Origin: Phycisphaerales bacterium
GTDB lineage: Bacteria; Planctomycetota; Phycisphaerae; Phycisphaerales; UBA1924
Assembly (NCBI GenBank): GCA_029260375.1
Contig: JAJDDI010000068.1
Location: 62,001-126,000 of the forward strand
Direction of reading: 5' to 3'
Length of the DNA stretch: 64,000 nucleotides
Below the pieces are notes generated by a model. It saw only the letters and a program-made list of their open reading frames with translations. It did not search any database and was not told the origin of the DNA. Below are positions 1 to 64,000 of the stretch, piece after piece (position 1 is the first letter of the stretch; each line of letters begins with the position of its first letter). The translations under genes and the position numbers were made by a program.

Positions 1-354
1 GGGCTCGCCCTCGATGAAGTCCATCACGCAGTAGAGACGCCCGTCGTCGGTGCTGCCGCTGTCGTACAGGCGCACGATGTTCGGGTGGCGGAGCCTCGCG
101 ACGAGATCGATCTCTCGCTCGAACCGACGGCGGGCGGTGGGGTCGTCCTCGGAACGGGTGTGGAGCAGCTTGATCGCCACTCGGCGCTTCGTTGACTCCT
201 GATACGCGGTGTAGACCACGCCCTGCCCGCCCGCGGCCAGCTCGACAAGATCGGCGTACCCGGGGATGACCGGTGTTGTGCGCGCGCTCGGGGGCTCGCT
301 GCGGCGCAGCGTCTCGAGCAGGACGTCGGGGTTGCTGTACCACTCCGAGCTCAT
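1..354 (-). CDS. Ser/Thr protein kinase, N-terminal part (runs off the left edge)
   Basis: Only the first 118 codons are in the window. Reading leftward from an ATG at 354 the protein shows a glycine-rich loop (GGQGVV, about residues 42-47), the ATP-anchoring lysine in VAIK (Lys62) and a helix-C/beta-4 stretch with RLRHPNIVRLYD, which is the opening of a Hanks-type kinase domain. The catalytic loop and any C-terminal sensor or membrane segment lie outside the window. It begins 7 bases after the stop of the sigma-factor gene and is probably co-transcribed with it. ECF sigma factor plus kinase pairs are common in Planctomycetota, so a regulatory partnership is likely but inferred. Confidence 0.9.
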   Translation of the reverse strand, partial: MSSEWYSNPDVLLETLRRSEPPSARTTPVIPGYADLVELAAGGQGVVYTAYQESTKRRVAIKLLHTRSEDDPTARRRFEREIDLVARLRHPNIVRLYDSGSTDDGRLYCVMDFIEGEP

Positions 355-361
355 GCGGGCC

Positions 362-949
362 CTACCCCTCGTCGGCGATCTGCGACTCGATGAGCGTGGC
401 GAGTCTCGCCATGATCCGGCTCTTGGCCTGGTAGACCTGGTCCACGCTCATCCCGAGCGCCTCGGCGGTTTCCGGGGCGGACCGCTGGCTCAGGGCGTAC
501 AGGCGGAACGCGGCCCGGTCCGATTCGCTGAACTCGGCGCAGATACTTTCCATCGCCTGCCTGAGGTGGTACTGCCTCCACTCGTCTTCCCATCGGGCGT
601 CGGTCTCGGGGTCCGCTTCGGCCCCGCGGGCCGCGTCGTCATTGGGTGCTTGCTCGCCGATGCGCTGTTTCTGACGGAATCTCCTGAAAATCGCGCGCAG
701 CGTGATGGTCTTGAGGTAGGACCGGAACTTGCCTCGCTCCGGGTCATACTCGAACCGACGCATCGAGCCCGTCAGCGCGACAAGCACCTCCTGCAGCACG
801 TCGTCGCAGTCAGAGGCCTGGAGTCCCTCTCGGCGGGCGAACGAGCGGATCAGATCGCCGTACCGCTCGCAGAACTCGTCCCAGGCGGAGTGGGCGTGCT
901 CGTCCTTGAGACGGTCGAGCAGGGTGATGTGGGTCGTGTACGCACGCAT
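362..949 (-). CDS. ECF-type RNA polymerase sigma factor
   Basis: A 195-residue sigma-70 family protein. Region 2 is visible as SDCDDVLQEVLVAL followed by FEYDPERGKFRSYLKT, the usual core-binding and -10 recognition stretch. Region 4 is visible as SAPETAEALGMSVDQVYQAK, the helix-turn-helix for -35 recognition. The frame stays open further upstream, but the ATG at 949 is preceded by GGAGGAGGT and gives the expected length and N-terminus (MRAYTTHITL). The gene is divergent from the Sel1-repeat gene and immediately upstream of the kinase gene. No anti-sigma factor is seen, so control by the kinase is a reasonable guess. The target promoters are unknown. Confidence 0.9.
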   Translation of the reverse strand: MRAYTTHITLLDRLKDEHAHSAWDEFCERYGDLIRSFARREGLQASDCDDVLQEVLVALTGSMRRFEYDPERGKFRSYLKTITLRAIFRRFRQKQRIGEQAPNDDAARGAEADPETDARWEDEWRQYHLRQAMESICAEFSESDRAAFRLYALSQRSAPETAEALGMSVDQVYQAKSRIMARLATLIESQIADEG

Positions 950-1098
950 GTTTGGTGAATGTACCTCCTCCGACCTCGGCGGATCGGAATGTTTGCCGTT
1001 TTCTGTCAGACCACCCCCGATGGGCGGCAAGGGTGGGTGATCGGAGCGATCCGCCGCTCCTTCGAATCCGTGCTGGGACCTTGACCCGGAGTCCGCTG

Positions 1099-3834
1099 AT
1101 GACGCGTCCGACCAGAACGAACCTCTCGATCCGCCTGGCCTCCCGCGCGGCGGTCCTTGCGATCGGATTGACCACCCTACTGACCCCGTCCGTGTTCGCA
1201 CAGGGGAACCCTCTAGACCGGGCCAACCGCGAGCCGGCCCGCGAGTTTCTCGGGCCCGCGGCGCTGGACCTGCCCTGGTTCTACGAGGGCGAGGGGCTGA
1301 CCGTCGCCCTCGACGTCCTGGAAGACCGGACCGACAACATGATCGGACGGATCCGGATGGGGCAGGACGTGTTCCCGCTCCGGGGGCGGTACGAGAGCAA
1401 GACGCTGCTCCGTGGCGCGTTCACCGCGGGCGGGAAGGCGTACGACTTCACGCTCGAGGCCGACGAGCAGGGTTTGGCGGGCGCCTTCAAGACCGGGGAC
1501 TCGACCTACCGCATGAGCGGGAGCTACCAGGCGTCGGTCCCGATGCCGGAGGCTCGGGTTGAAGACCCGAACGGACTCAACCGGGGGCAGTCGGGTGGGG
1601 CGGATGTTCAGGTTCTCAACCAGGCATCTGCCGCGATGGGCGCCAGGGATTACGCCAAGGCGATCCAGCTGATCGGTGATCTGGCGGAGCGTGGGCATGT
1701 CGGCGCGAGCTATGTCATCGGCTCCACCTACGCGTATGGGCTCGGGCGCGAGAAAGACCCGCAGCAGGCGCTGCGGTACTTCGAGCAGGCAGCCCGGGGG
1801 GAGCACGCGGGGGCGTTCTACGAGCTTGGCACGATGTACGCGATGGGCGCCGGTGTGTCTAAGGATGAGGCGAGGGCGCTGGGGTACTTCGAGCGCGGGG
1901 CCAAAGTCGGGGATCTCGCGTCGATCGGCTACTACGGGCACATGGTTCTCAACGGCGTCGGTCGCCAGGCGGACTTTGTGGAGGGCATCGCGTGGGTGTC
2001 GGTCGCCGCGGATCGCGGGGACGAGGGCGCCAAGCAGACACTGGACTACTACAAGCAGGACCAGAGCGTGTCCGAACAGGACCGTCAGCGGGTGACCGAG
2101 CGCGCGAGCGCGATTCTTCAGACCCTGCGGGGCGACCCGAGCCAGATGGACGATCTGGTGGACTACAACCGGTTCGTGGAGGTTGCGGGCGGGCCGCAGC
2201 GCCAGCAGCAGAACGAACGCCGTGAGGTCACGGTCGACCCGTTCTCCGGCTCCTGGTCCGGAACCGCGACGGAGCAGATGGACGACGGGTCCATGGGGCG
2301 TTCACCCATCCGCCTCACTGTCGCTCGCACCGGCGACGGCTACAGCGCGGACATCGTGCTGGAGATGACCATGCCCATGGCCAACGGGCAAATGGCCAAC
2401 ATCCGCGCGACAGGCCAGTTCCGCGGCGCCGCCCAGAGCGGGCAGCTCCTGATGCGGGCCAGCGATACCACCATGACGATCACCCAGACGGGCGAGAGCG
2501 CGTCGCTCGGGCCGCAGCAACTCACCGCCCAGGTCAACGGCGCCACCATGACCGGGCGCATCGGCAGCGACTACGACGGGTGGACGACATTCAACGCGAC
2601 CCGCCAAGGCGGGACAAACCAGATCCAACGCGCCGACCCCGTCCGCGAAGGCGGGCAGTGGGGAGGCAGCGGCGGAGCGAGCCGGCTCGAGCGCCCGAGG
2701 GGAAACGGCGGGGGGAGTGTCCCGTCGGGGGGGAGTGCCCCTTCGGTGACGCTCGAGCCGGTCACGCTCCGCGATCAGGGGATGGGCAACGTCACCTCGC
2801 ACACGCTGCTGGCGCCCAAGGGCTGGCAGGTGCAGGGCGGCCCGGTCTGGAGCCGCCCTGAGCTATACCAGGACTTCATGCACCTGAATCTGCGGGTCAC
2901 CGGGCCCGACGGCAGCGCTCTCTCGGTGTACCCCGGCGGCATCTACCAGTGGTCGGACATCTACGAGATCAACGCCAACGCGGGGCTCATGGATCGCACC
3001 CAGATCCCTCGCCCGGGCCAGACGCTGCCCGAGGGGCTGACGTTTATGCCCATGCCGCAGACGACGGCGGGCTATGCGTTGCAGCACGTGATCGGGAAGC
3101 ACCGCCCAAACGCGACGAACGTGCAGGTGGTCGAGGCGAAGGAGCTCACCGACATCCTGGCGATTGCCCGCGAGCAGGCCCGGGGGCAATACGAGTCGAT
3201 CGAGCAGGACAACGCGCGGACGCGCCAGATGGGGATGGGCGGCGGCACGCAGCTGACGCAGTTCGCGGACAAGGTGCGGGTGACCTACCAGGAGAACGGG
3301 CAGGCGTTCGAGGAGGAGCTGTACGTCGTCGGGTGGGCGATGATGAGCCAGATCGCGATGGCGGGCAACCAGGGCCCGATGATGTCCAAGGCGGTGTGGA
3401 GCGTTACTGACGTGAGCGGGGCCCGCACGCCCGTCGGCGTGGCGAATCAGCGTCCCGTGGTGGAGGCGATCGGCCTCTCGCTCCGGCCGGACCCCCGATG
3501 GCAGGCGATGATTATCCAGCTGCGGAACCAGATCGCCAAGGGCGTGATGGACGGCATCGTCAAGCGGGGGGAGATCAACAAGGCCGCGATGGACGCCGCG
3601 TGGGAGTCGCACCAGCAGGCCGTCAGGTCGCAGTCCGAGTCCACCGACCGGATCAACACCAAGTTTGTCAACGCGATGCGGGAGGTTGACGACTACGCCT
3701 CGACCGACGGGACCACAGTCCAGTTGCCCAGCCACTACAACAACGTGTACACCGACGGGCAGGGCGGGTACATCCTGAGCGACACGATCATCGAGGACGC
3801 GTACCTGACGCGGATCAACCCCGTGAACCCGTGA
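1099..3834 (+). CDS. Secreted Sel1-repeat protein
   Basis: A 911-residue exported protein of unknown function. The chosen ATG at 1099 has GGAG about 7 bases upstream and leads directly into a Sec signal peptide ending near SVFAQG; the open frame upstream of it overlaps the sigma-factor promoter region and is not used. Roughly residues 175-320 form four to five Sel1-type alpha-helical repeats (GDLAERGHVGASYVIGSTYA, then YFEQAARGEHAGAFYELG, then YFERGAKVGD). Sel1 repeats bind other proteins. A middle region after residue 375 (PFSGSWSGTATEQMDDG) looks like a lipocalin-like beta segment, followed by a Gly/Ser-rich linker and a long C-terminal region that I do not recognise. It is monocistronic, divergent from the sigma factor and convergent with the sugar operon. 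Confidence 0.85.
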   Translation: MTRPTRTNLSIRLASRAAVLAIGLTTLLTPSVFAQGNPLDRANREPAREFLGPAALDLPWFYEGEGLTVALDVLEDRTDNMIGRIRMGQDVFPLRGRYESKTLLRGAFTAGGKAYDFTLEADEQGLAGAFKTGDSTYRMSGSYQASVPMPEARVEDPNGLNRGQSGGADVQVLNQASAAMGARDYAKAIQLIGDLAERGHVGASYVIGSTYAYGLGREKDPQQALRYFEQAARGEHAGAFYELGTMYAMGAGVSKDEARALGYFERGAKVGDLASIGYYGHMVLNGVGRQADFVEGIAWVSVAADRGDEGAKQTLDYYKQDQSVSEQDRQRVTERASAILQTLRGDPSQMDDLVDYNRFVEVAGGPQRQQQNERREVTVDPFSGSWSGTATEQMDDGSMGRSPIRLTVARTGDGYSADIVLEMTMPMANGQMANIRATGQFRGAAQSGQLLMRASDTTMTITQTGESASLGPQQLTAQVNGATMTGRIGSDYDGWTTFNATRQGGTNQIQRADPVREGGQWGGSGGASRLERPRGNGGGSVPSGGSAPSVTLEPVTLRDQGMGNVTSHTLLAPKGWQVQGGPVWSRPELYQDFMHLNLRVTGPDGSALSVYPGGIYQWSDIYEINANAGLMDRTQIPRPGQTLPEGLTFMPMPQTTAGYALQHVIGKHRPNATNVQVVEAKELTDILAIAREQARGQYESIEQDNARTRQMGMGGGTQLTQFADKVRVTYQENGQAFEEELYVVGWAMMSQIAMAGNQGPMMSKAVWSVTDVSGARTPVGVANQRPVVEAIGLSLRPDPRWQAMIIQLRNQIAKGVMDGIVKRGEINKAAMDAAWESHQQAVRSQSESTDRINTKFVNAMREVDDYASTDGTTVQLPSHYNNVYTDGQGGYILSDTIIEDAYLTRINPVNP

Positions 3835-3854
3835 GGCGGGCAGGGCGCGGGCGA

Positions 3855-4775
3855 TCAGGCTGGGTCGCAGGCGCGGTAGGCGTCGATGACGCCCCGCTCG
3901 CCCGGTTTCTCCGGGCGCGAGTTGCCGTGCTCCATGCCCAGGATTCCAGTAAATCCCTTGGCCTTGATGTGCGCAAAGACATTGCGGTAGTTGATCTCGC
4001 CTGTGGTCGGCTCGTTGCGACCCGGGTTGTCCCCCATCTGGAAGTACGCGATCTCGTCCCAGCAGCGGTCGATGTTGGGGATGAGGTTGCCCTCGGTGAT
4101 CTGCTGGTGGTAGAGATCGCACAGGATCTTGCACGCGGGCGAGTCCACGGCGCGGCAGATCTCGTAGGCGTGTGCCACCTTTGCGAGCAGCATGTTGGGG
4201 TGGTTGTGGGGGTTGAGCGGCTCGAGGACCATCACGAGTCCGTGGGGCTCGAGCACCTCGGCGCCGACGCGGAGCTGGTCGATCGCCGACGCGGTCTGGT
4301 AGCCCAGGTCCAGCCGCGGCTCGCGTGTGCCGGGGACCACGGTCATCCACGTCGCGTTGACGCGCAGCGCGATCTCCACCGCCTGCTTGGCGGCGTCCCG
4401 GAACCTGTCGCGTTCTGAGCTTTCGTTCTTGCTGAATGTTGGGCCCCAGGCGCTGGCGGGGTTGAGCACGAAGACGCCCATGCGGATGCCCAGGCGCTGC
4501 ATGGCCCTGGCGATCCGCTCTTGCACCTCTGGCGAGCGTCCGCCCATACCGTTATCTTCCCACGCGGTGAAGCCCTGGTCGGCAGCGAACTCGAGCTGAG
4601 CGACCGGGTCGTCCCCGGCGTGGTGGCGGAACATGCCGAAGTGGGGGGCGAACGCCATGGAGAACGGCTCAGCGCTGGCGTTCTCGATTCGGTGGGGCGC
4701 GGAAGCGGCGCTCGGGGCCGCCAGACCCGCGATGCCAGCGGCGCCCACACCGGCCAGGAACTCTCTTCGCTGCAT
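3855..4775 (-). CDS. Tat-exported TIM-barrel sugar isomerase/epimerase (hydroxypyruvate isomerase-like)
   Basis: A 306-residue protein of the AP-endonuclease-2/xylose isomerase-like TIM-barrel superfamily. The N-terminus (RREFLAGVGAAG) is a twin-arginine-type signal with an Ala-rich core. Barrel strands carry likely metal ligands in VMVLEPLN, in ILCDLYHQQ and near the C-terminus in GILGMEHGNS, which match the Glu/Asp/His/Glu pattern of this family. GGAGACTT lies just before the ATG. It is the last gene of the leftward operon, 15 bases after the stop of an exported Gfo/Idh/MocA oxidoreductase. Such pairs in Planctomycetota are linked to oxidation and epimerisation of sugars or inositols, including 3-keto-glycosides. 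The substrate here is not known. Confidence 0.85.
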   Translation of the reverse strand: MQRREFLAGVGAAGIAGLAAPSAASAPHRIENASAEPFSMAFAPHFGMFRHHAGDDPVAQLEFAADQGFTAWEDNGMGGRSPEVQERIARAMQRLGIRMGVFVLNPASAWGPTFSKNESSERDRFRDAAKQAVEIALRVNATWMTVVPGTREPRLDLGYQTASAIDQLRVGAEVLEPHGLVMVLEPLNPHNHPNMLLAKVAHAYEICRAVDSPACKILCDLYHQQITEGNLIPNIDRCWDEIAYFQMGDNPGRNEPTTGEINYRNVFAHIKAKGFTGILGMEHGNSRPEKPGERGVIDAYRACDPA

Positions 4776-4790
4776 GTAAGTCTCCGGGTC

Positions 4791-6062
4791 TTAGGTCAGG
4801 GGTGTGCGTCCGGGCGTGGGGACGGGGTCGGTCTTGAGCGAGCCGAACGCGTACGAATCGGGCGAGAGGTCGAGGCCTGATGCGAGGGCCATGTCCCAGG
4901 TGACTTCCTTGCCGGTGTACGCGCTCATGCGTCCCATGATCGCGGTCAGGGTGCTCTCGGCGACGCGCTGGGCCTCGTTGAGGTGGGGGCCGTCGCCGCG
5001 GATCGAGGCGATGAGGTCCGCGTGCTCGACAATGTACGGGTTTGGGTGGTCGTCCCGGAACTTCCAGGGCTTGTCGCCCGTGATCTGCGCGAAGGCGGGC
5101 CAGGAAACGCTCTGCCCGCGCGTGCCGGTGATGCGCTCGTCCACCCGGGTCTGGCAGCCGTCGATCTGACGGCACATGCTCGTGGCGCGTCGCCCGCCGG
5201 CGTACTCGTACTCGATTGCGAAGTGGTCGAAGATGTTGCCGTACTTGGCGTCGGTGCGCACCTGGCGCCCGCCCATGCCGACGGCCTTGAGGGGATGGCC
5301 CCCCATGGCCCAGTTGACGACGTCGAGGTTGTGGATGTGCTGCTCGCAGATGTGGTCGCCCGAGAGCCAGCAGAAGTAGAGCCAGTTGCGGCACTGCCAC
5401 TCCATGTCGCTCTCGTGCGGCTCGCGATCGTGGACCCAGAGCCCGCCCTGGTTCCAGGCGCAGCTGGCGGAGACGACCTCGCCGATCTCGCCCGAGGCGA
5501 TCCGGTCCATCAGCTCGAGGTAGCTGGATTCGTGGCGGCGCTGCGTGCCCGCGACCACGGACAGGCCCTGCTCGCTGGCGGCCCGCCCGGCCTTGATGAC
5601 ACGGCGGATGCCCGTGGGATCGACGGCGACGGGTTTCTCCATGAAGACATGCTTGCCCGCGTTGACCGCCGCGTCGAAGTGGATGGGGCGGAAGTGGGGC
5701 GGCGTGGCGAGGACGACGTAGTCGATGTTCTTGAGTTCGAGGAGCTTCTCGTAGGCGTTGAATCCGGAGAACCGATGGGTGGGGGGCACGCTTACGCGGT
5801 CGCCCCATTCGTTGTGGAGGTTGCTGAAGCTGCTCTCGAGGCGGTCAATGAACAGGTCCGCCAGCGCGACGACGCGGACGCTGGGGTCGGCCTCGAGCGC
5901 GTTCCACGCGGCGCCCGTGCCCCGCCCGCCGCAGCCGATGACGCCGACACGGATCAGGTCGTCGCCGCCCGTGCTCAGGCGGGCCGCGAAGGAGGGCGCG
6001 ACGACCGCGCCGACGCCCAGGGCCGAGGCCTTCATCATGTCCCGCCGTGACCATTCGCTCAT
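4791..6062 (-). CDS. Tat-exported Gfo/Idh/MocA family oxidoreductase (copy B)
   Basis: A 423-residue NAD(P)-dependent sugar dehydrogenase-type protein. It opens with a twin-arginine signal (SRRDMMKASALGVG), then the Rossmann loop GCGGRGTG (residues 43-50) and the family signature MEKPVAVD (about 141-148). The C-terminal domain contains GDHICEQHIHNLDV, which includes the catalytic His region. Because it is exported it probably carries its nucleotide with it, as reported for glucose-fructose oxidoreductase; this is inference. The ATG at 6062 has a GAGGAG site. It lies between two TIM-barrel isomerase genes and is a diverged paralogue of the oxidoreductase at 7025-8356. Oxidation of a glycoside or cyclic polyol in the periplasm is the likely job. 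Confidence 0.88.
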   Translation of the reverse strand: MSEWSRRDMMKASALGVGAVVAPSFAARLSTGGDDLIRVGVIGCGGRGTGAAWNALEADPSVRVVALADLFIDRLESSFSNLHNEWGDRVSVPPTHRFSGFNAYEKLLELKNIDYVVLATPPHFRPIHFDAAVNAGKHVFMEKPVAVDPTGIRRVIKAGRAASEQGLSVVAGTQRRHESSYLELMDRIASGEIGEVVSASCAWNQGGLWVHDREPHESDMEWQCRNWLYFCWLSGDHICEQHIHNLDVVNWAMGGHPLKAVGMGGRQVRTDAKYGNIFDHFAIEYEYAGGRRATSMCRQIDGCQTRVDERITGTRGQSVSWPAFAQITGDKPWKFRDDHPNPYIVEHADLIASIRGDGPHLNEAQRVAESTLTAIMGRMSAYTGKEVTWDMALASGLDLSPDSYAFGSLKTDPVPTPGRTPLT

Positions 6063-6086
6063 CGCTCGCTCCTCGATCCGTTTCGT

Positions 6087-7025
6087 TTACCGGGCGAAGA
6101 CCCGGTCCATGCGATCGCTGATGTCTTTGAGCCGGGCGAGGTTGCCCCCGCCAACCTCGGCCGACGCCCACCCACGGTATCCGATCTCATCCAGGGCGCG
6201 GTTGACCTGGTCCCAGGGCAGTTCGCCCTCGTCGATCTCGACGCCGAAGCCCGCCCACTTTCCCTCTTTGTCGGCCTTTGCGCGGGAGTAGCCCTTGACG
6301 TCGAGCTTGGAGATGCGCCCGACGAGCTCGCGGATCCAGTGCTGGGGCCATCCATACCGCCAGATATTACCGATGTCGAAGTACCAGGAGAACACGGGGG
6401 CGGCGCCCGGGGGTGTGAATCGGTTCGCCTCGTCCACGTACCGGGCGGCGGCGCTGGGGCTGAGCAGGAAGTTGTTCCAGACATTCTCGAAGGCGATTCC
6501 GATCTTTGCCTCGCTTGCGGTGGGCGCGATCTGCTCAAGCTCTCGCATCGACCGGCGCCACGCGTCGGCGGGCGACACCTCGGCGTTGACCACGGCGGGG
6601 ACGAGCAGCACGGTCGTGCCCCCGAGCGCCTTGCAGTCGTGAATTGCCGACTCGAGCGCGACCCGACCGGCGCGCCGGACCTCCTGGCTCGGGTCTGAGA
6701 GCGGCTGAGACCAGTGCGCCGAGTCCACGACGCCCGGGATCTGGATGCCCGTTGCTTCCTTGGCGCGGAGGATGGTCTCTAGATCGAGGTCCGACGGGCT
6801 GTCCATCTCGACGCCGTCGAAGCCGGCCTCGCGAGCGACCTCGAACCTGTCGCGGACGCTCTGGCCCTCCTTGATCATGCCGAACTTGAGCGACTTGAGG
6901 ATGCGTTTGCCGCGGTCGCCCGGCGCCGGCTGAGCGCCGGATCGCGCGAGCGACAGCGGCGCAATCGCCAGTGCGCTCGCTGCGACGATGAATGACCGCC
7001 GGTCCAGGCTGTGTTCGGCGCCCAT
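6087..7025 (-). CDS. Exported TIM-barrel sugar isomerase/epimerase
   Basis: A 312-residue protein. The frame is open far upstream, but the ATG at 7025 overlaps the stop of the preceding oxidoreductase (TGATG) and gives a twin-arginine-type signal (DRRSFIVAASALAIAPL), so this start is preferred. The mature part begins with KFGMIKEGQSVRDRFEVA and shows the barrel motifs IAFENVWNN, WYFDIGN and WASAEVGG, which supply the Glu/Asp/Glu metal ligands of the family. It is translationally coupled to copy A of the oxidoreductase and is followed 25 bases later by copy B. It is only distantly similar to the isomerase at 3855-4775, so the two pairs probably act on different intermediates. Confidence 0.87.
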   Translation of the reverse strand: MGAEHSLDRRSFIVAASALAIAPLSLARSGAQPAPGDRGKRILKSLKFGMIKEGQSVRDRFEVAREAGFDGVEMDSPSDLDLETILRAKEATGIQIPGVVDSAHWSQPLSDPSQEVRRAGRVALESAIHDCKALGGTTVLLVPAVVNAEVSPADAWRRSMRELEQIAPTASEAKIGIAFENVWNNFLLSPSAAARYVDEANRFTPPGAAPVFSWYFDIGNIWRYGWPQHWIRELVGRISKLDVKGYSRAKADKEGKWAGFGVEIDEGELPWDQVNRALDEIGYRGWASAEVGGGNLARLKDISDRMDRVFAR

Positions 7026-8356
7026 CAGATCATCCTCGTTGTGCCGGGGATGGCGACGGTGGGGGTGGGACGCTCGCCGAACGACCAGGCGCCCTGGTTC
7101 AGGTCTTCCTGGCTGTTCATGGCCTGATCCCAGGTCACGGCCTGCCCGGTGTACGCGGCCATGCGCCCCATGATCGCCAGCATCGTGGAGTTGGCCATGA
7201 ACGCGCCGTCGTTGACCGGGCGGCCCGAGCGTATCGCGGCGAAGAGCTCGTCTTGCTCCCGCTGGTACATGTCGTTGCCGCCGGCGCTGCCCTTCCAGGG
7301 CTTGGCGCCCTCGATGACGTGCTTGCCGTTCCAGGGGTCGATGGTCATGACGCCGTCTGAGCCGGTGACGTACCCCGTGTTGTCGTATGGGGAGTTGGGC
7401 CAGTGCCGGCACATGTGGTACGCCCGCACGCCGCCCTGGAACTCGTAGGTCACGGAGAAGTGATCGAACACGTTGCCCGTCTCGGGCAGATCGGGCCTGG
7501 CCTGGCGCCCGCCGACCGCCCAGCAGCGCCGCGGCGCCTTGTCGCGCAGCGCCCACCCGATCCAATCGATCGCGTGTACGGCCTGCTCGACGATGTGGTC
7601 GCCCGAGAGCGGGTGGAAGTACTGCCAGTTGCGCGTCTGGAACTCCGCATCGGACCAGCCCGTCTGGCGCGCCTTGGGCGGGACCCAGCCGGTTGCGTTG
7701 TAGGTGGTCTGGATCGAGCGGATGTCGCCGACGCCTCCGGTCAGCAGCTTGTCGAACGCCTCGCGCATCTGCATCTGGTACCGCCAGCAGAAGCCCGACA
7801 TCAGGCTCAGGCCCTTGCTCCGGGCGAGCTTGGCGGACCCGAGCACCGATCGCACACCCGGGGCATCGACGGCGACGGGTTTCTCGCAGAACACGTGCTT
7901 GCTGGCGTCAATGGCCGCGGCGAGGTGCTGGGGTCGGAACGCGGGCGGGGTGGTGAGCAGCACCACGTCCACTCCCGAGTCGATGACCTTGGCGTAGGCG
8001 TCGAACCCGCTGAATCGGCGCTCGGGGATCGCCTGGAGCTTGGACTTGGCGGCGTTGGTTCCCCGCTCTTCGTCCTGCTCGAGCAGTGCGGCGCGGGCGT
8101 ACCCGAGGCAGGGCTCGATGCGTTCGGGGTAGAGATCGCCCATCGCCCAGAGCACGCTTCCCTGGTCGGCCTTGAGCGCCTGGATGAGAGCGCCGGTTCC
8201 GCGACCGCCGCAGCCGACGATGCCGACGCGGATCGGCCCCGTGTCGGGGGAGCGCCCAAGAGACGCCATCGCGGGGGCGGCGATCAGCCCGCCGGCGCCG
8301 ATCGCGGTCGCCGCGGCGACAAACTCTCGGCGGGTTAGGTCTCGTTCAGTCGTCAT
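7025..8356 (-). CDS. Tat-exported Gfo/Idh/MocA family oxidoreductase (copy A)
   Basis: A 443-residue protein with a twin-arginine signal (TRREFVAAATAIGAGG), Rossmann loop GCGGRGTG (about residues 48-55), CEKPVAVD signature (about 147-154) and GDHIVEQAVHAIDW in the C-terminal domain. The ATG at 8356 has AGGAG at the right distance; an upstream in-frame ATG at 8371 lacks one. The gene overlaps the end of the SUMF1-like gene by 11 bases and its own stop overlaps the start of the isomerase gene, so the cluster is tightly coupled. An acceptor or donor sugar cannot be named from sequence. Confidence 0.88.
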   Translation of the reverse strand: MTTERDLTRREFVAAATAIGAGGLIAAPAMASLGRSPDTGPIRVGIVGCGGRGTGALIQALKADQGSVLWAMGDLYPERIEPCLGYARAALLEQDEERGTNAAKSKLQAIPERRFSGFDAYAKVIDSGVDVVLLTTPPAFRPQHLAAAIDASKHVFCEKPVAVDAPGVRSVLGSAKLARSKGLSLMSGFCWRYQMQMREAFDKLLTGGVGDIRSIQTTYNATGWVPPKARQTGWSDAEFQTRNWQYFHPLSGDHIVEQAVHAIDWIGWALRDKAPRRCWAVGGRQARPDLPETGNVFDHFSVTYEFQGGVRAYHMCRHWPNSPYDNTGYVTGSDGVMTIDPWNGKHVIEGAKPWKGSAGGNDMYQREQDELFAAIRSGRPVNDGAFMANSTMLAIMGRMAAYTGQAVTWDQAMNSQEDLNQGAWSFGERPTPTVAIPGTTRMI

Positions 8357-9164
8357 CGGCGTCTCCTTCATCGTTCATCTCGACCACGAAACGGAAACCC
8401 ACCCAGCCGCAGTCGGCCAGCCACCACCGGCTCTTGGGGATCTGCGGGTCGCTCGTGTTCCAGCTCGAGTGCTGGTGCTGGCCTGACCGGGGCGTGCAGC
8501 CCTCGCCCGCGTCGCGGAACGAGCCGCCCAGCGCCAGCGGTTTGCCCGCGTCGGTCATGACCCACTCGGCGGCGTTGCCCAGCGTGTCGTGGAGCCCGAA
8601 CGCGTTCGCCGACTTCCGCCCGGCGGGCTGTGTCGTGTCGTCGGTGTTCTCGTTGAACCAGGCGATCTCGCCCAGCTCGGGATGGTTGGAGATTGGGTCG
8701 GCGCCGGCCTCGGCGAGGTATGACCACTCGGCGGCGGTTGGCAGGCGAGCCTCCAGGCCGGTCCGGGCCGAGAGCCAGACGCAGAACGCCTCGGCCGCTC
8801 GGCGGGTCATCCCGATCGCGGGGTAGCCCGCGTGCCCGTAGCCCCGGTCCGGTGGCACATAGGGCTTGCTCGGGCGGGAGACCGCGTCGAGCGCGCCCGC
8901 CTCCGCCTCATCGAGGGCGAAGACGAAGATGTCGTAGAGATCCCACGTCACCTCGGTGCTCAGCACCCAGAGCGGATCGATCTCCAGCGTCTGCTCGCCC
9001 TCCCCGACCGTTTCGCCCCCCGGGCAGGCGACGAGCTCGAGCTCGACGGTCGTCCCGGGCACGCGGACGATCATGGTCTCGGGCGGCGCGGGCGTGTCCT
9101 GCGCGGTCACGGTTACGGCTACCGTGAAGACCATGCAGCAGGCCAGGAGTCTCAAGCTCGTCAT
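8346..9164 (-). CDS. SUMF1/formylglycine-generating-enzyme-like secreted protein
   Basis: A 272-residue protein with a Sec signal peptide (SLRLLACCMVFTVAVTVTAQ) followed by a formylglycine-generating-enzyme-type domain: EVTWDLYDIFV, RLPTAAEWSYLAEAG, GLHDTLGNAAEWV, LGGSFRDAGEGC and a C-terminal VGFRFV. These are the classic SUMF1-fold landmarks. The paired active-site cysteines of true sulfatase-activating enzymes are not evident, so the domain more likely binds a ligand or serves a non-canonical oxidase role. It is the first gene of the sugar operon. The start at 9164 fits the signal peptide but makes its first codons overlap the start of the divergent apbE gene; an internal ATG at 9134 would remove the overlap but shorten the signal peptide. 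Confidence 0.82.
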   Translation of the reverse strand: MTSLRLLACCMVFTVAVTVTAQDTPAPPETMIVRVPGTTVELELVACPGGETVGEGEQTLEIDPLWVLSTEVTWDLYDIFVFALDEAEAGALDAVSRPSKPYVPPDRGYGHAGYPAIGMTRRAAEAFCVWLSARTGLEARLPTAAEWSYLAEAGADPISNHPELGEIAWFNENTDDTTQPAGRKSANAFGLHDTLGNAAEWVMTDAGKPLALGGSFRDAGEGCTPRSGQHQHSSWNTSDPQIPKSRWWLADCGWVGFRFVVEMNDEGDADDD

Positions 9165-10140
9165 GGTTGCCCTGATCCTCTGTATCTGTGGGTGCGCCTC
9201 GAATCCGGCGAGCCACGCCCAGCAGGCCGAGGCTACCGCCTTTCGGTTCGAGTTCGCAAGGGTGGTCATGGGGAGCCGGGCAAGAATCGTCCTGTACGCG
9301 CCGAGTGAGGGCGATGCGGTCGAGGCGGCGCGTCAGGCGTTTGACGAGATGGACCGGCTGAACCTCGTGCTCAGCGACTACACGGACACGAGCGAGGCCA
9401 TGAGGCTCTGCGCCGCGCCGATCGGCGTGCCCCACCCGGTCAGCCCGGATCTGCTCGACGTCCTCCTCAAGTCAGCCCGCGTGTTTGAGGCATCGGACGG
9501 CGCCTTCGACCCGTCGCTCGGCGAACTCACCAGACTCTGGCGATCCTCCTTCAGGTCGGGGCGCCTGCCGGATCCAGACCAACTCGCGGACGCGACCGCT
9601 CGATCGGGTCTGCGTCTGGTGCGGATCGACGAGGCGCGATCGACGATCGAGTTGCTCGCCCCGGGTGTCCGCTTCGACTTCGGGGCCATCGGCAAAGGAT
9701 ACGCGGCGGACCGGGCGTTGCGGGTCCTTGCTCGGCGCGGACTGCCTCATGCCATGGTCGATCTCGGCGGCGATATAGCGCTGGGCGAGGCGCCTCCTGG
9801 CGAGAGCGGTTGGCGAGTCGAGGCGACCGATGACCGGGGCGAGGCGCGGGAGCTCCTGCTGGCGAATCTTGGAGTGGCGACATCGGGGGATACGTACCGC
9901 TCAGTCACGATCGACGGGGTCCGCTACTCGCATATCCTCGACCCACGGACCGGCCTGGGGTTGCGGTCCTCGCTCGCGGTGACGGTGATCGCGGACGAGG
10001 CGTGGCTCGCCGATGCGATTGCCTGCGCCGCAAGTGTGCTCGGCCCCAAGCGAGTGCAGCCGCTGCTTCAACGCTGGTCGGCGACGCGGATTCTCTGGAT
10101 TCCCAGCCAAAACGGTTCGGCAGAGGACGACGAGTCGTGA
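9133..10140 (+). CDS. apbE: FAD:protein FMN transferase (ApbE family lipoprotein)
   Basis: A 335-residue ApbE-type flavinyltransferase that attaches FMN to Thr/Ser of target proteins, usually in the periplasm. Visible landmarks are GSRARIVLYA near the start of the domain, the flavin-binding stretch DFGAIGKGYAADRAL, MVDLGGDIA, a threonine-serine region ATSGDTYRS and HILDPRTG. The N-terminus (RSLKLVMVALILCICGC) is a lipoprotein-like signal with Cys21. The ATG at 9133 is chosen because it supplies the positive n-region; 9163 is an alternative. The first 32 bases overlap the start of the divergent SUMF1-like gene. No obvious flavinylated partner with an FMN-binding motif lies in the window. Confidence 0.9.
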   Translation: MQQARSLKLVMVALILCICGCASNPASHAQQAEATAFRFEFARVVMGSRARIVLYAPSEGDAVEAARQAFDEMDRLNLVLSDYTDTSEAMRLCAAPIGVPHPVSPDLLDVLLKSARVFEASDGAFDPSLGELTRLWRSSFRSGRLPDPDQLADATARSGLRLVRIDEARSTIELLAPGVRFDFGAIGKGYAADRALRVLARRGLPHAMVDLGGDIALGEAPPGESGWRVEATDDRGEARELLLANLGVATSGDTYRSVTIDGVRYSHILDPRTGLGLRSSLAVTVIADEAWLADAIACAASVLGPKRVQPLLQRWSATRILWIPSQNGSAEDDES

Positions 10141-10214
10141 GGCGCCTGGCGCGTCTGCTCGATGATCAAACGCTCGGCGCCTACCGGAAATCTCGCCTCG
10201 GGCAGGCCCGCGTC

Positions 10215-10679
10215 TTAGTCTGATCGCCGATTGAGCATGAACTCAGCCACACGCGGAGCATTGGCTCGGAAGTTCGCCCGGTTGGCCCCATCGCTGCTTC
10301 CCCAGATCCCCTTGGGATCTCCCTCTGGCGGGCTGGGGGTCGCGTCCCACCACGCCTGGAGTTGCTCGTCGCTCCACGGCACGGCCAGCCCGTTCGAGCC
10401 AACCACGACCCTCCCCGTGTTGCCCATCTTGACCGGGCGTCCGACGCGGATCACCGGGCAGTCGAACGCGGTTCGATTCGCGTTCCACCAGGAGGACGAG
10501 CGTCGCGGGAATCCCGCCATGTCACGGTCGGCGCCCTGACCCCAGGAGTCCCAGATCATAACCCACGAGAGGCTGGGCTCGGACGACGGGCGGTGAATTC
10601 CGGTCTCTTTGATCGGAACCGGGCCATCATTCAACTCTGTATCCGGATGATACTCCGAGACCCCCGAGAGGGGACACAC
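10215..10679 (-). CDS. Hypothetical protein, possibly the 3' part of a decayed gene
   Basis: A 154-residue open frame starting at GTG (10679), without a signal peptide or recognisable domain. The C-terminal two thirds (SWVMIWDSWGQG, PVKMGNTGRVVVGSNG, WSDEQLQAWWDATPSPP, ANAPRVAEFML) have the codon and composition style of real coding sequence. It begins 10 bases after the stop of the frameshifted frame at 10689-10960, so the two may be pieces of one inactivated gene. I see no similarity that I can name. Confidence 0.45.
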   Translation of the reverse strand: MCPLSGVSEYHPDTELNDGPVPIKETGIHRPSSEPSLSWVMIWDSWGQGADRDMAGFPRRSSSWWNANRTAFDCPVIRVGRPVKMGNTGRVVVGSNGLAVPWSDEQLQAWWDATPSPPEGDPKGIWGSSDGANRANFRANAPRVAEFMLNRRSD

Positions 10680-10688
10680 CCCGAGCGG

Positions 10689-10960
10689 TTACTCGTCGTC
10701 GCCGCGAGGCCCGATGATCCATCGTTCGGCGTCCTCGCCGTTGCGAACCACGAGAGAGGCCTCGCTCTCGAAGCTGCGGAAGAGGTGAAGGTTGCCGCAC
10801 CGGGCTCTCGATCCAGCGAGACTCGCCGGTCTCGATCTGGGAAATGAATGCGCGCTGTTCGATCGCGTGCCAACCAACCGTCAGGTGAGAATCGATCCAC
10901 TTTCCCCAGGCGGGCGCGTCGAATGAGACCCGGATCGACGGGCCATGAGGGAAACAGGAC
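10689..10960 (-). pseudogene. Frameshifted hypothetical gene fragment
   Basis: Two reading frames join into one convincing protein stretch if a single-base indel near 10800 is assumed: the upstream frame gives KWIDSHLTVGWHAIEQRAF and ETGESRWIESPVR, and the other frame continues with GNLHLFRSFESEASLVV, then ERWIIGPRGDDE and a stop. No start codon with a ribosome-binding site is seen upstream. The best explanation is an inactivated gene or a sequencing error in an intact one. The family is not recognised. Confidence 0.5.
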
Positions 10961-11040
10961 TTTATCGGTGTCCGGTTGCTGGGGCGCGAACGCGAGCAGG
11001 CCTGATCGAGAACGGCCAGACCCGGGCAGGGTTCAAGACA

Positions 11041-11380
11041 ACATCTCCGCGATCGACACCTCACGAGGGCTTGAGGCGTTGCTGAGCCTGTGGCGGGCTC
11101 TCAACGAGGCGATCGACGACGCGGATATCGCGGGCGCGTTGGTATCCACGGTTCAGGAGGCCACGGAGTGCCAACGCGTGGTCGTGTCGCGTCCGGTCTC
11201 CATTGACGAGTTTGAACTGCTCGCGTCAAGCGCGGCTCGCCGGACGCAGGAGTTCATCTCGCCTGAGCCGGAGCCTCGATCGGCACCGTGAACTACGTTA
11301 TCCGGTCGAATCCGGGGCGGGTGGTCGCCGGCGATCTGTTCGACATCTTTCAGCTGGGTGAGACCTGGCCGACGATCTGA
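11041..11380 (+). pseudogene. Remnant of a GAF / SpoIIE-type (PP2C) phosphatase gene
   Basis: Frame 1 gives LEALLSLWRALNEAIDDADI and then ECQRVVVSRPVSIDEFELLA, which reads like the start of a GAF sensor domain. It stops at 11291. A second frame starting around 11279 gives NYVIRSNPGRVVAGDLFDIF followed by QLGE, which closely resembles the start of SpoIIE/PP2C phosphatase domains (consensus around P-x-R-x-V-x-G-D-x-x-D). It stops at 11380. Most of the GAF domain and nearly all of the phosphatase are missing, so this is a deleted and frameshifted remnant. No function is expected. Confidence 0.5.
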
Positions 11381-11488
11381 CAGTGGCGGCCGTCCACCTG
11401 TCGGAGGGCTGAGGCACGCTTATGCGAGAGGCTCAAGGGGGAGCGTACGATCGGACCGAGCGGGCGACGCCGCACCTAGCATAGTGTG

Positions 11489-14400
11489 ATGCCAACGAGA
11501 GCCTTCATCCCTCTGCTCCTGTGTCTCTGCCTGGCGGGAGTGCGCCCCGCGTATGCGCAGTTCGGGGCGCTAAGCGCCCAGGCGGCGCGCCAGCCCACTG
11601 TTGATTCTATAAATGCGCAGCTTGCCTCGCTCGAAGGACGAGAGGGACTCAGCGCGGACGAGATCGCTGCGGCGAAAGAATCGCTCCAGCGCGCGCTTGA
11701 GGAGTTGACCCGCGCGAGCAAGTCCGCCGAGCAGACCGCGAAGGATCGGGCGCTCGCGGCCCAGGCCCCGCAGCTGCTTCAGGCGATCCGTGACGAGCTG
11801 GCGCGTCCGCCTACGGTCCCCGTGATTCCACCGCCGGAAGAACGATCGCTGTCTCAGCTTGAGCAAGGGCTCTCTCAGGCGACGGCGGATCTTCAGAACG
11901 CCCGCCAGGCGGTGTCGGACCTGCAGGTGGAGGCGACGCGGCGCGACGAGCGACGCACCGCAATCCCGCAACAGATCGCGACGCTGCGCGAGCAGCTCTC
12001 CAAGGCGACAGATCTGGGCGGCGCCGAGGACGAGGCCGAGCCGATTCGAGAGGCTCGACGAACGCTCTTCGCGGCCCGCCAGATCGCTCGAGCGCGTGAG
12101 ATCGAGGCCCTGGAAGCGGAGTTTGCCAGCTATGACGCCCGGCGCGACCTGCTCCCCGCGCGTCGCGACCAGGCCCAGCGCCGGGTCTCGGACGCGGAAC
12201 GCCTTGTGCAGGCTCTCCAGGGCGCGGTGAGCCGCCAGCGTCAGGCGGACGCTGAGCAGGCCGCGCGAGAGGCGCAACGCCAGCGTCGGGACGCGGCCGC
12301 CCAACACCCCGCGCTCAGGAAGTTCGCCCAGGAGACGGCTGATCGGGCCGCCACACGGGTGGCCTCGGGAGGAACGCCCGAGCTGATCGATACGGTGTCG
12401 CGCCGCGCGACCGATCTCCGAGCGCTGGCGGCGGACCTCCGGACCCGCTACGACTCGATCCGCCAGCGCGTCGATGCGTCGGGCTTGAGCAGAGCGACCG
12501 GCCTGCAACTGCGGCGCCTGTACGAGGGGCTTCCGGATGAGCTGGAACTGAGCCGGAGCGTTCGCACCCATAGCCGGGCGCTCGATAACGCGGAGTACGA
12601 CCTGATCGAGCTGCAGGACGAGCGTCTGGCCGCGGGGGATATCGATCGCGCCGCGCAGCAGCTCGTGTCACTCGTCTCCTCGAGCCCGGACGCCCCGCCT
12701 CGGGAGGAGGTCGAGCCGAGCGCACGGGAGCTTGCGTCGGCCAGGCGCGACCTGCTGGACGTGCTCATTGCAGACCAGCTCCGCTACCGGGATCAGCTCG
12801 CGGCGCTGCTCAAGGCGGAAGAGGAACTCCTCGAGGCCACGCGGACACAGCGGGTCTACATCGAAGAAAACATCCTCTGGGTCCGGAGCATTGATCGCGA
12901 GCAACGCCCAAGCGTCGGGGACCTGCGCATCGCGGTCGAATGGCTGTTCAGCCCCGCCCGGTGGAGCCAGGTGCTGTCGAACACCGTGCCGTACGTGTCC
13001 GAGCACCGGGTTCGTGTCAGTTTCTTTGCGGCGTTGCTCTTGGCGCTGTGGGCGCTCGGGTTCCGGATGCGTGTGGTCATCCGTCGGATCGCGGCCCGGG
13101 TTTCCAGGTACAGCACGGATCGGTTCGCGTACACCGTTGTGGTCGTAGCGCTGACGCTTCTGCTCGCCGCGCCGATTCCTCTGGCTTTCTACGCGGCGGG
13201 ATGGCTCCTGGAGCGGGGGCAGGACCAGGTCCCGCTCGGGCTGGCCTACGGCTACGCCTTCCGCACGGTTGGCGTGACGCTGTACCCGCTGCTCGTGCTG
13301 CGTCACTCGCTGCGATCGCAGGGTCTGGCTGAGGCGCACTTCCGCTGGGCGCCCGCGAGCTTCCGGTCGATTCGGCGCCAGCTGCGGTGGTTCCTTCCCG
13401 TCGTGGTTCCCGTCGCGGTTCTCGTGCTGGCGCTCGACCGGGAGGCCCCCGAAAATGCCAACGCGACGCTCGGGCGGATCCTGTTCAGCGTGGGTCTGGT
13501 CGCGCTGGCGATCTTCCTGCACCGGATCTTGCGTCCGACCGGACCGGTGCTCGGTCGCTTCCTTGAGAACAACATGTCGGGCGCGTTCTACAAGCTGCGG
13601 CGCGTGTGGCATCCGCTGATCGTGCTGACGCCCTTGCTCTTTGCCGCCCTGAGCTGGTTCGGCTATTACTACACCGCGATGCGGCTTGAGGCGAGGTTCG
13701 AGGAGTCGCTCACGCTCGTGTTCGCGCTGGTGTTCGCCGATGCGGTGCTGTTCCGCTGGTTGTTCATCGCCAGGCGTCGCGTGGCCGTCGAGGACGCGCG
13801 CCGGCGTCGAGAGCAGGCCGCGGCTGAGCGAGGGGCGAGTGATACCTCCCAGGCGCTGCCGGCGGCGATGGTCGATGACGAAAAAGTTAATCTGCCGGCA
13901 CTGAGCGGGCAGACCCGTCAGCTGTTCCGGGCAGCGATCACGGTCGCCGTCGTCATCGGGTTCTACGTCATCTGGGCGGAGGCGCTGCCCGCGCTTCGGA
14001 TGCTAGATCGCGTCCAGCTCTGGCCGTCGGTGGAGGTCATCGATGGACCGCCGCCACCGACTGCGTCGAACCCCACGGCGGACGGCGCCGTGCATGCGGG
14101 CTCCGGCACGCAGAACGGCGCGCCGGTGGCGACGACAGGGGCGCCGGGCCTCCCGGGCCCGTCTTCTAATTCAGATACTTCAGGCGCGCCGCAAGACGCC
14201 GAAGAACCCGCTTCGGTCGTCACGCTCGCCGACGCGGGGTTTGCCATCGTGATCCTCGGCGCCACGTGGCTTGCCTTCCGAAACATCCCGGGGTTGATCG
14301 AGATCATTCTCCTTCAACGCCTGCCGCTGGACGCGGGGGCGAGGTATGCGCTGGGCACGGTCCTGCGTTACCTGATCGTGATTGTCGGGATTGTGGTGGC

Positions 14401-15049
14401 GCTCAACAGCGTGAGCATCACGTGGGGCAAGGTCCAGTGGCTCGCGGCCGCGCTGACGTTCGGTCTCGCGTTCGGTCTGCAGGAAGTGTTCGCGAACTTC
14501 GTCTCGGGCCTCATCATCCTTGCGGAGCGGCCGATCCGGATCGGCGACACCGTGACCGTTGGCGGCGTGAGCGGCACCGTCACCAGGATCCGCATGCGGG
14601 CGACAACGATCGCGGACTGGGATCGGAAAGAACTCATCATCCCCAACAAGACGTTCATCACGTCTGATGTGATCAACTGGACCCTCTCGGATTCGGTCCT
14701 GCGGGTGACTCTCCCGGTCGGTGTCAGCTACGGGTCTGACGTCACGCTCGTTGAGCGGACGCTCTTGCGGTTGGCGGACGAGTCGGAGATGGTTCTGGAC
14801 GATCCGCGACCGGTCGTGCTGTTTAAGACGTTCGGTGACAGCACGCTGGACTTCGAGTTGCGTGTGTTTATCGCGAGTATTGAGTCATTTGTCCCCATCC
14901 GGCACGAGCTCAACAACGCGATCATCCGGGAGTTCAGGGCCGCGAAGATCGAGATCGCGTTCCCGCAGCGAGACCTGCATCTTCGCTCGGTCGAGAACAT
15001 CGAGCAGATCCTGTCCAAGGGCGCCCCGCCCCCCGCCAGCGCGACTTGA
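11489..15049 (+). CDS. Large MscS/MscK-type mechanosensitive channel
   Basis: A 1186-residue membrane protein. It opens with a signal peptide (FIPLLLCLCLAGVRPAYAQ), then about 450 residues of Ala/Arg/Glu/Gln-rich coiled coil in the periplasm (for example LEALEAEFASYDARRDLLPA-like helices). From about residue 510 come multiple transmembrane segments, and the C-terminal third is an MscS core: a pore-lining helix ending in LAFGLQEVFANFVSGLIIL, the beta domain (ERPIRIGDTVTVGGVSGTV) and the cytoplasmic alpha/beta domain ending near residue 1175. The plan matches the MscK/YjeP class, in which the pore opens under membrane tension in osmotic downshock. A Pro/Gly/Thr/Asn-rich linker sits before the last helices. 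The ATG at 11489 is used. It is monocistronic and ends before a strong hairpin. Confidence 0.9.
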   Translation: MPTRAFIPLLLCLCLAGVRPAYAQFGALSAQAARQPTVDSINAQLASLEGREGLSADEIAAAKESLQRALEELTRASKSAEQTAKDRALAAQAPQLLQAIRDELARPPTVPVIPPPEERSLSQLEQGLSQATADLQNARQAVSDLQVEATRRDERRTAIPQQIATLREQLSKATDLGGAEDEAEPIREARRTLFAARQIARAREIEALEAEFASYDARRDLLPARRDQAQRRVSDAERLVQALQGAVSRQRQADAEQAAREAQRQRRDAAAQHPALRKFAQETADRAATRVASGGTPELIDTVSRRATDLRALAADLRTRYDSIRQRVDASGLSRATGLQLRRLYEGLPDELELSRSVRTHSRALDNAEYDLIELQDERLAAGDIDRAAQQLVSLVSSSPDAPPREEVEPSARELASARRDLLDVLIADQLRYRDQLAALLKAEEELLEATRTQRVYIEENILWVRSIDREQRPSVGDLRIAVEWLFSPARWSQVLSNTVPYVSEHRVRVSFFAALLLALWALGFRMRVVIRRIAARVSRYSTDRFAYTVVVVALTLLLAAPIPLAFYAAGWLLERGQDQVPLGLAYGYAFRTVGVTLYPLLVLRHSLRSQGLAEAHFRWAPASFRSIRRQLRWFLPVVVPVAVLVLALDREAPENANATLGRILFSVGLVALAIFLHRILRPTGPVLGRFLENNMSGAFYKLRRVWHPLIVLTPLLFAALSWFGYYYTAMRLEARFEESLTLVFALVFADAVLFRWLFIARRRVAVEDARRRREQAAAERGASDTSQALPAAMVDDEKVNLPALSGQTRQLFRAAITVAVVIGFYVIWAEALPALRMLDRVQLWPSVEVIDGPPPPTASNPTADGAVHAGSGTQNGAPVATTGAPGLPGPSSNSDTSGAPQDAEEPASVVTLADAGFAIVILGATWLAFRNIPGLIEIILLQRLPLDAGARYALGTVLRYLIVIVGIVVALNSVSITWGKVQWLAAALTFGLAFGLQEVFANFVSGLIILAERPIRIGDTVTVGGVSGTVTRIRMRATTIADWDRKELIIPNKTFITSDVINWTLSDSVLRVTLPVGVSYGSDVTLVERTLLRLADESEMVLDDPRPVVLFKTFGDSTLDFELRVFIASIESFVPIRHELNNAIIREFRAAKIEIAFPQRDLHLRSVENIEQILSKGAPPPASAT

Positions 15050-15175
15050 ACGCCTGCCCGGGTCCGGTTCGCACCGGGGGGTTTTGATCGTCCGCCTGGA
15101 TGCGTACACGCTCACGGGATCCCGAGCGGGTCAGCGCCCAGCGAGATGGCGGAGCAGCGTGATCTAGAGTCGAAA

Positions 15176-15207
15176 GCGGCGGACGCTCGGTTGAGCGCGT
15201 CCGCCGC
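15176..15207. terminator. Strong hairpin after the MscS-type gene
   Basis: An 11-bp perfect inverted repeat (GCGGCGGACGC / GCGTCCGCCGC) with a 10-base loop lies between the channel gene and the broken dockerin-type gene. There is no clear T-run on either side. It is placed to end transcripts from both directions. Confidence 0.55.
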
Positions 15208-15231
15208 ATGGATGGGAGCCAGTGGTTCGGG

Positions 15232-15656
15232 CTACGGGCAACCGCCCCCGAACGCGCCGAGGAAGGCGACCACATCGGTGAAGTCCAGCGTTCCGCAAGG
15301 AGAGGGCAGATGGGCGACGTTGCACGCGAGCACGCGGTTGGGCATGTACAGGCTCTCGGCGGTCGCGCCGGTGATGTTCACCCTGACGAGCGCCCCACGC
15401 TGCCGCTGTCGGTGGTCAGGACGGTGTACATCGTCCCCGGTGTGGGCGTGAAGAGCCCGAGTTCCACGTTGAGCGTGCCGATGAGCACCACATTGGCAGT
15501 GCACGAGCCGCGGGACATGATGTGCTCGCAGTCGTCTGTGCTATCCCTGATAATGAAGACGCCGAAACTCCTCGGGGCCGAGCCGCGCAGGAGCGGGGTC
15601 ACGCCCGAACCCGCGCCGGCGAGGGCGACCTGCCCGAAGTTCGGCTTGATTGCGGG
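15232..15656 (-). pseudogene. Broken secreted protein with a C-terminal GC-type dockerin motif
   Basis: Immediately after the stop of the lipoprotein gene a leftward frame without a start codon reads IKPNFGQVALAGAGSGV, then SFGVFIIRDSTDD and LNVELGLFTPTPGTMYTVL. It runs out of frame near 15395. Another frame then continues ALVRVNITGATAESLYMPN and ends with the sorting-type tail TLDFTDVVAFLGAFGGGCP. The fused reading looks like the last 130 to 140 residues of a planctomycetal secreted beta-rich protein. The 5' part is gone and at least one frameshift is present, so the gene is dead. Its tail is the same type as those at 32736, 44049 and 52335. Confidence 0.65.
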
Positions 15657-16172
15657 CTAATCTCGGTACACACCCGAAGCCTTGATCGTCAGCACGTCGT
15701 CGCTGGGACGAGGCCCGACCGTGCCGACGATGACGACCTCGTCCAGCGGCTTGAGCCCGCTGGCGACCGGGTCGACCGCCAGCGCCGCGCCGCTGGCGTC
15801 CACGACCTGGACCGTCGCCGCGTTCGTGCGCAGATCCTCGGGCGTCTCGCAGCAGTAGTCCCAGGGTGTGGCGCACCCGTCGATCTCCACCTCTCCGCAG
15901 TAGGGCATGCCCAGGTCCACGATCGTGAACACGGGGCTTTCGGGCGAGAGCGGCGTCTTCCGACCGCCGATGCGCCCCCGGACCACGATCGCGTCGCCTT
16001 CCGCGGTGTCGGCCTTGGCCTCGGTCACCGAGACCGCGCCCGCTGGTTCGCTCTTGAGCAGCCAGGTCGAGGTCGGTGATGCGGACGCCGCCTCGGACGC
16101 GGAATCGTCCCCGCAGCCCGTCAGAACGAGAAGGGCGAGGGGGACCGCGAACAGTGATGAATGGTATCGCAC
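15657..16172 (-). CDS. Lipoprotein with a cysteine cluster, last gene of the exporter operon
   Basis: A 171-residue lipoprotein starting at GTG (16172), which has GGAGAG 5-6 bases upstream. The signal (SLFAVPLALLVLTGC) ends at lipobox Cys20. The mature domain contains VVRGRIGGRKTPL, a short cysteine cluster (PYCGEVEIDGCATPWDYCCE) and ends in strands such as LDEVVIVGTVG, suggestive of an OB-like beta barrel. The four cysteines suggest metal binding or disulfides; this is inference. It lies 32 bases downstream of the second permease gene and probably works with the exporter. I do not recognise a named family. Confidence 0.75.
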   Translation of the reverse strand: MRYHSSLFAVPLALLVLTGCGDDSASEAASASPTSTWLLKSEPAGAVSVTEAKADTAEGDAIVVRGRIGGRKTPLSPESPVFTIVDLGMPYCGEVEIDGCATPWDYCCETPEDLRTNAATVQVVDASGAALAVDPVASGLKPLDEVVIVGTVGPRPSDDVLTIKASGVYRD

Positions 16173-16204
16173 TGGAACTCTCCGTTGGGTGTGGAACTCG
16201 GGAA

Positions 16205-17380
16205 TCAGAAGGACTTGAGCGCCTCGGTGATCGGCAGACGCAGACAACGAGCGGCGGGAGGAATCGCGCCAACGAGGCCCACGACAAGCCCGCTCAGCAC
16301 GCCGATGAGGACCACGGGCGCATCGAGCGTGATGGCGAAGGCTCCCATCGAGAAGCGGACGGCCAGACCGTCGAGCAGGAGCAGGCCGACGCCAACCCCG
16401 ACGAGCGCCCCGCACGCGGACGCGAACACGGACTCCTCGGACAGGTTGATGACGATGGCCAGCCGCGTGAACCCCAGCGCCTGTAGCATGCCGATCTCCC
16501 GCACACGCGCGGCGAATGCGGCGTACATCGTGTTGAGCCCGCCCAGCAGCCCGCCGGACGCGATGAGGCCCGCGGTCACGAGGATCATCACGCGGATCGG
16601 GGCGTAGAACGCCGCGATCGAGGCGTAGTAGTCGCTCTCCCGGATGGCGGCGATCTCCAGGTCCAGCCGGCTCTTGGCGAACAGGTCCACACCGCCGAAC
16701 GTGCCTGCTTCCAGTGTCACAACGACACAGGAGAGCGAACTCTCGCGGTTGGTGGCGATCTGCAGGTCGGTCAGGGGCAGCCAGATCTCGGCGTTCATCA
16801 CGCTGTTGGGGGCCGCGAACCGACCGACGATGGTCCACGAGCGGTCGTCGAACCACAGTGTTCGCCCGACGTCCAGTCGGTCATCGGGCACGCCGAGTCT
16901 CGTCGCCGCGAGCGATCCGACCATCAGCTCGTCGTGCCCGTTGCGCGCCGGGCGCCCCTCGATGATCTCGACCTCCGGGTGCACAAGCAGAGCCACGGGG
17001 CGCACGCCGCGCATCACCGCGGGCAGTTCGTCCTCGCTCTGTGCGTCCGTCCGTACCGGGAGCGCGGCGTGGATCTCGGGCGACGCGTACATCACGCCAG
17101 CCCGCTCTTTGATTCCCGGGATGCTCGCCGCGGTGATGCCCTCGATCGACGCGTCGATCTGCGACCGCTCCACCCCTTCCTCGCTCCCGGCGCCGAGAAT
17201 CATCACGTTCTCGTGCAGCCCCGAGTGGCTCGCGAGCGTCAGCTGCATCCCGCGCACGAACCCGCCCGAGGCCAGCACGAGGAGCACGACGAGAGCAGAG
17301 CCCAGCAGGGACGCCACCAGACGCACGCGGCTTCGCCCGAAGTTCCGAAACGCGTAATAGAAGGGGAGCTGTCGCATCAT
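16205..17380 (-). CDS. FtsX/MacB-type ABC transporter permease (second)
   Basis: A 391-residue permease. The N-terminal region (FYYAFRNFGRSRVRLVASLL) leads into the first transmembrane helix. A periplasmic domain of about 210 residues follows, then three C-terminal transmembrane helices with the FtsX signature VREIGMLQALGFTRLAIVIN. The ATG at 17380 is preceded by GAGG and lies 8 bases after the stop of the first permease. Together with the ATPase and adaptor it would form a MacAB-like or lipoprotein-handling type exporter that drives substrate movement from the periplasmic side. Confidence 0.88.
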   Translation of the reverse strand: MMRQLPFYYAFRNFGRSRVRLVASLLGSALVVLLVLASGGFVRGMQLTLASHSGLHENVMILGAGSEEGVERSQIDASIEGITAASIPGIKERAGVMYASPEIHAALPVRTDAQSEDELPAVMRGVRPVALLVHPEVEIIEGRPARNGHDELMVGSLAATRLGVPDDRLDVGRTLWFDDRSWTIVGRFAAPNSVMNAEIWLPLTDLQIATNRESSLSCVVVTLEAGTFGGVDLFAKSRLDLEIAAIRESDYYASIAAFYAPIRVMILVTAGLIASGGLLGGLNTMYAAFAARVREIGMLQALGFTRLAIVINLSEESVFASACGALVGVGVGLLLLDGLAVRFSMGAFAITLDAPVVLIGVLSGLVVGLVGAIPPAARCLRLPITEALKSF

Positions 17381-17388
17381 GGAATACC

Positions 17389-18540
17389 TCACGCCGCCCG
17401 GAAACACTCGGTGATCTCACGGCGTGACGCCTGCCACGCTGGCACGAGCCCCGCGAGAACACCGATGGCGCCGCACATCACGACGCCGGTCACGAGCAGA
17501 CCGGTGTCGGCCGTGATCGGGATCGTCGTGCCCTCCACCGAGAGGGCAAAGTTGCCGCCGCCGGCCAGGAGCAGGGCCGCCGCCGCACCGATCCCGCCCC
17601 CAACCAGCGCGAGGATCACCCCCTCGACGATGATGAGCCACGCCACGAGGCGCCCCGAGAAGCCGAGCGTCTGGAGGACCGCGTGCTCCCCGATGCGGCT
17701 CTGCACCCCCAGCACGATCGAGTTGGCGACCAGCGCGAGCACTGCGGCCAAACACCCGAGCCCCAGCCAGCGCGCAAAGGTGACCAACTCGATCACGTCG
17801 CCGGCCACGCGCCCCACGAACGCCTTCTCGGTGAATGTGGACGTCGGGGCCTGAGCGGTGCTGAACAGCTCGTCGATCTGCGCGGCGACCGATTCGAGGA
17901 GCGCAGGATCCTCAACCTTGACGTTGAACTGCGTGACTACGCCGAGCCTGTCGCGCCCCGCGAGCTGTACGAACTCAAGGGCGGTGTACGCGACGTTCTG
18001 GTCCTGCGCGTCCGCCGAGCGGATCACGCCGGCCACGTACGCCGTGATCCCGGCCGCGTCGAAGCGCATGCCCGGCGTCAGCCCGCGCCGATTCGCGAGC
18101 GTCTCGCCGAGCAGGGCGGCGTCCGTTCGAGAACGCCACGCGTCGAGCGAACCGCTGATGAGCTCGAGCTTGTCGCCCTTGTCCGCGAGGAACTCGGCCT
18201 TGGGTACGCCGCGGAACGTCACGACGTCCAGGCTCGTGCGGCAGTTGGACACGACCACCTTGATCGGGATCGCCGAGGCGACCCCATCGATCCGCTGGAT
18301 CCGCGACTGGTAGTCCTGAGGCAGCTCGCTGGTGGCCGGGCAGAACCGGTCCTCGCGGTAGACGACCAGCGTCGTGTCGCTGGCGCTGGCCTGGGTCGCC
18401 TCTCGAACCCCCTGATTCATCGCCTGAACCGCGGTGAACAGGAACATCGCGATCATAATCCCCGCGATGGTTAGCCCGGACCGCACGCGGTGGCGCGTGA
18501 CCTGCTTCAGGACATAAGGCAGGACTCGGATCAGCTTCAT
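17389..18540 (-). CDS. FtsX/MacB-type ABC transporter permease (first)
   Basis: A 383-residue permease whose start overlaps the ATPase stop by 4 bases (ATGA). It begins with LPYVLKQVTRHRVRSGLTIA and one transmembrane helix, followed by a periplasmic domain with two cysteines and three C-terminal helices carrying IGEHAVLQTLGFSGRLVAWL, the coupling region of FtsX-like permeases. It differs clearly from the second permease, so the exporter is probably a heterodimer in the membrane. Confidence 0.88.
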   Translation of the reverse strand: MKLIRVLPYVLKQVTRHRVRSGLTIAGIMIAMFLFTAVQAMNQGVREATQASASDTTLVVYREDRFCPATSELPQDYQSRIQRIDGVASAIPIKVVVSNCRTSLDVVTFRGVPKAEFLADKGDKLELISGSLDAWRSRTDAALLGETLANRRGLTPGMRFDAAGITAYVAGVIRSADAQDQNVAYTALEFVQLAGRDRLGVVTQFNVKVEDPALLESVAAQIDELFSTAQAPTSTFTEKAFVGRVAGDVIELVTFARWLGLGCLAAVLALVANSIVLGVQSRIGEHAVLQTLGFSGRLVAWLIIVEGVILALVGGGIGAAAALLLAGGGNFALSVEGTTIPITADTGLLVTGVVMCGAIGVLAGLVPAWQASRREITECFRAA

Positions 18541-19241
18541 ACTCCGACCTCCGCGGGCTGTGCGAGACCGCTCTCGACCAGGCGCCCCTTGTCCAGGTGA
18601 AGTGTCCGCGTGGCCCAGTCGGTGGTCTTCGGGTCGTGCGTGACCATGATGATGGTCTTGTTGAGTTCCTGGTTGAGCTCCTGGAGCAGCGTCATCACGC
18701 CCTGGGCCGAGGGCTTGTCCAGATCGCCGGTCGGCTCGTCAGCGACGAGGATCGCCGGGTCCGTCACGATCGCCCGGGCGATCGCGACCCGCTGCTCTTG
18801 CCCACCCGAGAGCTGTCTCGGATAGTGGTCGTGCCGGTCCGCGATGCCGACACGCTCCAGGACCTCAAGCACACGCGTGCCCCGCTTGCGCCGGGTCATC
18901 GGATGGAGCAGAAGCGGGAGTTCGACGTTCTCGTACGCTGTGAGCACCGGCACGAGGTTGTAGAGCTGAAAGACGTACCCGACGTGTTCGGAACGCCACG
19001 CGGCCAGCTTGTTGCGGCTTAGCGTTGCGAGGTCCGTGCCCTCGATGACCAGCGAGCCGGCGGTGGGGGAGTCGATCCCCGCGATCAGGTTCAGCAGCGT
19101 CGTCTTCCCGCTCCCGCTCGGCCCCATCAGCGCCAGGAAGTCGCCCCGCGGCACGTCAAGATCCAGACCATCCAACGGGCGGATGATGTTGTCCCCCTTG
19201 CGGTACTCCCGCGTGAGCTCGCGGCACTGGATCAGGGTCAT
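18537..19241 (-). CDS. ABC transporter ATP-binding protein (LolD/MacB type)
   Basis: A 234-residue ATPase with Walker A GPSGSGKT (residues 40-47), signature [15 protein letters not shown], Walker [13 protein letters not shown] and the switch His in [26 protein letters not shown] is typical of the MacB/LolD/FtsE subgroup that pairs with FtsX-like permeases. The start overlaps the adaptor gene stop (ATGA) and its stop overlaps the permease start (ATGA), so stoichiometric synthesis is likely. Confidence 0.93.
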
Positions 19242-20809
19242 GAGCCACCTCCCTGGGCCAGCGCCGCGACGCGTACCCGATCGCCCGATGCGAGCCCGTC
19301 GCTGGCGGCCACGAGCAAGTCGCCCGGGTTGATCGCCCCTCGCACGCGCGCCCACCCGCCGGACTGGCTCAGAACCTCCACCGGGACGGGGCGGACGACG
19401 CCGCGGTCTCCCCGGCGTTCACGCACGGCCCAAACGCGATGCGATCCGCCCTCGGCGCTCAGCGCCATGCTGGGAACAAGCGTCCGTGCGGCGTTCCCCA
19501 CGCTGGGGGGACCCGTCGTTCCAGCGGGCGTTCTGCCCGACAGGAACTTGACCCTCGTGAGCATCTCCGGTCGCAGGATCGGAGAGGGATCCAGCACGCG
19601 CACCTTGACTTCCAACGTGTTCTTCTGCAGGTCCGCCTCGTGTGTCACTCGGAGGACCTCGCCCAGGAACGTGCGATCCGGGAGCACCTCGACCACCACC
19701 TCGCAACGCTGACCGACGACCACGTGCGACGCGTCGGCGAGCGGCACGTCCACCCGCACCTGGAGCCTGGAAGGGTCGTAGAGCCGGGCAATCTGCGCTG
19801 ACGACGGGTCGTCCATCATCCGCACGACCTTGTCCCCGGGCGACTTGTATCGTCGCTGCACGTACCCGTCGATCGGGGCGCGGATCACCATCCGTTCAAG
19901 CTCGAGAGCCGCCTCGTCTCGGGCGACGATTGCTCGCTGGATTGCGGCCTGGGACCGCTGGACGCCCGCCAGTGTCGTGTCCAGACGCCGGCGATCATTG
20001 ACACGGAGTTCCAGGTTCCGCTCTGCGCCGTGAAGCTCCGCTTGGTACCGATCCACGCGCGCCGCCAGCAACGGATCCCTGGCCTCGGTTGACTTCACGA
20101 CCGCTCGCTGCGACTCGACCCATTGGCGGGCGACGATCAGTTCGATATCGGTCGCCACCCCTTGCGCCTCAGACGCAACAACGCGAGCCAGCTCCTCCTC
20201 CAGACGCACCAGAGCCGCTCGCTCCGCGTCGATGAGCGACGGCAGGCGTGCCAACTCCGCCCGGCTCTCCGCGACCGCCGCCCGAGCGACCCCGACCGCG
20301 CGTTCCAGCTCGACGGGCTGTTCCCAGTCCGTCTGGGCCGCCCGGAGCTCAGCCTCACGCAGTGCCAGTTCAGCCCGGGCGCCCGCGAGCGCGGCTTCCG
20401 CTCCGGCGAGACGCAGCTCGGCGTCTTCCGAGACGAGACGTGCCACGACGTCGCCGCGGACGACCCGATCTCCCTCGAGCACGTCGATGGACTCGACCAC
20501 GCCGTCGGCCAGTGCGGCGCACGTGACGGAGAACGGCTCCGCCTCCAGCCACCCCGCGGCCTGCACGGTCTTCCCCCCGCCGGGCGGTTGGCCCTCGGAC
20601 GCTGACCGATCGACCGGTTGATCAACGCTCCGGTCGAAGACCGCCTGCGTGACCATCACGTTCCGAGCGGGGCGGATCGCTGGCCAGGCGCTCCACGCGA
20701 CTAGGGTGGCGGTGAGCGCGCCGACAACCACCGGAACAACCAATGCGGCCCGCGATCGGCACGGCGCTTCCGCGACGCGTCCCGCGTCGCTCCCAGTCCT
20801 CGATGACAT
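19238..20809 (-). CDS. HlyD/MacA-type periplasmic adaptor
   Basis: A 523-residue membrane-fusion protein. A single N-terminal transmembrane helix (ALVVPVVVGALTATLVAW) is followed by a biotinyl-lipoyl-like half (VESIDVLEGDRVVRGDVVARL), a long Ala/Glu/Arg-rich coiled-coil hairpin of about 190 residues, the second lipoyl half (RMVIRAPIDGYVQRRY) and beta-barrel and membrane-proximal domains. The ATG at 20809 has GGAG upstream. It is the adaptor of the ABC exporter encoded just downstream. No outer-membrane TolC-type gene is adjacent. Confidence 0.88.
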   Translation of the reverse strand: MSSRTGSDAGRVAEAPCRSRAALVVPVVVGALTATLVAWSAWPAIRPARNVMVTQAVFDRSVDQPVDRSASEGQPPGGGKTVQAAGWLEAEPFSVTCAALADGVVESIDVLEGDRVVRGDVVARLVSEDAELRLAGAEAALAGARAELALREAELRAAQTDWEQPVELERAVGVARAAVAESRAELARLPSLIDAERAALVRLEEELARVVASEAQGVATDIELIVARQWVESQRAVVKSTEARDPLLAARVDRYQAELHGAERNLELRVNDRRRLDTTLAGVQRSQAAIQRAIVARDEAALELERMVIRAPIDGYVQRRYKSPGDKVVRMMDDPSSAQIARLYDPSRLQVRVDVPLADASHVVVGQRCEVVVEVLPDRTFLGEVLRVTHEADLQKNTLEVKVRVLDPSPILRPEMLTRVKFLSGRTPAGTTGPPSVGNAARTLVPSMALSAEGGSHRVWAVRERRGDRGVVRPVPVEVLSQSGGWARVRGAINPGDLLVAASDGLASGDRVRVAALAQGGGS

Positions 20810-20836
20810 CTGCAATCTCCAGAGCTTTTGTTGCGA

Positions 20837-20855
20837 GCGCGCACGCGGTGCGCGC
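20837..20855. terminator. Short GC-rich hairpin between the Cys-rich gene and the adaptor gene
   Basis: GCGCGCAC and GTGCGCGC are 8-bp arms around a 3-base loop in the gap inside the operon. There is no T-run in the leftward direction, so it may attenuate or stabilise the transcript and not end it fully. Confidence 0.3.
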
Positions 20856-20865
20856 GCCTTGGGTG

Positions 20866-21252
20866 TCAGACCAAGGCGGATGCTCTGGGGGGACGCTTCA
20901 AGCGTGACGAGGGCGCCCGCGCGTCGCTCTCAATGACCGCCTCGCCCCAGCTCAGCGCGTCACACGCGGGGATGCCTTCGTTGGATCGGTACGCGATACC
21001 GACCACCGAAACGCCGGTGCAGCATGGCTGGGGGCACGTGTCGCACCCGTCACGATCGGACGGGTCGTGTGGAACGGACTCGTCAGGCGCTTCCGGGGCG
21101 GGGCAGCAACCATCGCCGCTCGGGGTTCCCGTCTCGACCTCCACGGGGGTTGAAGGCCCTTCGGGGCAGCAGTCACACCGCCCCATGCCGTACGTGAACA
21201 CCGGCTGGAAGGCGAGTAACCAGGCGAACAGGATGATCACACTTGCTTGCAT
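20866..21252 (-). CDS. Small cysteine-rich exported protein heading the exporter operon
   Basis: A 128-residue protein. An N-terminal hydrophobic helix (ASVIILFAWLLAFQPVFTYG) serves as signal or anchor, followed by a segment with eleven cysteines within about 70 residues: CDCCPEG, GDGCCPAPE, DRDGCDTCPQPCCTG, and one further downstream. The spacing suggests metal coordination or disulfide knots. The start may instead be an in-frame ATG at 21267. It lies about 55 bases upstream of the adaptor gene and is probably co-transcribed. I do not recognise the family; a metal-related or redox-related role for the exporter is only a guess. Confidence 0.6.
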   Translation of the reverse strand: MQASVIILFAWLLAFQPVFTYGMGRCDCCPEGPSTPVEVETGTPSGDGCCPAPEAPDESVPHDPSDRDGCDTCPQPCCTGVSVVGIAYRSNEGIPACDALSWGEAVIESDARAPSSRLKRPPRASALV

Positions 21253-21267
21253 CGCTTCCCTGATCAT

Positions 21268-21595
21268 ATCGGTCAGGCGCCCGGGGGTATAGAGGCGCGC
21301 CCAGAACACCCGCAACGGTGTGATCGGGGCGGATCTTGCGTCCGAAAACACCGCTGGCGAACGGGCCTCGCACCCGTGGCCCGGATCTCGCCAGCGGCGG
21401 GCGCGGATTTTCTGCTGTGTGGGGAGCAAACCACGCGCGCGATCAGGCCCTGGAGATTTCCGGAGCGAGTTCCCAGAGGAACCCCGCGAACCGCGTCCCA
21501 TCGGTCGCGGACGATTCCGGGTTCAACGACGTTATCGATCACCCCCGAGCCTCCGGACACGCCGAGGGCCGCCGCGGTTCGCGTACGCTCTCCGC
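21268..21595. other. Divergent promoter region, no gene seen
   Basis: This 328-base stretch separates the leftward exporter operon from mgtE. It should hold both promoters, but I see no convincing -35/-10 pair and no riboswitch fold that I can support. Open frames crossing it have unlikely Arg/Pro/Ser-rich compositions. Confidence 0.5.
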
Positions 21596-22975
21596 ATGGA
21601 ACAGCAGTCCAGCGAGCACCCAGACGCCACGTTCGATCCACGGGAGCTGCGAGAGCAGCTGCGGTCAGGAGATCAAGAGGCGGTTCTCGCCGTCTTGGAT
21701 CGGATCGAGACCGCGGACCAGGTTCTGGCGTTCTCCCGACTGCCCGAAGAGGCGCGCCGTGATCTGCTCCTGCTCCTGGGGCCCGAGCGGGCGGCGGAGT
21801 TGATCCAGGCTCTCCCGGAGTCGCTCGCGGCGGAGTCGATCGAGGAGCTGGACGCCGCCGACGCCGCTCGCATTCTGGAGATGATGCCCAGCAACGAGCA
21901 GGCGGACGTCATCGGCGAGCTCGATGACGCCGACGCGGGCGCCATCATGGGGCACCTGAGCGATGCCGACGCGGAGGATGTGCGACGCCTCTCGGCGTAC
22001 CCGGACGACGTGGCGGGCGGACTCATGGTCACCGAGTACCTGGCGTACGACGTCGATTCACGGGTCTCGCAGGTCATCGAGGATCTCGGCGATAACGCGG
22101 ACGAGTACGCGCACTACGACATTCAGTACGCGTACGTCACCGACGAGCGTGGCGGGCTGGTCGGAGTTCTCCGGATGCGGGACCTGCTGCTGGCGTCGAG
22201 GCAAAGACCACTGCGCGACATCATGATCCCCAGCCCCGTGTCCGTGCGGGACCACGACCCGCTCGAGCGGCTCGTCCGGTTCTTCGACGAGAACCGTTTC
22301 TTCGGCGTGCCGGTTCTGGACGAGTCCGGCGCCCTGTGCGGCGTGGTGCACCGCGTCGCGGTCGAGACGGCGGTCGCCGAGCAGGGTGATCGCATGTACC
22401 TCAGCGCCCAGGGCATCGTCGGGGGTGAGGAGTTGCGGTCGATGCCGCTGCTCCTTCGGGCCCGCCGCCGGCTCTCCTGGCTGAGCGTCAACATCGTCCT
22501 CAACATGATCGCGGCGAGCGTGATCGCCATGCACCAGGACACGCTCGAAGCGGTCATCGCCCTGGCGGTGTTCCTTCCCATTATCTCGGACATGAGCGGG
22601 TGCTCGGGGAATCAGGCGGTCGCGGTCAGCATGCGCGAGCTGACACTGGGCGTGGTTCGCCCGTCGGAGATCGGGCGGACAGTCCTCGCGGAGGTCTCGG
22701 TGGGGCTGATCAACGGGCTCGTGCTCGGCGCCCTGCTCGGTGTGGTCGCCCTCGTTTGGATGGGCAACCCTTACCTCGGCCTGGTCGTGGGGGGGGCGTT
22801 GATGCTCAACACGATCATCGCGGTGGTCATCGGGGGCGCGGTGCCGCTCCTGCTCAAGCGGGCGAAGGTCGATCCGGCGATCGCCGCGGGACCGATCCTC
22901 ACGACCGTTACCGACATGTGTGGGTTCTTCATTGTCCTGACATTCGCGTCGGCGATGCTCACGAAACTCGCGTGA
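21596..22975 (+). CDS. mgtE: MgtE-type magnesium transporter
   Basis: A 459-residue protein with the full MgtE plan: an acidic alpha-superhelical N domain (PESLAAESIEELDAADAARI, MPSNEQADVIGELDDADAGA), a pair of CBS domains (about residues 140-265, including HYDIQYAYVTDERGGLVGVL and FFGVPVLDESGALCGVV), and five C-terminal transmembrane helices with FLPIISDMSGCSGNQAVAV and PILTTVTDMCGFF, the conserved pore motifs. The ATG at 21596 matches the family N-terminus; the long open frame upstream is not coding in style. The N and CBS domains bind Mg2+ and close the channel when Mg2+ is plentiful. Confidence 0.95.
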   Translation: MEQQSSEHPDATFDPRELREQLRSGDQEAVLAVLDRIETADQVLAFSRLPEEARRDLLLLLGPERAAELIQALPESLAAESIEELDAADAARILEMMPSNEQADVIGELDDADAGAIMGHLSDADAEDVRRLSAYPDDVAGGLMVTEYLAYDVDSRVSQVIEDLGDNADEYAHYDIQYAYVTDERGGLVGVLRMRDLLLASRQRPLRDIMIPSPVSVRDHDPLERLVRFFDENRFFGVPVLDESGALCGVVHRVAVETAVAEQGDRMYLSAQGIVGGEELRSMPLLLRARRRLSWLSVNIVLNMIAASVIAMHQDTLEAVIALAVFLPIISDMSGCSGNQAVAVSMRELTLGVVRPSEIGRTVLAEVSVGLINGLVLGALLGVVALVWMGNPYLGLVVGGALMLNTIIAVVIGGAVPLLLKRAKVDPAIAAGPILTTVTDMCGFFIVLTFASAMLTKLA

Positions 22976-22989
22976 GGACCGGGCGGCAC

Positions 22990-23979
22990 TCAGGGCGCGG
23001 GCGCCAGCAGATCCACGCTGAACGTGCGTTCCTGGAAGTCATCGAGCCCGAACCGCTCCGACCTCCCGGGCCAGTGCAGGGTCATCGTACGGGCGCCCGG
23101 GCGGTACTCGGCGACGTACAGCGTTCCCGCGGCGTGCGCGTAGTCCCTTCGCCAGAGTGGCGGCGTCAGGTACGCCTCCAACGCATCGCTCGCCGTTGAC
23201 GGCCCGGCCAGGAGCGTCTCGAGCCGCGTCAGTCGCTCGACGCTCTGCGTGTGCTGGCAGTACGCGGGCCAGTCCACGCTGCCCTGATGATTCGTGGAGG
23301 CCCGGCGCGTCACGAAGCGTGGGGGGGCGTCGGGTCCGAGGTACGCTGTGACGAAGGCCCCGCTCGCGTCGACGACCACGAAGGTGTAGGGCATGTACAT
23401 GGGCACGCGGGTCAAGGCTTCCTGAGCCTCATCCACGCTGGCGCAGGTCTCGAGCACGTAGCGCGTCACGAGCGGCGCCGCGAACCCCGGGCCGACGGCG
23501 TCCCTCCCCCCGAACGCGAGCGCGATGGCCAGGCCATGCTCGTTGATCCCGTCCAACGCCCCCCACAGGCAGTCGGTCATCGCGAGGACACCGCGATCGA
23601 GCCAGTGGCTGTGAAGCACGAGATCATCGAGCAGCGCCGGGTGATGGTCGTAGCTTCGGAGCAGCACGGGCCCGTCATCGTCGAGGACGATCTGCGAACA
23701 CCCTCGGACGACACGCGGCGGGTTGTATAGAGAAAGGAAGGTCGCGACCGCGTCGCCCCCGCCGAACCGCTCCAGGAGCCGATCGAACACCGGCGCCAGC
23801 TCGGGCATGTGGGCGCGAAGCCGCTGGGCCGGGGAGACGCCCGCGAGTGGCTCGGCTCGGCGCATCCACCGCTGGTACGCGGGCCAGTACTCGGCGAAGA
23901 CCCCCGCGAGGGAAGAACCGATAGGGTCGTCACTGAGCGCACGAAAGCTGATGACCGTCGGAACCGCGCGCCCGGTCAT
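22990..23979 (-). CDS. C45-type Ntn hydrolase / acyltransferase (penicillin acyltransferase-like)
   Basis: A 329-residue protein resembling the peptidase C45 / isopenicillin N acyltransferase family. The segment RVVRGCSQIVL carries the expected N-terminal nucleophile Cys94, which in this family is exposed by self-cleavage after Gly. Downstream landmarks are LAMTDCLWGALDGINEHGLA (the DGxNExGL signature) and ASTNHQG. Family members hydrolyse or transfer acyl groups on amides. It overlaps the ATP-grasp gene by 4 bases (ATGA) and is the last gene of the six-gene operon. In this setting it could cleave an amide formed by the ATP-grasp enzyme, which would parallel the gamma-glutamyl protection cycle of putrescine breakdown. 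That role is inference. Confidence 0.75.
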   Translation of the reverse strand: MTGRAVPTVISFRALSDDPIGSSLAGVFAEYWPAYQRWMRRAEPLAGVSPAQRLRAHMPELAPVFDRLLERFGGGDAVATFLSLYNPPRVVRGCSQIVLDDDGPVLLRSYDHHPALLDDLVLHSHWLDRGVLAMTDCLWGALDGINEHGLAIALAFGGRDAVGPGFAAPLVTRYVLETCASVDEAQEALTRVPMYMPYTFVVVDASGAFVTAYLGPDAPPRFVTRRASTNHQGSVDWPAYCQHTQSVERLTRLETLLAGPSTASDALEAYLTPPLWRRDYAHAAGTLYVAEYRPGARTMTLHWPGRSERFGLDDFQERTFSVDLLAPAP

Positions 23980-25529
23980 AGCAGCTTGAACCCCCCGGGA
24001 TCCACGCCGGCGTTCTGACTCTGCTCCGGGGCCACGGGGTTCCCGGCAAAGTGAGATTGGATGCCGCTTGTCCAGGCCCTGGCACGCTCGGTGAGCTCGA
24101 ACTCGTCGGTCATGAAACGTCCGGGGCTGACGAGGATGCCCAGGTCCGCGCCGTTGTACAGGTAATCACCCTCTCCCGAGATGCGCAGGAAGAAGGCGCG
24201 GTGCTCGTGCTGGACCGTTCGGCGGTGGGTCTGCATGCGGACGTGGCGGATCGTCCCGGAGGCGTCGATCTCCCAGAGCCCCGAGGGCGGCGCCGCGGTG
24301 ATGTGGCGCACATCGTCGCCTGTGTATTTCATAACCATCTGTGACCAGCTGTCGATGTACTCCGGGTCGGCCCAACGCCGGTTGAGATCCTCGACGTCGA
24401 TCTCGGCGTCCACGCCCATCCATTCGAGGAGGTGGAACAGGAACAGCGGCGCATCGGCGTGGGCGAACGACGCGAGATTCGTCATCGAGCTGGCGCCCGT
24501 GATCCGCGGGTTGCACTCACCCAGGTACACCTTGCCCGCGTCGAGATCGGTCAGGAAATCGAGCTCGAAGTATCCCCGGTACCCCAGCTTGCCGAGCTCG
24601 TCCCCGAAGGCCATCGCCGCGTCACGTGCCTTCCTGCGGGTCTTCTTGTTGAACGCCTCCGCGAGGACCTCGTTGCCGCACCAGCCCCCCCGGTAGGGCG
24701 TCAGTTCCTTGAACCCGACCAGCTCGGTCATCAGGGGACCGACGATCGTGCCCCGCGATGTCACGCATGCTTCGAGCGCCGCGCCGCGGCAGCGGATGCG
24801 TTTCATCACCTTGACCTCAGGCGCCTCGGTGATGTCCGTGGCGTGCTTCTCGAAGTCGGACTCATCGGAGACGAAGAACGTGGTGTGCCCGGAGTCGCCG
24901 TACGCGGTCTGAATGACCAGGTCGTTCCCCAGCTCTTTGGTTTTCTCGCGGAGTGTCTTGTACGAATCGATCCTGGCAAGAACGTTGGGAACGGACTTGA
25001 CGCCCGCGCGGTCGGCGATACGCGTTGTCTCGACCTTGTCGTCGATCCTGTTGCGAAGCTCGGCACTGGGAAAGCACACCTCGAGCCCCAGCACTTTGCA
25101 GAGGCGTTCGGTCTCCTCGTCGAACATCAGGAACACGGCCTTGCCGCCGTCGCCCCGCTGCTTGATGAAGTCGATCACCGCCGGGTGCGAGAGCAGGTAG
25201 TTGTTGATGTCCTCGATCGAGGTCCAGGGCTCGTGCTCGATCTCCGGCGGGACAAACACGTTGGGGTGCTGCCCATCGAAGCAATCGATCGCGTTGATAT
25301 AGGTGAAGCCCCGGACCCACTCGTCCATGCCAAGAAGATTGAACGGCGTCGCGCTCACGAAGTAGACGGGCTCGGTGTTCCGGAAGAAAAACCGGCGAAG
25401 ATCCGAGATGCCCCGCAGGCGGTGCGCGGACTGGTCCGCCGCCTGATCACTGCTGAGGGTGCGCGCGCCGGCCGCGAGCGACTTGCGTTTCTTCGTGGGA
25501 GATCTGGTCGGTGGTCGTCCTGAGCCCAT
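23976..25529 (-). CDS. ATP-grasp ligase (biotin-carboxylase-like)
   Basis: A 517-residue ATP-grasp protein. A Lys/Arg/Ser-rich N-terminal tail of about 35 residues precedes a Rossmann-like pre-ATP-grasp region. The ATP-grasp core shows DKVETTRIADRAGV, NDLVIQTAYGDSGHTTFFV, the metal-binding GYFELDFL and YLGECNPRITGAS. The pattern is closest to carbamoyl-phosphate synthetase / biotin carboxylase-like ligases, but no biotin carrier domain or carboxyltransferase is nearby. Such stand-alone enzymes usually join a carboxylate to an amine. It begins 3 bases after the decarboxylase stop. Substrates are unknown; a polyamine or GABA-type amine from the same operon is plausible. Confidence 0.8.
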   Translation of the reverse strand: MGSGRPPTRSPTKKRKSLAAGARTLSSDQAADQSAHRLRGISDLRRFFFRNTEPVYFVSATPFNLLGMDEWVRGFTYINAIDCFDGQHPNVFVPPEIEHEPWTSIEDINNYLLSHPAVIDFIKQRGDGGKAVFLMFDEETERLCKVLGLEVCFPSAELRNRIDDKVETTRIADRAGVKSVPNVLARIDSYKTLREKTKELGNDLVIQTAYGDSGHTTFFVSDESDFEKHATDITEAPEVKVMKRIRCRGAALEACVTSRGTIVGPLMTELVGFKELTPYRGGWCGNEVLAEAFNKKTRRKARDAAMAFGDELGKLGYRGYFELDFLTDLDAGKVYLGECNPRITGASSMTNLASFAHADAPLFLFHLLEWMGVDAEIDVEDLNRRWADPEYIDSWSQMVMKYTGDDVRHITAAPPSGLWEIDASGTIRHVRMQTHRRTVQHEHRAFFLRISGEGDYLYNGADLGILVSPGRFMTDEFELTERARAWTSGIQSHFAGNPVAPEQSQNAGVDPGGFKLL

Positions 25530-25532
25530 CGG

Positions 25533-28286
25533 TCATGCCCTTTCGGCGGTGGGGGAGTTGAGTTCGAACGACGCGGCGCGTTCCAGGGCTTCCGGCGTGA
25601 ACACACGGAGGCCCTGCACGGGGTCGTACCCGTGAATCTCCTTGACGTCCAACGCCAGAAGGTATGCGATGATCTCGCTGCTGAGTACCTGGCCGGGCAC
25701 CAGAATGGGGAAGCCCGGGGGGTACGGCGTCACAAAGGCGGCCGAGACAAACTCCTGCCCGCCCTCGATTGACGCGAGCGTCTCGCGATCGAGCCCGATC
25801 AAGTCAATGTTGTGATCATCATACGCGAGGAAGTAGGCGCGCCGCAAGTCGCCCTCGGGTGTCGGGCTCGTGTCGGGCTTGAACGCGTCGTGGAAACGGC
25901 TGAAGTTCGGCAGCGGCGGGCCCTCGATGAGTGTCTCCACACGAGTCGCATGGCGTTCGAGCCCCGAATCGCTCTCGACCGACAACCGGTCGGCGATATC
26001 GAGCGAGATCTCCACGAGGACGTTGACCAGGTACGCGATGTCGCCGCGGGTGGTGCCGATGTTGGGCATGAACAGCGCGGTATTGCGTGAGGTCTTGTTG
26101 ATCTGGATGTCGTACTTGTCCATAAGCAGATGGCGGAACGTGTCCCCGTCCATACCGGTGGCGCCGATGTAGATGGTCACGCGTGTCGGGTCGAGCGTGA
26201 ACTCGTCCATGCGATAGGCCCGGTCGAGCTGTCCCCAGCCGTGGTCGTTGTCGTAGTAGAAGTCGAGGCCCGACGGGCGGTACTCGGGCGGGATCATGTC
26301 CGCGGGTCGGAGCACGGAGAAGAACCGTGAGATGTCGGGGTGCTCGCTGACGCGTTGGCGGAGGGTCATGGCCAGGCCGATCGTCTGCTCGACCATTTCG
26401 AACCCCTCGAGCTCGACCTGACGACGCCCGACATCCAGTGACGCGACGATCTGGTAGTTGGGCGAGGTGGAGGTGTGCGTCATGAACGCCTCGTGAAACG
26501 AGTCGGCGGACTTCTGCTCGAAGTCCTCGTCGTACACGTGGATCATCGAACCCTGGCGCAGCGACGTGAGGGTCTTGTGGGTGGACTGCGTGGCGTACAC
26601 CCGGACACGGGCCAGCTCGGGGTCCACCATCGGGCGTTCACCCTCTTCGGCGTCGGGGCTTGCGGCGTGCACCGCGAACGCGGCGCGGTACGCCTCCGAG
26701 CGGAAGCGTGTCCGGAGACGCGCCGCGGCGTCCATCGCCGTCCGCCGGCGCAGCGCCGGGCTGAACCGCCCGTACGCGTACCACGCCTCGTCCCAGAGAA
26801 AGACCATGTCGGGCTTGATCGCCAGCACACGCGCCATGACGCGTTCCGGGTCGTAGGTCAGCCCGTCAAAGGTGCAGTTGGTCAGGATCAGCATCCGGAC
26901 ACGATCGAGCTTGCCCGCCTCCTTGAGGTTGAGCAGCTGGCGCTCGATCTCCTCGAGGGGCACCGCCCCGTACATGGAGTACTGGGGCAACGCGTACGAG
27001 TCAAGATAGACCGGCATCGCGCCCGCGAGCACCAGCGCATAATGATGCGACTTGTGGCAGTCGCGATCCACGAGCACGATGTCGCCCGGCTGAATCATGG
27101 CCTGGGCCACGATCTTGTTCGCGGTGGATGTCCCGTTGGTGACAAAGAAGGACTGACGCGCCCCGAAGGCACGGGCCGTGTAGTCCTGCGCCCGCTTGAT
27201 CGGGCCCCGCGGCTGGAGCAGCGAGTCGAGGCCCCCGCTCGTCGCGGACGTCTCGGCCATGAATATGTTGGCCCCGTAGAACTCGAGCAGGTCCCTGGCC
27301 CAGTGCCCGCTGCTCATCGACTTGCCCCGGGCGATGGGCAGCGCGTGGAACACGCCCGTCGGCTTTGCGCTGTACTTGCGGAGCGCATCGAAGAAGGGCG
27401 CCTCGAACCGCGCGTTGATCCCCTTGAGGATGCTCAGGTGCTGTTCCATGTGCTGTTCAAGGCGGTAGAACACCCGGCGGAAGTTGGTCCCGAGGTTGCC
27501 CGCAACGCGGTCCAGTGGCGCGTCCGTCACGAGGAAAATGTCGATCTCTGGGCGCAGCTTCTTGATCTGCTTGGCCAGCTCGACACTGCGCTCGAGTCCG
27601 AAGCACGTGGGCATGGATCCCGGGAGGAGCGCATCGAGGTATCGACGCAGCGCCGGGTCGTGGTGTTCCGTGTGAAAGCCGTAGTTGTACCGCAGGAAGA
27701 CGGTCTGGATGGTCCAGTTGAACTGGACCGCGATCAGCGCGTCTTCGAGCGAGGGCACGGTCACCAGCTCGTACACGGATTCGTCTGACTCCCGGCGGCA
27801 CGCCCGCAGCCCGTTCCGAAGCTCGTCCCGGTCGTACCCGTCGGTCCCGTCAACGACGAGCACCTCGAAGTACGGCTTGCCGGCCCGCGGATACGGGTGC
27901 GGCGCGCCGTTGCCGCTCTCGACCCCCGGTTCCGAGAGCACTGCCAGGTCGTGGCTCGTGTCCCGGAGTCTGTACGTGTCACCCACGAGCAGCCTCGCCA
28001 GCTCGCGGGCCTCGTGCGCCAAGTCGCTGTAGGCGCCCTGGTCCAGGTGCTCGGAGAGCTTGGACATGCGTTCGGGCCCTGGGAACGCCCAGAACGCCTC
28101 GTACACCTGCAATCTTGAGAGGCTCTCCGCGACCAGGGCGCGGGGCTCGGTCAGGTCCCGGCTCTCGCGGTTGAACTCCTTCAGCCACGCGCAGCGAGAC
28201 TGGAGATCGTTCCACGTATCCAGGCGAAGCTGCGGCGCACTGTACGGCCCGGGTGTGTGGGGCGAGGTGAGTTGGGGAGGCGTCAT
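25533..28286 (-). CDS. PLP-dependent Orn/Lys/Arg decarboxylase with N-terminal extension
   Basis: A 917-residue fold-type I decarboxylase, longer than the usual 710-780. The first 170 or so residues are an extension I cannot assign. A flavodoxin/receiver-like wing domain follows (FEVLVVDGTDGYDRDELRNG). The PLP domain includes SFFVTNGTSTANKIV, VDRDCHKSHHYAL, FLWDEAWYAYGRFSP and the Schiff-base lysine in QSTHKTLTSLRQG (Lys571). The C-terminal domain is typical of the family. The product would be agmatine, putrescine or cadaverine; sequence alone does not decide. The start overlaps the amidase stop by one base (TAATG), so translation is coupled. Confidence 0.88.
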   Translation of the reverse strand: MTPPQLTSPHTPGPYSAPQLRLDTWNDLQSRCAWLKEFNRESRDLTEPRALVAESLSRLQVYEAFWAFPGPERMSKLSEHLDQGAYSDLAHEARELARLLVGDTYRLRDTSHDLAVLSEPGVESGNGAPHPYPRAGKPYFEVLVVDGTDGYDRDELRNGLRACRRESDESVYELVTVPSLEDALIAVQFNWTIQTVFLRYNYGFHTEHHDPALRRYLDALLPGSMPTCFGLERSVELAKQIKKLRPEIDIFLVTDAPLDRVAGNLGTNFRRVFYRLEQHMEQHLSILKGINARFEAPFFDALRKYSAKPTGVFHALPIARGKSMSSGHWARDLLEFYGANIFMAETSATSGGLDSLLQPRGPIKRAQDYTARAFGARQSFFVTNGTSTANKIVAQAMIQPGDIVLVDRDCHKSHHYALVLAGAMPVYLDSYALPQYSMYGAVPLEEIERQLLNLKEAGKLDRVRMLILTNCTFDGLTYDPERVMARVLAIKPDMVFLWDEAWYAYGRFSPALRRRTAMDAAARLRTRFRSEAYRAAFAVHAASPDAEEGERPMVDPELARVRVYATQSTHKTLTSLRQGSMIHVYDEDFEQKSADSFHEAFMTHTSTSPNYQIVASLDVGRRQVELEGFEMVEQTIGLAMTLRQRVSEHPDISRFFSVLRPADMIPPEYRPSGLDFYYDNDHGWGQLDRAYRMDEFTLDPTRVTIYIGATGMDGDTFRHLLMDKYDIQINKTSRNTALFMPNIGTTRGDIAYLVNVLVEISLDIADRLSVESDSGLERHATRVETLIEGPPLPNFSRFHDAFKPDTSPTPEGDLRRAYFLAYDDHNIDLIGLDRETLASIEGGQEFVSAAFVTPYPPGFPILVPGQVLSSEIIAYLLALDVKEIHGYDPVQGLRVFTPEALERAASFELNSPTAERA

Positions 28287-29254
28287 TAGGTATTCCCGGC
28301 TGTGGATGGGGCGGCGTTTGGATCCACTATCGGTGCGCCCGCGGCCCCAACCGGCGCTTCGCCCGCAGTGGGAAGCGCGCCCGGCGCAATCCCCGCCCGT
28401 GAACCGCGGGCCATTTTCTCCAGCGGGCCGAGCGTGTCGAGATACGCGGCGACCCCCGACGAGCGGTCGTACACGGGGAACTCCACTGCCCGGTCTCTGA
28501 AGCTCTTGAGCGGCTGGCCGAGCCCCTTGAGCCCGACCTCTCGCGAACGCCGGACCCGGTCCAGGTCGAGCTCGATCGGGAGCATCTCCTCGTTGCTCCC
28601 CGCCTGATACAGCACATCACCCGTGGGCGAGACGAGCAGCGAGCGACCGTTGCCGCCGTCACCGATCCCGTTGATATCGATGACGTAGCACTGGTTCATC
28701 GCCGCGGTGGCCCGAACGATCGAGAGCTCCACATCGCGATCGATACTCCCCGTGAGCGTCGGGTGCAGGATGACCTCGGCCCCCATCGCCGCGAGCGTGC
28801 GAGAGGTCTCGGGCATCCACATGTCGTAGCAGATGCTCACGCCGAACCGCCCGATGTTGGGCACATCGAACACACAGAACTCGGTCCCTGACTCGACCCC
28901 GGTCTCGTAGGGCATGAACGGGAACATCTTCCGGCAGCGTGTGACGACCTGTCCCGAGGGATTGATCACCGGCGCTGTGTTAAAGATCCCGGTCGCGGTC
29001 TTCTCATACAGAGAACCCGGGACGAGCCAGATCGAGTGCTTGGCCGCCAGCCTGGCGTATGTCGCCTCGACCTCGCTCGGGAGCGGGACGGCGTTGCCGG
29101 TCCAGCCGCCGAACGTCGCGAGCTCGCTGACGAGCACCATCTGCACCCACGGGTAGAGGAGCATGAGCATCTCGATGCGGTCGCAGATGTGCGGCAGGTT
29201 TGATTGTCGCCCGGATACATTGAGCTGAAGCCCGGCAACGGCGAACGGGTGCAT
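28286..29254 (-). CDS. Carbon-nitrogen hydrolase (nitrilase-fold amidase)
   Basis: A 322-residue nitrilase-superfamily protein with the full catalytic triad: Glu44 (VSELATFGG), Lys109 (RCRKMFPF) and Cys142 (VSICYDMWMPE). The ATG at 29254 is right after the aminotransferase stop and is preceded by GAAGGA, whereas the longer open frame has a basic, unlikely N-terminus. Members act on N-carbamoylputrescine, omega-amides or aliphatic amides. With a decarboxylase and GABA enzymes in the operon, an amide of a polyamine or of GABA is likely. No agmatine deiminase gene is nearby, which weakens a simple N-carbamoylputrescine role. The last 40 residues are Ala/Gly/Pro-rich and probably disordered. Confidence 0.85.
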   Translation of the reverse strand: MHPFAVAGLQLNVSGRQSNLPHICDRIEMLMLLYPWVQMVLVSELATFGGWTGNAVPLPSEVEATYARLAAKHSIWLVPGSLYEKTATGIFNTAPVINPSGQVVTRCRKMFPFMPYETGVESGTEFCVFDVPNIGRFGVSICYDMWMPETSRTLAAMGAEVILHPTLTGSIDRDVELSIVRATAAMNQCYVIDINGIGDGGNGRSLLVSPTGDVLYQAGSNEEMLPIELDLDRVRRSREVGLKGLGQPLKSFRDRAVEFPVYDRSSGVAAYLDTLGPLEKMARGSRAGIAPGALPTAGEAPVGAAGAPIVDPNAAPSTAGNT

Positions 29255-29258
29255 GAGA

Positions 29259-30581
29259 TTATCCTTCAGAGCCGGCGTGCGCCGGCTGCGTGGTGTGCGT
29301 GGTGATCGAGGCCTCGAGGATATCAAGGCCTCGGTCAAGGTCCGATTCCGAGATGACGAGCGGCGCGAGGATCCGGATCACGTTGCCGTCCACGCCCGCT
29401 GGGATGACCACCAGCCCCCTGTCGAGACACGTCGAGATGATGTTCTTGACCAGCGACGGCGCCGGTCGGGACGCGTCGCCCTGCTGAGAGAACTCGAGCG
29501 CCATCATGGCGCCCAGCCCGCGCACATCGGTCACCTCCGGCACACGCGAAGCGATGGTATCGAACCGCTCCCGGATTCGGGCGCCTGCGCGCTCGGCGCT
29601 CGCGTTCAGACCGAGCGTCTCCATCCGGCGGATCGTCGCCAACGCCGCGGCGCACGCGACGGGGTTACCACCGTACGTCCCGCCGAGCGTGCCCGGTGAG
29701 GCGCGGTCCATGATCTCGGCCTTCCCGACGACGGCCGAGATCGGCAGCCCCCCGCCCATTGACTTGGCCCAGGTGGAGAGATCCGGGGTGACGCCGTAGT
29801 GCTCGTACGCCGCCCATCGACCGGTCCGCCCGAAGCCGGTCTGGACCTCGTCGATGATGAGCACGATGCCGTGCTCGTCGCAGATCTCGCGCAGGCCCCG
29901 AACGTACGCCTTGGGCGCGACGTTGAACCCGCCCTCGCCCTGAACCAGTTCGAGGATGATCGCGGCGACGTTCCCCGTCTCGACCGTGTCGTTTAGGGCG
30001 GCCCGCAGGCGGCTCAGCTCTCGCTCGGCGACCTCCTGCTCACGGTCCCCGCGGTGCTGTCGCACGAGCGGGTATGGCAGGCGGTAGACCTCTGGCGCAA
30101 ATGGCCCGCACCCGATCTTGTAGCTGACCTTCGATGTCATCGTCAGCGCCATCAGCGTGCGCCCGTGGAACGCCCCGGTGAAGCAGATGACCCCGGCGCG
30201 TCCCGTCGCCTGGCGCGCGATCTTGATCGCGTTCTCAATCGCCTCGGCGCCAGTGTTGACGAGCATCGCCTTCGTGCGATCGCCGTGCGGGAACAGCTCG
30301 ATGAGCTTCTCGCATAGCGCGACATACGGCTCGTAGGTCGCCACGTGAATGCTCGCGTGCAGCAACTCCCCCGCCTGCTCGCGGATAGCCCGGACGACCT
30401 CCTCGTCACAGTGCCCGACGTTCATGACGCCGATCCCCCCGGCGAAATCGAGAATCGGGCGCCTGTCGAGATCGGTTAGCTCCGCGCCCTGCGCGCTCGA
30501 CACCGTCAGGTCGGACATCCGGCTCACTCCCGAACACACGGCCCGCTCGCGCCGTCGGATCAGATCCCCGCTGTTGGACAT
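29259..30581 (-). CDS. gabT: Class III aminotransferase, probable 4-aminobutyrate aminotransferase
   Basis: A 440-residue PLP enzyme. PLP-site landmarks are NTGAEAIENAIKIAR, FTGAFHGRT, LIIDEVQTGFGRTG (Asp244) and the Schiff-base lysine in WAKSMGGGLP (Lys273). These match 4-aminobutyrate/putrescine/ornithine omega-aminotransferases, and the adjacent aldehyde dehydrogenase favours GABA to succinate semialdehyde. The ATG at 30581 has AGGAG 7 bases upstream. It is the second gene of the operon, 28 bases after gabD and 4 bases before the amidase gene. Putrescine as alternative amine donor cannot be excluded. Confidence 0.88.
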   Translation of the reverse strand: MSNSGDLIRRRERAVCSGVSRMSDLTVSSAQGAELTDLDRRPILDFAGGIGVMNVGHCDEEVVRAIREQAGELLHASIHVATYEPYVALCEKLIELFPHGDRTKAMLVNTGAEAIENAIKIARQATGRAGVICFTGAFHGRTLMALTMTSKVSYKIGCGPFAPEVYRLPYPLVRQHRGDREQEVAERELSRLRAALNDTVETGNVAAIILELVQGEGGFNVAPKAYVRGLREICDEHGIVLIIDEVQTGFGRTGRWAAYEHYGVTPDLSTWAKSMGGGLPISAVVGKAEIMDRASPGTLGGTYGGNPVACAAALATIRRMETLGLNASAERAGARIRERFDTIASRVPEVTDVRGLGAMMALEFSQQGDASRPAPSLVKNIISTCLDRGLVVIPAGVDGNVIRILAPLVISESDLDRGLDILEASITTHTTQPAHAGSEG

Positions 30582-30609
30582 CGGTCACTCCTGAACGATC
30601 TTGGCGTGT

Positions 30610-32043
30610 TCAAACCCGCCATGAGACGTACTTGATCTCTGTGTACTCTTCCATCGCGTAGCGTCCGCCCTCGCGCCCAAAGCCAGAGTGCTTGACGCCT
30701 CCGAACGGGGCCTGAGCGGTGGAGGGCCCGCCGTCGTTGGCGCCGACGATCCCGTACTCGAGCGCCTCGGACACGCGCATCACGCGGGAGGCGTCCCGGG
30801 TAAAGAAGTACGCCGCGAGCCCGAACTCGGACGCATTGGCGCTCTCGATCGCCTCGCCCTCGTGCACGAATCGCGCGATCGGCGCGACGGGTCCGAACGT
30901 CTCCTCGTGGGCGAGGAGCATCCCCGGCGTCATGCCCTCGATGAGAGTCGGGGCGTAGAACCGGTCCGCGAGACCCTCGACACGGACTCGCTCCCCCCCG
31001 ACGAGGACCTTACCCCCGCGCGAGCGAGCGTCCTCGACGTGTGTCTCGACCTTCTCGACCGCGGCGTCGTTGATCAGCGGGCCGATGTCCACGCCCTCGC
31101 GGGCGCCGTCGCCGACCTGCAGGTCCTTGATCGCGGCGGCGAACCGGTTCGTGAACTCGTCATAGACACCGTCCTGGACGTAGAAACGGTTGGCGCAGAT
31201 GCACGTCTGCCCGGCGTTGCGGAACTTGCACGCGACCGCCGCGTCAACCGCCAGGCCGATGTCCGCGTCGTCGAAAACCAGGAACGGCGCGTGCCCGCCC
31301 AGCTCAAGCGACAGCCGGAGCAGATTCCTGGACGCCTTGGACATCAGCAGCTGCCCGATTTTCGTCGATCCGGTGAACGAGAGCTTTCGCACGCGGTCGT
31401 CGTCGAACATCGCGTCGCCGATGTCGCTCGCGTTGCCGGTGACGATGTTCACGACCCCGGGGGGGATCCCCGCCTCGCAGGCCAGCTCGCCGATGGCCAG
31501 CGCCGAGAGCGGTGTGAGTTCGGCGGGCTTGATGACAACGGTGCATCCCGCGGCGAGCGCTGGCCCCAGCTTTCGGGTGATCATGGCCGCGGGGAAGTTC
31601 CAGGGTGTGATGATGCCAGTCACACCCACGGGCTGGCGGAGCACCAGGATCCGCTTGTCCGCGGCGGATGCGGGGATGATGTCGCCCGTCAGGCGCTTTC
31701 CCTCCTCGCCGGCCCAGTCAAGAAAGGACGCCGCGTAGGCGATCTCGCCCCGGGCCTCTGAGATCGGCTTGCCCTGTTCGGCGGTCATCAGCCCAGCGAG
31801 GCGATCGACATCCCGGCGCATCAGGCCCGCGAGATCCGACAGGAACCGACCTCGCTCACCCGCGGTCTTGGCGGCCCACGTCTTGCGAGCCCCGCACGCC
31901 GCGTCGATGGCCGCTCGGGTCTCTGACGTTCCACACGACGGGATTTCGGCAATGACCTCATCCCGAGCCGGGTTTACGACCTGAACGCTTGTCCCGTCCT
32001 CGGCCCCGACCCAGTTGCCACCGATGAGATTCTGTGTCTGCAC
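30610..32043 (-). CDS. gabD: NAD(P)-dependent aldehyde dehydrogenase, probable succinate-semialdehyde dehydrogenase
   Basis: A 477-residue aldehyde dehydrogenase with the catalytic Glu247 in LSLELGGHAPF and nucleophile Cys281 in NAGQTCICANRF, the latter string being characteristic of succinate-semialdehyde dehydrogenases. Other landmarks are ITPWNFPAAMITRK and LSFTGSTKIG. It starts at GTG (32043) with AAGGAC close upstream. It is the first gene of the six-gene operon and would finish the conversion of GABA to succinate. Oxidation of 4-aminobutanal or another omega-amino aldehyde is a possible extra activity. Confidence 0.9.
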   Translation of the reverse strand: MQTQNLIGGNWVGAEDGTSVQVVNPARDEVIAEIPSCGTSETRAAIDAACGARKTWAAKTAGERGRFLSDLAGLMRRDVDRLAGLMTAEQGKPISEARGEIAYAASFLDWAGEEGKRLTGDIIPASAADKRILVLRQPVGVTGIITPWNFPAAMITRKLGPALAAGCTVVIKPAELTPLSALAIGELACEAGIPPGVVNIVTGNASDIGDAMFDDDRVRKLSFTGSTKIGQLLMSKASRNLLRLSLELGGHAPFLVFDDADIGLAVDAAVACKFRNAGQTCICANRFYVQDGVYDEFTNRFAAAIKDLQVGDGAREGVDIGPLINDAAVEKVETHVEDARSRGGKVLVGGERVRVEGLADRFYAPTLIEGMTPGMLLAHEETFGPVAPIARFVHEGEAIESANASEFGLAAYFFTRDASRVMRVSEALEYGIVGANDGGPSTAQAPFGGVKHSGFGREGGRYAMEEYTEIKYVSWRV

Positions 32044-32079
32044 AGGTCCTTCTCTGGCGCCTGAGACGCCTGCTGGTCA

Positions 32080-32113
32080 TGCCATCACCTATCGACATGG
32101 CACACACATTGTA
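32080..32113 (-). promoter_or_regulatory. Possible promoter and operator of the gabD operon
   Basis: Reading leftward, a -10-like TACAAT (32108-32113) is followed by an inverted repeat TGCCAT / ATGGCA with an 11-base spacer (32080-32102), 37 bases before the gabD start. I see no good -35. The repeat could be a repressor site, but only one copy exists here. Confidence 0.3.
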
Positions 32114-32296
32114 GGCGAATCGCCCGCGATGGCGCCTGTTCCCCCGGAGAAGTCACACGCGGGAGCGTGGCTCACCCACCTTCAGTCCGCGGCCTGCCTC
32201 CCGCTCGCCTCTTCCGGATTGGCCCGGCGCGTAGAACAGAATCCCTCGTTCTCGGTCCGGGGCGCACGGTTTGCGGCTCATCCTCCTTCATGCCGT

Positions 32297-32710
32297 TCAC
32301 ATCCGCCCGCTCATCGCCGACCGACCCGATGACCGCCCACGGCGTCGGCTCCGCGGACCGGCCAGCGGGAATCGACAAGGAGGCGAGCCCGCGGCCAAAC
32401 GCTCGAAGAACGCGTTCTCGTCCGCCGACTCCTCGACCGGGCAGAGGCGCACCGACTCCGGCCGTCCCTTGACGCCTCCCGGGGCCGTGACCCGAGCCGC
32501 GGTGATCTCGGTCTTCGGCGCATGGAACCCGTGGAGCCCAGGGGGCTCCACCGCCATAGCGCCCGAGCTGGGCGTGACGACGCACTCGACGCCGTCCGAC
32601 GCGATGGCCCCCCAGTCCGAGAGATCCGCGAAGTCCCCAAGAACGGTTGGCTGGGCGTGAGCGTGGCATGTGAGGAGAGCGACCGCGCCCAGGCTGGCCA
32701 GGGCCACCAA
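32297..32710 (-). pseudogene. Truncated 5' part of a secreted protein gene
   Basis: Leftward from a TTG near 32710 the frame gives a signal peptide (LVALASLGAVALLTCHAHAQ) followed by VLGDFADLSDWGAIASDGV, a beta-sandwich opening common at the start of planctomycetal glycoside hydrolases (consensus D-F-x-x-x-x-x-W near the start). After about 60 residues the reading loses protein-like character and stops at 32297. No full domain follows. It lies just downstream of the dockerin-type gene in the same direction. The rest of the 690-base gap between gabD and that gene holds nothing else that I can support. Confidence 0.4.
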
Positions 32711-32735
32711 GCGATTGTGGGGGGCATCGGGGGTC

Positions 32736-35051
32736 TCACGGACAGCCGGTGGAGAATGCGGTGAGAAACGCGACAACATCGCTAAAGTCGAACGCGCCAA
32801 TCGGCGGAGCCAGATCCGCGTCCGGGCCTTGTGTGCTGAACGCGACGAGGAACGCCAGAACATCCGAGAAATCAAGGACGCCGACGGGCTCTGCGAGATC
32901 GGCGACGCACGCCTGGACGTACGCTCGGGCGACTACCGCGTCGAGCGACCCGGGCTCAAGCAGCTCGGCGAGCCCGAGCGCGCCCAATGCCACGTCGGGC
33001 AAGGCGGCATCGTTGGGCGTGAACGCGGGGTTCTCGGCGGACCGGCGGAACAGGATCGAGGCGCCTCCCGCCAAGCTCTGGCGGGCGCCGTGCCGGTACG
33101 CGTGGTAGGCGCCGACCGCGGGCGCCGTTCGCCCGGTGGCGCCGAACGCCATCAGCGCCGGGAAGGAGCTCACATCGCCCGGGTGATCCGACAGCGAGTC
33201 CGCGTTGTACCCACCCCACTCGGGCGCCGTCGTGCCGGCGGAGAACACGGTCATGAACGCGGGGGCGTTGTCGTCGGTCCACGCGCCGTTGGACGCGAGC
33301 AGGGCGCTCAGGTGGGAGTCCCACTCGGCGCTCTGGCGGAGCGGCTGCTGCACGATCGCGGAATACAGCGATGTGAACGCCGCGCTGTGCACGCCATTTG
33401 ATGTGGTCGTGACGGGCTGACCCGTGACGTAGGTCGCGCTGGGGGATTGCGAGCGATCCAGCCAGCGATCAAGAGCGGCGCCCGAGTCCCCATAGGCGGC
33501 GGCCTGCTCAACGAAGATCACGCCCTCGTGAAACGGTGAGGACGCCGAGCCCAGCACGGGCCCACCGGCCGGCTCGGCTTGAAAGTACAGCGCGTCCGAG
33601 CCCGCTTGGATGTAGCCGTCCCACCCCTGCACCCGGGAGATGATCGTGCTCGCCGCGTCTTGAATCGCGGCGTCGGCGGGGTAGAACGCCTGAGCGCGGG
33701 CGGCGCCCAGCACGATCTTCATCGTGCTCAGCGTGGCCAACTCCGGGCTCCACCCGGGCTGCACACCCCCGGTAGCCGGATCGATCCAATGCCGGTAGAT
33801 GCCGTCGGCAGATGTGCTCGGCGCGATACCGTCCGTTGCCAGCCCCGCGTACCGCTGCAGGATGCTCCGCACGAGAGTCTGTGCGTCCGGATCGGCGGCC
33901 AGGTGATCGCTCATCAGCAGCAGCAGGACCGCCCATCCCGCCGCGTCGGGCGTGGCGGGATGAAACCGGGTTCCGTCCGCGTTGACATCCGCATCGACCA
34001 CCCATCCGTCCGGCTCGCCGTCCGGAGAAACAAGACCCTTGGCGAACGCCACGACCTCACTGAACTCGTCGAGCAACCAGCTTTCAAAGTCCGGGCGGGG
34101 ATCCAGCGATTCTGAGACGATCGATCCACCCAGATCGCTCGTCGCCAGCAGCCGACCACACGCCGTTGCGCACACGTCGTGGGCGGTATCACCCAGGTCG
34201 AGCACCGCCGACGGCGCCCAAGTCTGGACCCCCAGGGCCTGCAGGTCCGTGATGTGCAGCAGTTCGCCACCGTGCGACGCGGCGTACACGCCCCTGGTGC
34301 TGTCATCGCCGAAGTGATCCGAGTGCGTGATCGCGTTCACGTTGGGGAGATCTCCCACGCGCGTGAACTGCGGCGGAACCTGGTCGATCTCAGCACGGTA
34401 GAAGCCCTCGTCTGTGGAGGTGTACAGCTTGCCAAGCGCCCGATCCTGCGCCAGACCGAGAACCGGCGCAACGCCCCCGGGTCCCGACGCGCCCAGAAGT
34501 GCTCCGCTGGTCTGGTTGCGTGTCGCGCTGTACACGCGGAGCCCGGAGCCCGACGTGCCGACGTAGAGGCGACCGTGCGTGTGCAGGAGGCAGAGGTGTG
34601 GGGCGTCGCCTCCGTTGTGAAGCTCGACCCGGGCGAACACAGCCAAATCGCCCGTGTTCGTGTCGTACCGGAGGACGGCGTCCGAACCCTGCCCGTCAGG
34701 CGCGGGCGCCTGATCAAATACGGAGATGAACAGCAGCCTGCCCGAATCCGAGAAGGCGAGCGCCGCAGGACCATCGGTGCTGTCGTCGAGCGTCATCCAC
34801 GGGAGCAGCGCACCGATATCCTCACGCGAGACCTCGCCCAGCAGGGTCTGGCGAACATCGCGGATCTCAATGCGGTCGGATGTCGCGTCGCCAACTGCGT
34901 AGAGCCCCGACAACCCAGCCGCGCTGACGCAAACACGCTCCCCGTTCTCCGACGTTGCCCAGGGCGATTGCTCCGGGGCGCCGGACAACGCGGCGCTTGC
35001 GGCGCCAAGGAATACGACGCCGAGAGTTGATGGCCAGCGTTCAGGCGTCAT
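32736..35051 (-). CDS. Large secreted protein with two C-terminal GC-type dockerin motifs
   Basis: A 771-residue exported protein. The ATG at 35051 overlaps the LacI gene stop by 11 bases and gives a signal peptide (STLGVVFLGAASAALSGA). Residues 40 to 340 contain repeated short beta-strand blocks (YAVGDATSDRIEI, GRLYVGTSGSGLRVYSA, LGKLYTSTDEGFYRAEID) that look like a beta-propeller. The middle part (ESWLLDEFSEVVAFAKGLV, WAVLLLLMSDHLAAD, YIQAGSDALYFQ) looks like an alpha/alpha-toroid, a fold seen in many glycan-active enzymes. The C-terminus carries two tandem copies of the DFSDVLAFL motif and ends in TGCP. It is co-transcribed with the regulator. Activity is unknown; a role on extracellular glucan is inferred from context. 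Confidence 0.78.
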   Translation of the reverse strand: MTPERWPSTLGVVFLGAASAALSGAPEQSPWATSENGERVCVSAAGLSGLYAVGDATSDRIEIRDVRQTLLGEVSREDIGALLPWMTLDDSTDGPAALAFSDSGRLLFISVFDQAPAPDGQGSDAVLRYDTNTGDLAVFARVELHNGGDAPHLCLLHTHGRLYVGTSGSGLRVYSATRNQTSGALLGASGPGGVAPVLGLAQDRALGKLYTSTDEGFYRAEIDQVPPQFTRVGDLPNVNAITHSDHFGDDSTRGVYAASHGGELLHITDLQALGVQTWAPSAVLDLGDTAHDVCATACGRLLATSDLGGSIVSESLDPRPDFESWLLDEFSEVVAFAKGLVSPDGEPDGWVVDADVNADGTRFHPATPDAAGWAVLLLLMSDHLAADPDAQTLVRSILQRYAGLATDGIAPSTSADGIYRHWIDPATGGVQPGWSPELATLSTMKIVLGAARAQAFYPADAAIQDAASTIISRVQGWDGYIQAGSDALYFQAEPAGGPVLGSASSPFHEGVIFVEQAAAYGDSGAALDRWLDRSQSPSATYVTGQPVTTTSNGVHSAAFTSLYSAIVQQPLRQSAEWDSHLSALLASNGAWTDDNAPAFMTVFSAGTTAPEWGGYNADSLSDHPGDVSSFPALMAFGATGRTAPAVGAYHAYRHGARQSLAGGASILFRRSAENPAFTPNDAALPDVALGALGLAELLEPGSLDAVVARAYVQACVADLAEPVGVLDFSDVLAFLVAFSTQGPDADLAPPIGAFDFSDVVAFLTAFSTGCP

Positions 35052-36117
35052 GCCGAGCACCATCGGTCGTGATCCGGCTCGAGTCGCGGACGACGAGCGA
35101 AGTCGCGAGCCGCGAGTGACGCGGCGACGCGTCTGGCTGTTCGAGGCGCCGCACCAGGGCGTCCACGGCCTCCCGCCCGAGTTCATCGACGGGCAGGTGC
35201 ACGGACGAGAGCTTCGGGCGAACACAGCCGCAGAACGAGGAGTCATCGAACCCGACGATGCGCAGATCGCCCGGGATGGACAGCCCGTAATCACGAGCGG
35301 CGTTCGCAACCCCGATGGCGATCTCGTCGTTCGCCGCCAGCACCGCCGCGCCCGGGAGCAGGCCCTTCTGGATCATTCGCGTCGCCCAGTTCCATCCCCA
35401 ATCAAAGCTGTACTCGCCGTAGGAAATCTGGTCGGGCGTGGGCTCATGCCCATCACGGCGCAGCGCCTCGGCGAACGCCGCGGATCGCTCGTCCGAGTCG
35501 ATGTTGCCCTGGTGCCCGCCCGCGAAGAAGCAGCGCTGGGCGGGCGTGCCCTCGAGCAGATGGGCCACCGCGCCCAGTGCCCCGGTGACGTTGTCGAAGC
35601 TGATCGTGTCCACCGGAACGCCGGGACGGTCCACGCCGACAACCACGGTCGGCAGGTCCAACGCCGCGATACCATCCAGGTCCACTCGCGTCCGCTCGGT
35701 GAGCATCACGATCAAGCCGTCGGCAAGATCCAGCGCGAATCCCCCCGCCGGGTTCTCGTCCGCCCGGTGGGCGTTCGAACTCACCAGAAGGTGATATCCC
35801 AGCTCGCACGCCCGGTCGTCCGCACTGCGCATCAACTCAGAAAAGAACAGGCCGTGGATGTCGGGGAGCGAAACCCCGATCACCCGGCTCCGGCGTGTCA
35901 GCAGACCCTTGGCGAACAGATTCGGGCGGTACCCCAGCTCATCCACGGATCGCCGAACACGCTTGACCGTCTCAGGCGAGACCATCTCCGGCGTGTTGAG
36001 CGCCCGGCTGACGGTGGCGATCGAGACCCCGGAGTGCTCGGCGACGTTTCGGATCGACACGCCGCTTGCCCTTGGGGAACCCTGGCCCGCCCGCAGATTT
36101 GCCTCGCGAGGCTTCAT
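35041..36117 (-). CDS. LacI-family transcriptional regulator of the glucan locus
   Basis: A 358-residue regulator. The helix-turn-helix is VSIRNVAEHSGVSIATVSRA (about residues 20-39), followed by the hinge GYRPNLFAKGL and a periplasmic-binding-protein-like ligand domain (VIGVSLPDIHGLFF, LRIVGFDDSSFCG). The ATG at 36117 is taken; an upstream TTG at 36153 would extend it across the operator. A LacI-type half-palindrome overlaps its 5' region, so autoregulation is likely. It faces the GH144-type gene divergently with only 18 bases between the starts and overlaps the next gene downstream by 11 bases. The effector is probably a sugar from the locus. Confidence 0.92.
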   Translation of the reverse strand: MKPREANLRAGQGSPRASGVSIRNVAEHSGVSIATVSRALNTPEMVSPETVKRVRRSVDELGYRPNLFAKGLLTRRSRVIGVSLPDIHGLFFSELMRSADDRACELGYHLLVSSNAHRADENPAGGFALDLADGLIVMLTERTRVDLDGIAALDLPTVVVGVDRPGVPVDTISFDNVTGALGAVAHLLEGTPAQRCFFAGGHQGNIDSDERSAAFAEALRRDGHEPTPDQISYGEYSFDWGWNWATRMIQKGLLPGAAVLAANDEIAIGVANAARDYGLSIPGDLRIVGFDDSSFCGCVRPKLSSVHLPVDELGREAVDALVRRLEQPDASPRHSRLATSLVVRDSSRITTDGARHDA

Positions 36118-36135
36118 CGGAGAGGATGATACCAG

Positions 36136-37698
36136 ATGAAACCGTTTACACAAGCATCCTGGTCCTCTTCCTTATGGTCTCGGGGCGTCCGATTGCTTGG
36201 CGGGGGCGTGATCGGACTCATGAGCTTCGGCTGCCTTGCACGCCAGCACGGTCAGCCGCCGACTCATCCCACGCCCGCTCCGATCACGATCAGCGACGAC
36301 GGCGCCCACCCCCGCCCCCCGTTCCGCTTCGCACCCTCGGATGCGGCGCTGCTCGACGAGATCCAGCACGCCTCGTTCCAACTCTTCTGGCATGGGGTCA
36401 GCCCTGACACCGGTATGGTCTACGACCGGACGAGCAGCGACGTCATCAGCATCGCGGGCGTGGGGTTCCAACTCGCGGCGATCCCGATCGGCGTTGAGCG
36501 CGGCTGGATCACGCGAGACGCGGGGGAGCAGCGAACCCTGCAGATCCTCCGCGCGCTCGAGGGCGAGCCGTCCAACCGCAAGGCGGGGTTGTTCTATCAC
36601 TTCCTCGAACCACACGACGCTTCCGCCCGCAGGGTCGGCGCCGAGATGGTGGTCAGCACGATCGACTCGGCCATCGCCTACGCGGGCATGCTCTCCGCCG
36701 GTGTCTACTTCGACGGAGAATCACGGCTCATCGCTGACCGTCTGTTCGCCTCCGCGGATTGGTCGTTCTTCCTTCAGACCCCCGGGGACAATGGGCCGCC
36801 GGGTCGGTTCATGAGCCTCGGATGGCGACCCGAGGCCGACTCCGACCCCACCGGCGCCGGCGAACTGATCGGCTATTCATGGATCGACTCTGGCGATGAG
36901 CACCGCCTCGTGACCTTCATGGGCGTCGCCGCGACAGACGCGTCTCATCGTGTTCCTGCCAAGACCTATTTCGCGCTCCGCCGCCAGATCGGGAACCACC
37001 CGGAGACCGGCGACATGGTCTGGTTTCCCTACTCGGGGGCGCTCTTCACCGCCTTCTTTGCGCACTGCTTCATCGATTACGCCCACCTGGGCGCCGACGA
37101 TCCATCGTCCATGGTCAGCCTGCCTCGCCCCGCCGTGGACTGGTGGGAGAACAGCCGTCGCGTGGTCAATCTCCACCGCGCGCGGGCTCTTGAGAACCCC
37201 GAGGGGGTGCCGACGCTCGGCCCTAACGCCTGGGGCCTGAGCGCGTGCGATTCGCCCGGCGGGTACCTCGTCGCGGGCGTCTTCCCCGATCGGGTCGAAA
37301 CGCCCGGGCTGGTCCAGGGACGAGACTTCTCTTCCTATGTTCCCTCGCCCCGATGGGGTGACGGCACGGTGCCCCCGTACGCGGCGGGGGCTTCAATCAT
37401 GTTCGAACCGGAGGCGAGTCTCGCGGCCCTCAGGTGGTTCCGCGAGCTCACAGACGACAACGGCGCCCCGTTGCTCTGGCGTGATCCGGGCCATGGCGGG
37501 TTCGGCCTGCCCGACGCGTTTAACCTGAGGAGTGAGGGAGAAGCGCCCTGGGTCGCCTCCGACACGGTCGCCATCGATCACGGACCGATGCTGCTCGGGA
37601 TCGAGAACGCCCGGACGGGGCTCATCTGGTCGCTCTTCTCTCGGCACCCCGCCGTGCAGGCGGCAGAGTCCCGCCTGGGGCTGCGTGATCGGGAATAG
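36136..37698 (+). CDS. Glucoamylase-family (PF10091 / GH144-like) lipoprotein, probable beta-1,2-glucanase
   Basis: A 520-residue secreted protein with a lipoprotein-type signal (VIGLMSFGC, Cys about residue 36). The catalytic region begins with ALLDEIQHASFQLFWHG and contains VISIAGVGFQLAAIPIGVER, GAELIGYSWIDSGDE-like text, NAWGLSACDSPGGYLV and GFGLPDAFNL, which is the layout of the 'glucoamylase' (PF10091) alpha/alpha-toroid family. Characterised relatives (GH144) are endo- or exo-acting on beta-1,2-glucan; the PF10091 fold is also found in cyclic beta-1,2-glucan synthases. The start at 36136 has no good ribosome site and overlaps a LacI operator, so the true start or a leaderless transcript needs thought. 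Neighbours (GH94 phosphorylase, sugar symporter) support sophoro-oligosaccharide release. Confidence 0.82.
   Translation: MKPFTQASWSSSLWSRGVRLLGGGVIGLMSFGCLARQHGQPPTHPTPAPITISDDGAHPRPPFRFAPSDAALLDEIQHASFQLFWHGVSPDTGMVYDRTSSDVISIAGVGFQLAAIPIGVERGWITRDAGEQRTLQILRALEGEPSNRKAGLFYHFLEPHDASARRVGAEMVVSTIDSAIAYAGMLSAGVYFDGESRLIADRLFASADWSFFLQTPGDNGPPGRFMSLGWRPEADSDPTGAGELIGYSWIDSGDEHRLVTFMGVAATDASHRVPAKTYFALRRQIGNHPETGDMVWFPYSGALFTAFFAHCFIDYAHLGADDPSSMVSLPRPAVDWWENSRRVVNLHRARALENPEGVPTLGPNAWGLSACDSPGGYLVAGVFPDRVETPGLVQGRDFSSYVPSPRWGDGTVPPYAAGASIMFEPEASLAALRWFRELTDDNGAPLLWRDPGHGGFGLPDAFNLRSEGEAPWVASDTVAIDHGPMLLGIENARTGLIWSLFSRHPAVQAAESRLGLRDRE
36137..36150. promoter_or_regulatory. LacI-type operator between lacI and the GH144-like gene
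   Basis: TGAAACCGTTTACA matches the symmetric LacI/GalR-type site TGTAAACGTTTACA at 12 of 14 positions. It sits 20 bases upstream of the LacI start and covers the first codons of the divergent hydrolase gene. Confidence 0.65.
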
Positions 37699-37729
37699 TT
37701 CGGGTTTCCTGCGCAAATCAGTTCTGCTC

Positions 37730-37758
37730 TTGACACTTCAACGCCTATCCAGCACAAT
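37730..37758 (+). promoter_or_regulatory. Sigma-70-type promoter of the PEP-CTERM-like gene
   Basis: TTGACA at 37730-37735, a 17-base spacer, then CACAAT at 37753-37758. The operator at 37757-37772 covers the predicted start site, the usual arrangement for repression by a LacI protein. Confidence 0.65.
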
Positions 37759-37772
37759 GTAACCGTTTACAT
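37757..37772. promoter_or_regulatory. LacI-type operator upstream of the PEP-CTERM-like gene
   Basis: ATGTAACCGTTTACAT is a 16-base near-perfect palindrome of the same type as the sites at 36137 and 44969. It overlaps the -10 end and predicted transcription start. Confidence 0.75.
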
Positions 37773-37866
37773 GGCGAGCGTGAACGCCCGTCCCTGCGGA
37801 CCACTGTTGATCTGCAATCGCGTGTGTGTTGGAGAGACCACACATCTCAGAGAGAGAGGAAGCAAC

Positions 37867-38646
37867 ATGAAACTGATCAAGCCCATTGGTGTCCTTCTCG
37901 TGCTAACCCAGGCGGGCGCTGCGTCCGCGTCGGTCTCGGACATCGGGAGCTTCATTGACAATCCCCGTCTGTTCAATGATCGTCCCAGCTCGAACCTGTT
38001 CTACTCGAGCATGTACAGCTCCACGAACGGTTCGCTCAGCCTGGTCGAGAACAACTACGGCGCCGGCGGCTTCGCCAACCGGCACACCGCCTGGTTCGGC
38101 GATGACGCCGGTACCAACAAGGTTGACTTCGACTTCGGCGACGGCTGGGACATGAAGATGAACATGGTCATCAACGATGCCAGCAATGTGGACAACGTCG
38201 AGGCCGGTTTCCAGTTCGACCTGTTCGGCTTCGGACTCTTCGGCGTGCTCTCGTCAAGCGGAGAGATCGCCGCGTTCGGCTCGGTCCTGCCGTTCCACTC
38301 GTTCGGCGCCGGTGTCTACAACATCGGCGACGAGGTCCAGCTCCGCATGGTCCATCGTCCGGGGGACGCTGAGTTCGGCTCCACCGCGTCCACCATGGAA
38401 TACATGTACAACAACCTCACGACCGGCTCGGGCTGGGTCTCCAGTGGCGAGGTCGATTTCTCAAACCTCGAGGGCGGCATCCCCAGCGGCTTCGATATGT
38501 TCCTGGGCCTGGGCGCCCAGATCAACAACCCCGACGCGACGCTCGGGTCCATCGATATCCAGTTCAGCCAGATCATGGTCCCCGCTCCCAGCGCCGCGGC
38601 GCTGCTGGGCATGGGCGGCCTCCTCGTCTCGCGCCGTCGGCGCTGA
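37867..38646 (+). CDS. Secreted protein with PEP-CTERM-like C-terminal signal
   Basis: A 259-residue protein with an N-terminal signal peptide (LIKPIGVLLVLTQAGAASAS) and a C-terminal tail VPAPSAAALLGMGGLLVSRR followed by two more arginines, which is the Pro-rich motif, hydrophobic helix and basic end of PEP-CTERM sorting signals. The mature part is Asn/Gly/Phe/Ser-rich with alternating beta-strand pattern (NNYGAGGFANRHTAWFGDDA). GAGG precedes the ATG at 37867; the frame is open upstream, but that part spans the operator and promoter. A strong promoter with a LacI operator drives it. It is probably a surface protein, perhaps glycan-binding; the function is unknown. Confidence 0.82.
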   Translation: MKLIKPIGVLLVLTQAGAASASVSDIGSFIDNPRLFNDRPSSNLFYSSMYSSTNGSLSLVENNYGAGGFANRHTAWFGDDAGTNKVDFDFGDGWDMKMNMVINDASNVDNVEAGFQFDLFGFGLFGVLSSSGEIAAFGSVLPFHSFGAGVYNIGDEVQLRMVHRPGDAEFGSTASTMEYMYNNLTTGSGWVSSGEVDFSNLEGGIPSGFDMFLGLGAQINNPDATLGSIDIQFSQIMVPAPSAAALLGMGGLLVSRRRR

Positions 38647-38696
38647 TCGGACTGCCTCCTTGCCGGCAGAGGCCAGGCCGGGAAGAACAATCGGGT

Positions 38697-38717
38697 GACG
38701 GGGAATCCCTCCCCGTC
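38697..38717 (+). terminator. Hairpin after the PEP-CTERM-like gene
   Basis: GACGGGGA and TCCCCGTC form a perfect 8-bp stem with a 5-base loop, followed by a C-run and no T-run. It lies 51 bases after the stop and 85 bases before the GH94 start, and may reduce read-through into the phosphorylase gene. Confidence 0.45.
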
Positions 38718-38801
38718 CCCCATTCCCGCGCGACGTGAGTCATCATGATGATGCGTCCCGCGATCGCGACCACACGAGCGGACCAGCAAGGATCGAAGGC
38801 C

Positions 38802-41267
38802 ATGCTCAACAAGACCAGCAATCAGTTCGGCCGGTTCATCAACGGTGGGCGGGCCTACGAGATCACCGACCCGGGCACGCCGATGCCCTGGACCAACGTG
38901 ATCTCCAACGGACGCTACGGCCTGGTCGTGAGCCAGAACGGCGGCGGATTCTCCTGGCTCGACCACTGCCAGCTCAATGTCATCACCCGCTGGGACATGG
39001 ACCTTGCCCGCGATGACAAGGGCAAGTTCCTCTACCTGTCCGATCTGGACGCGCCCGCCGACGACCCCAGCGCGGTCTGGTCCCTGGCGCCGCACCCCTG
39101 CCGCACGAAATACGACTCGTACCGCTGTGTGCACCAGCCGGGCATGACGACGTTCGAGACCGAGTTCAACGGCGTCCACGCCCGGTGGGAAATCGGCGTC
39201 GCCCCAGACGATCAGGTGGAGGTCTGGCGCGTCCGACTGACCAACCGCTCGGGGCGTTCCAGGCGCCTGCGGCTTGGCGCGTTCCTCGAGTGGTGCTGTG
39301 GCTCGGCGCCCGACATCAAGCGGGAGTTCCACCGTCTGTTCTTCACGACCCGCGACGATCAGGAGCACAATGCCGTCATCGCGTCCAAGAACATGTGGGA
39401 GGCGCCCTTCGGGACCGCCGACGACCACTGGAACCGTGCATGGCCCCACGCGGTGGCGATGGCCATCGGCGGCGACACCGGGATTTCGTGGCGAACCAGC
39501 GACAAGTCGGACTTCTTCGGCCGCTACGGCGACCCGGCACGCCCCGCCGCCATGCGCGCCCCGGTCGAGGGACGCTTCGGGCGCTTCGTGGACGCCTGCG
39601 CCGGCTCGGGCACGGACATCGAGCTCGAGGCCGACGCGACCAAGACCGTCTGCTTCGCCATCGCGATCGCCGACGACACGGGCGCGGTGGGGAAGCTGAG
39701 CGCCCGCTTCGCCCAGCCCGCCAGCGCTGACGCCGCCCTCAAGGGCGCGATCAGGCTCTGGAACGACACGCTGGCCCCGACGCGCGTCCAGACCGAGGCG
39801 CCCGACTTCAGCCTGCTCAACTCGACATGGCTCGCCTACCAGGCGATCAGCTCACGCATGTGGGGACGCAGCGGCTACTACCAGCAGTCCGGCGCGTACG
39901 GCTACCGCGACCAGCTCCAGGACAGCCAGCTCTGGCTCGCGCTCGACCCGCAGCGCTGCCGCGACCAGATCCACCTGCACGCCGCCCACCAGTTCGCCGA
40001 CGGCACGGTCTACCACTGGTGGAACCCCATCACGGAGACCGGCCTGCGCACCGCCTGCTCCGACGACTACCTCTGGCTCCCGCTCATCACCGCCTCCTAT
40101 ATCCGGGAGACGGGCGACGCGTCCATCCTCGATGAGACCGCGCCCTTCGTTGATGACGAGACGGGCGCGACCGTGGCCGAGCACGCCAAGCGGGCCATCT
40201 CGCGCTCGTTCGAGCGCATGAGCGACCGGGGCCTGCCCCTGATCGGCGAGAACGACTGGAACGACGGGCTCTCGCACGTGGGCGACGACACCCACGGCGA
40301 GTCCGTCTGGCTCGCGATGTTCCTCTGCGAGGTCCTCCGTGAGTTCGGGCGCGCCATTTCGCGCCACGGGGACCACGCGACCGCGAGCGACTACGAAGCC
40401 AAACGAGCCAAGCTCATTGAGGCCATCGAGACCCACACGTGGGACGGCGCCTGGTACCGGCGCGCCACCGACCGCGACGGCCGCTGGCTCGGCTCGAGCG
40501 AAAGCCTCGAGGGCCAGATCTTCCTCAACGCCCAGACGTGGTCCATCCTCGCCGGCGTCGCCAGCGAGGACCGCGCCAAGCAGGCCTGGGCCTCCGTGCG
40601 TTCTCGCCTGCTGACCGACTACGGCCCGCTCCTGCTCGCCCCGGCGTACACCGTGCCCGATCCCAACATCGGCTACCTCTCGCGTTACGCCCCCGGCTCA
40701 CGCGAGAACGGGGGCGTGTACATGCACGCCGCGACGTGGGCGCTGGCCACCGCGTGCAAGCGCCGAGATCTGGAGAGCGTGTCGAGCATCTGGGCGTCGA
40801 TCTCCCCGCCGCGTCGCGGGCGCGACGCCGAGGCGTACGCCGCGGAGCCCTACGTGCTCCCGGGCAACGTGGACGGCCCGCTCTCAACCTCGCCCGGTCG
40901 CGCCGGGTGGACGTGGTACACGGGCTCGGCCGCGTGGCTCAACCGCGTCAGCCTCGAATGGATCCTGGGCATCCGCCCCACGTGGGAGGGGCTGCTCATC
41001 GATCCCTGCCCGATGCCCGAGCTGGGCGAGGTCGATGCGACGCGCACCTGGCGCGGGCGGCGCGTGCGCGTCCGCTTCGACGCGGCCACCTTCGATCCGT
41101 CCCTGCACGCCTCAGTTACACTCAACGGACGCCCGATCGAGGGCGCCGTGATCACCGAGTCCATGATCCCCGAGGGATCGGTCGCGGACGTCCGGGTCAC
41201 CTGGGTCGCCCCGGGCGCCGGCACACCGCGGGTCATGACCAGGGCCACCCAGAGGAGCAAGCCATGA
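38802..41267 (+). CDS. GH94-family glycoside phosphorylase
   Basis: An 821-residue cytoplasmic GH94 enzyme (no signal peptide). The N-terminal beta-sandwich ([40 protein letters not shown]) is followed by the alpha/alpha barrel with [40 protein letters not shown], the catalytic NDWNDGL (about residues 484-490; the Asp in it is the general acid of GH94), [13 protein letters not shown] and [14 protein letters not shown]. The [11 protein letters not shown] string recalls GH94 domains of cyclic beta-1,2-glucan synthases and 1,2-beta-oligoglucan phosphorylases more than the classic cellobiose phosphorylases, as far as I remember. It would split an imported oligosaccharide with phosphate to glucose 1-phosphate. 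The ATG at 38802 is chosen over one at 38745 for its AAGG site. Its stop overlaps the pseudopilin start (ATGA). Confidence 0.88.
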
Positions 41268-42097
41268 GCAACGACAGCGCGGAACGCGGACCGACCCTCT
41301 GTTGTAGTCACCCGTGCTCGAAGCCCCGCGCGTTCACGCTGATCGAGCTGCTGGTCGTCATCGCGATCATCGCGCTGCTGATCGGCATCCTGCTGCCGTC
41401 GCTCGGGAAGGCGCGGCAGCAGGCCAACGATATTGTCTGCATGAACAACCTGCGACAGATCGGGCTGGCGTACCAGATGTACATGGACGATCAGCCCGAC
41501 GGCAAGGAGCGGTACGTTGACATGTACCCCTTTCTCTCAGGAAAGGAAACGAACCCGGTGACCGGGAATCACGACTTCCGCGCCCAGCGTTGGAACGTCA
41601 TGCGCGCACTCTCGGACTACTTTGGGGGTAGCCCGGAGCAGGGTGTCTTTGTTTGCCCGGCGGCTAAGGGTGCGTCTTCTGTTCTGGATGTGAATACGCG
41701 CCTTGACATGGAGCAGAGAGCTCGGGTCCATGTGCTTGATTATGACTTGGACGGTGTTGAGGAGTATACGGAGTACTGGTTCCACGACTTCCCGGCGGTC
41801 GAGCCGCAGTTGCTGCCAGAACGCTCATTCACCGGCGTGTCAGGGCAGTTGCGCCGCATAATTAAGCATCCTGATGAGATCGTGCTTGCGATCGACGCTG
41901 TCGATTGGATCCCGCGTCATCGGTCACCGGCCTATGAGCAGAACCCCAACGGACCCGACACGATGGGAAGCAGTTATGTGCTCCGGGGTGATCAGCGCGT
42001 TCAGCGGATGACCGAAGCCGAGTACGTTCTCGGGCGGGATAAATACAACTCCGATAGTTTGTTTTATAACTGGGGTCACAACTACCCGGGCAACTGA
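41264..42097 (+). CDS. Pseudopilin-like protein with prepilin N-terminal methylation motif
   Basis: A 277-residue protein. A short leader ends in the prepilin peptidase site, and [20 protein letters not shown] gives the conserved hydrophobic helix with Glu5. The following [20 protein letters not shown] and [15 protein letters not shown] text is the planctomycetal H-X9-DG/DUF1559-like style of pseudopilin. The globular part ends near GHNYPGN. Such proteins are very abundant in Planctomycetota and Lentisphaerota and often sit in sugar loci. The start overlaps the GH94 stop by 4 bases with AGAGGAG upstream, so the two are translated together. It probably forms part of a surface or periplasmic pseudopilus; the role in sugar uptake is unknown. 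Confidence 0.88.
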
Positions 42098-42112
42098 GCA
42101 GGAGGCGCCCGA

Positions 42113-42475
42113 ATGGGGATCCGAGAAACAGTCAATCAGAAACCTTGGATCGGATGGGCTGTCGCGGGAGTGCTTGCGGTAGCCGCAGGCTACTTCATCA
42201 TCAAGGGCAGTAGCAGCAGTGCGCCCGACTCGATCGAGCGGCGTTCGGAGCGGGTTACGATCCGTTGCACGGAAACGGGCAACGAGTGGACCTTGAACCG
42301 CGGGCAGTTCGAGCGCCTGCTGTTGGGTCAGGACGGAGAGATCGACCCGAGCAAGGGGATCCCCAGCGAGTTCGCCGACGGGCGCCTGACCGGTGTGCTG
42401 GTGGACACCGATGACTGGGAAGAAACCGTCGGACGCATCAATAGCATGAAGCGGTCAGTCGGGGCGATCCCTTAA
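42113..42475 (+). CDS. Small membrane-anchored protein next to the pseudopilin
   Basis: A 120-residue protein with one N-terminal transmembrane helix (WIGWAVAGVLAVAAGYFIIK) and a soluble domain of about 85 residues (VTIRCTETGNEWTLNRGQFE). GGAGG lies before the ATG and the gene starts 15 bases after the pseudopilin stop, so they form one operon. Small proteins of this kind often accompany planctomycetal pseudopilins. I do not recognise a named family. Confidence 0.72.
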   Translation: MGIRETVNQKPWIGWAVAGVLAVAAGYFIIKGSSSSAPDSIERRSERVTIRCTETGNEWTLNRGQFERLLLGQDGEIDPSKGIPSEFADGRLTGVLVDTDDWEETVGRINSMKRSVGAIP

Positions 42476-42506
42476 GCCGAGTCTCGCCCACGCCCCGCAA
42501 TGCGGA

Positions 42507-43940
42507 TCACGTCTCCATCGCTCCACTGCGCCTCCGCTCCAGCGCCCCCTTGACCTCATACGCCCGCGCCTCGCTGAGCGGGTACGCCCGTACCAGCAGG
42601 ACCGACACGCCGCACAGCGCCAGCGGGATCCCAATCTCGAACACGCGCAGCAGCAGCAGCGTCCGGTGCGACTGCATGCTCAGCTTCTCGTTGAACCCGG
42701 CCACCTCGATCAGCACCCCGGCGATGAAGTACGCGCCCGCCATCCCCATCTTCATGAACCACCAGAAGACCGAGTAGTAGCTGCCCTCGCTGCGGGTGCC
42801 CGTGTTCAGGTCGTCCTCGTCGCAAACGTCCGCGACCATGGCGGCCGCGAGGGTGAAGAACATCAGCATGCCTGCCGAGAGCATCCCCGTGGGGATCAGC
42901 ACCAGCCACGGCATCTCGGGGTTGTAGCAGACGATCTTGGAGACCTGCGCCCCGCCCATCAACCCCACGGCCAGCAGCAGCGTCTTCGATTTGCCGATGC
43001 GCCTGCTAATAAGGTTCAGCGGGAAGACCGCCAGCACCGCCGTCACCGCCCAGACCGTGCCCCCCCAGCCCAGCAGGACGGACGCCGCCCCCTTGTCCCC
43101 GCCATAGAGGTAAAAGATCGTGATGTAGTTGGCGAACCCGTTGACGAGGTTGAAGCCCATAACCGTCGCGAAGATGATCCCGACGAGGATCAGGAAGGTC
43201 CGGTTGCTCAGCGTCTGGCGCATGCTCGTGAGCAGCGGTACGCGCTGCTGATGCATCGCCTGATCAAACTTCCGCTCCTTGCAGAGCGTGGCGCACGCGA
43301 TCGCGGGGACGAGCACGAGGCCCGCCGCCAGGTACGCGACGTTGCGCATGCCATCGACCTCGTCGCCCTCGGCGCCCTTGAACAGCTCCCAGTTGGCCAT
43401 GGCGTAGAACCAGGGCGTGATGATGGCGCCCACGTTGCCCACGAAGCTCTTGACGCTAAAGAGCTTGGTCCGCTCGTGGTAGTCGCTGGTCATCTCCATG
43501 CCCAGGGCGCCGTGGGGGATCTCGAACATCGTGACCGCCGTGTAGAACACGAGCGACGCGATCAGGAAGTACCAGAACTGCGACATGGCGGACCAGTCCC
43601 GCGGGACGGACCACATCGCGACGAACGTGACGGCGACCGCGATCCCCCCCAGCAGGATGTACGGGCGTCGCCGCCCCCAGCGCGAGCGGGTGTTGTCCGA
43701 GATGTGTCCCATGAGCGGGTCGGTGAACGCGTCCCAGAAGCGCGGCGCCATCTGCGCCACGCCCACCAGGATCGCGCTCAGCCCCAGCCCCACGTTGAGG
43801 ATCAGCCCCGAGAGCTGCCCCACCGAGTTGAACAACGCGATGGGCACGAACCCGCCCATCCCGAACGCGATCATCTGGATCCACGGGATCTTGTCGCGCT
43901 GGGCGGTCTGGTGGTGGGTGGGGTGGGGGGCTTCAGGCAC
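42507..43940 (-). CDS. GPH-family sugar:cation symporter (MFS)
   Basis: A 477-residue transporter with about 12 transmembrane helices. LSAILVGVAQMAPRFWDAFT and DPLMGHISDNTRSRWGRRRP is the signature of glycoside-pentoside-hexuronide symporters (MelB-like), with the second half carrying MVADVCDEDDLNTGTRSEG. It starts at GTG (43940) with AGGAG 9 bases upstream. It is convergent with the pseudopilin operon and downstream of the terminator at 43987. In this locus it would import the oligosaccharide released outside, for the cytoplasmic GH94 phosphorylase to split. Confidence 0.9.
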   Translation of the reverse strand: MPEAPHPTHHQTAQRDKIPWIQMIAFGMGGFVPIALFNSVGQLSGLILNVGLGLSAILVGVAQMAPRFWDAFTDPLMGHISDNTRSRWGRRRPYILLGGIAVAVTFVAMWSVPRDWSAMSQFWYFLIASLVFYTAVTMFEIPHGALGMEMTSDYHERTKLFSVKSFVGNVGAIITPWFYAMANWELFKGAEGDEVDGMRNVAYLAAGLVLVPAIACATLCKERKFDQAMHQQRVPLLTSMRQTLSNRTFLILVGIIFATVMGFNLVNGFANYITIFYLYGGDKGAASVLLGWGGTVWAVTAVLAVFPLNLISRRIGKSKTLLLAVGLMGGAQVSKIVCYNPEMPWLVLIPTGMLSAGMLMFFTLAAAMVADVCDEDDLNTGTRSEGSYYSVFWWFMKMGMAGAYFIAGVLIEVAGFNEKLSMQSHRTLLLLRVFEIGIPLALCGVSVLLVRAYPLSEARAYEVKGALERRRSGAMET

Positions 43941-43986
43941 GGGTGTCCGGCTCCTGGCGGGGAACAGATGGCGGTGAAGCAAAACA

Positions 43987-44010
43987 CCCCGCGGCTTGAA
44001 CACCGCGGGG
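43987..44010 (-). terminator. Rho-independent terminator of the dockerin-type gene
   Basis: CCCCGCGG / CCGCGGGG form an 8-bp stem with an 8-base loop. In the leftward direction the stem is followed within two bases by TTTT. It ends the transcript of the gene at 44049-44900, leaving the symporter to its own promoter. Confidence 0.75.
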
Positions 44011-44048
44011 CGTGTGTGTACGGGTCTGATTCTCGAGAACGGGAGAGG

Positions 44049-44900
44049 TTACGGGCAGCCGGCGCCGAACGCGCTGAGGAACGAGAGCACGTCGCTGAAG
44101 TCCCAGACGCCGAACGGGGCGGCCAGGTCAGCGGACGCGTCTTCACCACCGAACGCGGTCAGGAACGCGAGCACGTCAGAGAAGTCGAGCACGTTGAACG
44201 GCTCGGCCAGGTCGGCCTCGTTGCAGCCGCCCAGCTCGCCCTGGATCAGGCACAGGTCGTCCCAGTAGATTGTCCCCTCAGCGTCCATCCCCGAAGCGGG
44301 ATCCCAGAAGCGGAAGGGGAGAATCGAGACGCTCGTCGCGTAGGGCGGGAAGTCGCCGACCGCCAGCATCTGCTCATCCGTAAACGTTTCCTCGAACCTG
44401 ACCCACTCCCCCGCCGTCGCGCTCTGCGGCACGGCAAACTCGACGGAGGTGTAGATCGAGAAGTTCGGTGGTTCGCGCCGGAACTCGAGCTTGATGCCCA
44501 CGATCGCGTCGTTGGCCAGCGCCTCGCCCTCGGGGACGAGGTAGTACCCGATGATGTGAACGTCGCCGCCGAGGTACTCGTAGTCCGGGTCGTACAGGTC
44601 GCTGCCATCGGGCAGGAAGAAGTTGGTCGTGAGCCCCTGGAACGCCTCGCCCGCGCCCGAGGCGGGCCCGATCTTGATCGACTTGGAGCCGGTTCGCACA
44701 AACCCGTCCGGGTCGCTGCTGTCCACCCAGTCACCGGAGTCCACGTTGACCCCCTGCCATCCCAAGGGCAGGCCAGACAGCCCCGCCTCTTCAAAGCCGG
44801 GGTTGGTGATGAGGTTGGTGTCGTCGTTCGCGAGGCACTGGCCCGCGAGGGCGCCGAGAACGGCCCCCGTGAGTGCGATCGATCTTGCTCTCGTGCGCAT
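44049..44900 (-). CDS. Secreted carbohydrate-binding-like protein with two GC-type dockerin motifs
   Basis: A 283-residue protein. The signal peptide (IALTGAVLGALAGQCLA) is followed by a jelly-roll domain that opens with NLITNPGFEEAGLSGLPLGW, the typical start of CBM4/9-like and DUF642-like carbohydrate-binding modules. Two C-terminal copies of LDFSDVLAFLTAF / WDFSDVLSFLSAF follow and the protein ends in GAGCP. The ATG at 44900 has GGAG 8 bases upstream. A perfect LacI-type palindrome lies at the promoter, so it belongs to the same regulon as the hydrolase and phosphorylase. It may hold glucan at the cell surface; this is inference. Confidence 0.82.
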   Translation of the reverse strand: MRTRARSIALTGAVLGALAGQCLANDDTNLITNPGFEEAGLSGLPLGWQGVNVDSGDWVDSSDPDGFVRTGSKSIKIGPASGAGEAFQGLTTNFFLPDGSDLYDPDYEYLGGDVHIIGYYLVPEGEALANDAIVGIKLEFRREPPNFSIYTSVEFAVPQSATAGEWVRFEETFTDEQMLAVGDFPPYATSVSILPFRFWDPASGMDAEGTIYWDDLCLIQGELGGCNEADLAEPFNVLDFSDVLAFLTAFGGEDASADLAAPFGVWDFSDVLSFLSAFGAGCP

Positions 44901-44967
44901 CTTCGGATCTCCTTCCAATACTGATGGCGTGCGTGATCTCCAACGACTCCGGCCGCCGCCACGCACC

Positions 44968-44996
44968 AATGTAAAGCTTTACATCCGCGTTTACAA
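44968..44996 (-). promoter_or_regulatory. Promoter of the carbohydrate-binding-like gene
   Basis: Leftward TTGTAA (44991-44996), a 17-base spacer and TACATT (44968-44973). The operator at 44969-44984 fills the spacer and -10 element. Confidence 0.5.
44969..44984. promoter_or_regulatory. LacI-type operator, perfect palindrome
   Basis: ATGTAAAGCTTTACAT is a perfect 16-base palindrome of the same kind as the site at 37757, 69 bases upstream of the dockerin-type gene start. Confidence 0.75.
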
Positions 44997-45180
44997 GGGC
45001 CTGCTCGCATTCTTTTGGCCCCCGTACACAACCCGCCCAGATGGCGTGTTGCTCAAATCTCATGGTTCCGGACCCGCCTGCGCTACCGGGAGTTTCCGTG
45101 GGGCAGGTCGTGCGACGCTCTCTGCCTGGCGCCGGGTTATCACACGCCACGGGCGCCCAGTTACTGGCGACTCAGCGAGG

Positions 45181-45240
45181 TGCGGCCGGCGCCGAACGCG
45201 CTCAGAAACGCGATCACGCCCGTGGAGCCGTGGCTCACCG
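45181..45240 (-). pseudogene. Remnant of a GC-type dockerin tail
   Basis: Leftward, one frame reads TGVIAFLSAFGAG, almost the same as the tails of intact genes (DFSDVLSFLSAFGAGCP at 44049), but the preceding residues and the final Cys-Pro are lost. The 430 bases between the operator at 44969 and the lipoprotein gene at 45429 hold no other gene that I can support; this is probably what is left of a duplicate secreted gene. Confidence 0.45.
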
Positions 45241-45428
45241 TCGGAGCGCCTCCGTGTCGTGCTGCCCGATTGTCCCGGTCGGTTCGAACGAGCCGCCCGC
45301 GGACGCTGCCCGTCCCGGGTCACCGTGGACCAGTCAGCTTCGCACGGCGGCGCTGCGGCGGTCGATCCAAGAAAGCCGAGCGCAAGGGCGGCCATTCCTG
45401 AGCCACTCTGGTAAAGACTGACGCCCAG

Positions 45429-45686
45429 CTAGTCGGCGTTTGCGGAGGCGTAGTGGAATGGCGGCCGTGGACCCTCAAGGGTGGGGGTGTCGTAGCCTCG
45501 GACGAGCATGATGTTGAAGGCGAGAGCGTCCCCCGCGACGAGTGACGGGCCGTATGTGTCCGCGGGATAGGCGGCGCGGCCAGCGTCGGCGAGGCCGGCA
45601 GTCGGGCTGGTCTGGTATGCGCTGGCGCACCCGGTCAGGACGAGGGGGGCGGCAGCGAGTACGAACCCGGTGTGGCGGCGTCGCAT
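45429..45686 (-). CDS. Small lipoprotein
   Basis: An 85-residue protein with a lipoprotein signal (GFVLAAAPLVLTGC, Cys about residue 19) and a short Ala/Gly/Tyr-rich mature part (ASAYQTSPTAGLADAG, DTPTLEGPRPPFHYA). GGAGGAG is 6-8 bases before the ATG at 45686. It has no recognisable domain. It is divergent from the tpsB-like gene. Confidence 0.65.
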   Translation of the reverse strand: MRRRHTGFVLAAAPLVLTGCASAYQTSPTAGLADAGRAAYPADTYGPSLVAGDALAFNIMLVRGYDTPTLEGPRPPFHYASANAD

Positions 45687-45910
45687 GAGTGAACTCCTCC
45701 AGGGGACAGACGTGGGCGACATCGGGTTTCCCCGGTGGTCGCTGGAGGTGACTTCGGCGCCTTCTGCGCCATCCGGGTCCGGGGAAGGGGATTTCGCGGG
45801 TCGTCTGGTTCCGAGAAGCGTGAACTGTGATCCAGCCGTGCTATCCTCACCAGCACGGGGGAGTTGTGGCGACGCCCGTGTCGGGCGATCGTGCCGGGCA
45901 CGGAGGGCGC

Positions 45911-47863
45911 ATGGGTACCAGCATCCGTTCAGTGACGATTACAACGGCTCTGACGGTTTGCGCGCTCGCCCCGCGATTGGCGATCGCGAGGGTCGGGAGC
46001 GTCGCTCCGCCGAACGAGGTCGGGGCGGCGGCGCGCGAGGTAGACGTCGAGCCAACACCCGAGCGTGATGGCCTGGCGTACCCGGTGAGTGACTTCGTGT
46101 TCGAGTACGCGCTGTCGCACCCGGATCTTCCACTCGCAGAGGTGTACGAGCGGATCGAGGTACCTCTGGTGCTGACGAGTGAGGGGTACATCGGCCCGAT
46201 TGACGGTGTGCCAGCCGTAACCGTGCGGCTGGGCGAACTCGACGGATCCCAAGCGAAGGTGTTCTACGGCAGTGCGATCGCAGCGATCACCCGAGCGGTG
46301 CGGGACTACCTTGAGGTCGAGCACGGGCTGATCGGACAGCTCGTGACGCCAATGGCGACGGAGATCAACTTCGAGGCAGACCGGAGCGACCTACGCCCCC
46401 CGGGCGACACACGCCTCACGATCCAGATCTGGCGGGCGGCCATCGGGGAGGTGCGGACGCTCGGCTTCGGGCGCCGCCTCGGGCTCGAGAACATGGACGC
46501 CGATTCGGAGAACCGGATCAATCACCCGAAGCACAAGCTCGTGCTGGAGCGTTCCCCGGTGCACGAGGGAGACCTGCTCAACCGGAAGCTGATCGATCGG
46601 CGCGTGCAGTTTCTGAACCGACGCCCGAGCCGTCGAGTGGACGTGGGGATCGGCCCGACGGGGCAGGCGGGCGAGGTTGTGCTCGACTACATGATCACCG
46701 AGCCCAAGCCCTGGCTGGTGTACGGACAGGTGTCGAATACGGGCACCCAATCGACGGACGAATGGGTGTACCGCCTCGGGCTGATTCACAACCAACTGAC
46801 CGGGCGCGACGACGTCCTGCAGTTCGACTACACGACCGCCGGTTTCACGGATTCCCATTCCCTCTTCGCCAGCTACGAACGCCCGTTCGAGGGCAATGAG
46901 CGGGTGCGCTGGAAGGTGTACGGGGGCTGGAACGAGTACACCGCGTCCGACGTGGGTTTCGTGGGCTTCGACTTCAAGGGCGAGGGCTACCAGGCCGGGG
47001 GCGAAGTCGCGTGGAACGTCTGGCAGGACGGGCCAGCGTTCCTGGATCTGGTCGGCGGCGCCCGGTATCAGCACGTGAGCGTCAATAATGAACTCGCGTT
47101 CACGATGGGGAGCAGCGGATTCCTGCTTCCCTACGTCGGTGTGCGGGCCGAGCGGGTCACGCCGATCCACAGCCTGCTGGCCGAACTGATGCTCGAGACC
47201 AATATCTCGGGCGTGAGCGATGAGGACGACCTTGTGACGCTCGGGCGGACCGGTGTCACCGACGACTTCTCGGTGCTGCGCGGGCAGCTGAGCTACTCGT
47301 TCTTTCTCGAGCCGCTGCTCAACCCCGCGGGCTTCGAGGGGCGCAAGAGCCGCGATCAGATGACCCTGGCGCACGAGGTGTGGCTCAGCGCACGGGGACA
47401 GATTTCTTTCGGCGATCGCGTCGTGCCCAACTTCCAGCAGACCGCCGGCGGCTTCTACACCGTCCGCGGGTACGACGAGTCGCTGGCGGTGGGCGACGAC
47501 GTGATCATCGCGACCGCCGAGTACCGCTTCCACCTGGGCAAGGCGCTCCCGGAGGGGGCGGAGCTGGACTCGCTGTTCGGGCGTCCGTTCCGGTCCCGCC
47601 GCTCCCAGCCCTACGGCTCGGCCGACTGGGACGTGATCCTCCGGGCCTTCATCGACGCCGCCGGGACCCACAACAACAACAAGCCCTCATTCGAGCGCAA
47701 CGAGACCCTGGTGGGCGCTGGCGTCGGTATCGCGGGACGCCTGAAGAACAACCTCAGTGCCCGCGTGGACCTGGGGTGGGCGCTACAAGATGCCGGTCCC
47801 ATGACCAACCGCACGGAAGCGGGCGACCTTCGCGTCCATTTCGTCGCCTCGTTCACCTTCTAG
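45911..47863 (+). CDS. TpsB-type (Omp85 superfamily) outer-membrane transporter
   Basis: A 650-residue protein. The ATG at 45911 with GGAGGG upstream gives a signal peptide (SVTITTALTVCALAPRLAIA). The N-terminal part resembles POTRA-like domains (VTVRLGELDGSQAKVFYGSA). The barrel half has alternating aromatic strands (LFASYERPFEGNERVRWKVY, GWNEYTASDVGFVGFDFKG), the Omp85 motif GGFYTVRGYDES (VRGY at residues 518-521) and a final strand LRVHFVASFTF ending in Phe, the usual BAM recognition end. With the TpsA-like exoprotein directly downstream this is a two-partner (type Vb) secretion pore. The gap to the partner gene is 111 bases. Confidence 0.82.
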   Translation: MGTSIRSVTITTALTVCALAPRLAIARVGSVAPPNEVGAAAREVDVEPTPERDGLAYPVSDFVFEYALSHPDLPLAEVYERIEVPLVLTSEGYIGPIDGVPAVTVRLGELDGSQAKVFYGSAIAAITRAVRDYLEVEHGLIGQLVTPMATEINFEADRSDLRPPGDTRLTIQIWRAAIGEVRTLGFGRRLGLENMDADSENRINHPKHKLVLERSPVHEGDLLNRKLIDRRVQFLNRRPSRRVDVGIGPTGQAGEVVLDYMITEPKPWLVYGQVSNTGTQSTDEWVYRLGLIHNQLTGRDDVLQFDYTTAGFTDSHSLFASYERPFEGNERVRWKVYGGWNEYTASDVGFVGFDFKGEGYQAGGEVAWNVWQDGPAFLDLVGGARYQHVSVNNELAFTMGSSGFLLPYVGVRAERVTPIHSLLAELMLETNISGVSDEDDLVTLGRTGVTDDFSVLRGQLSYSFFLEPLLNPAGFEGRKSRDQMTLAHEVWLSARGQISFGDRVVPNFQQTAGGFYTVRGYDESLAVGDDVIIATAEYRFHLGKALPEGAELDSLFGRPFRSRRSQPYGSADWDVILRAFIDAAGTHNNNKPSFERNETLVGAGVGIAGRLKNNLSARVDLGWALQDAGPMTNRTEAGDLRVHFVASFTF

Positions 47864-47974
47864 AGCCGCCCTGTTCTGGATCAGAACTGGGGCGGGAGCC
47901 CCCGCGTATCGAGTTGTGACGCCGCGGGCCGATCGGGGCCCGAGAACGCTTCCCATCTGTACGGAGCCGAAGAA

Positions 47975-50900
47975 ATGAAGACTCGAACCGACGGCGTGAT
48001 GAGACGGTCGCTGCAGTGCTTCCTAGTGGCCGGGATCTGCGCTTCGCTGGCCTCCGCGGGACCCGAGGGCGCCGAGATCGTCAACGGGACCGCGACGTTT
48101 GTGCACAACGGCGTCCTCACCCGCATCTGGGTCTCCGACGGGGCGATCATCAACTACGCCAGCTTCAACATCGCCACGGGCGAGACCGTTCGCTTTATCC
48201 AGCCCGGCGCGAACGCCAGAGTCCTCAACCGAATCCTCGGCGCCGAGCCCACCCGGATCGATGGCAACCTGATCTCCAACGGCCAGGTTTACATGGTCAA
48301 CCCCGCGGGCGTGGTCTTCGGCCAGGGAGCGGTGGTCAACGTTGGCGCCCTTTACGCCGCCGCCGCGAACATCTCCGATCAGGACTTCGTCGCCGGCAAC
48401 AACCACTTCACCGGCGCCAGCGGGAGTGTCGTCAATCACGGCTACATCTCCAGCGACTTCGTCGCGCTCATCGGCGGACGCGTCGCCAACCACGGCCAGA
48501 TCAAAGTCGGCGACGGCGCGGTTGTCATGGCCGCGGGCGAGGACATCCTCATCGGCGAACGCTTCGGATCCCTCTACGTCCGCGTCGAGGGCGCCCCGGA
48601 CCGTGTTCCGGGCTCCACGCTCGGGTCCAGCGGCGACGCGGGTCTGGACATGGCGGCCGGTGATGTTTTCTCACTCGCCGCGTGGAACACCGGGACCATC
48701 CAGGCCGGCACGACCCACGTCGAGGCGAGCCACGGCAGGACCGTCGTCTCGGGCGTCATCGACGCCGCGGACCGCGGCGACGGCATCGGGATCGGTGGCG
48801 ATGTCCGCCTCCTAGGCCAGACGGTCGAACTCCGCGGCGCCACCATCGACGCCTCGGGCAAGTACGGCGGGGGCAACATCTGGGTCGGCGGCGATCTCTC
48901 AGGCTCGGGCGACATGCGCCGCGCCCGGTGGACCCTCATCGACGCCAACTCCTCCCTCTCCGTGGACGCCCGCAACCACGGGCATGGCGGGCGGGCGATC
49001 ATCTGGTCCGACCGCGGCACGGTTGTCGATGGCCAGATCTACGCCCGCGGCGGGAGGCACTGGGGCGACGGCGGGTTCGTCGAGACCTCCAGTCTCGGCG
49101 GCCTTCACCTCTCAAATCCCGTGAACGCGTCCGCGACCAACGGCAAGGGCGGGCACTGGCTCATCGACCCCACCGGCATCCTGATCTTCCCCGGCTCGGG
49201 CGGGTCGCTGACCGTCGGCGGCGGGTTTGTCCAGGCCGCGGGCGCTGTGACCTCGGCCTCCATCGGTGACGCCGTGATCAACGCCGTCCTCAACATGGGG
49301 ATGGACCTCACCATCACCACCGACAACCCCGCGGCCAGCGTCAACGGCAACATCGAGCTCCAGTTCGGCGCCAACATCATCAAGTCGATGGGCGGCGACG
49401 CGACGCTGACGCTGCGAGCGGCGGACAACATCGTCCTGTACGGGGATGTCCTGAGCTCTTCGGGCGTTCTCAATCTGAATCTCATCTCAGGCGACCCTGC
49501 TCAGGCGGGTCAGCTCGGGCACACGCCTGTCGGCCTGACGGCGATGACCGGGAGCATCGACCTAAACGGCGGGGCGCTCTCGGTTGCGGCGGACTGGGTA
49601 TATGTGGCGCCGCAGAACTTCCTCGGCGCCCCAGTCGAGATCCACGCCCAGACGATCGACTTCCTCGCACGCAACGCCGGGAATATCCTCGTGCAGGGCG
49701 ACCTGTTCTTCGACGGGCAGCTCGCCGGGACCGAGTTTGGCGTCCGCATGATCGGCGGCGCCATCGACATCCACTCGCTCCTGCAATCCGGGGCAGGCTC
49801 GCAGAGCGGGGCGCAGTTCCAGAACTCGGGACGCCTGTCGCTGTTCCCCACCGCCGACCTGCGGCTCACGGGTCCCTTCGAGCAGATCGGCTCGGACGTC
49901 TGGCTCGGCGCCGACATCTCGACTACGCAGGACTCGATCCTCTTTGACGGTGATATCACCCTGCTCGACAGCGTACTCCTGGACACGGGCGACGCGCTGG
50001 CCACCGGCTCGCAGGTCGTCCGCTTCGGCGGCGCCATCGACAGCGCAACCTCGGGCATGTTTGCCGGACCTCACAGTCTGAGCGTGGACGCCGGCGGCGG
50101 AACGCTCCTGCTCATGGGCGACGTCGGCTCCCTTGGTCAACTCGCCCAGATCACCCTGCGCGGACGCGAGACGACCATTCAGAGTGTCTACACGACCGGA
50201 CAGCAGACCTACACCGCCGATACGCTCCGGATGCAGGGCGCCGAGCTGATCAGCTCGCTCGCCGGGCGTATCCGGGTTCTGGACGAGTCGTTGCCGGCAT
50301 CGAGCTTCGTCGGCAACACAATCCTCGAGAACGACGTGCTCGTGCGCACCGCCGGCGCCGCCGGGGATAACGTTGTCTTCCGCGGCACGGTCGACTCGAT
50401 GACCCCGGGCGGGCACACGCTCGCGGTTGACGCCGGGGCGGGCGGGCTCGTCACGTTCGTCGGCTCGGTCGGCGCGGGCGGTCCCGGTCATACCCTCGAT
50501 ACCCTCCGAACCACAGCCCTGGAGACCCGCTTCTGGGGTCCCGACGTCATGACGCTCAACGGCATGACCTTCCACAGCCCCGTTGAAATCGCTGGGGCAA
50601 GCACAACCTTCGACACCGGCCTCGGGACCGGCTTCTTCAACGGGCACGTGTACTCCCGAGAGGGCGTCTTCGCCGATATCGCCTTCGCCTATATGGGCGA
50701 CGCGTCGATTGGCCTGGGGACGGCGCGGGCCCCGTTCGTGTTTGCCGGCAACCTCGGCGACGTTGGAACCGGCGCCTTCAACCGAGCGTTCAACTCGATC
50801 ACCCTCGGTGGTGACCTGACCGACCCCGCCGCGTCCGCGTCCTTCGTCTTCGCCAACGCCGACCTGCTGCCCAACGGTCTGATCGACGCAGGCTCGCTCG

Positions 50901-52063
50901 ACACGACCACCACGCACCGCCTGGTCACGCGCGGCGAGGGGCTGTTCACGGGCCTCGGGCAGAAGATCACCGCCTTCGGCAATCTCGAGATGCTCGCCAC
51001 CGGCCCCGCCGACGGGACGCGGGCAACCCTCCAGTTCGGTGACGTCAACGTGCTGGGCGACTTCAGCGCGACGGCGACCGATCCGGACGGCTCCCGCATC
51101 GTCTTCCGCGTGCGTGATGCGGGCGAGATCGAGAGTTCGCTGACCGAGCAGCTGCGCCTGATGGGGCTGCCCGCCGACCTGCTCGCCGATCAGGGCATGG
51201 AAGTAATCGCCGGCGGCGAGATCCACCTCTCGGCGGATCGGTTCGAGGTCTTGCAGCCATTCCCGGGCGCCGGTTACCAGCTTGCCTTCGCGAGCGACTC
51301 GGGCACAACGGTTGCAACCGGCGACCAGGTGATCCAGTTTCCGGGGACCGTGAACGTAGACCTGTTCCGTTCGGCGCTCAACACCGGTCAGCTCTACCCC
51401 TACGACCTGACATTCGCGTCCACCCCCCCCGGCGGTCCGGACCTGGGACTCGCGTTCATCGACGAGGCGCAGTTCGAGCCGGGCTACACGGACCGGTACC
51501 TGGCCGAGCGCGAGGTGCTTCAGGAGTTGAGATTGTCGCCGCGTGATGTGAGCGTGGGCGAGAATCTGAACGGCGTGCGGACGGGCCGCAAGCTGATCTC
51601 GGACTACCCGTCTCGGACGCAGCCCGACCCTGACCGAGGGGATTACGCGGTTGCAATTGAGAGAGTGAGCCGCCCGGCGATCGCGCGCCTGACCGCGGCG
51701 TACATCGCAGTGTTCGGCGAGCGGATCGCCGACGAAGGTCCGGCATCACCCCGTGCGAACGACGAAAGGATCGCGCGGGTCCTGGGCGGCGCGTGGGATC
51801 GTTTCGAGCAGTCCAGCGCCGAGCCCACCGAGTTCCACGCGTGGCTCGAGGAGCGAGCAATGAGTGACGACGAGGCATCGCAGGCGTTGGTGGCACTCAC
51901 TTCCCTGCGCGACGTGCTGGCACGGCTTGATCAAGTTGAACTGACGAGGTTCGAGCGCCGGATGGCCGCGGAACGGGTGCTGGAGCGCGTACGATCGGGG
52001 AAAGTCGGGAGTGAGGAGTTCCGCGAAGCGGTGGGAGGGGAAAGGGTCGTCGCGGCGCGCTGA
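47975..52063 (+). CDS. TpsA-type exoprotein with filamentous-haemagglutinin N-terminal domain
   Basis: A 1362-residue exported protein. After a signal peptide (CFLVAGICASLASAG) the TPS secretion domain spans about residues 30-280, with INYASFNIATGETVRFIQPG and MVNPAGVVFGQGA (the NPxG-x-x-FG signature, residues 109-116), followed by VALIGGRVANHGQIKVGDGA. The rest is a long beta-helix-like region rich in Gly, Asp, Thr and Leu, ending in an alpha-helical acidic/basic C-terminal 130 residues that I cannot assign. GGAG precedes the ATG at 47975. It should be exported by the upstream TpsB-like barrel and displayed or released as an adhesin. No dockerin-type tail is present. Confidence 0.85.
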   Translation: MKTRTDGVMRRSLQCFLVAGICASLASAGPEGAEIVNGTATFVHNGVLTRIWVSDGAIINYASFNIATGETVRFIQPGANARVLNRILGAEPTRIDGNLISNGQVYMVNPAGVVFGQGAVVNVGALYAAAANISDQDFVAGNNHFTGASGSVVNHGYISSDFVALIGGRVANHGQIKVGDGAVVMAAGEDILIGERFGSLYVRVEGAPDRVPGSTLGSSGDAGLDMAAGDVFSLAAWNTGTIQAGTTHVEASHGRTVVSGVIDAADRGDGIGIGGDVRLLGQTVELRGATIDASGKYGGGNIWVGGDLSGSGDMRRARWTLIDANSSLSVDARNHGHGGRAIIWSDRGTVVDGQIYARGGRHWGDGGFVETSSLGGLHLSNPVNASATNGKGGHWLIDPTGILIFPGSGGSLTVGGGFVQAAGAVTSASIGDAVINAVLNMGMDLTITTDNPAASVNGNIELQFGANIIKSMGGDATLTLRAADNIVLYGDVLSSSGVLNLNLISGDPAQAGQLGHTPVGLTAMTGSIDLNGGALSVAADWVYVAPQNFLGAPVEIHAQTIDFLARNAGNILVQGDLFFDGQLAGTEFGVRMIGGAIDIHSLLQSGAGSQSGAQFQNSGRLSLFPTADLRLTGPFEQIGSDVWLGADISTTQDSILFDGDITLLDSVLLDTGDALATGSQVVRFGGAIDSATSGMFAGPHSLSVDAGGGTLLLMGDVGSLGQLAQITLRGRETTIQSVYTTGQQTYTADTLRMQGAELISSLAGRIRVLDESLPASSFVGNTILENDVLVRTAGAAGDNVVFRGTVDSMTPGGHTLAVDAGAGGLVTFVGSVGAGGPGHTLDTLRTTALETRFWGPDVMTLNGMTFHSPVEIAGASTTFDTGLGTGFFNGHVYSREGVFADIAFAYMGDASIGLGTARAPFVFAGNLGDVGTGAFNRAFNSITLGGDLTDPAASASFVFANADLLPNGLIDAGSLDTTTTHRLVTRGEGLFTGLGQKITAFGNLEMLATGPADGTRATLQFGDVNVLGDFSATATDPDGSRIVFRVRDAGEIESSLTEQLRLMGLPADLLADQGMEVIAGGEIHLSADRFEVLQPFPGAGYQLAFASDSGTTVATGDQVIQFPGTVNVDLFRSALNTGQLYPYDLTFASTPPGGPDLGLAFIDEAQFEPGYTDRYLAEREVLQELRLSPRDVSVGENLNGVRTGRKLISDYPSRTQPDPDRGDYAVAIERVSRPAIARLTAAYIAVFGERIADEGPASPRANDERIARVLGGAWDRFEQSSAEPTEFHAWLEERAMSDDEASQALVALTSLRDVLARLDQVELTRFERRMAAERVLERVRSGKVGSEEFREAVGGERVVAAR

Positions 52064-52334
52064 GAGGTTTGATTGACGCACGGGACCCGCCGATGGCCGT
52101 GTTGCAACGGTGATAAAAACCGTCAGGCCTGTGCCGTACGATTTTGGCGTGGCTTCGGCGAAGCTGGCGAGTGTATGCCTGGATAAAGCAGAGCGACGCG
52201 GACCTGGGGGCGTGTGATATTGTGTACGCGTGGCCACTCAGGCTTCAGCCCAGCCGGCGCAACGCCATGACCAGATCCACTACAATCCCCTTGGAGTTAC
52301 TGAGCCGTTTCGGTAGCCTAACACGATTGACAGG
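52064..52334. other. Intergenic region before the next dockerin-type gene
   Basis: A 271-base stretch without a supportable gene. A short inverted repeat ACGGT / ACCGT with a 7-base loop lies near 52107-52123. No clear promoter or operator of the LacI type is seen. Confidence 0.4.
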
Positions 52335-53228
52335 TTGACCCAAACTTCGTTGACGTGCTTCCTTCGACTCGGGGCCATCTGCTGTAACGCCTCGGCGGTC
52401 GATCTGTTCGACGCGACAACGGGCACAACACCCGCAGACCAGGGCTGGCTCTTCCTCGCCAACCCGATCCTGACCCACTCCGTCGCTCAGACCCCGGGCC
52501 CGGTGTTCACCACGCTCGACTCAACCGCCCCCCGATCGGATCAGGGCGGGTACTTCAGCGCCTTCCACCCGGATCTCCCGGCGCCGCTCGACCGGTCCGT
52601 CGGGTTTGCGGTCCGGATCGGGCTCCGCATCAGCGCGGAAGGCCACGACGCGCGAGATGACAACACCGACGGGCTGGATGATCGCGCGGGGTTCAGCCTG
52701 ATCGTGATCTCGAGCGACCTGCTCGGCCTGGAACTCGGTTTCTGGGAGAACGAGATCTGGGCGTACGCGGACGATTCAGCCGCGCCCGGGGACCTATTCA
52801 CCCACGCCGAGGGGATCGCGTTCGACACAACCGCCGGCGTCACGGATTATGCGATCTTCATCCATGGCGCCGCCTACACCCTGCAGGCGAACGGGCAGAC
52901 GATCCTGTGCGGGCCACTCCGCGACTACTCCGCCTTCACCGGCGCGGCAGACGTCTACGAGACGCCGAACTTTGTGTTCTTTGGCGACGACACCGCCTCC
53001 GCCGAGTCCAGGTCGGAGATCGCCTACCTCTCGATCGAGGACGCAGCGAGTCCTTGTCCGGCCGACCTGGCGCCGCCCTGCATGACGCTGGATTTCACGG
53101 ACGTGATCGCCTTCCTCTCCGCGTTCGCCGGGGAGCAACCACAGGCCGACCTCGCCCCCCCGTCCGCCGTCTTTGATTTTTCCGATGTTCTGGCGTTCCT
53201 CACGTCGTTCGACGCCGGGTGCGGGTAG
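52335..53228 (+). CDS. Secreted protein with two GC-type dockerin motifs
   Basis: A 297-residue protein starting at TTG (52335); the frame has an upstream stop at 52314, so the start lies within a few codons. The signal region is SLTCFLRLGAICCNASA. The mature part is a beta-sandwich-like domain (FAVRIGLRISAEGHDARDDN, GFSLIVISSDLLGLELGFWE), like planctomycetal choice-of-anchor modules. Two C-terminal copies (TLDFTDVIAFLSAF, VFDFSDVLAFLTSF) follow and it ends in DAGCG, where other members end GCP. Function unknown. Confidence 0.75.
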   Translation: MTQTSLTCFLRLGAICCNASAVDLFDATTGTTPADQGWLFLANPILTHSVAQTPGPVFTTLDSTAPRSDQGGYFSAFHPDLPAPLDRSVGFAVRIGLRISAEGHDARDDNTDGLDDRAGFSLIVISSDLLGLELGFWENEIWAYADDSAAPGDLFTHAEGIAFDTTAGVTDYAIFIHGAAYTLQANGQTILCGPLRDYSAFTGAADVYETPNFVFFGDDTASAESRSEIAYLSIEDAASPCPADLAPPCMTLDFTDVIAFLSAFAGEQPQADLAPPSAVFDFSDVLAFLTSFDAGCG

Positions 53229-53387
53229 TCCCAGCCGAGGCGGACCACCGCCCCGCAGCGCGATCAAGATCCGCCTCCGAAACGCTCAGCGCGTGCGGGC
53301 CGCTGACGGAGTTACGCCCCACGCGTCGCACGGCTGTTACCATTCACTCGCCAGGATTGGCGTGGCCACGCTGAGAGAAAGGACGCG

Positions 53388-56300
53388 ATGCTATCCTGCC
53401 GAGCCCCATACACCCAGATGGCTTGTCGCGCGAACCTCTCTGTGCCGGTTCGAACTCTTGCGATCTTGGTCGCGATCATGTTCGGAGCCGAATCGGCGGT
53501 TGCTCAGCAAACCGATCCCGGCGTAACCTTCCGTCTCTACGAGGTCGCCGATGACCCGAACGAGATCCCGACGCTCGCGCCGGACCAGACTCCCAACGTG
53601 GATCAGCTGCGTGAGCACATCGACTACCAGTACGACGACTTCGCCGCCGTCTCGGCGCCATTCGTCACGCACGTCATCGCCAAGCTCCTGATCACCGCGC
53701 CCGGTGAGTACCGCTTCCGCCTCACCAGCGACGACGGTTCTCGACTCGCCATCGGCACTCAGGTCGTGCTACGCAACGACGGGCGCCACGCGTCGGTCTC
53801 ACTCACCAGCGATCCCCGCCGGCTCGAGGTCGGCGCCTACCCGCTCTTTGTCGAGCACTTCGACCATGTCGGCGACCGGGTACTCCGTCTCGAATGGCTT
53901 CCCCCCGGCGCCAGCGACTTCGCCCTCATTCCCACGGCGAACCTGCGCGCCAACCGAGATCTCACCCGCGTGACCTCGCCGGGCGTCAAACGAGTTGAGG
54001 GTGCGCGCCGCCCGGGCGACCGCACGCCCCTCCTCGACGTCCACCCCGGGTGGACCCTCTCCACCATCCGCCCGCCCGGTTACGAGCCCAAAGTCGGGGC
54101 CATGGCCTTCCTCCCCGACGGGCGACTGGTCATCGGCACGTTCGACCCCCTCCAGCGCGATGACCGAGAGCTCCCCGACATCGAGTCCAAGGAGCCCGAC
54201 GCCCTCTACGCGCTGGCCAACCTCGACGCCGACGATCCCACCCAGATCACCCGCACCCGAATCGCGAGCGACCTGTACGAGCCCACGGGCCTGTGTGTCG
54301 TGGAAGGCGTCCTCTACGTCGCCAACCGGCGCGGCGTCGAACGCCTCCTCGACACCGACGACGACGGCTTCTTCGAGACCCACCAGATCATCGGCCAAGG
54401 CTGGGAGGCCTGGAACTACCACCAGTTCGCCTTTGGCCTCCTCCACCGCGACGCCAAGCTCTACACCGCCCTCTCCACCGCCATGGCCCCGCCCGGCTGG
54501 GAGGGCATGAAGGAGAACGCCGGTCCTAACGGGCCGATGCGCGGCGGCATCGTCGAGATCGACATCGAAACCGGCGACACCCGCATGATCATCGGCGGCG
54601 TGCGCACGCCCAACGGCCTCGGCTTTACCGCCGACGGCGCCATGATCTACCTCGACAACCAAGGCACATGGATGCCCTGCAACCAACTCTCCGAGATCAT
54701 CCCCGGGCGTTTCTACGGGCATTATAACTGGACGAGCTTCGTCCCCAAACTCGCCCAGCGCTTCCCCAACGGCGGACACCCCAGCATGCTCTCGGACCGC
54801 CCACGCACGCCTGCGGCCGTCCTCATGCCACAAAACGAGGTCAGCAACTCGCCGACCCAGCCGCTTCTCATCGAGTCGGGTCCGTACGCAGGGCAGCTCC
54901 TGGTCGGCGAACTCACCGCCGGCGGCGTGCGACGCGTCATGCTCGAGCGCGTCAACGGGCAGCTCCAGGGCGCCCTCTTTCGTTTCACCCAGGGCCTCGA
55001 ATCTGGTGTCAACCGCATGGCCTGGGGACCCGACGGCTCGCTCTATATCGGCGGCATCGGCGCGGGCGGCAACTGGAGCTGGCGCGGCACGCAGTTCGGC
55101 CTCCAACGACTCACGCCCAATGGCCAGAGCGTCTTCGAGATGCACAGCGTCCACGCCACACCCGACGGCTTCCGTGTCACCTTTACCAAGCCGGTAGCTC
55201 GTGATTGGCTCGCGGATCCCGACAACTACGCCGTCAGCTCGTGGACCTACGAGCCGACTGGCGCCTACGGCGGACCCAAGATCGACCAGCGCCCGCACGC
55301 CGTCGCCTCCGCGGCGCCGACCCCCGACGGGCGCGAGGTCCGGCTCGTCGTGGACGGGCTCCAGGCTGGACGCTGCTATGCCCTCGTCACCGACCCCGCG
55401 AGCGCGGACGACGAAGCGATCTGGTCCACCGAGGCCTGGTACACGCTCAACGTCATCCCACGCCGCGAGCAGAGCAAGGCGTCTTCCATCGCGGGAAAGC
55501 CGATCAACCCCGTGAGCGTCGGCGTGGGCGTCCTCCCGCCGGTCGGCGCCGTCACGCTCATGGGGCGCACCACGTCCGCCACGATGCGGTTCGAAGGCAA
55601 ACCCTTCCCGCCCGAGTCGGTAACACAAGAGCAGATCATCGCGGGCCCAAACTTCATCGCCGTGGGGGAGAGCAGCGGCGACCTCGTCACCACCACCGAG
55701 TTCGCCGACGCGCGCATCCATGTGGAGTGGCTCAGCCCGCAGGGCGGCGCGGGACAGCTCGGCGGCAACAGCGGTGTCTATCTCCAGGGACGCTACGAGA
55801 TCCAGATCCTCAACACCCTCCCCGGCGACGAGCCACCGACCGACAACGAGGCCGGCGCCATCTACGGCGTCAAGCCCGCCGACACCAACGCCTCAGCCGG
55901 CCCCGGCGCCTGGCAGGCCTACGACATCTGGTTCCGTGCCCCGCGCTTCGATGGCGCCGTCAAGACCGAGGACGCCCGTGTCACCATCTACTGGAACGGG
56001 GTCCTCATCCACGATGATGTCAGCCTCCCGCACGCCACCGGCGCGCAGCAGGCCAACGCCGAGCAGCCCGCCGATGGCCTTGACGTTCAGATTGGCCCAT
56101 TGCGCCTTCAGGACCACGTCTCCGCGGCGGAAGGACCTGTCCGCTACCGAAACGTCTGGATGGCTCCGATCGAGAACACCCGATACGAACCCGGAGCCTG
56201 GACGGACCTGCTCGAGAACACCACCGACGACGGCTGGATGATCCGCGGCGGAAGCGCGACCTACCAGCGCGCCGACGGAAGCCTTACCGGCACGTCCACT

Positions 56301-56819
56301 CCCCATTCCCCCAACTCCTTCTACACAACCAGAAGCACCTACGCGGACTTCGAGCTCATCTACGAGGCCAAGGTCGATCCCCGTCTCAACTCCGGTGTTC
56401 AGATCCGGAGCCACGTCATCGGCGGTCTCGGCAACCGCGCCGGCGGGCTTCGCGGCTACCAGATCGAGATCGATCCCGCCGCCCGTTCATACTCCGCGGG
56501 GATCTACGACGAACAACGACGCGGCTGGCTGCACCCGTTGCACGCCGCCGAGTACGCCAGGCGAGCCTTCCGTCCAGGAGAATGGAACAGTTTCCGCGTC
56601 GAGGCGACTGGCCCCATTATCCGCACCTGGATCAATGGCGTTCCGGCCGCCGAGATCTTCGACGCGGCGACGCCCGAAGGGCACATCGGCTTCCAGGTCC
56701 ACGACGTCGGCGACCTCCAAGATCCGCTCCAAGTTCACTTCCGAAACGCGAAGATTCGGCGCCTGATTCCAGGCTCCCCCGGGTCGTTGAGGGGCGCATC
56801 GCCGCGCCACGATCGGTAA
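53388..56819 (+). CDS. Multidomain secreted protein: PA14, sugar-dehydrogenase-like propeller, two DUF1080 domains
   Basis: An 1143-residue exported protein. The ATG at 53388 has AAGGA upstream; the signal region is TLAILVAIMFGAESAVAQ. Residues about 65-195 form a PA14-like carbohydrate-binding domain (YDDFAAVSAPFVTHVIAKLL, YRFRLTSDDGSRLAIG). Residues 215-600 are a six-bladed propeller like PQQ-dependent sugar dehydrogenase/NHL proteins (YEPKVGAMAFLPDGRLVIGT, VRTPNGLGFTADGAMIYLDN). Two DUF1080 (3-keto-disaccharide hydrolase) domains follow, about 720-920 (GGNSGVYLQGRYEIQILNT) and 930-1125 (LNSGVQIRSHVIGGLGNRAG). DUF1080 enzymes split 3-keto-glycosides by elimination. This could act after the exported oxidoreductases at 4.8-8.4 kb make 3-keto sugars; that link is inference. 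Confidence 0.82.
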   Translation: MLSCRAPYTQMACRANLSVPVRTLAILVAIMFGAESAVAQQTDPGVTFRLYEVADDPNEIPTLAPDQTPNVDQLREHIDYQYDDFAAVSAPFVTHVIAKLLITAPGEYRFRLTSDDGSRLAIGTQVVLRNDGRHASVSLTSDPRRLEVGAYPLFVEHFDHVGDRVLRLEWLPPGASDFALIPTANLRANRDLTRVTSPGVKRVEGARRPGDRTPLLDVHPGWTLSTIRPPGYEPKVGAMAFLPDGRLVIGTFDPLQRDDRELPDIESKEPDALYALANLDADDPTQITRTRIASDLYEPTGLCVVEGVLYVANRRGVERLLDTDDDGFFETHQIIGQGWEAWNYHQFAFGLLHRDAKLYTALSTAMAPPGWEGMKENAGPNGPMRGGIVEIDIETGDTRMIIGGVRTPNGLGFTADGAMIYLDNQGTWMPCNQLSEIIPGRFYGHYNWTSFVPKLAQRFPNGGHPSMLSDRPRTPAAVLMPQNEVSNSPTQPLLIESGPYAGQLLVGELTAGGVRRVMLERVNGQLQGALFRFTQGLESGVNRMAWGPDGSLYIGGIGAGGNWSWRGTQFGLQRLTPNGQSVFEMHSVHATPDGFRVTFTKPVARDWLADPDNYAVSSWTYEPTGAYGGPKIDQRPHAVASAAPTPDGREVRLVVDGLQAGRCYALVTDPASADDEAIWSTEAWYTLNVIPRREQSKASSIAGKPINPVSVGVGVLPPVGAVTLMGRTTSATMRFEGKPFPPESVTQEQIIAGPNFIAVGESSGDLVTTTEFADARIHVEWLSPQGGAGQLGGNSGVYLQGRYEIQILNTLPGDEPPTDNEAGAIYGVKPADTNASAGPGAWQAYDIWFRAPRFDGAVKTEDARVTIYWNGVLIHDDVSLPHATGAQQANAEQPADGLDVQIGPLRLQDHVSAAEGPVRYRNVWMAPIENTRYEPGAWTDLLENTTDDGWMIRGGSATYQRADGSLTGTSTPHSPNSFYTTRSTYADFELIYEAKVDPRLNSGVQIRSHVIGGLGNRAGGLRGYQIEIDPAARSYSAGIYDEQRRGWLHPLHAAEYARRAFRPGEWNSFRVEATGPIIRTWINGVPAAEIFDAATPEGHIGFQVHDVGDLQDPLQVHFRNAKIRRLIPGSPGSLRGASPRHDR

Positions 56820-56928
56820 CAGCCTATGCCTTCGGCTCATAAAGTCTGGGAGATGATTGGCGGGTTGCGGAGCCCGCCAGTTCTCCATTGGCGGTACAGC
56901 TTGCACCTCTCATGACGAGAAGAGAACC

Positions 56929-58137
56929 ATGCCACCTTTCTATGTGCAACGTCGATTCGCTGAAACTGGCGCAGCCCTGCTCTGTGCGTTTTTTGTCGTG
57001 GGGTGCAGCACAGACGCGCGTGAGCCGCCGGCCCCGCCTCCGCCAGAGGTGACCGTCGCGCCCGTGCATACACGCCGGGTGCAGGAGTGGGACGAGTACA
57101 CCGGGCGTCTTCGCGCTGTCGAAACCGTCGAGATCCGACCCCGGGTGAGCGGGTACCTCCAGACGGTCAACTTCACGGACGGACAGACGGTCAAGCAGGG
57201 CGACCTGCTGTTTGTGATCGATCCGCGCCCGTACCAGGCGGTCCTCAACGCCACCAAGGCCGACTTGGCGCGCGCGGAGGTCTCGCTCGCTCTGGCCATC
57301 AATGACATGGAGCGGGCCGATCAGCTCCTCGCGAACAGGGCGATCTCTGCCGAGGAATATGACACACGAAGCAAGCAGGTCCAGCAAGCCGAGGCGAGCG
57401 TGCAGGAGACGAAAGCCAAGGTCGACTCCGCCGAGCTCGACGTCGAGTTTACCCAGGTTCGGTCCCCGATCGACGGACGAATGAGCAGAAGCCTCGTCGA
57501 CATCGGCAACCTGATCAGCGGCGGCTTCGAGGGCTCGACGCGTCTCGCGACCGTGGTGTCGATGGATCCAATCCACGCCTACTTCACCGCGAGCGAGCAA
57601 GAGTACCTCCGGTACACACGCCTCGCCAGCTCCGGGAACCGCCCGAGCTCACGCGATACCGCCAACCCCGTCGAGATGAGGCTGATCGATGAGACCGGTT
57701 TTCCACATCGCGGCGTGATGGACTACGTCGACAACCAGATCGACCCGTCCACCGGCACGATGCAGGGGAGAGCGATCTTTGACAATCCCGACCACGAGCT
57801 GATCCCCGGGCTCTTTGTGACGGTACGCCTGCTCGGCGCGGGCGCCTACGACGCCGTGCTCATCCCCGATCAGGCGATCGGCAAGGATCAATCGAACACC
57901 TTCGTCGTGGTCGTCGATGACGCGGGGATCGCAACCGACCGGTCGGTCACGCTCGGGCCCATCGTCGACGGGCTCCGGGTCGTCCGCACGGGTCTCAGCA
58001 GCGGGGAGAGCGTTGTCATCGAAGGACTCCAGCGGGTGCGGTCGGGGGCCCCGGTCACCCCGGATAGAGTTGATCTTGACGCGTGGCTCACCCGGTTCGA
58101 TCCCCCCGCGTCCCAGCCCGCCAAGGGCGACGAATGA
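56929..58137 (+). CDS. RND efflux periplasmic adaptor (lipoprotein)
   Basis: A 402-residue MexA/AcrA-type membrane-fusion protein. The ATG at 56929 leads into a lipoprotein signal (AALLCAFFVVGC). Lipoyl halves are VSGYLQTVNFTDGQTVKQGD and VRSPIDGRMSRSLVDIGNLI, with a helical hairpin between them (RADQLLANRAISAEEYDTRS), and beta-barrel plus membrane-proximal domains follow. Its stop overlaps the start of the RND pump (ATGA). No TolC-type channel gene lies next to the pair. Confidence 0.92.
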   Translation: MPPFYVQRRFAETGAALLCAFFVVGCSTDAREPPAPPPPEVTVAPVHTRRVQEWDEYTGRLRAVETVEIRPRVSGYLQTVNFTDGQTVKQGDLLFVIDPRPYQAVLNATKADLARAEVSLALAINDMERADQLLANRAISAEEYDTRSKQVQQAEASVQETKAKVDSAELDVEFTQVRSPIDGRMSRSLVDIGNLISGGFEGSTRLATVVSMDPIHAYFTASEQEYLRYTRLASSGNRPSSRDTANPVEMRLIDETGFPHRGVMDYVDNQIDPSTGTMQGRAIFDNPDHELIPGLFVTVRLLGAGAYDAVLIPDQAIGKDQSNTFVVVVDDAGIATDRSVTLGPIVDGLRVVRTGLSSGESVVIEGLQRVRSGAPVTPDRVDLDAWLTRFDPPASQPAKGDE

Positions 58138-61100
58138 ACTTTTCCCTCTTCTTCATCGATCGCCCGCGTTTCGCCATCGTTATCTCGGTCGTGGTGCTTC
58201 TCGTCGGGGCCCTGAGCTACCTCGGGCTGCCCGTGGCGCAGTTCCCAGAGGTCGCGCCCCCGACGATCATCGTCAACGCCGCGTATCCGGGCGCCGACGC
58301 GGCGACCGTCGCCGACACCGTTGCCACCCCGCTTGAGCAGGAGATCAACGGCGTCGAGGACATGCTCTACATGGCCTCGCAGTCCACCGGCGATGGCTCG
58401 ATGCAGCTCACGGTGACCTTCAAGTCGGGCACGGATCTCGACCGGGCCCAGGTGCTCGTCCAGAACCGCGTCGCCATCGCTGAGCCACGCCTCCCCGAGG
58501 AGGTTCGCCGCCTCGGGGTCACGACCAACAAGAGCTCGCCGGACCTGCTCATGGTGGTCCACCTTGTCTCCACCGACGACTCGAGGGACCAGCTGTACAT
58601 CAGCAACTATGCGTTCCTGCAGATCCGGGACGTCATCTCGCGCATCGACGGCGTCGGCCAGGTCCGCTTCTTCGGCGCTCGCGAGTACAGCATGCGCGTC
58701 TGGCTCGATCCCGACCGCTTGGCCGGCTTCGGGATGACCGCCGGCGACGTCTTGAAGGCACTCCGCGCCCAGAACGTCCAGGTCGTTGCGGGCGCCCTGG
58801 GCCAGCCGCCCATCCCGAGCGGGCAGGCGTTTCAGATCTCGGTCAACGCTCAGGGGCGATTCGCCAACGCAGAGCAGTTCGGAGACGTCGTCGTCAAGAC
58901 CGGCGAAGACGGGCGGCTCCTGCGCGTACGCGACATCGGGCGGGTCGAGCTCGGCGCCCGCGAGTACACCACGAACAGCTACCTCAACGGCAAGCCCGCC
59001 GTCGCCATGGTACTTTTCCAGCGCCCCGGCGCCAACGCAATCACCACGACCAAGTCGGTCATCGGCACGATGGATGAGCTGGCGAAGGACTTCCCGGACG
59101 GTTTCGAGCACCGCATCGTCTACAACCCGACCAAGTTCATCGAGGAGTCGGTCGCCGCGGTGATCCAAACGCTCTTCGAGGCGGTCCTCCTCGTCGTGCT
59201 GGTCATTGTGATCTTCCTCCAGAGCTGGAGGGCCGCGATCATCCCCCTCGCCGCGATCCCCGTCTCGCTCGTCGGGACCTTCGCGATCATGGGCCCGCTC
59301 GGGTTCTCGCTCAACAACCTCTCGCTCTTCGGCCTGGTTCTGGCTATCGGCATCGTGGTCGACGACGCCATCGTTGTGGTCGAGAACGTGCAGCGGAACA
59401 TTGAGGAGGGTCTCGCCCCCCGTGCCGCCGCCCGCAAGGCGATGGGGGAGGTCTCGGGACCAATCATCGCCATGTCGCTTGTGCTTGTCGCGGTGTTCGT
59501 GCCCACCGCGTTCATCAGCGGCATCTCAGGGCAGTTTTACCGCCAGTTCGCCCTGACCATCGCCGGGGCGACCATGATCTCGATGATCAACTCTCTCACG
59601 CTCAGCCCCGCGCTGTGCGCGATCCTGCTCAAGGAAAGAGCCGAGAGAAAGGGATTCGTCGCCAAGGCCTGGTGGGTGCTCACCGGCTGGTTCTTCTGGC
59701 TGTTCAACAAGACCTTCGACAAGTCATCGGTCGTCTACGCGGCCGCCGTCAGACGCTTGGTTCGTATGTCGGCAGTCGCCCTTGCCGTCTACGTGGGGCT
59801 CCTCGGGCTCACCGGCTTCATGTTCAACACGGTCCCGGGCGGGTTCATCCCTGAGCAGGACCAGGGCTACCTCATCGTCGCGATCCAGCTTCCCGAGGGC
59901 GCCTCCCTCGAGCGCACGGACCGAGTCGTCCGGCAGGTCTCGCAGATCGTCATGGACACCCCCGGCATCTATGGCGCCGTGGGGTTCGCCGGGTTCTCCG
60001 GGGCGACCCGAACCAACGCGCCCAACGCCGCAGCCGTCTTCACGCCCCTCGAGCCGTTCGAGGATCGCGTCAAGCGGGGGCTCTCGTCGTTCTCCATCCT
60101 CGCGGATCTCCAGCAACGGCTCGGGGCCGTCCGGGACGCGGGCGCCTTCGTCATCAACCCGCCGGCTGTCCGAGGGATCGGCACTGGCAGCGGGTTCCGC
60201 ATGCAGGTTCAGGACCGCGCCGGGCGGGGCTTCGAGATGCTGCAGGCGACGATTGAGGAGGTCGTCGGCTCCGCACGCGCCGATGCCGAGATCGTCGGCG
60301 CCTTCTCCACGTTCCGCGCGGACACACCACAGCTATTTGTGGACATCGACCGGACCAAGGCGCAGATGCTGGGCGTCCCTGTCGAGAACATCTTTGAAGC
60401 GTTGGGCGTCTACCTCGGATCCGCGTACGTCAATGACTTCAGCCTCCTCGGGCGAACGTACCGTGTCACCGCCCAGGCGGACCCCGGATCCCGGGTCTCG
60501 CCCGAGGACATCCTCGCCCTGCGAACGCGTAACGAAGAGGGGGGCATGGTCCCTCTCGGGTCCGTTGTGACCCTGCGAGACATCTCAGCCCCCAACCGGG
60601 TGATGCGGTACAACATGTTCCCATCGGCAAGCATCGACGGGCGAGGCGCCCCCGGCGTGAGCTCGGGCGAAGCCATCCAGCGAATGGAACAGATCGCCCA
60701 ATACACCCTCCCCCGCGGCATGTCCTACGAGTGGACCGACCTCGCCTATCAGCAGAAGCTCGAGGGCAACACCGCGATTTATATCTTCCCCCTCGCGGTC
60801 CTCTTTGTTTTCCTTCTGCTCGCGGCCCAGTACGAGAGCTGGTCCCTGCCCTTGGCGATCATCCTCATCGTCCCCATGTCCCTGCTCTGCGCGATCGTGG
60901 GGGTCTGGTTCCGGGGCATGGATAACAACATTCTCACCCAGATCGGTTTCGTCGTGCTTGTCGCCCTTGCGACCAAGAACGCGATCCTCATCGTCGAGTT
61001 CGCCAAGGTCCAGGAAGAAGAGGGCAAGGACCGATTTGCCGCTGTCGTCGAGGCCTGCCGCCTCCGCCTGCGTCCGATCCTCATGACCGCCTTCGCCTTC

Positions 61101-61286
61101 ATTCTCGGCGTGGTCCCCCTCGTGATTGCCACCGGGCCCGCCGCCGAGATGCGTCGGTCCCTCGGTACCACGGTCTTCAGCGGAATGCTCGGTGTCACGT
61201 TCTTCGGCCTCTTCTTAACGCCTGTCTTCTACGTGGTCATCCGAGGCGTGGTCACTCGGAACCGGCGGAATAAGCCCGCGACATAA
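58134..61286 (+). CDS. RND multidrug efflux pump (AcrB/MexB type)
   Basis: A 1050-residue inner-membrane pump of the HAE1 class. MNFSLFFIDRPRFAIVISVV is the usual first helix. The proton-relay aspartates sit in GIVVDDAIVVVENVQRN, and the matching lysine in ATKNAILIVEFAK. Twelve transmembrane helices and two large periplasmic loops are present. ATGA overlap with the adaptor gene fixes the start. It exports hydrophobic compounds from the periplasm with an adaptor and an outer-membrane factor encoded elsewhere. No regulator is adjacent. Confidence 0.95.
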   Translation: MNFSLFFIDRPRFAIVISVVVLLVGALSYLGLPVAQFPEVAPPTIIVNAAYPGADAATVADTVATPLEQEINGVEDMLYMASQSTGDGSMQLTVTFKSGTDLDRAQVLVQNRVAIAEPRLPEEVRRLGVTTNKSSPDLLMVVHLVSTDDSRDQLYISNYAFLQIRDVISRIDGVGQVRFFGAREYSMRVWLDPDRLAGFGMTAGDVLKALRAQNVQVVAGALGQPPIPSGQAFQISVNAQGRFANAEQFGDVVVKTGEDGRLLRVRDIGRVELGAREYTTNSYLNGKPAVAMVLFQRPGANAITTTKSVIGTMDELAKDFPDGFEHRIVYNPTKFIEESVAAVIQTLFEAVLLVVLVIVIFLQSWRAAIIPLAAIPVSLVGTFAIMGPLGFSLNNLSLFGLVLAIGIVVDDAIVVVENVQRNIEEGLAPRAAARKAMGEVSGPIIAMSLVLVAVFVPTAFISGISGQFYRQFALTIAGATMISMINSLTLSPALCAILLKERAERKGFVAKAWWVLTGWFFWLFNKTFDKSSVVYAAAVRRLVRMSAVALAVYVGLLGLTGFMFNTVPGGFIPEQDQGYLIVAIQLPEGASLERTDRVVRQVSQIVMDTPGIYGAVGFAGFSGATRTNAPNAAAVFTPLEPFEDRVKRGLSSFSILADLQQRLGAVRDAGAFVINPPAVRGIGTGSGFRMQVQDRAGRGFEMLQATIEEVVGSARADAEIVGAFSTFRADTPQLFVDIDRTKAQMLGVPVENIFEALGVYLGSAYVNDFSLLGRTYRVTAQADPGSRVSPEDILALRTRNEEGGMVPLGSVVTLRDISAPNRVMRYNMFPSASIDGRGAPGVSSGEAIQRMEQIAQYTLPRGMSYEWTDLAYQQKLEGNTAIYIFPLAVLFVFLLLAAQYESWSLPLAIILIVPMSLLCAIVGVWFRGMDNNILTQIGFVVLVALATKNAILIVEFAKVQEEEGKDRFAAVVEACRLRLRPILMTAFAFILGVVPLVIATGPAAEMRRSLGTTVFSGMLGVTFFGLFLTPVFYVVIRGVVTRNRRNKPAT

Positions 61287-61606
61287 CCGCCGTCAGAGCA
61301 ATATTCGCCGCCAAGGGTGTCCGCAGAGCAAACAGAGCTCAGGAGTACCGGCCGACGAGGTTCTGGCCGCATCCACTTGAAGCGCCGGTGTGCCGGCGCC
61401 CTGGCGCTTTCTGGCGAGCCAGTTTCCTTCATGACCCGGTGCGCCCCGACGCACTCCGAGCGAGTCTCAAGTGTCCTCGGCGCTCGCGAGCGATCAGCTC
61501 TCTGAACTGGGCGCGCTTACGACGCGTTCGGCTTCGGGCCCGATGATCTTCAGAAGTTTGCCCTACGGCGCACCCAGCGGTCGGTTGGGAGTGAATGCGA
61601 AGAGGT
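61287..61606. other. Gap after the RND operon
   Basis: About 320 bases without a supportable gene. A 7-bp hairpin (GCGCCGG / CCGGCGC, 61382-61399, 4-base loop) about 95 bases after the pump stop may serve as a weak terminator. Confidence 0.4.
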
Positions 61607-61915
61607 TCAGATGTCGCCGGATGCGGGGTCGCTCGGCGAAGACGATGGCTCAGTCAGGACCACCGCAATCGGAACACTATGAAGTGTGAGTAACGCGGCG
61701 ACGTGAGGGTGCGTTCGGAGATATCCGGGCTCCCGGGAGCAGTCGAAATCACGGCATCCGCGGGGCCGGGTTTCATAAATACGACAGCGCCCCTGATCAG
61801 TTACATGTGGGCAGCGATTGTCTTCAAACGGAAGGACAGAGCCATCATCGAGGAGAACTCCCCGATGGCCGGTGCAGCAGGTACCCTCGCAGTCAACGCA
61901 CGGCAGTACTACCAC
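61607..61915 (-). CDS. YkgJ-like cysteine-cluster protein (putative Zn/Fe-binding)
   Basis: A 102-residue protein with the CxxCxxxCC-type cluster VDCEGTCC, followed by NRCPHVTDQGRCRIYETRPR and GCRDFDCS, the pattern of PF03692 (putative zinc- or iron-chelating domain). The start is a GTG (61915) without a clear ribosome site, and it overlaps the end of the upstream remnant frame by 7 bases. Usual members are 100-150 residues, so it looks complete. The role is unknown; metal binding is predicted from the eight or so cysteines. Confidence 0.65.
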   Translation of the reverse strand: MVVLPCVDCEGTCCTGHRGVLLDDGSVLPFEDNRCPHVTDQGRCRIYETRPRGCRDFDCSREPGYLRTHPHVAALLTLHSVPIAVVLTEPSSSPSDPASGDI

Positions 61916-62103
61916 AATCGCCGCACGAACTCGGCGGCGATCGGCGTATGAGGCCTGATTGATTCAGGAATGGGTGCGGCGTGACCTTCGATCACAGAGT
62001 CTATCAGGGGCTTTCCGCTCGCGAGTGGGATCACCCCGAAATCCCGGGCATGCCCCATGTTCATGACATACTCCATTTCGCTGTCAACAACGGTCAGACC
62101 CAT
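61909..62103 (-). pseudogene. C-terminal fragment of a serine-hydrolase-like gene
   Basis: A 64-codon leftward frame (MGLTVVDSEMEYVMNMGHAR, then PLIDSVIEGHA and IAAEFVRRLW) recalls the end of class C beta-lactamase-like esterases, in which a D-x-x-x-x-x-YVMN-x-M motif lies near the C-terminus. The catalytic SxxK and YxN parts are absent upstream. It is probably the remnant of a deleted gene; low confidence. Confidence 0.3.
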
Positions 62104-62281
62104 ATGACCGGCCGAACTCCCCTGGGCTGCCCCCTCTAACCCGGCCCGGTTCGAGTGTTGGCCTCGGGCGTCGAGTTCCTGAGCAGCATCGTTCTTTGGG
62201 AGATACGCCGAGCCGGTGGCGCGGAAGAACGCGGCAAACCGCCGCAAATCGGTCTGCGCCAGCAAACACTCGGCCATCGGC

Positions 62282-62310
62282 TTGACTTTCGCCTAGGGGC
62301 CGCCGATAGT
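62282..62310 (+). promoter_or_regulatory. Promoter of the Rrf2 gene
   Basis: TTGACT (62282-62287), a 17-base spacer and GATAGT (62305-62310), 43 bases upstream of the TTG start. Confidence 0.5.
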
Positions 62311-62352
62311 GTCCTTGTGAGTCTACATAAAAAGCCACCAACACCCAATGCC

Positions 62353-62850
62353 TTGGTCTCACAGACTTCTGAGTACGCGTTGAGGGCGGTTATCCATCTC
62401 GCACAGTTGCCCGCCGGCACACCAGCCGCCGCGATCGGCGTCGCCGAGGCCATCCGGGTGCCCGTGGGGTATCTTCAAAAGATTCTCCGCATGCTCGCGC
62501 GTGCGGGCATTCTCGACGCGCAGCGAGGCGCCGGTGGGGGATTCTCTCTCGCGAAGGTCGCCTCGGCGATCAGCGTGCTCGATGTGCTCCAAGCGACCGA
62601 TAGCGATGTTTCCCGCATCGAGCGCTGCCCACTCGGCATACCGGGACACACGCGCCTCTGCTCACTCCACAGGCTCCTTGACGATCAGATCGCGGAGATT
62701 CGGCAGACCTTTGCGACCACTTCGATTGCCGACTTGCTCGCCGATCAGGATGTCAGCTCGGGTCTCTGCTCGCCCGCCGGGGTCCAGGACTTGAAGGTCC
62801 GCCGATCCACCACAGACGCCCGCAGGCCATCCAAGAGAGAACCAACGTAG
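62353..62850 (+). CDS. Rrf2-family transcriptional regulator (NsrR-like)
   Basis: A 165-residue regulator. The best start is TTG at 62353, which gives the family N-terminus LVSQTSEYALRAVIHLAQLP; the longer open frame upstream crosses the predicted promoter. The winged helix includes AAIGVAEAIRVPVGYLQKIL and RMLARAGILDAQRGAGGGF. The ERCPLGIPGHTRLCSLH segment holds two of the three cysteines that bind iron-sulfur in NsrR/IscR, so cluster binding is uncertain. It sits upstream of a cytochrome and a nos-type gene, fitting a nitric-oxide or redox sensor. Confidence 0.82.
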   Translation: MVSQTSEYALRAVIHLAQLPAGTPAAAIGVAEAIRVPVGYLQKILRMLARAGILDAQRGAGGGFSLAKVASAISVLDVLQATDSDVSRIERCPLGIPGHTRLCSLHRLLDDQIAEIRQTFATTSIADLLADQDVSSGLCSPAGVQDLKVRRSTTDARRPSKREPT

Positions 62851-62975
62851 TTCCGTCTGGTCCGATGGGCAGGAGTTGTATTTTGCGGCCAAAGTGGACA
62901 TGTAGAGACACAACGATACGATGAGATGGAGCATGCCTCGGCCCTCCCTCTCCCCGTCCTCCCAGGAGCACCCGA

Positions 62976-63794
62976 ATGAACTCCCCGAACAAGCCTCACG
63001 CCCACGCATCCGCGCCAGATCCGTATCTGCTGCCGGCACTCGGAGTGGCCGTTGTGGTGATCTTCACCCTCCCCGTGATCATCGCGCTGGCCTCGCTCGG
63101 GCGTCACTCCATCGCAGCGGAACAAGAGCAACGAGCGGTCGCCAGTGTGCCGGCGCCCTTGACAGGCGAGGCGCTGGGCGCGGCGACCTTCCAGCAGTCC
63201 TGCGTCGTGTGCCACGGCCCCAACGCCGAAGGCGTCCCGGGACTTGGCAAGCCGATCCGCAACAGCGCGTTCGTCCAGTCGGCAACTGATGACGAGCTCT
63301 TCAACCTGATCGTCGGGGGCCGAGCCGTCGATGACGCGGCGAACACGACCGGGGTTGCCATGCCACCGCGCGCCGGGAATCCCGCCCTGACCGACGCGTC
63401 CTTGCATGCCGTCGTTTCCTATGTCAGAACACTTCAGGACCCGAATGTCCCGACCGCCTCAATCGATCCATGGACCAACATTCCGCATCCCTCTCACGAG
63501 GCATCGACGGAGACCGCCATCGGCCAGCCCGAGTTCATCGCTTCCTGCTCGGCTTGCCACGGCAGAGCAGGCGAGGGCCTCGACGGGCTCGGCAAACCGC
63601 TTGCCAAGAGCGAGTTCGTCAGATCCAGAACGGACAAGGAAATGATGACATTCATCAAAACTGGGCGCCCCATTTGGGACGCGGCCAACACCACGGGCGT
63701 GGACATGCCCGCCAAGGGCGGCAACCCCGCCCTGTCAGACGACGACATGCTCAAGATCGTTCAGTACATCCGTTCGCTGCAAGTCGACGGGTGA
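62976..63794 (+). CDS. Membrane-anchored diheme cytochrome c
   Basis: A 272-residue protein with one N-terminal transmembrane helix (LLPALGVAVVVIFTLPVIIA) and two cytochrome c domains. Heme sites are CVVCH (residues 76-80) with axial Met129 (GVAMPPRAGNP) and CSACH (191-195) with axial Met244 (GVDMPAKGGNP). The two halves are clear internal duplicates. AGGAG precedes the ATG. In clade II nos clusters, c-type cytochromes of this kind pass electrons to nitrous oxide reductase, and the next gene fits that. Confidence 0.9.
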   Translation: MNSPNKPHAHASAPDPYLLPALGVAVVVIFTLPVIIALASLGRHSIAAEQEQRAVASVPAPLTGEALGAATFQQSCVVCHGPNAEGVPGLGKPIRNSAFVQSATDDELFNLIVGGRAVDDAANTTGVAMPPRAGNPALTDASLHAVVSYVRTLQDPNVPTASIDPWTNIPHPSHEASTETAIGQPEFIASCSACHGRAGEGLDGLGKPLAKSEFVRSRTDKEMMTFIKTGRPIWDAANTTGVDMPAKGGNPALSDDDMLKIVQYIRSLQVDG

Positions 63795-63841
63795 AATGCT
63801 CTCGCGAGCGAGTGATCGCTCCATATGGAAGGACCGGAGTC

Positions 63842-64000
63842 ATGAGAAACCAGAATCGGTTCGGAACTGGCGCGGGCGCTCTCGCCCTTGCCGCGTTCCT
63901 CGCGTGTCCTACATCGGGCGCCTCGGCACAATCGATGTCCGACGTGCAGCGCATCGCGAAAGAACGCGGTCTCAGCACGGGCGACCTGCTCGCCGCCGCC
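63842..64000 (+). CDS. nosZ: Probable nitrous oxide reductase, clade II/Sec type, N-terminal part (runs off the right edge)
   Basis: The first 53 codons only. A Sec signal peptide (GAGALALAAFLACPTSGASA) is followed by SDVQRIAKERGLSTGDLLAA, which resembles the start of the mature part of clade II NosZ, where an ERGL-type motif precedes a K-T-x-x-P-x-G stretch. The Cu-site residues lie beyond the window. The upstream Rrf2 regulator and diheme cytochrome support the call. Other secreted enzymes cannot be excluded on so short a piece. Confidence 0.55.
   Translation, partial: MRNQNRFGTGAGALALAAFLACPTSGASAQSMSDVQRIAKERGLSTGDLLAAA

Follow-up and report, generated by a model that had tools for sequence, protein, structure and literature searches.

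Genes for clade II nitrous oxide respiration have been described in several settings close to the one reported here. Within the class Phycisphaerae, parts of one study assign nosZ to SM1A02 genera and, as a putative gene, to four UBA1845 genomes; the Phycisphaeraceae are said there to lack it (PMC11266412). In excerpts of a second study, Planctomycetota account for 1.7% of the clade II nosZ metagenome-assembled genomes (MAGs) from Danish plants and for 2.8% of the 144 non-denitrifying ones (PMC11409646). Clade II nos scaffolds recovered as sediment fosmids carry c-type cytochromes and are enriched in Rrf2 regulators; the consulted portions of that paper give no operator and do not use the name nosB (PMC6264515). 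The names nosG, nosH, nosC1 and nosC2 belong to the Wolinella type of cluster (extracts of PMC11539149).

The locus described here comes from a Phycisphaerales bacterium. The window, that is, the whole stretch of 64,000 nucleotides analysed, corresponds to positions 62001–126000 of a contig of 184,784 bases. The contig runs on past the window, so that the sequence beyond base 64000 could be read. A sequence-only reading had taken the last positions of the window for the edge of a probable clade II nitrous oxide reductase cluster, and a full nos set does follow past position 64000. With a probability of about 0.93, the locus holds a full operon for nitrous oxide respiration of the clade II (Sec-exported) kind, its main function included. 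It shares both class and enzyme with the Phycisphaerae genes of the first study (parts of PMC11266412) and, like the fosmid scaffolds, has rrf2 and cytochrome c genes beside its clade II nos genes (portions of PMC6264515). As nosZ of this clade in Phycisphaerae and neighbouring Rrf2 and cytochrome genes are already published, the cluster is not new in kind; it is a complete example from a little-cultivated order. What may be new is the likely operator of the Rrf2 regulator and the predicted fold of NosB.

The nitrous oxide reductase

The nosZ gene (63842–65830, plus strand) encodes 662 residues, and its first 53 codons (63842–64000) lie in the window. The remainder was read from L002, the 20 kb of the contig that contain the nos locus (contig positions 122001–142000), in which nosZ occupies 3842–5830 and each position equals the window position minus 60000. 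The exported protein starting at 63842, which had been noticed from its first residues, is thus NosZ. The 'ERGL' motif that drew attention to it (AKERGLSTGDLL) does belong to the NosZ N terminus and is not diagnostic by itself.

The protein scores 826.8 bits on the model of Sec-dependent NosZ (TIGR04246; cut-off of 625), 385.2 bits on that of Tat-dependent NosZ (TIGR04244; cut-off of 625) and 204.2 bits on that of clade III (NF052460; cut-off of 700). Its N terminus, MRNQNRFGTGAGALALAAFLACPTSGASAQ, is devoid of a twin arginine, and L002 is absent from the list of NosZ rows with an RR-like signal. Judged from these residues, the signal is of the Sec type and not of the twin-arginine type. The closest solved chain is PDB 5i5i, itself a NosZ (E value of 3.6e-93), and an alignment matches H127, H128, H176, H337, H404, H455 and H519 to conserved histidines of that structure. 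We take these seven histidines to be the CuZ ligands, and H606, C641, E643, C645, H649 and M652 (CSEFCSALHLEM), which form the set CxExCxxxHxxM with an upstream histidine, to be the ligands of CuA. The copper sites had been expected past position 64000; both sets of ligands are there, and the protein belongs to the expected family. By sequence, then, the enzyme is a clade II (Sec-dependent) nitrous oxide reductase. It resembles other Sec-dependent NosZ proteins in score, in an N terminus that lacks a twin arginine, in its CuZ and CuA ligands and in having nosB directly downstream, and shows no essential difference from the family.

Named genomes of bacteria and archaea were scanned for NosZ, which yielded 84 relatives, 80 of which were kept. 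Among them, given that the organism's own or very near records may be left out of such a scan, the nearest is from MAG Phycisphaerales OFTM359, with 89% identity in the best segment. In a tree of 96 rows, built by a quick method with SH-aLRT support and without bootstrap, the NosZ of this locus sits in a branch of 21 rows (SH-aLRT of 100); all 15 titled rows in it are Planctomycetota or a group within that phylum.

The nos operon and its surroundings

The sequence-only reading had also proposed that nosB, nosD, nosF, nosY and nosL be sought beyond the window, and all five were found, in that order and on the plus strand. Downstream of nosZ lie nosB (65929–66597), assigned by position and by similarity to NosB-like genes of relatives; nosD (66594–67997; 407.9 bits on TIGR04247); nosF (67994–68875), an ABC ATPase; nosY (68872–69747), an ABC-2 permease; and nosL (69744–70262; 50.8 bits on PF05573). 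The starts of nosB, nosD and nosL were picked from the reading frames, and with the chosen starts the junctions nosB/nosD, nosD/nosF, nosF/nosY and nosY/nosL each overlap by 4 bases, as happens where the genes of an operon are translationally coupled. The sequence establishes the gene content, the gene order, the copper ligands and the clade, and all the genes are on one strand. No nosR was recognized among the open reading frames of at least 110 residues in L002. Unlike the Wolinella cluster, this one shows no nosG, nosH, nosC1 or nosC2 among the open reading frames that were read, and a diheme cytochrome c adjoins nosZ instead.

Just downstream of nosL, on the minus strand, are two overlapping IS4/IS5-type transposase frames (70424–71147 in extended numbering; 10424–11147 of L002) with matches to DDE_Tnp_1 (37.7 bits) and DUF4096 (72.1 bits); together they resemble an insertion sequence of the two-frame kind bordering the operon. 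About 1.6 kb past nosL, genes for the iron–sulphur, flavoprotein and membrane subunits of a succinate dehydrogenase/fumarate reductase, named by reading their translations, point towards the nos operon (11869–15277 of L002, minus strand). On the other side, translations of the window read as an RND-type efflux pair, comprising a membrane fusion protein and an inner-membrane transporter, upstream of the nos genes (56857–61286, plus strand). Before this pair, a large protein is encoded in which PA14 and 3-keto-disaccharide hydrolase domains are combined (53388–56819, plus strand). A tRNA scan of L002 returned none.

The diheme cytochrome c

The gene between the regulator and nosZ (62976–63794, plus strand; 272 residues) encodes two cytochrome c domains (PF00034 and PF13442), each with a CxxCH motif (CVVCH at residue 76 and CSACH at residue 191), in keeping with the diheme cytochrome c that had been read there. 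Hydropathy reveals one strongly hydrophobic segment, which is N-terminal, and the protein is thus probably membrane-anchored. Of the 20 further rows in the NosZ clade, 18 have a homologue 5′ of nosZ, and the contigs of the remaining two (L010 and L014) start at nosZ. Two CxxCH motifs are present in 17 of 19 copies, the one described here included. The copies with three, in L008 and L063, are proteins of 373 residues encoded beside nosZ and represent a triheme version. In 12 of 19 loci titled Chloroflexota, related cytochrome matches are located 3′ of the nos genes instead.

From its position and build, we propose that the cytochrome donates electrons to NosZ. Electrons from the respiratory chain would be taken up by the membrane-anchored protein and delivered to CuA of NosZ, the enzyme that would then reduce periplasmic N2O to N2. 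NosD, NosF, NosY and NosL would serve the assembly of the copper sites.

Predicted fold of NosB

The membrane protein NosB marks clade II N2O respiration and is reportedly needed for it in Wolinella. A NosB-like gene is present in all 20 other rows of the NosZ clade. Searched against Pfam and NCBIfam at an E value of 0.001, the NosB of this locus matched no family, the Pfam claudin models included. When 50 NosB members were searched at an E value of 0.1, two touched TgpA_N (best E value of 0.0005), six touched the 'Rv2732c family membrane protein' (best E value of 0.009) and other families were touched singly; one of the 50 touched L_HMGIC_fpl (E value of 0.025), a claudin-related family.

An AlphaFold2 model of NosB, calculated from 50 sequences, has a pLDDT of 96.5 and a pTM of 0.90. 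The best Foldseek match to it in the PDB is mouse claudin-19 (E value of 2.6e-4), the sole match below 0.001, and the best 50 matches listed comprise claudins, a designed claudin fold, TARP gamma subunits, GSG1L, GARLH4 and DUOXA1. The best VIA-align match superposes 168 residues on a TARP gamma-5 chain with a Z score of 10.6 and an rmsd of 4.1. A second model, of the NosB from L043 (28% identical), was calculated from 21 sequences, none titled Planctomycetota, and has a pLDDT of 95.0. It retrieves the same families more weakly: the best E value is 8.2e-3, with none below 0.001, and the best Z score is 10.1. Of the 50 matches listed for it, 48 are of the claudin, TARP, GSG1L, GARLH4 or DUOXA1 type, and the others are LRRC8C and synaptophysin. 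The alignment behind the first model contains 20 of the 21 sequences used for the second, which is therefore not independent. No fold match has a TM-score above 0.48 when measured over the query, and Z scores of about 10 lie below about 13, in the range in which helical bundles may match by chance. The near-purity of the match lists, the presence of a designed claudin among the matches and the β-sheet of the outer loops favour a claudin-like match.

The predicted NosB fold is described as claudin/TARP-like: four helices with an outer β-sheet made up of the first and the last outer loop, a shape shared with animal claudins, TARP gamma subunits, MP20 and DUOXA1. Identity to these animal proteins is 4–16% in structural alignments and their function is unrelated; no common descent is claimed. 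Hydropathy agrees with the predicted membrane helices, and both ends of NosB are slightly rich in basic residues, as is the case for cytoplasmic ends. Seven residues (P47, W49, N82, H83, Y84, G86 and F165) are invariant in all 50 members. A limited literature search for NosB together with claudin found no paper, and nothing relevant was present among the wider claudin matches listed. The predicted fold provides a concrete hypothesis, open to testing, for this marker protein of clade II respiration. NosB might hold the electron-transfer partners together at the membrane, a tentative scaffold role that is less likely than not.

The NosB proteins of eight alphaproteobacterial loci are longer (397–406 residues), with an extra part of about 170 residues. 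A NosB–NosC2 fusion has been described (excerpts of PMC11409646); no such fusion was seen in these eight, as CxxCH is absent from all of them.

The Rrf2 regulator and a putative operator

The first gene of the group (62353–62850, plus strand) had been called an Rrf2 regulator, and its product scores above the cut-off on both PF02082 (92.8 bits) and TIGR00738 (95.8 bits). The start chosen, TTG at 62353, falls at the same place as the initiator methionine in L013 and L093, two relatives. Were the upstream in-frame GTG at 62317 the start, the first of the two putative operators described below would lie inside the gene. In phmmer searches, the regulator matches PDB 6y45 (E value of 1.1e-12), IscR (4hf1; 9.4e-9) and NsrR (5n07; 4.4e-8). 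It reaches 52.7 bits on the NsrR equivalog model, for which the cut-off is 182, and falls far below the cut-off of the IscR equivalog model. The regulator is a protein of the Rrf2 family, to which NsrR, IscR and the protein of PDB 6hsd/6y45 also belong, and membership in NsrR is not supported by these scores.

The protein contains the motif C-x6-H-x3-C-x2-H. Whereas NsrR and IscR carry a three-cysteine pattern, here two cysteines are ten residues apart, with one histidine between them and one after. All eight Rrf2 copies that are encoded just 5′ of the cytochrome on the same strand possess this motif, and each has one further cysteine near the C terminus. The motif is also present in two Rrf2 proteins encoded further off from the cytochrome (L016 and L019) and is missing from two others (L018 and L027). 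The gene is not a universal companion of the operon: it lies upstream on the same strand in 5 of the 14 clade rows with at least about 1 kb of sequence 5′ of the cytochrome. Two loci (L088 and L092) show rrf2 in part, and in L093 it is on the other strand.

In the aligned spacers between rrf2 and the cytochrome gene of eight loci, a common block was picked by eye; in this locus it spans 62890–62915 (plus strand), 5′ of the cytochrome–nosZ operon, and is termed putative operator 2. A matrix was built from the eight blocks and used, leaving one out at a time, in Python scans that covered the loci. In five of the eight cases the true site takes first place in its own locus, in two cases second place and in one case third; operator 2 ranks first of the 39,950 positions of its locus. 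Sites absent from the matrix were then considered, with the training site of each locus set aside. In all six Rrf2-linked loci testable at both ends, a site occurs 48–55 bases 5′ of rrf2, ranking first in four and second in two. In this locus it is the top site (62305–62330, plus strand; putative operator 1) and begins 48 bases 5′ of the TTG. By comparison, 300 column-permuted matrices placed a mean of 0.55 of the six sites in the top three, with a maximum of 3. An imperfect dyad, AGTGG...CCACT, stands 5′ of both rrf2 and the cytochrome–nosZ operon in six of six loci. Three dyad axes were tried, one of which was positive and two of which gave nothing. In the first set of sites, the positive axis scores at 41 of 104 paired positions, against a shuffled mean of 25.5 (a value of 41 was reached in 2 of 5,000 shuffles), and in the second set at 37 of 78, against 20.5 (reached in 0 of 5,000). 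A degenerate pattern made from the two sites of the window finds only those two in the genome at up to two mismatches, and its backward control finds one; as the pattern is tight, weaker sites elsewhere are possible.

On this evidence the dyad is probably the operator of the Rrf2 regulator. The alternative is that motif and rrf2 are unrelated, the motif being bound by a different regulator or belonging to a conserved promoter. Crp/Fnr has been proposed elsewhere to control nos genes of clade II (extracts of PMC11539149), and TTGAC-type boxes are visible by eye 5′ of the motif in several aligned loci; the dyad, however, differs in sequence from TTGA-N6-TCAA. The motif also recurs 5′ of rrf2 itself in all six loci, and in 13 of 14 loci that have no same-strand rrf2 just 5′ of the cytochrome, the region upstream of the cytochrome scores below 11. 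The link between motif and regulator is weakened by L008, where rrf2 is not a neighbour and the top-ranking site of the locus nonetheless reaches 14.3 bits. This score is within the range of the accepted sites, above one accepted leave-one-out score (11.9) and two of the unused rrf2-side sites (13.8 and 12.2). Taken together, we consider the alternative unlikely and retain the reading of the dyad as an Rrf2 operator. The regulator would then repress its own gene and the operon through the dyad upstream of each. Its C-x6-H-x3-C-x2-H motif might hold a metal or Fe–S centre, and release would follow when a redox or nitrogen-oxide signal changes that centre. The consulted sections of one paper sought out for nosZ, Rrf2 and operators describe no Rrf2 operator on nos genes (PMC1274295). 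The putative operator offers a way to ask which signal turns on N2O respiration in this group.

Other denitrification genes

The assembly consists of 99 contigs and is 91.8% complete. The panel of functions sought comprised NirK, NirS, NorB, nitrate reductase and NrfA. The genome gave no match to NirS (PF02239) or NrfA (PF02335). The NirK model (cut-off of 296.3) returned only two matches, at 52 and 24.3 bits; the weaker is NosZ itself, and the stronger, at position 90492 of contig C92, was rejected as multicopper oxidase-like, encoded downstream of an outer-membrane efflux-like protein. The sole PF00384 match reads as NuoG, so that no Nar or Nap was found. There are two genes of the COX1 family. 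One adjoins a CoxB that was read as having CuA and haem c. The other, of 813 residues at position 49711 of the nos contig, could by its length have been a quinol NorB and was rejected as one because NCBIfam identifies it as a CcoN–CcoO fusion (1,192.8 bits), of the cbb3 type. With both COX1-family genes accounted for, NorB was not found in the genome.

At 91.8% completeness, each single absence is weak, and the five together favour an N2O-only genotype: the organism is, on its gene content, most likely a non-denitrifying N2O respirer that would use N2O made by others. Alternatively, it could be an ordinary partial or complete denitrifier with its nir, nor or nar genes in unassembled parts of a genome in 99 contigs. 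Several related SM1A02 genera encode narGH, nirK and norB together with nosZ (parts of PMC11266412), whereas none of the first three was found here. The seven nosZ-bearing relatives bear on this point in both directions. None, at 90–99% completeness, has NirK above the cut-off. Four of them (G278, G337, G368 and G155) encode long PF00384 oxidoreductases of unassigned type, and three have weak, partial PF02239 matches (40, 33 and 27 bits; cut-off of 25.5), so the wider group may be mixed. Their 12 COX1 genes, judged by length and CxxCH, include seven of 593–638 residues and five of 759–864 residues; four of the five long ones have one CxxCH, and the fifth (L127) was left out. With five functions absent at once from the genome and NirK from all seven relatives, a denitrifier with missing genes is quite unlikely, and the non-denitrifying N2O respirer is preferred.

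For such an organism, NosZ might serve mainly as an electron sink, or to remove N2O during brief anoxia, and not for growth. Two COX1-family terminal oxidases, one of them of the cbb3 type, are as expected of an aerobe or microaerophile, and the obligate aerobe Gemmatimonas aurantiaca consumes N2O (portions of PMC6264515). Against this, the operon includes a membrane cytochrome, which points to a connection with the respiratory chain; the sequence itself contains nothing that separates a sink role from growth. We regard a mainly non-growth role as doubtful and keep to respiration.

A broader reading would join these elements. NosB would be a prokaryotic claudin/TARP-like tetraspan acting as an auxiliary subunit. 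With its periplasmic β-sheet and the invariant residues N-H-Y and P-x-W, it would dock both NosZ and the membrane-anchored cytochrome c, in the way that TARPs clamp onto receptor channels. In Phycisphaerales the module could answer to an Rrf2 switch of its own, built around an unusual Cys2His2 centre, and the organism would live on the N2O of others. As a whole, this combination is speculative and rather unlikely.

Distribution of the cluster

Of 392 genomes sampled evenly across the phylum, 17 pass the NosZ cut-off, that of this organism included: 5 of 10 in its own family, 2 of 21 from the remainder of the order and 10 elsewhere in the phylum. Some match to NosZ at an E value of 0.001 is present in 198 of the 392; those listed that fall below the cut-off are confined to the C-terminal part of the profile, save for one in G005 and a fragment in G125. 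Among 14 control genomes, six match NosZ at the same E value, none above the cut-off.

Genome G155, from another class of the phylum, carries a cytochrome gene, nosZ, nosB and nosD (locus L095). Its NosZ is 79% identical to that described here and nested in the Phycisphaerales branch, and this position, inside the branch and outside the class, suggests transfer of the cluster between classes. In a collection of 151 plasmid NosZ records, the best is 60.5% identical (Thermomicrobium), so the collection holds no near plasmid-borne copy.

For the study of the OFTM-named MAGs, a single nosZ, in KSB1 MAG OFTM356, is reported, and OFTM359, OFTM189, OFTM204 and OFTM80 are not named in the main text (PMC10732223). 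These four MAGs, which include that with the nearest NosZ, encode clade II NosZ, the gene in OFTM80 ending at the contig end.
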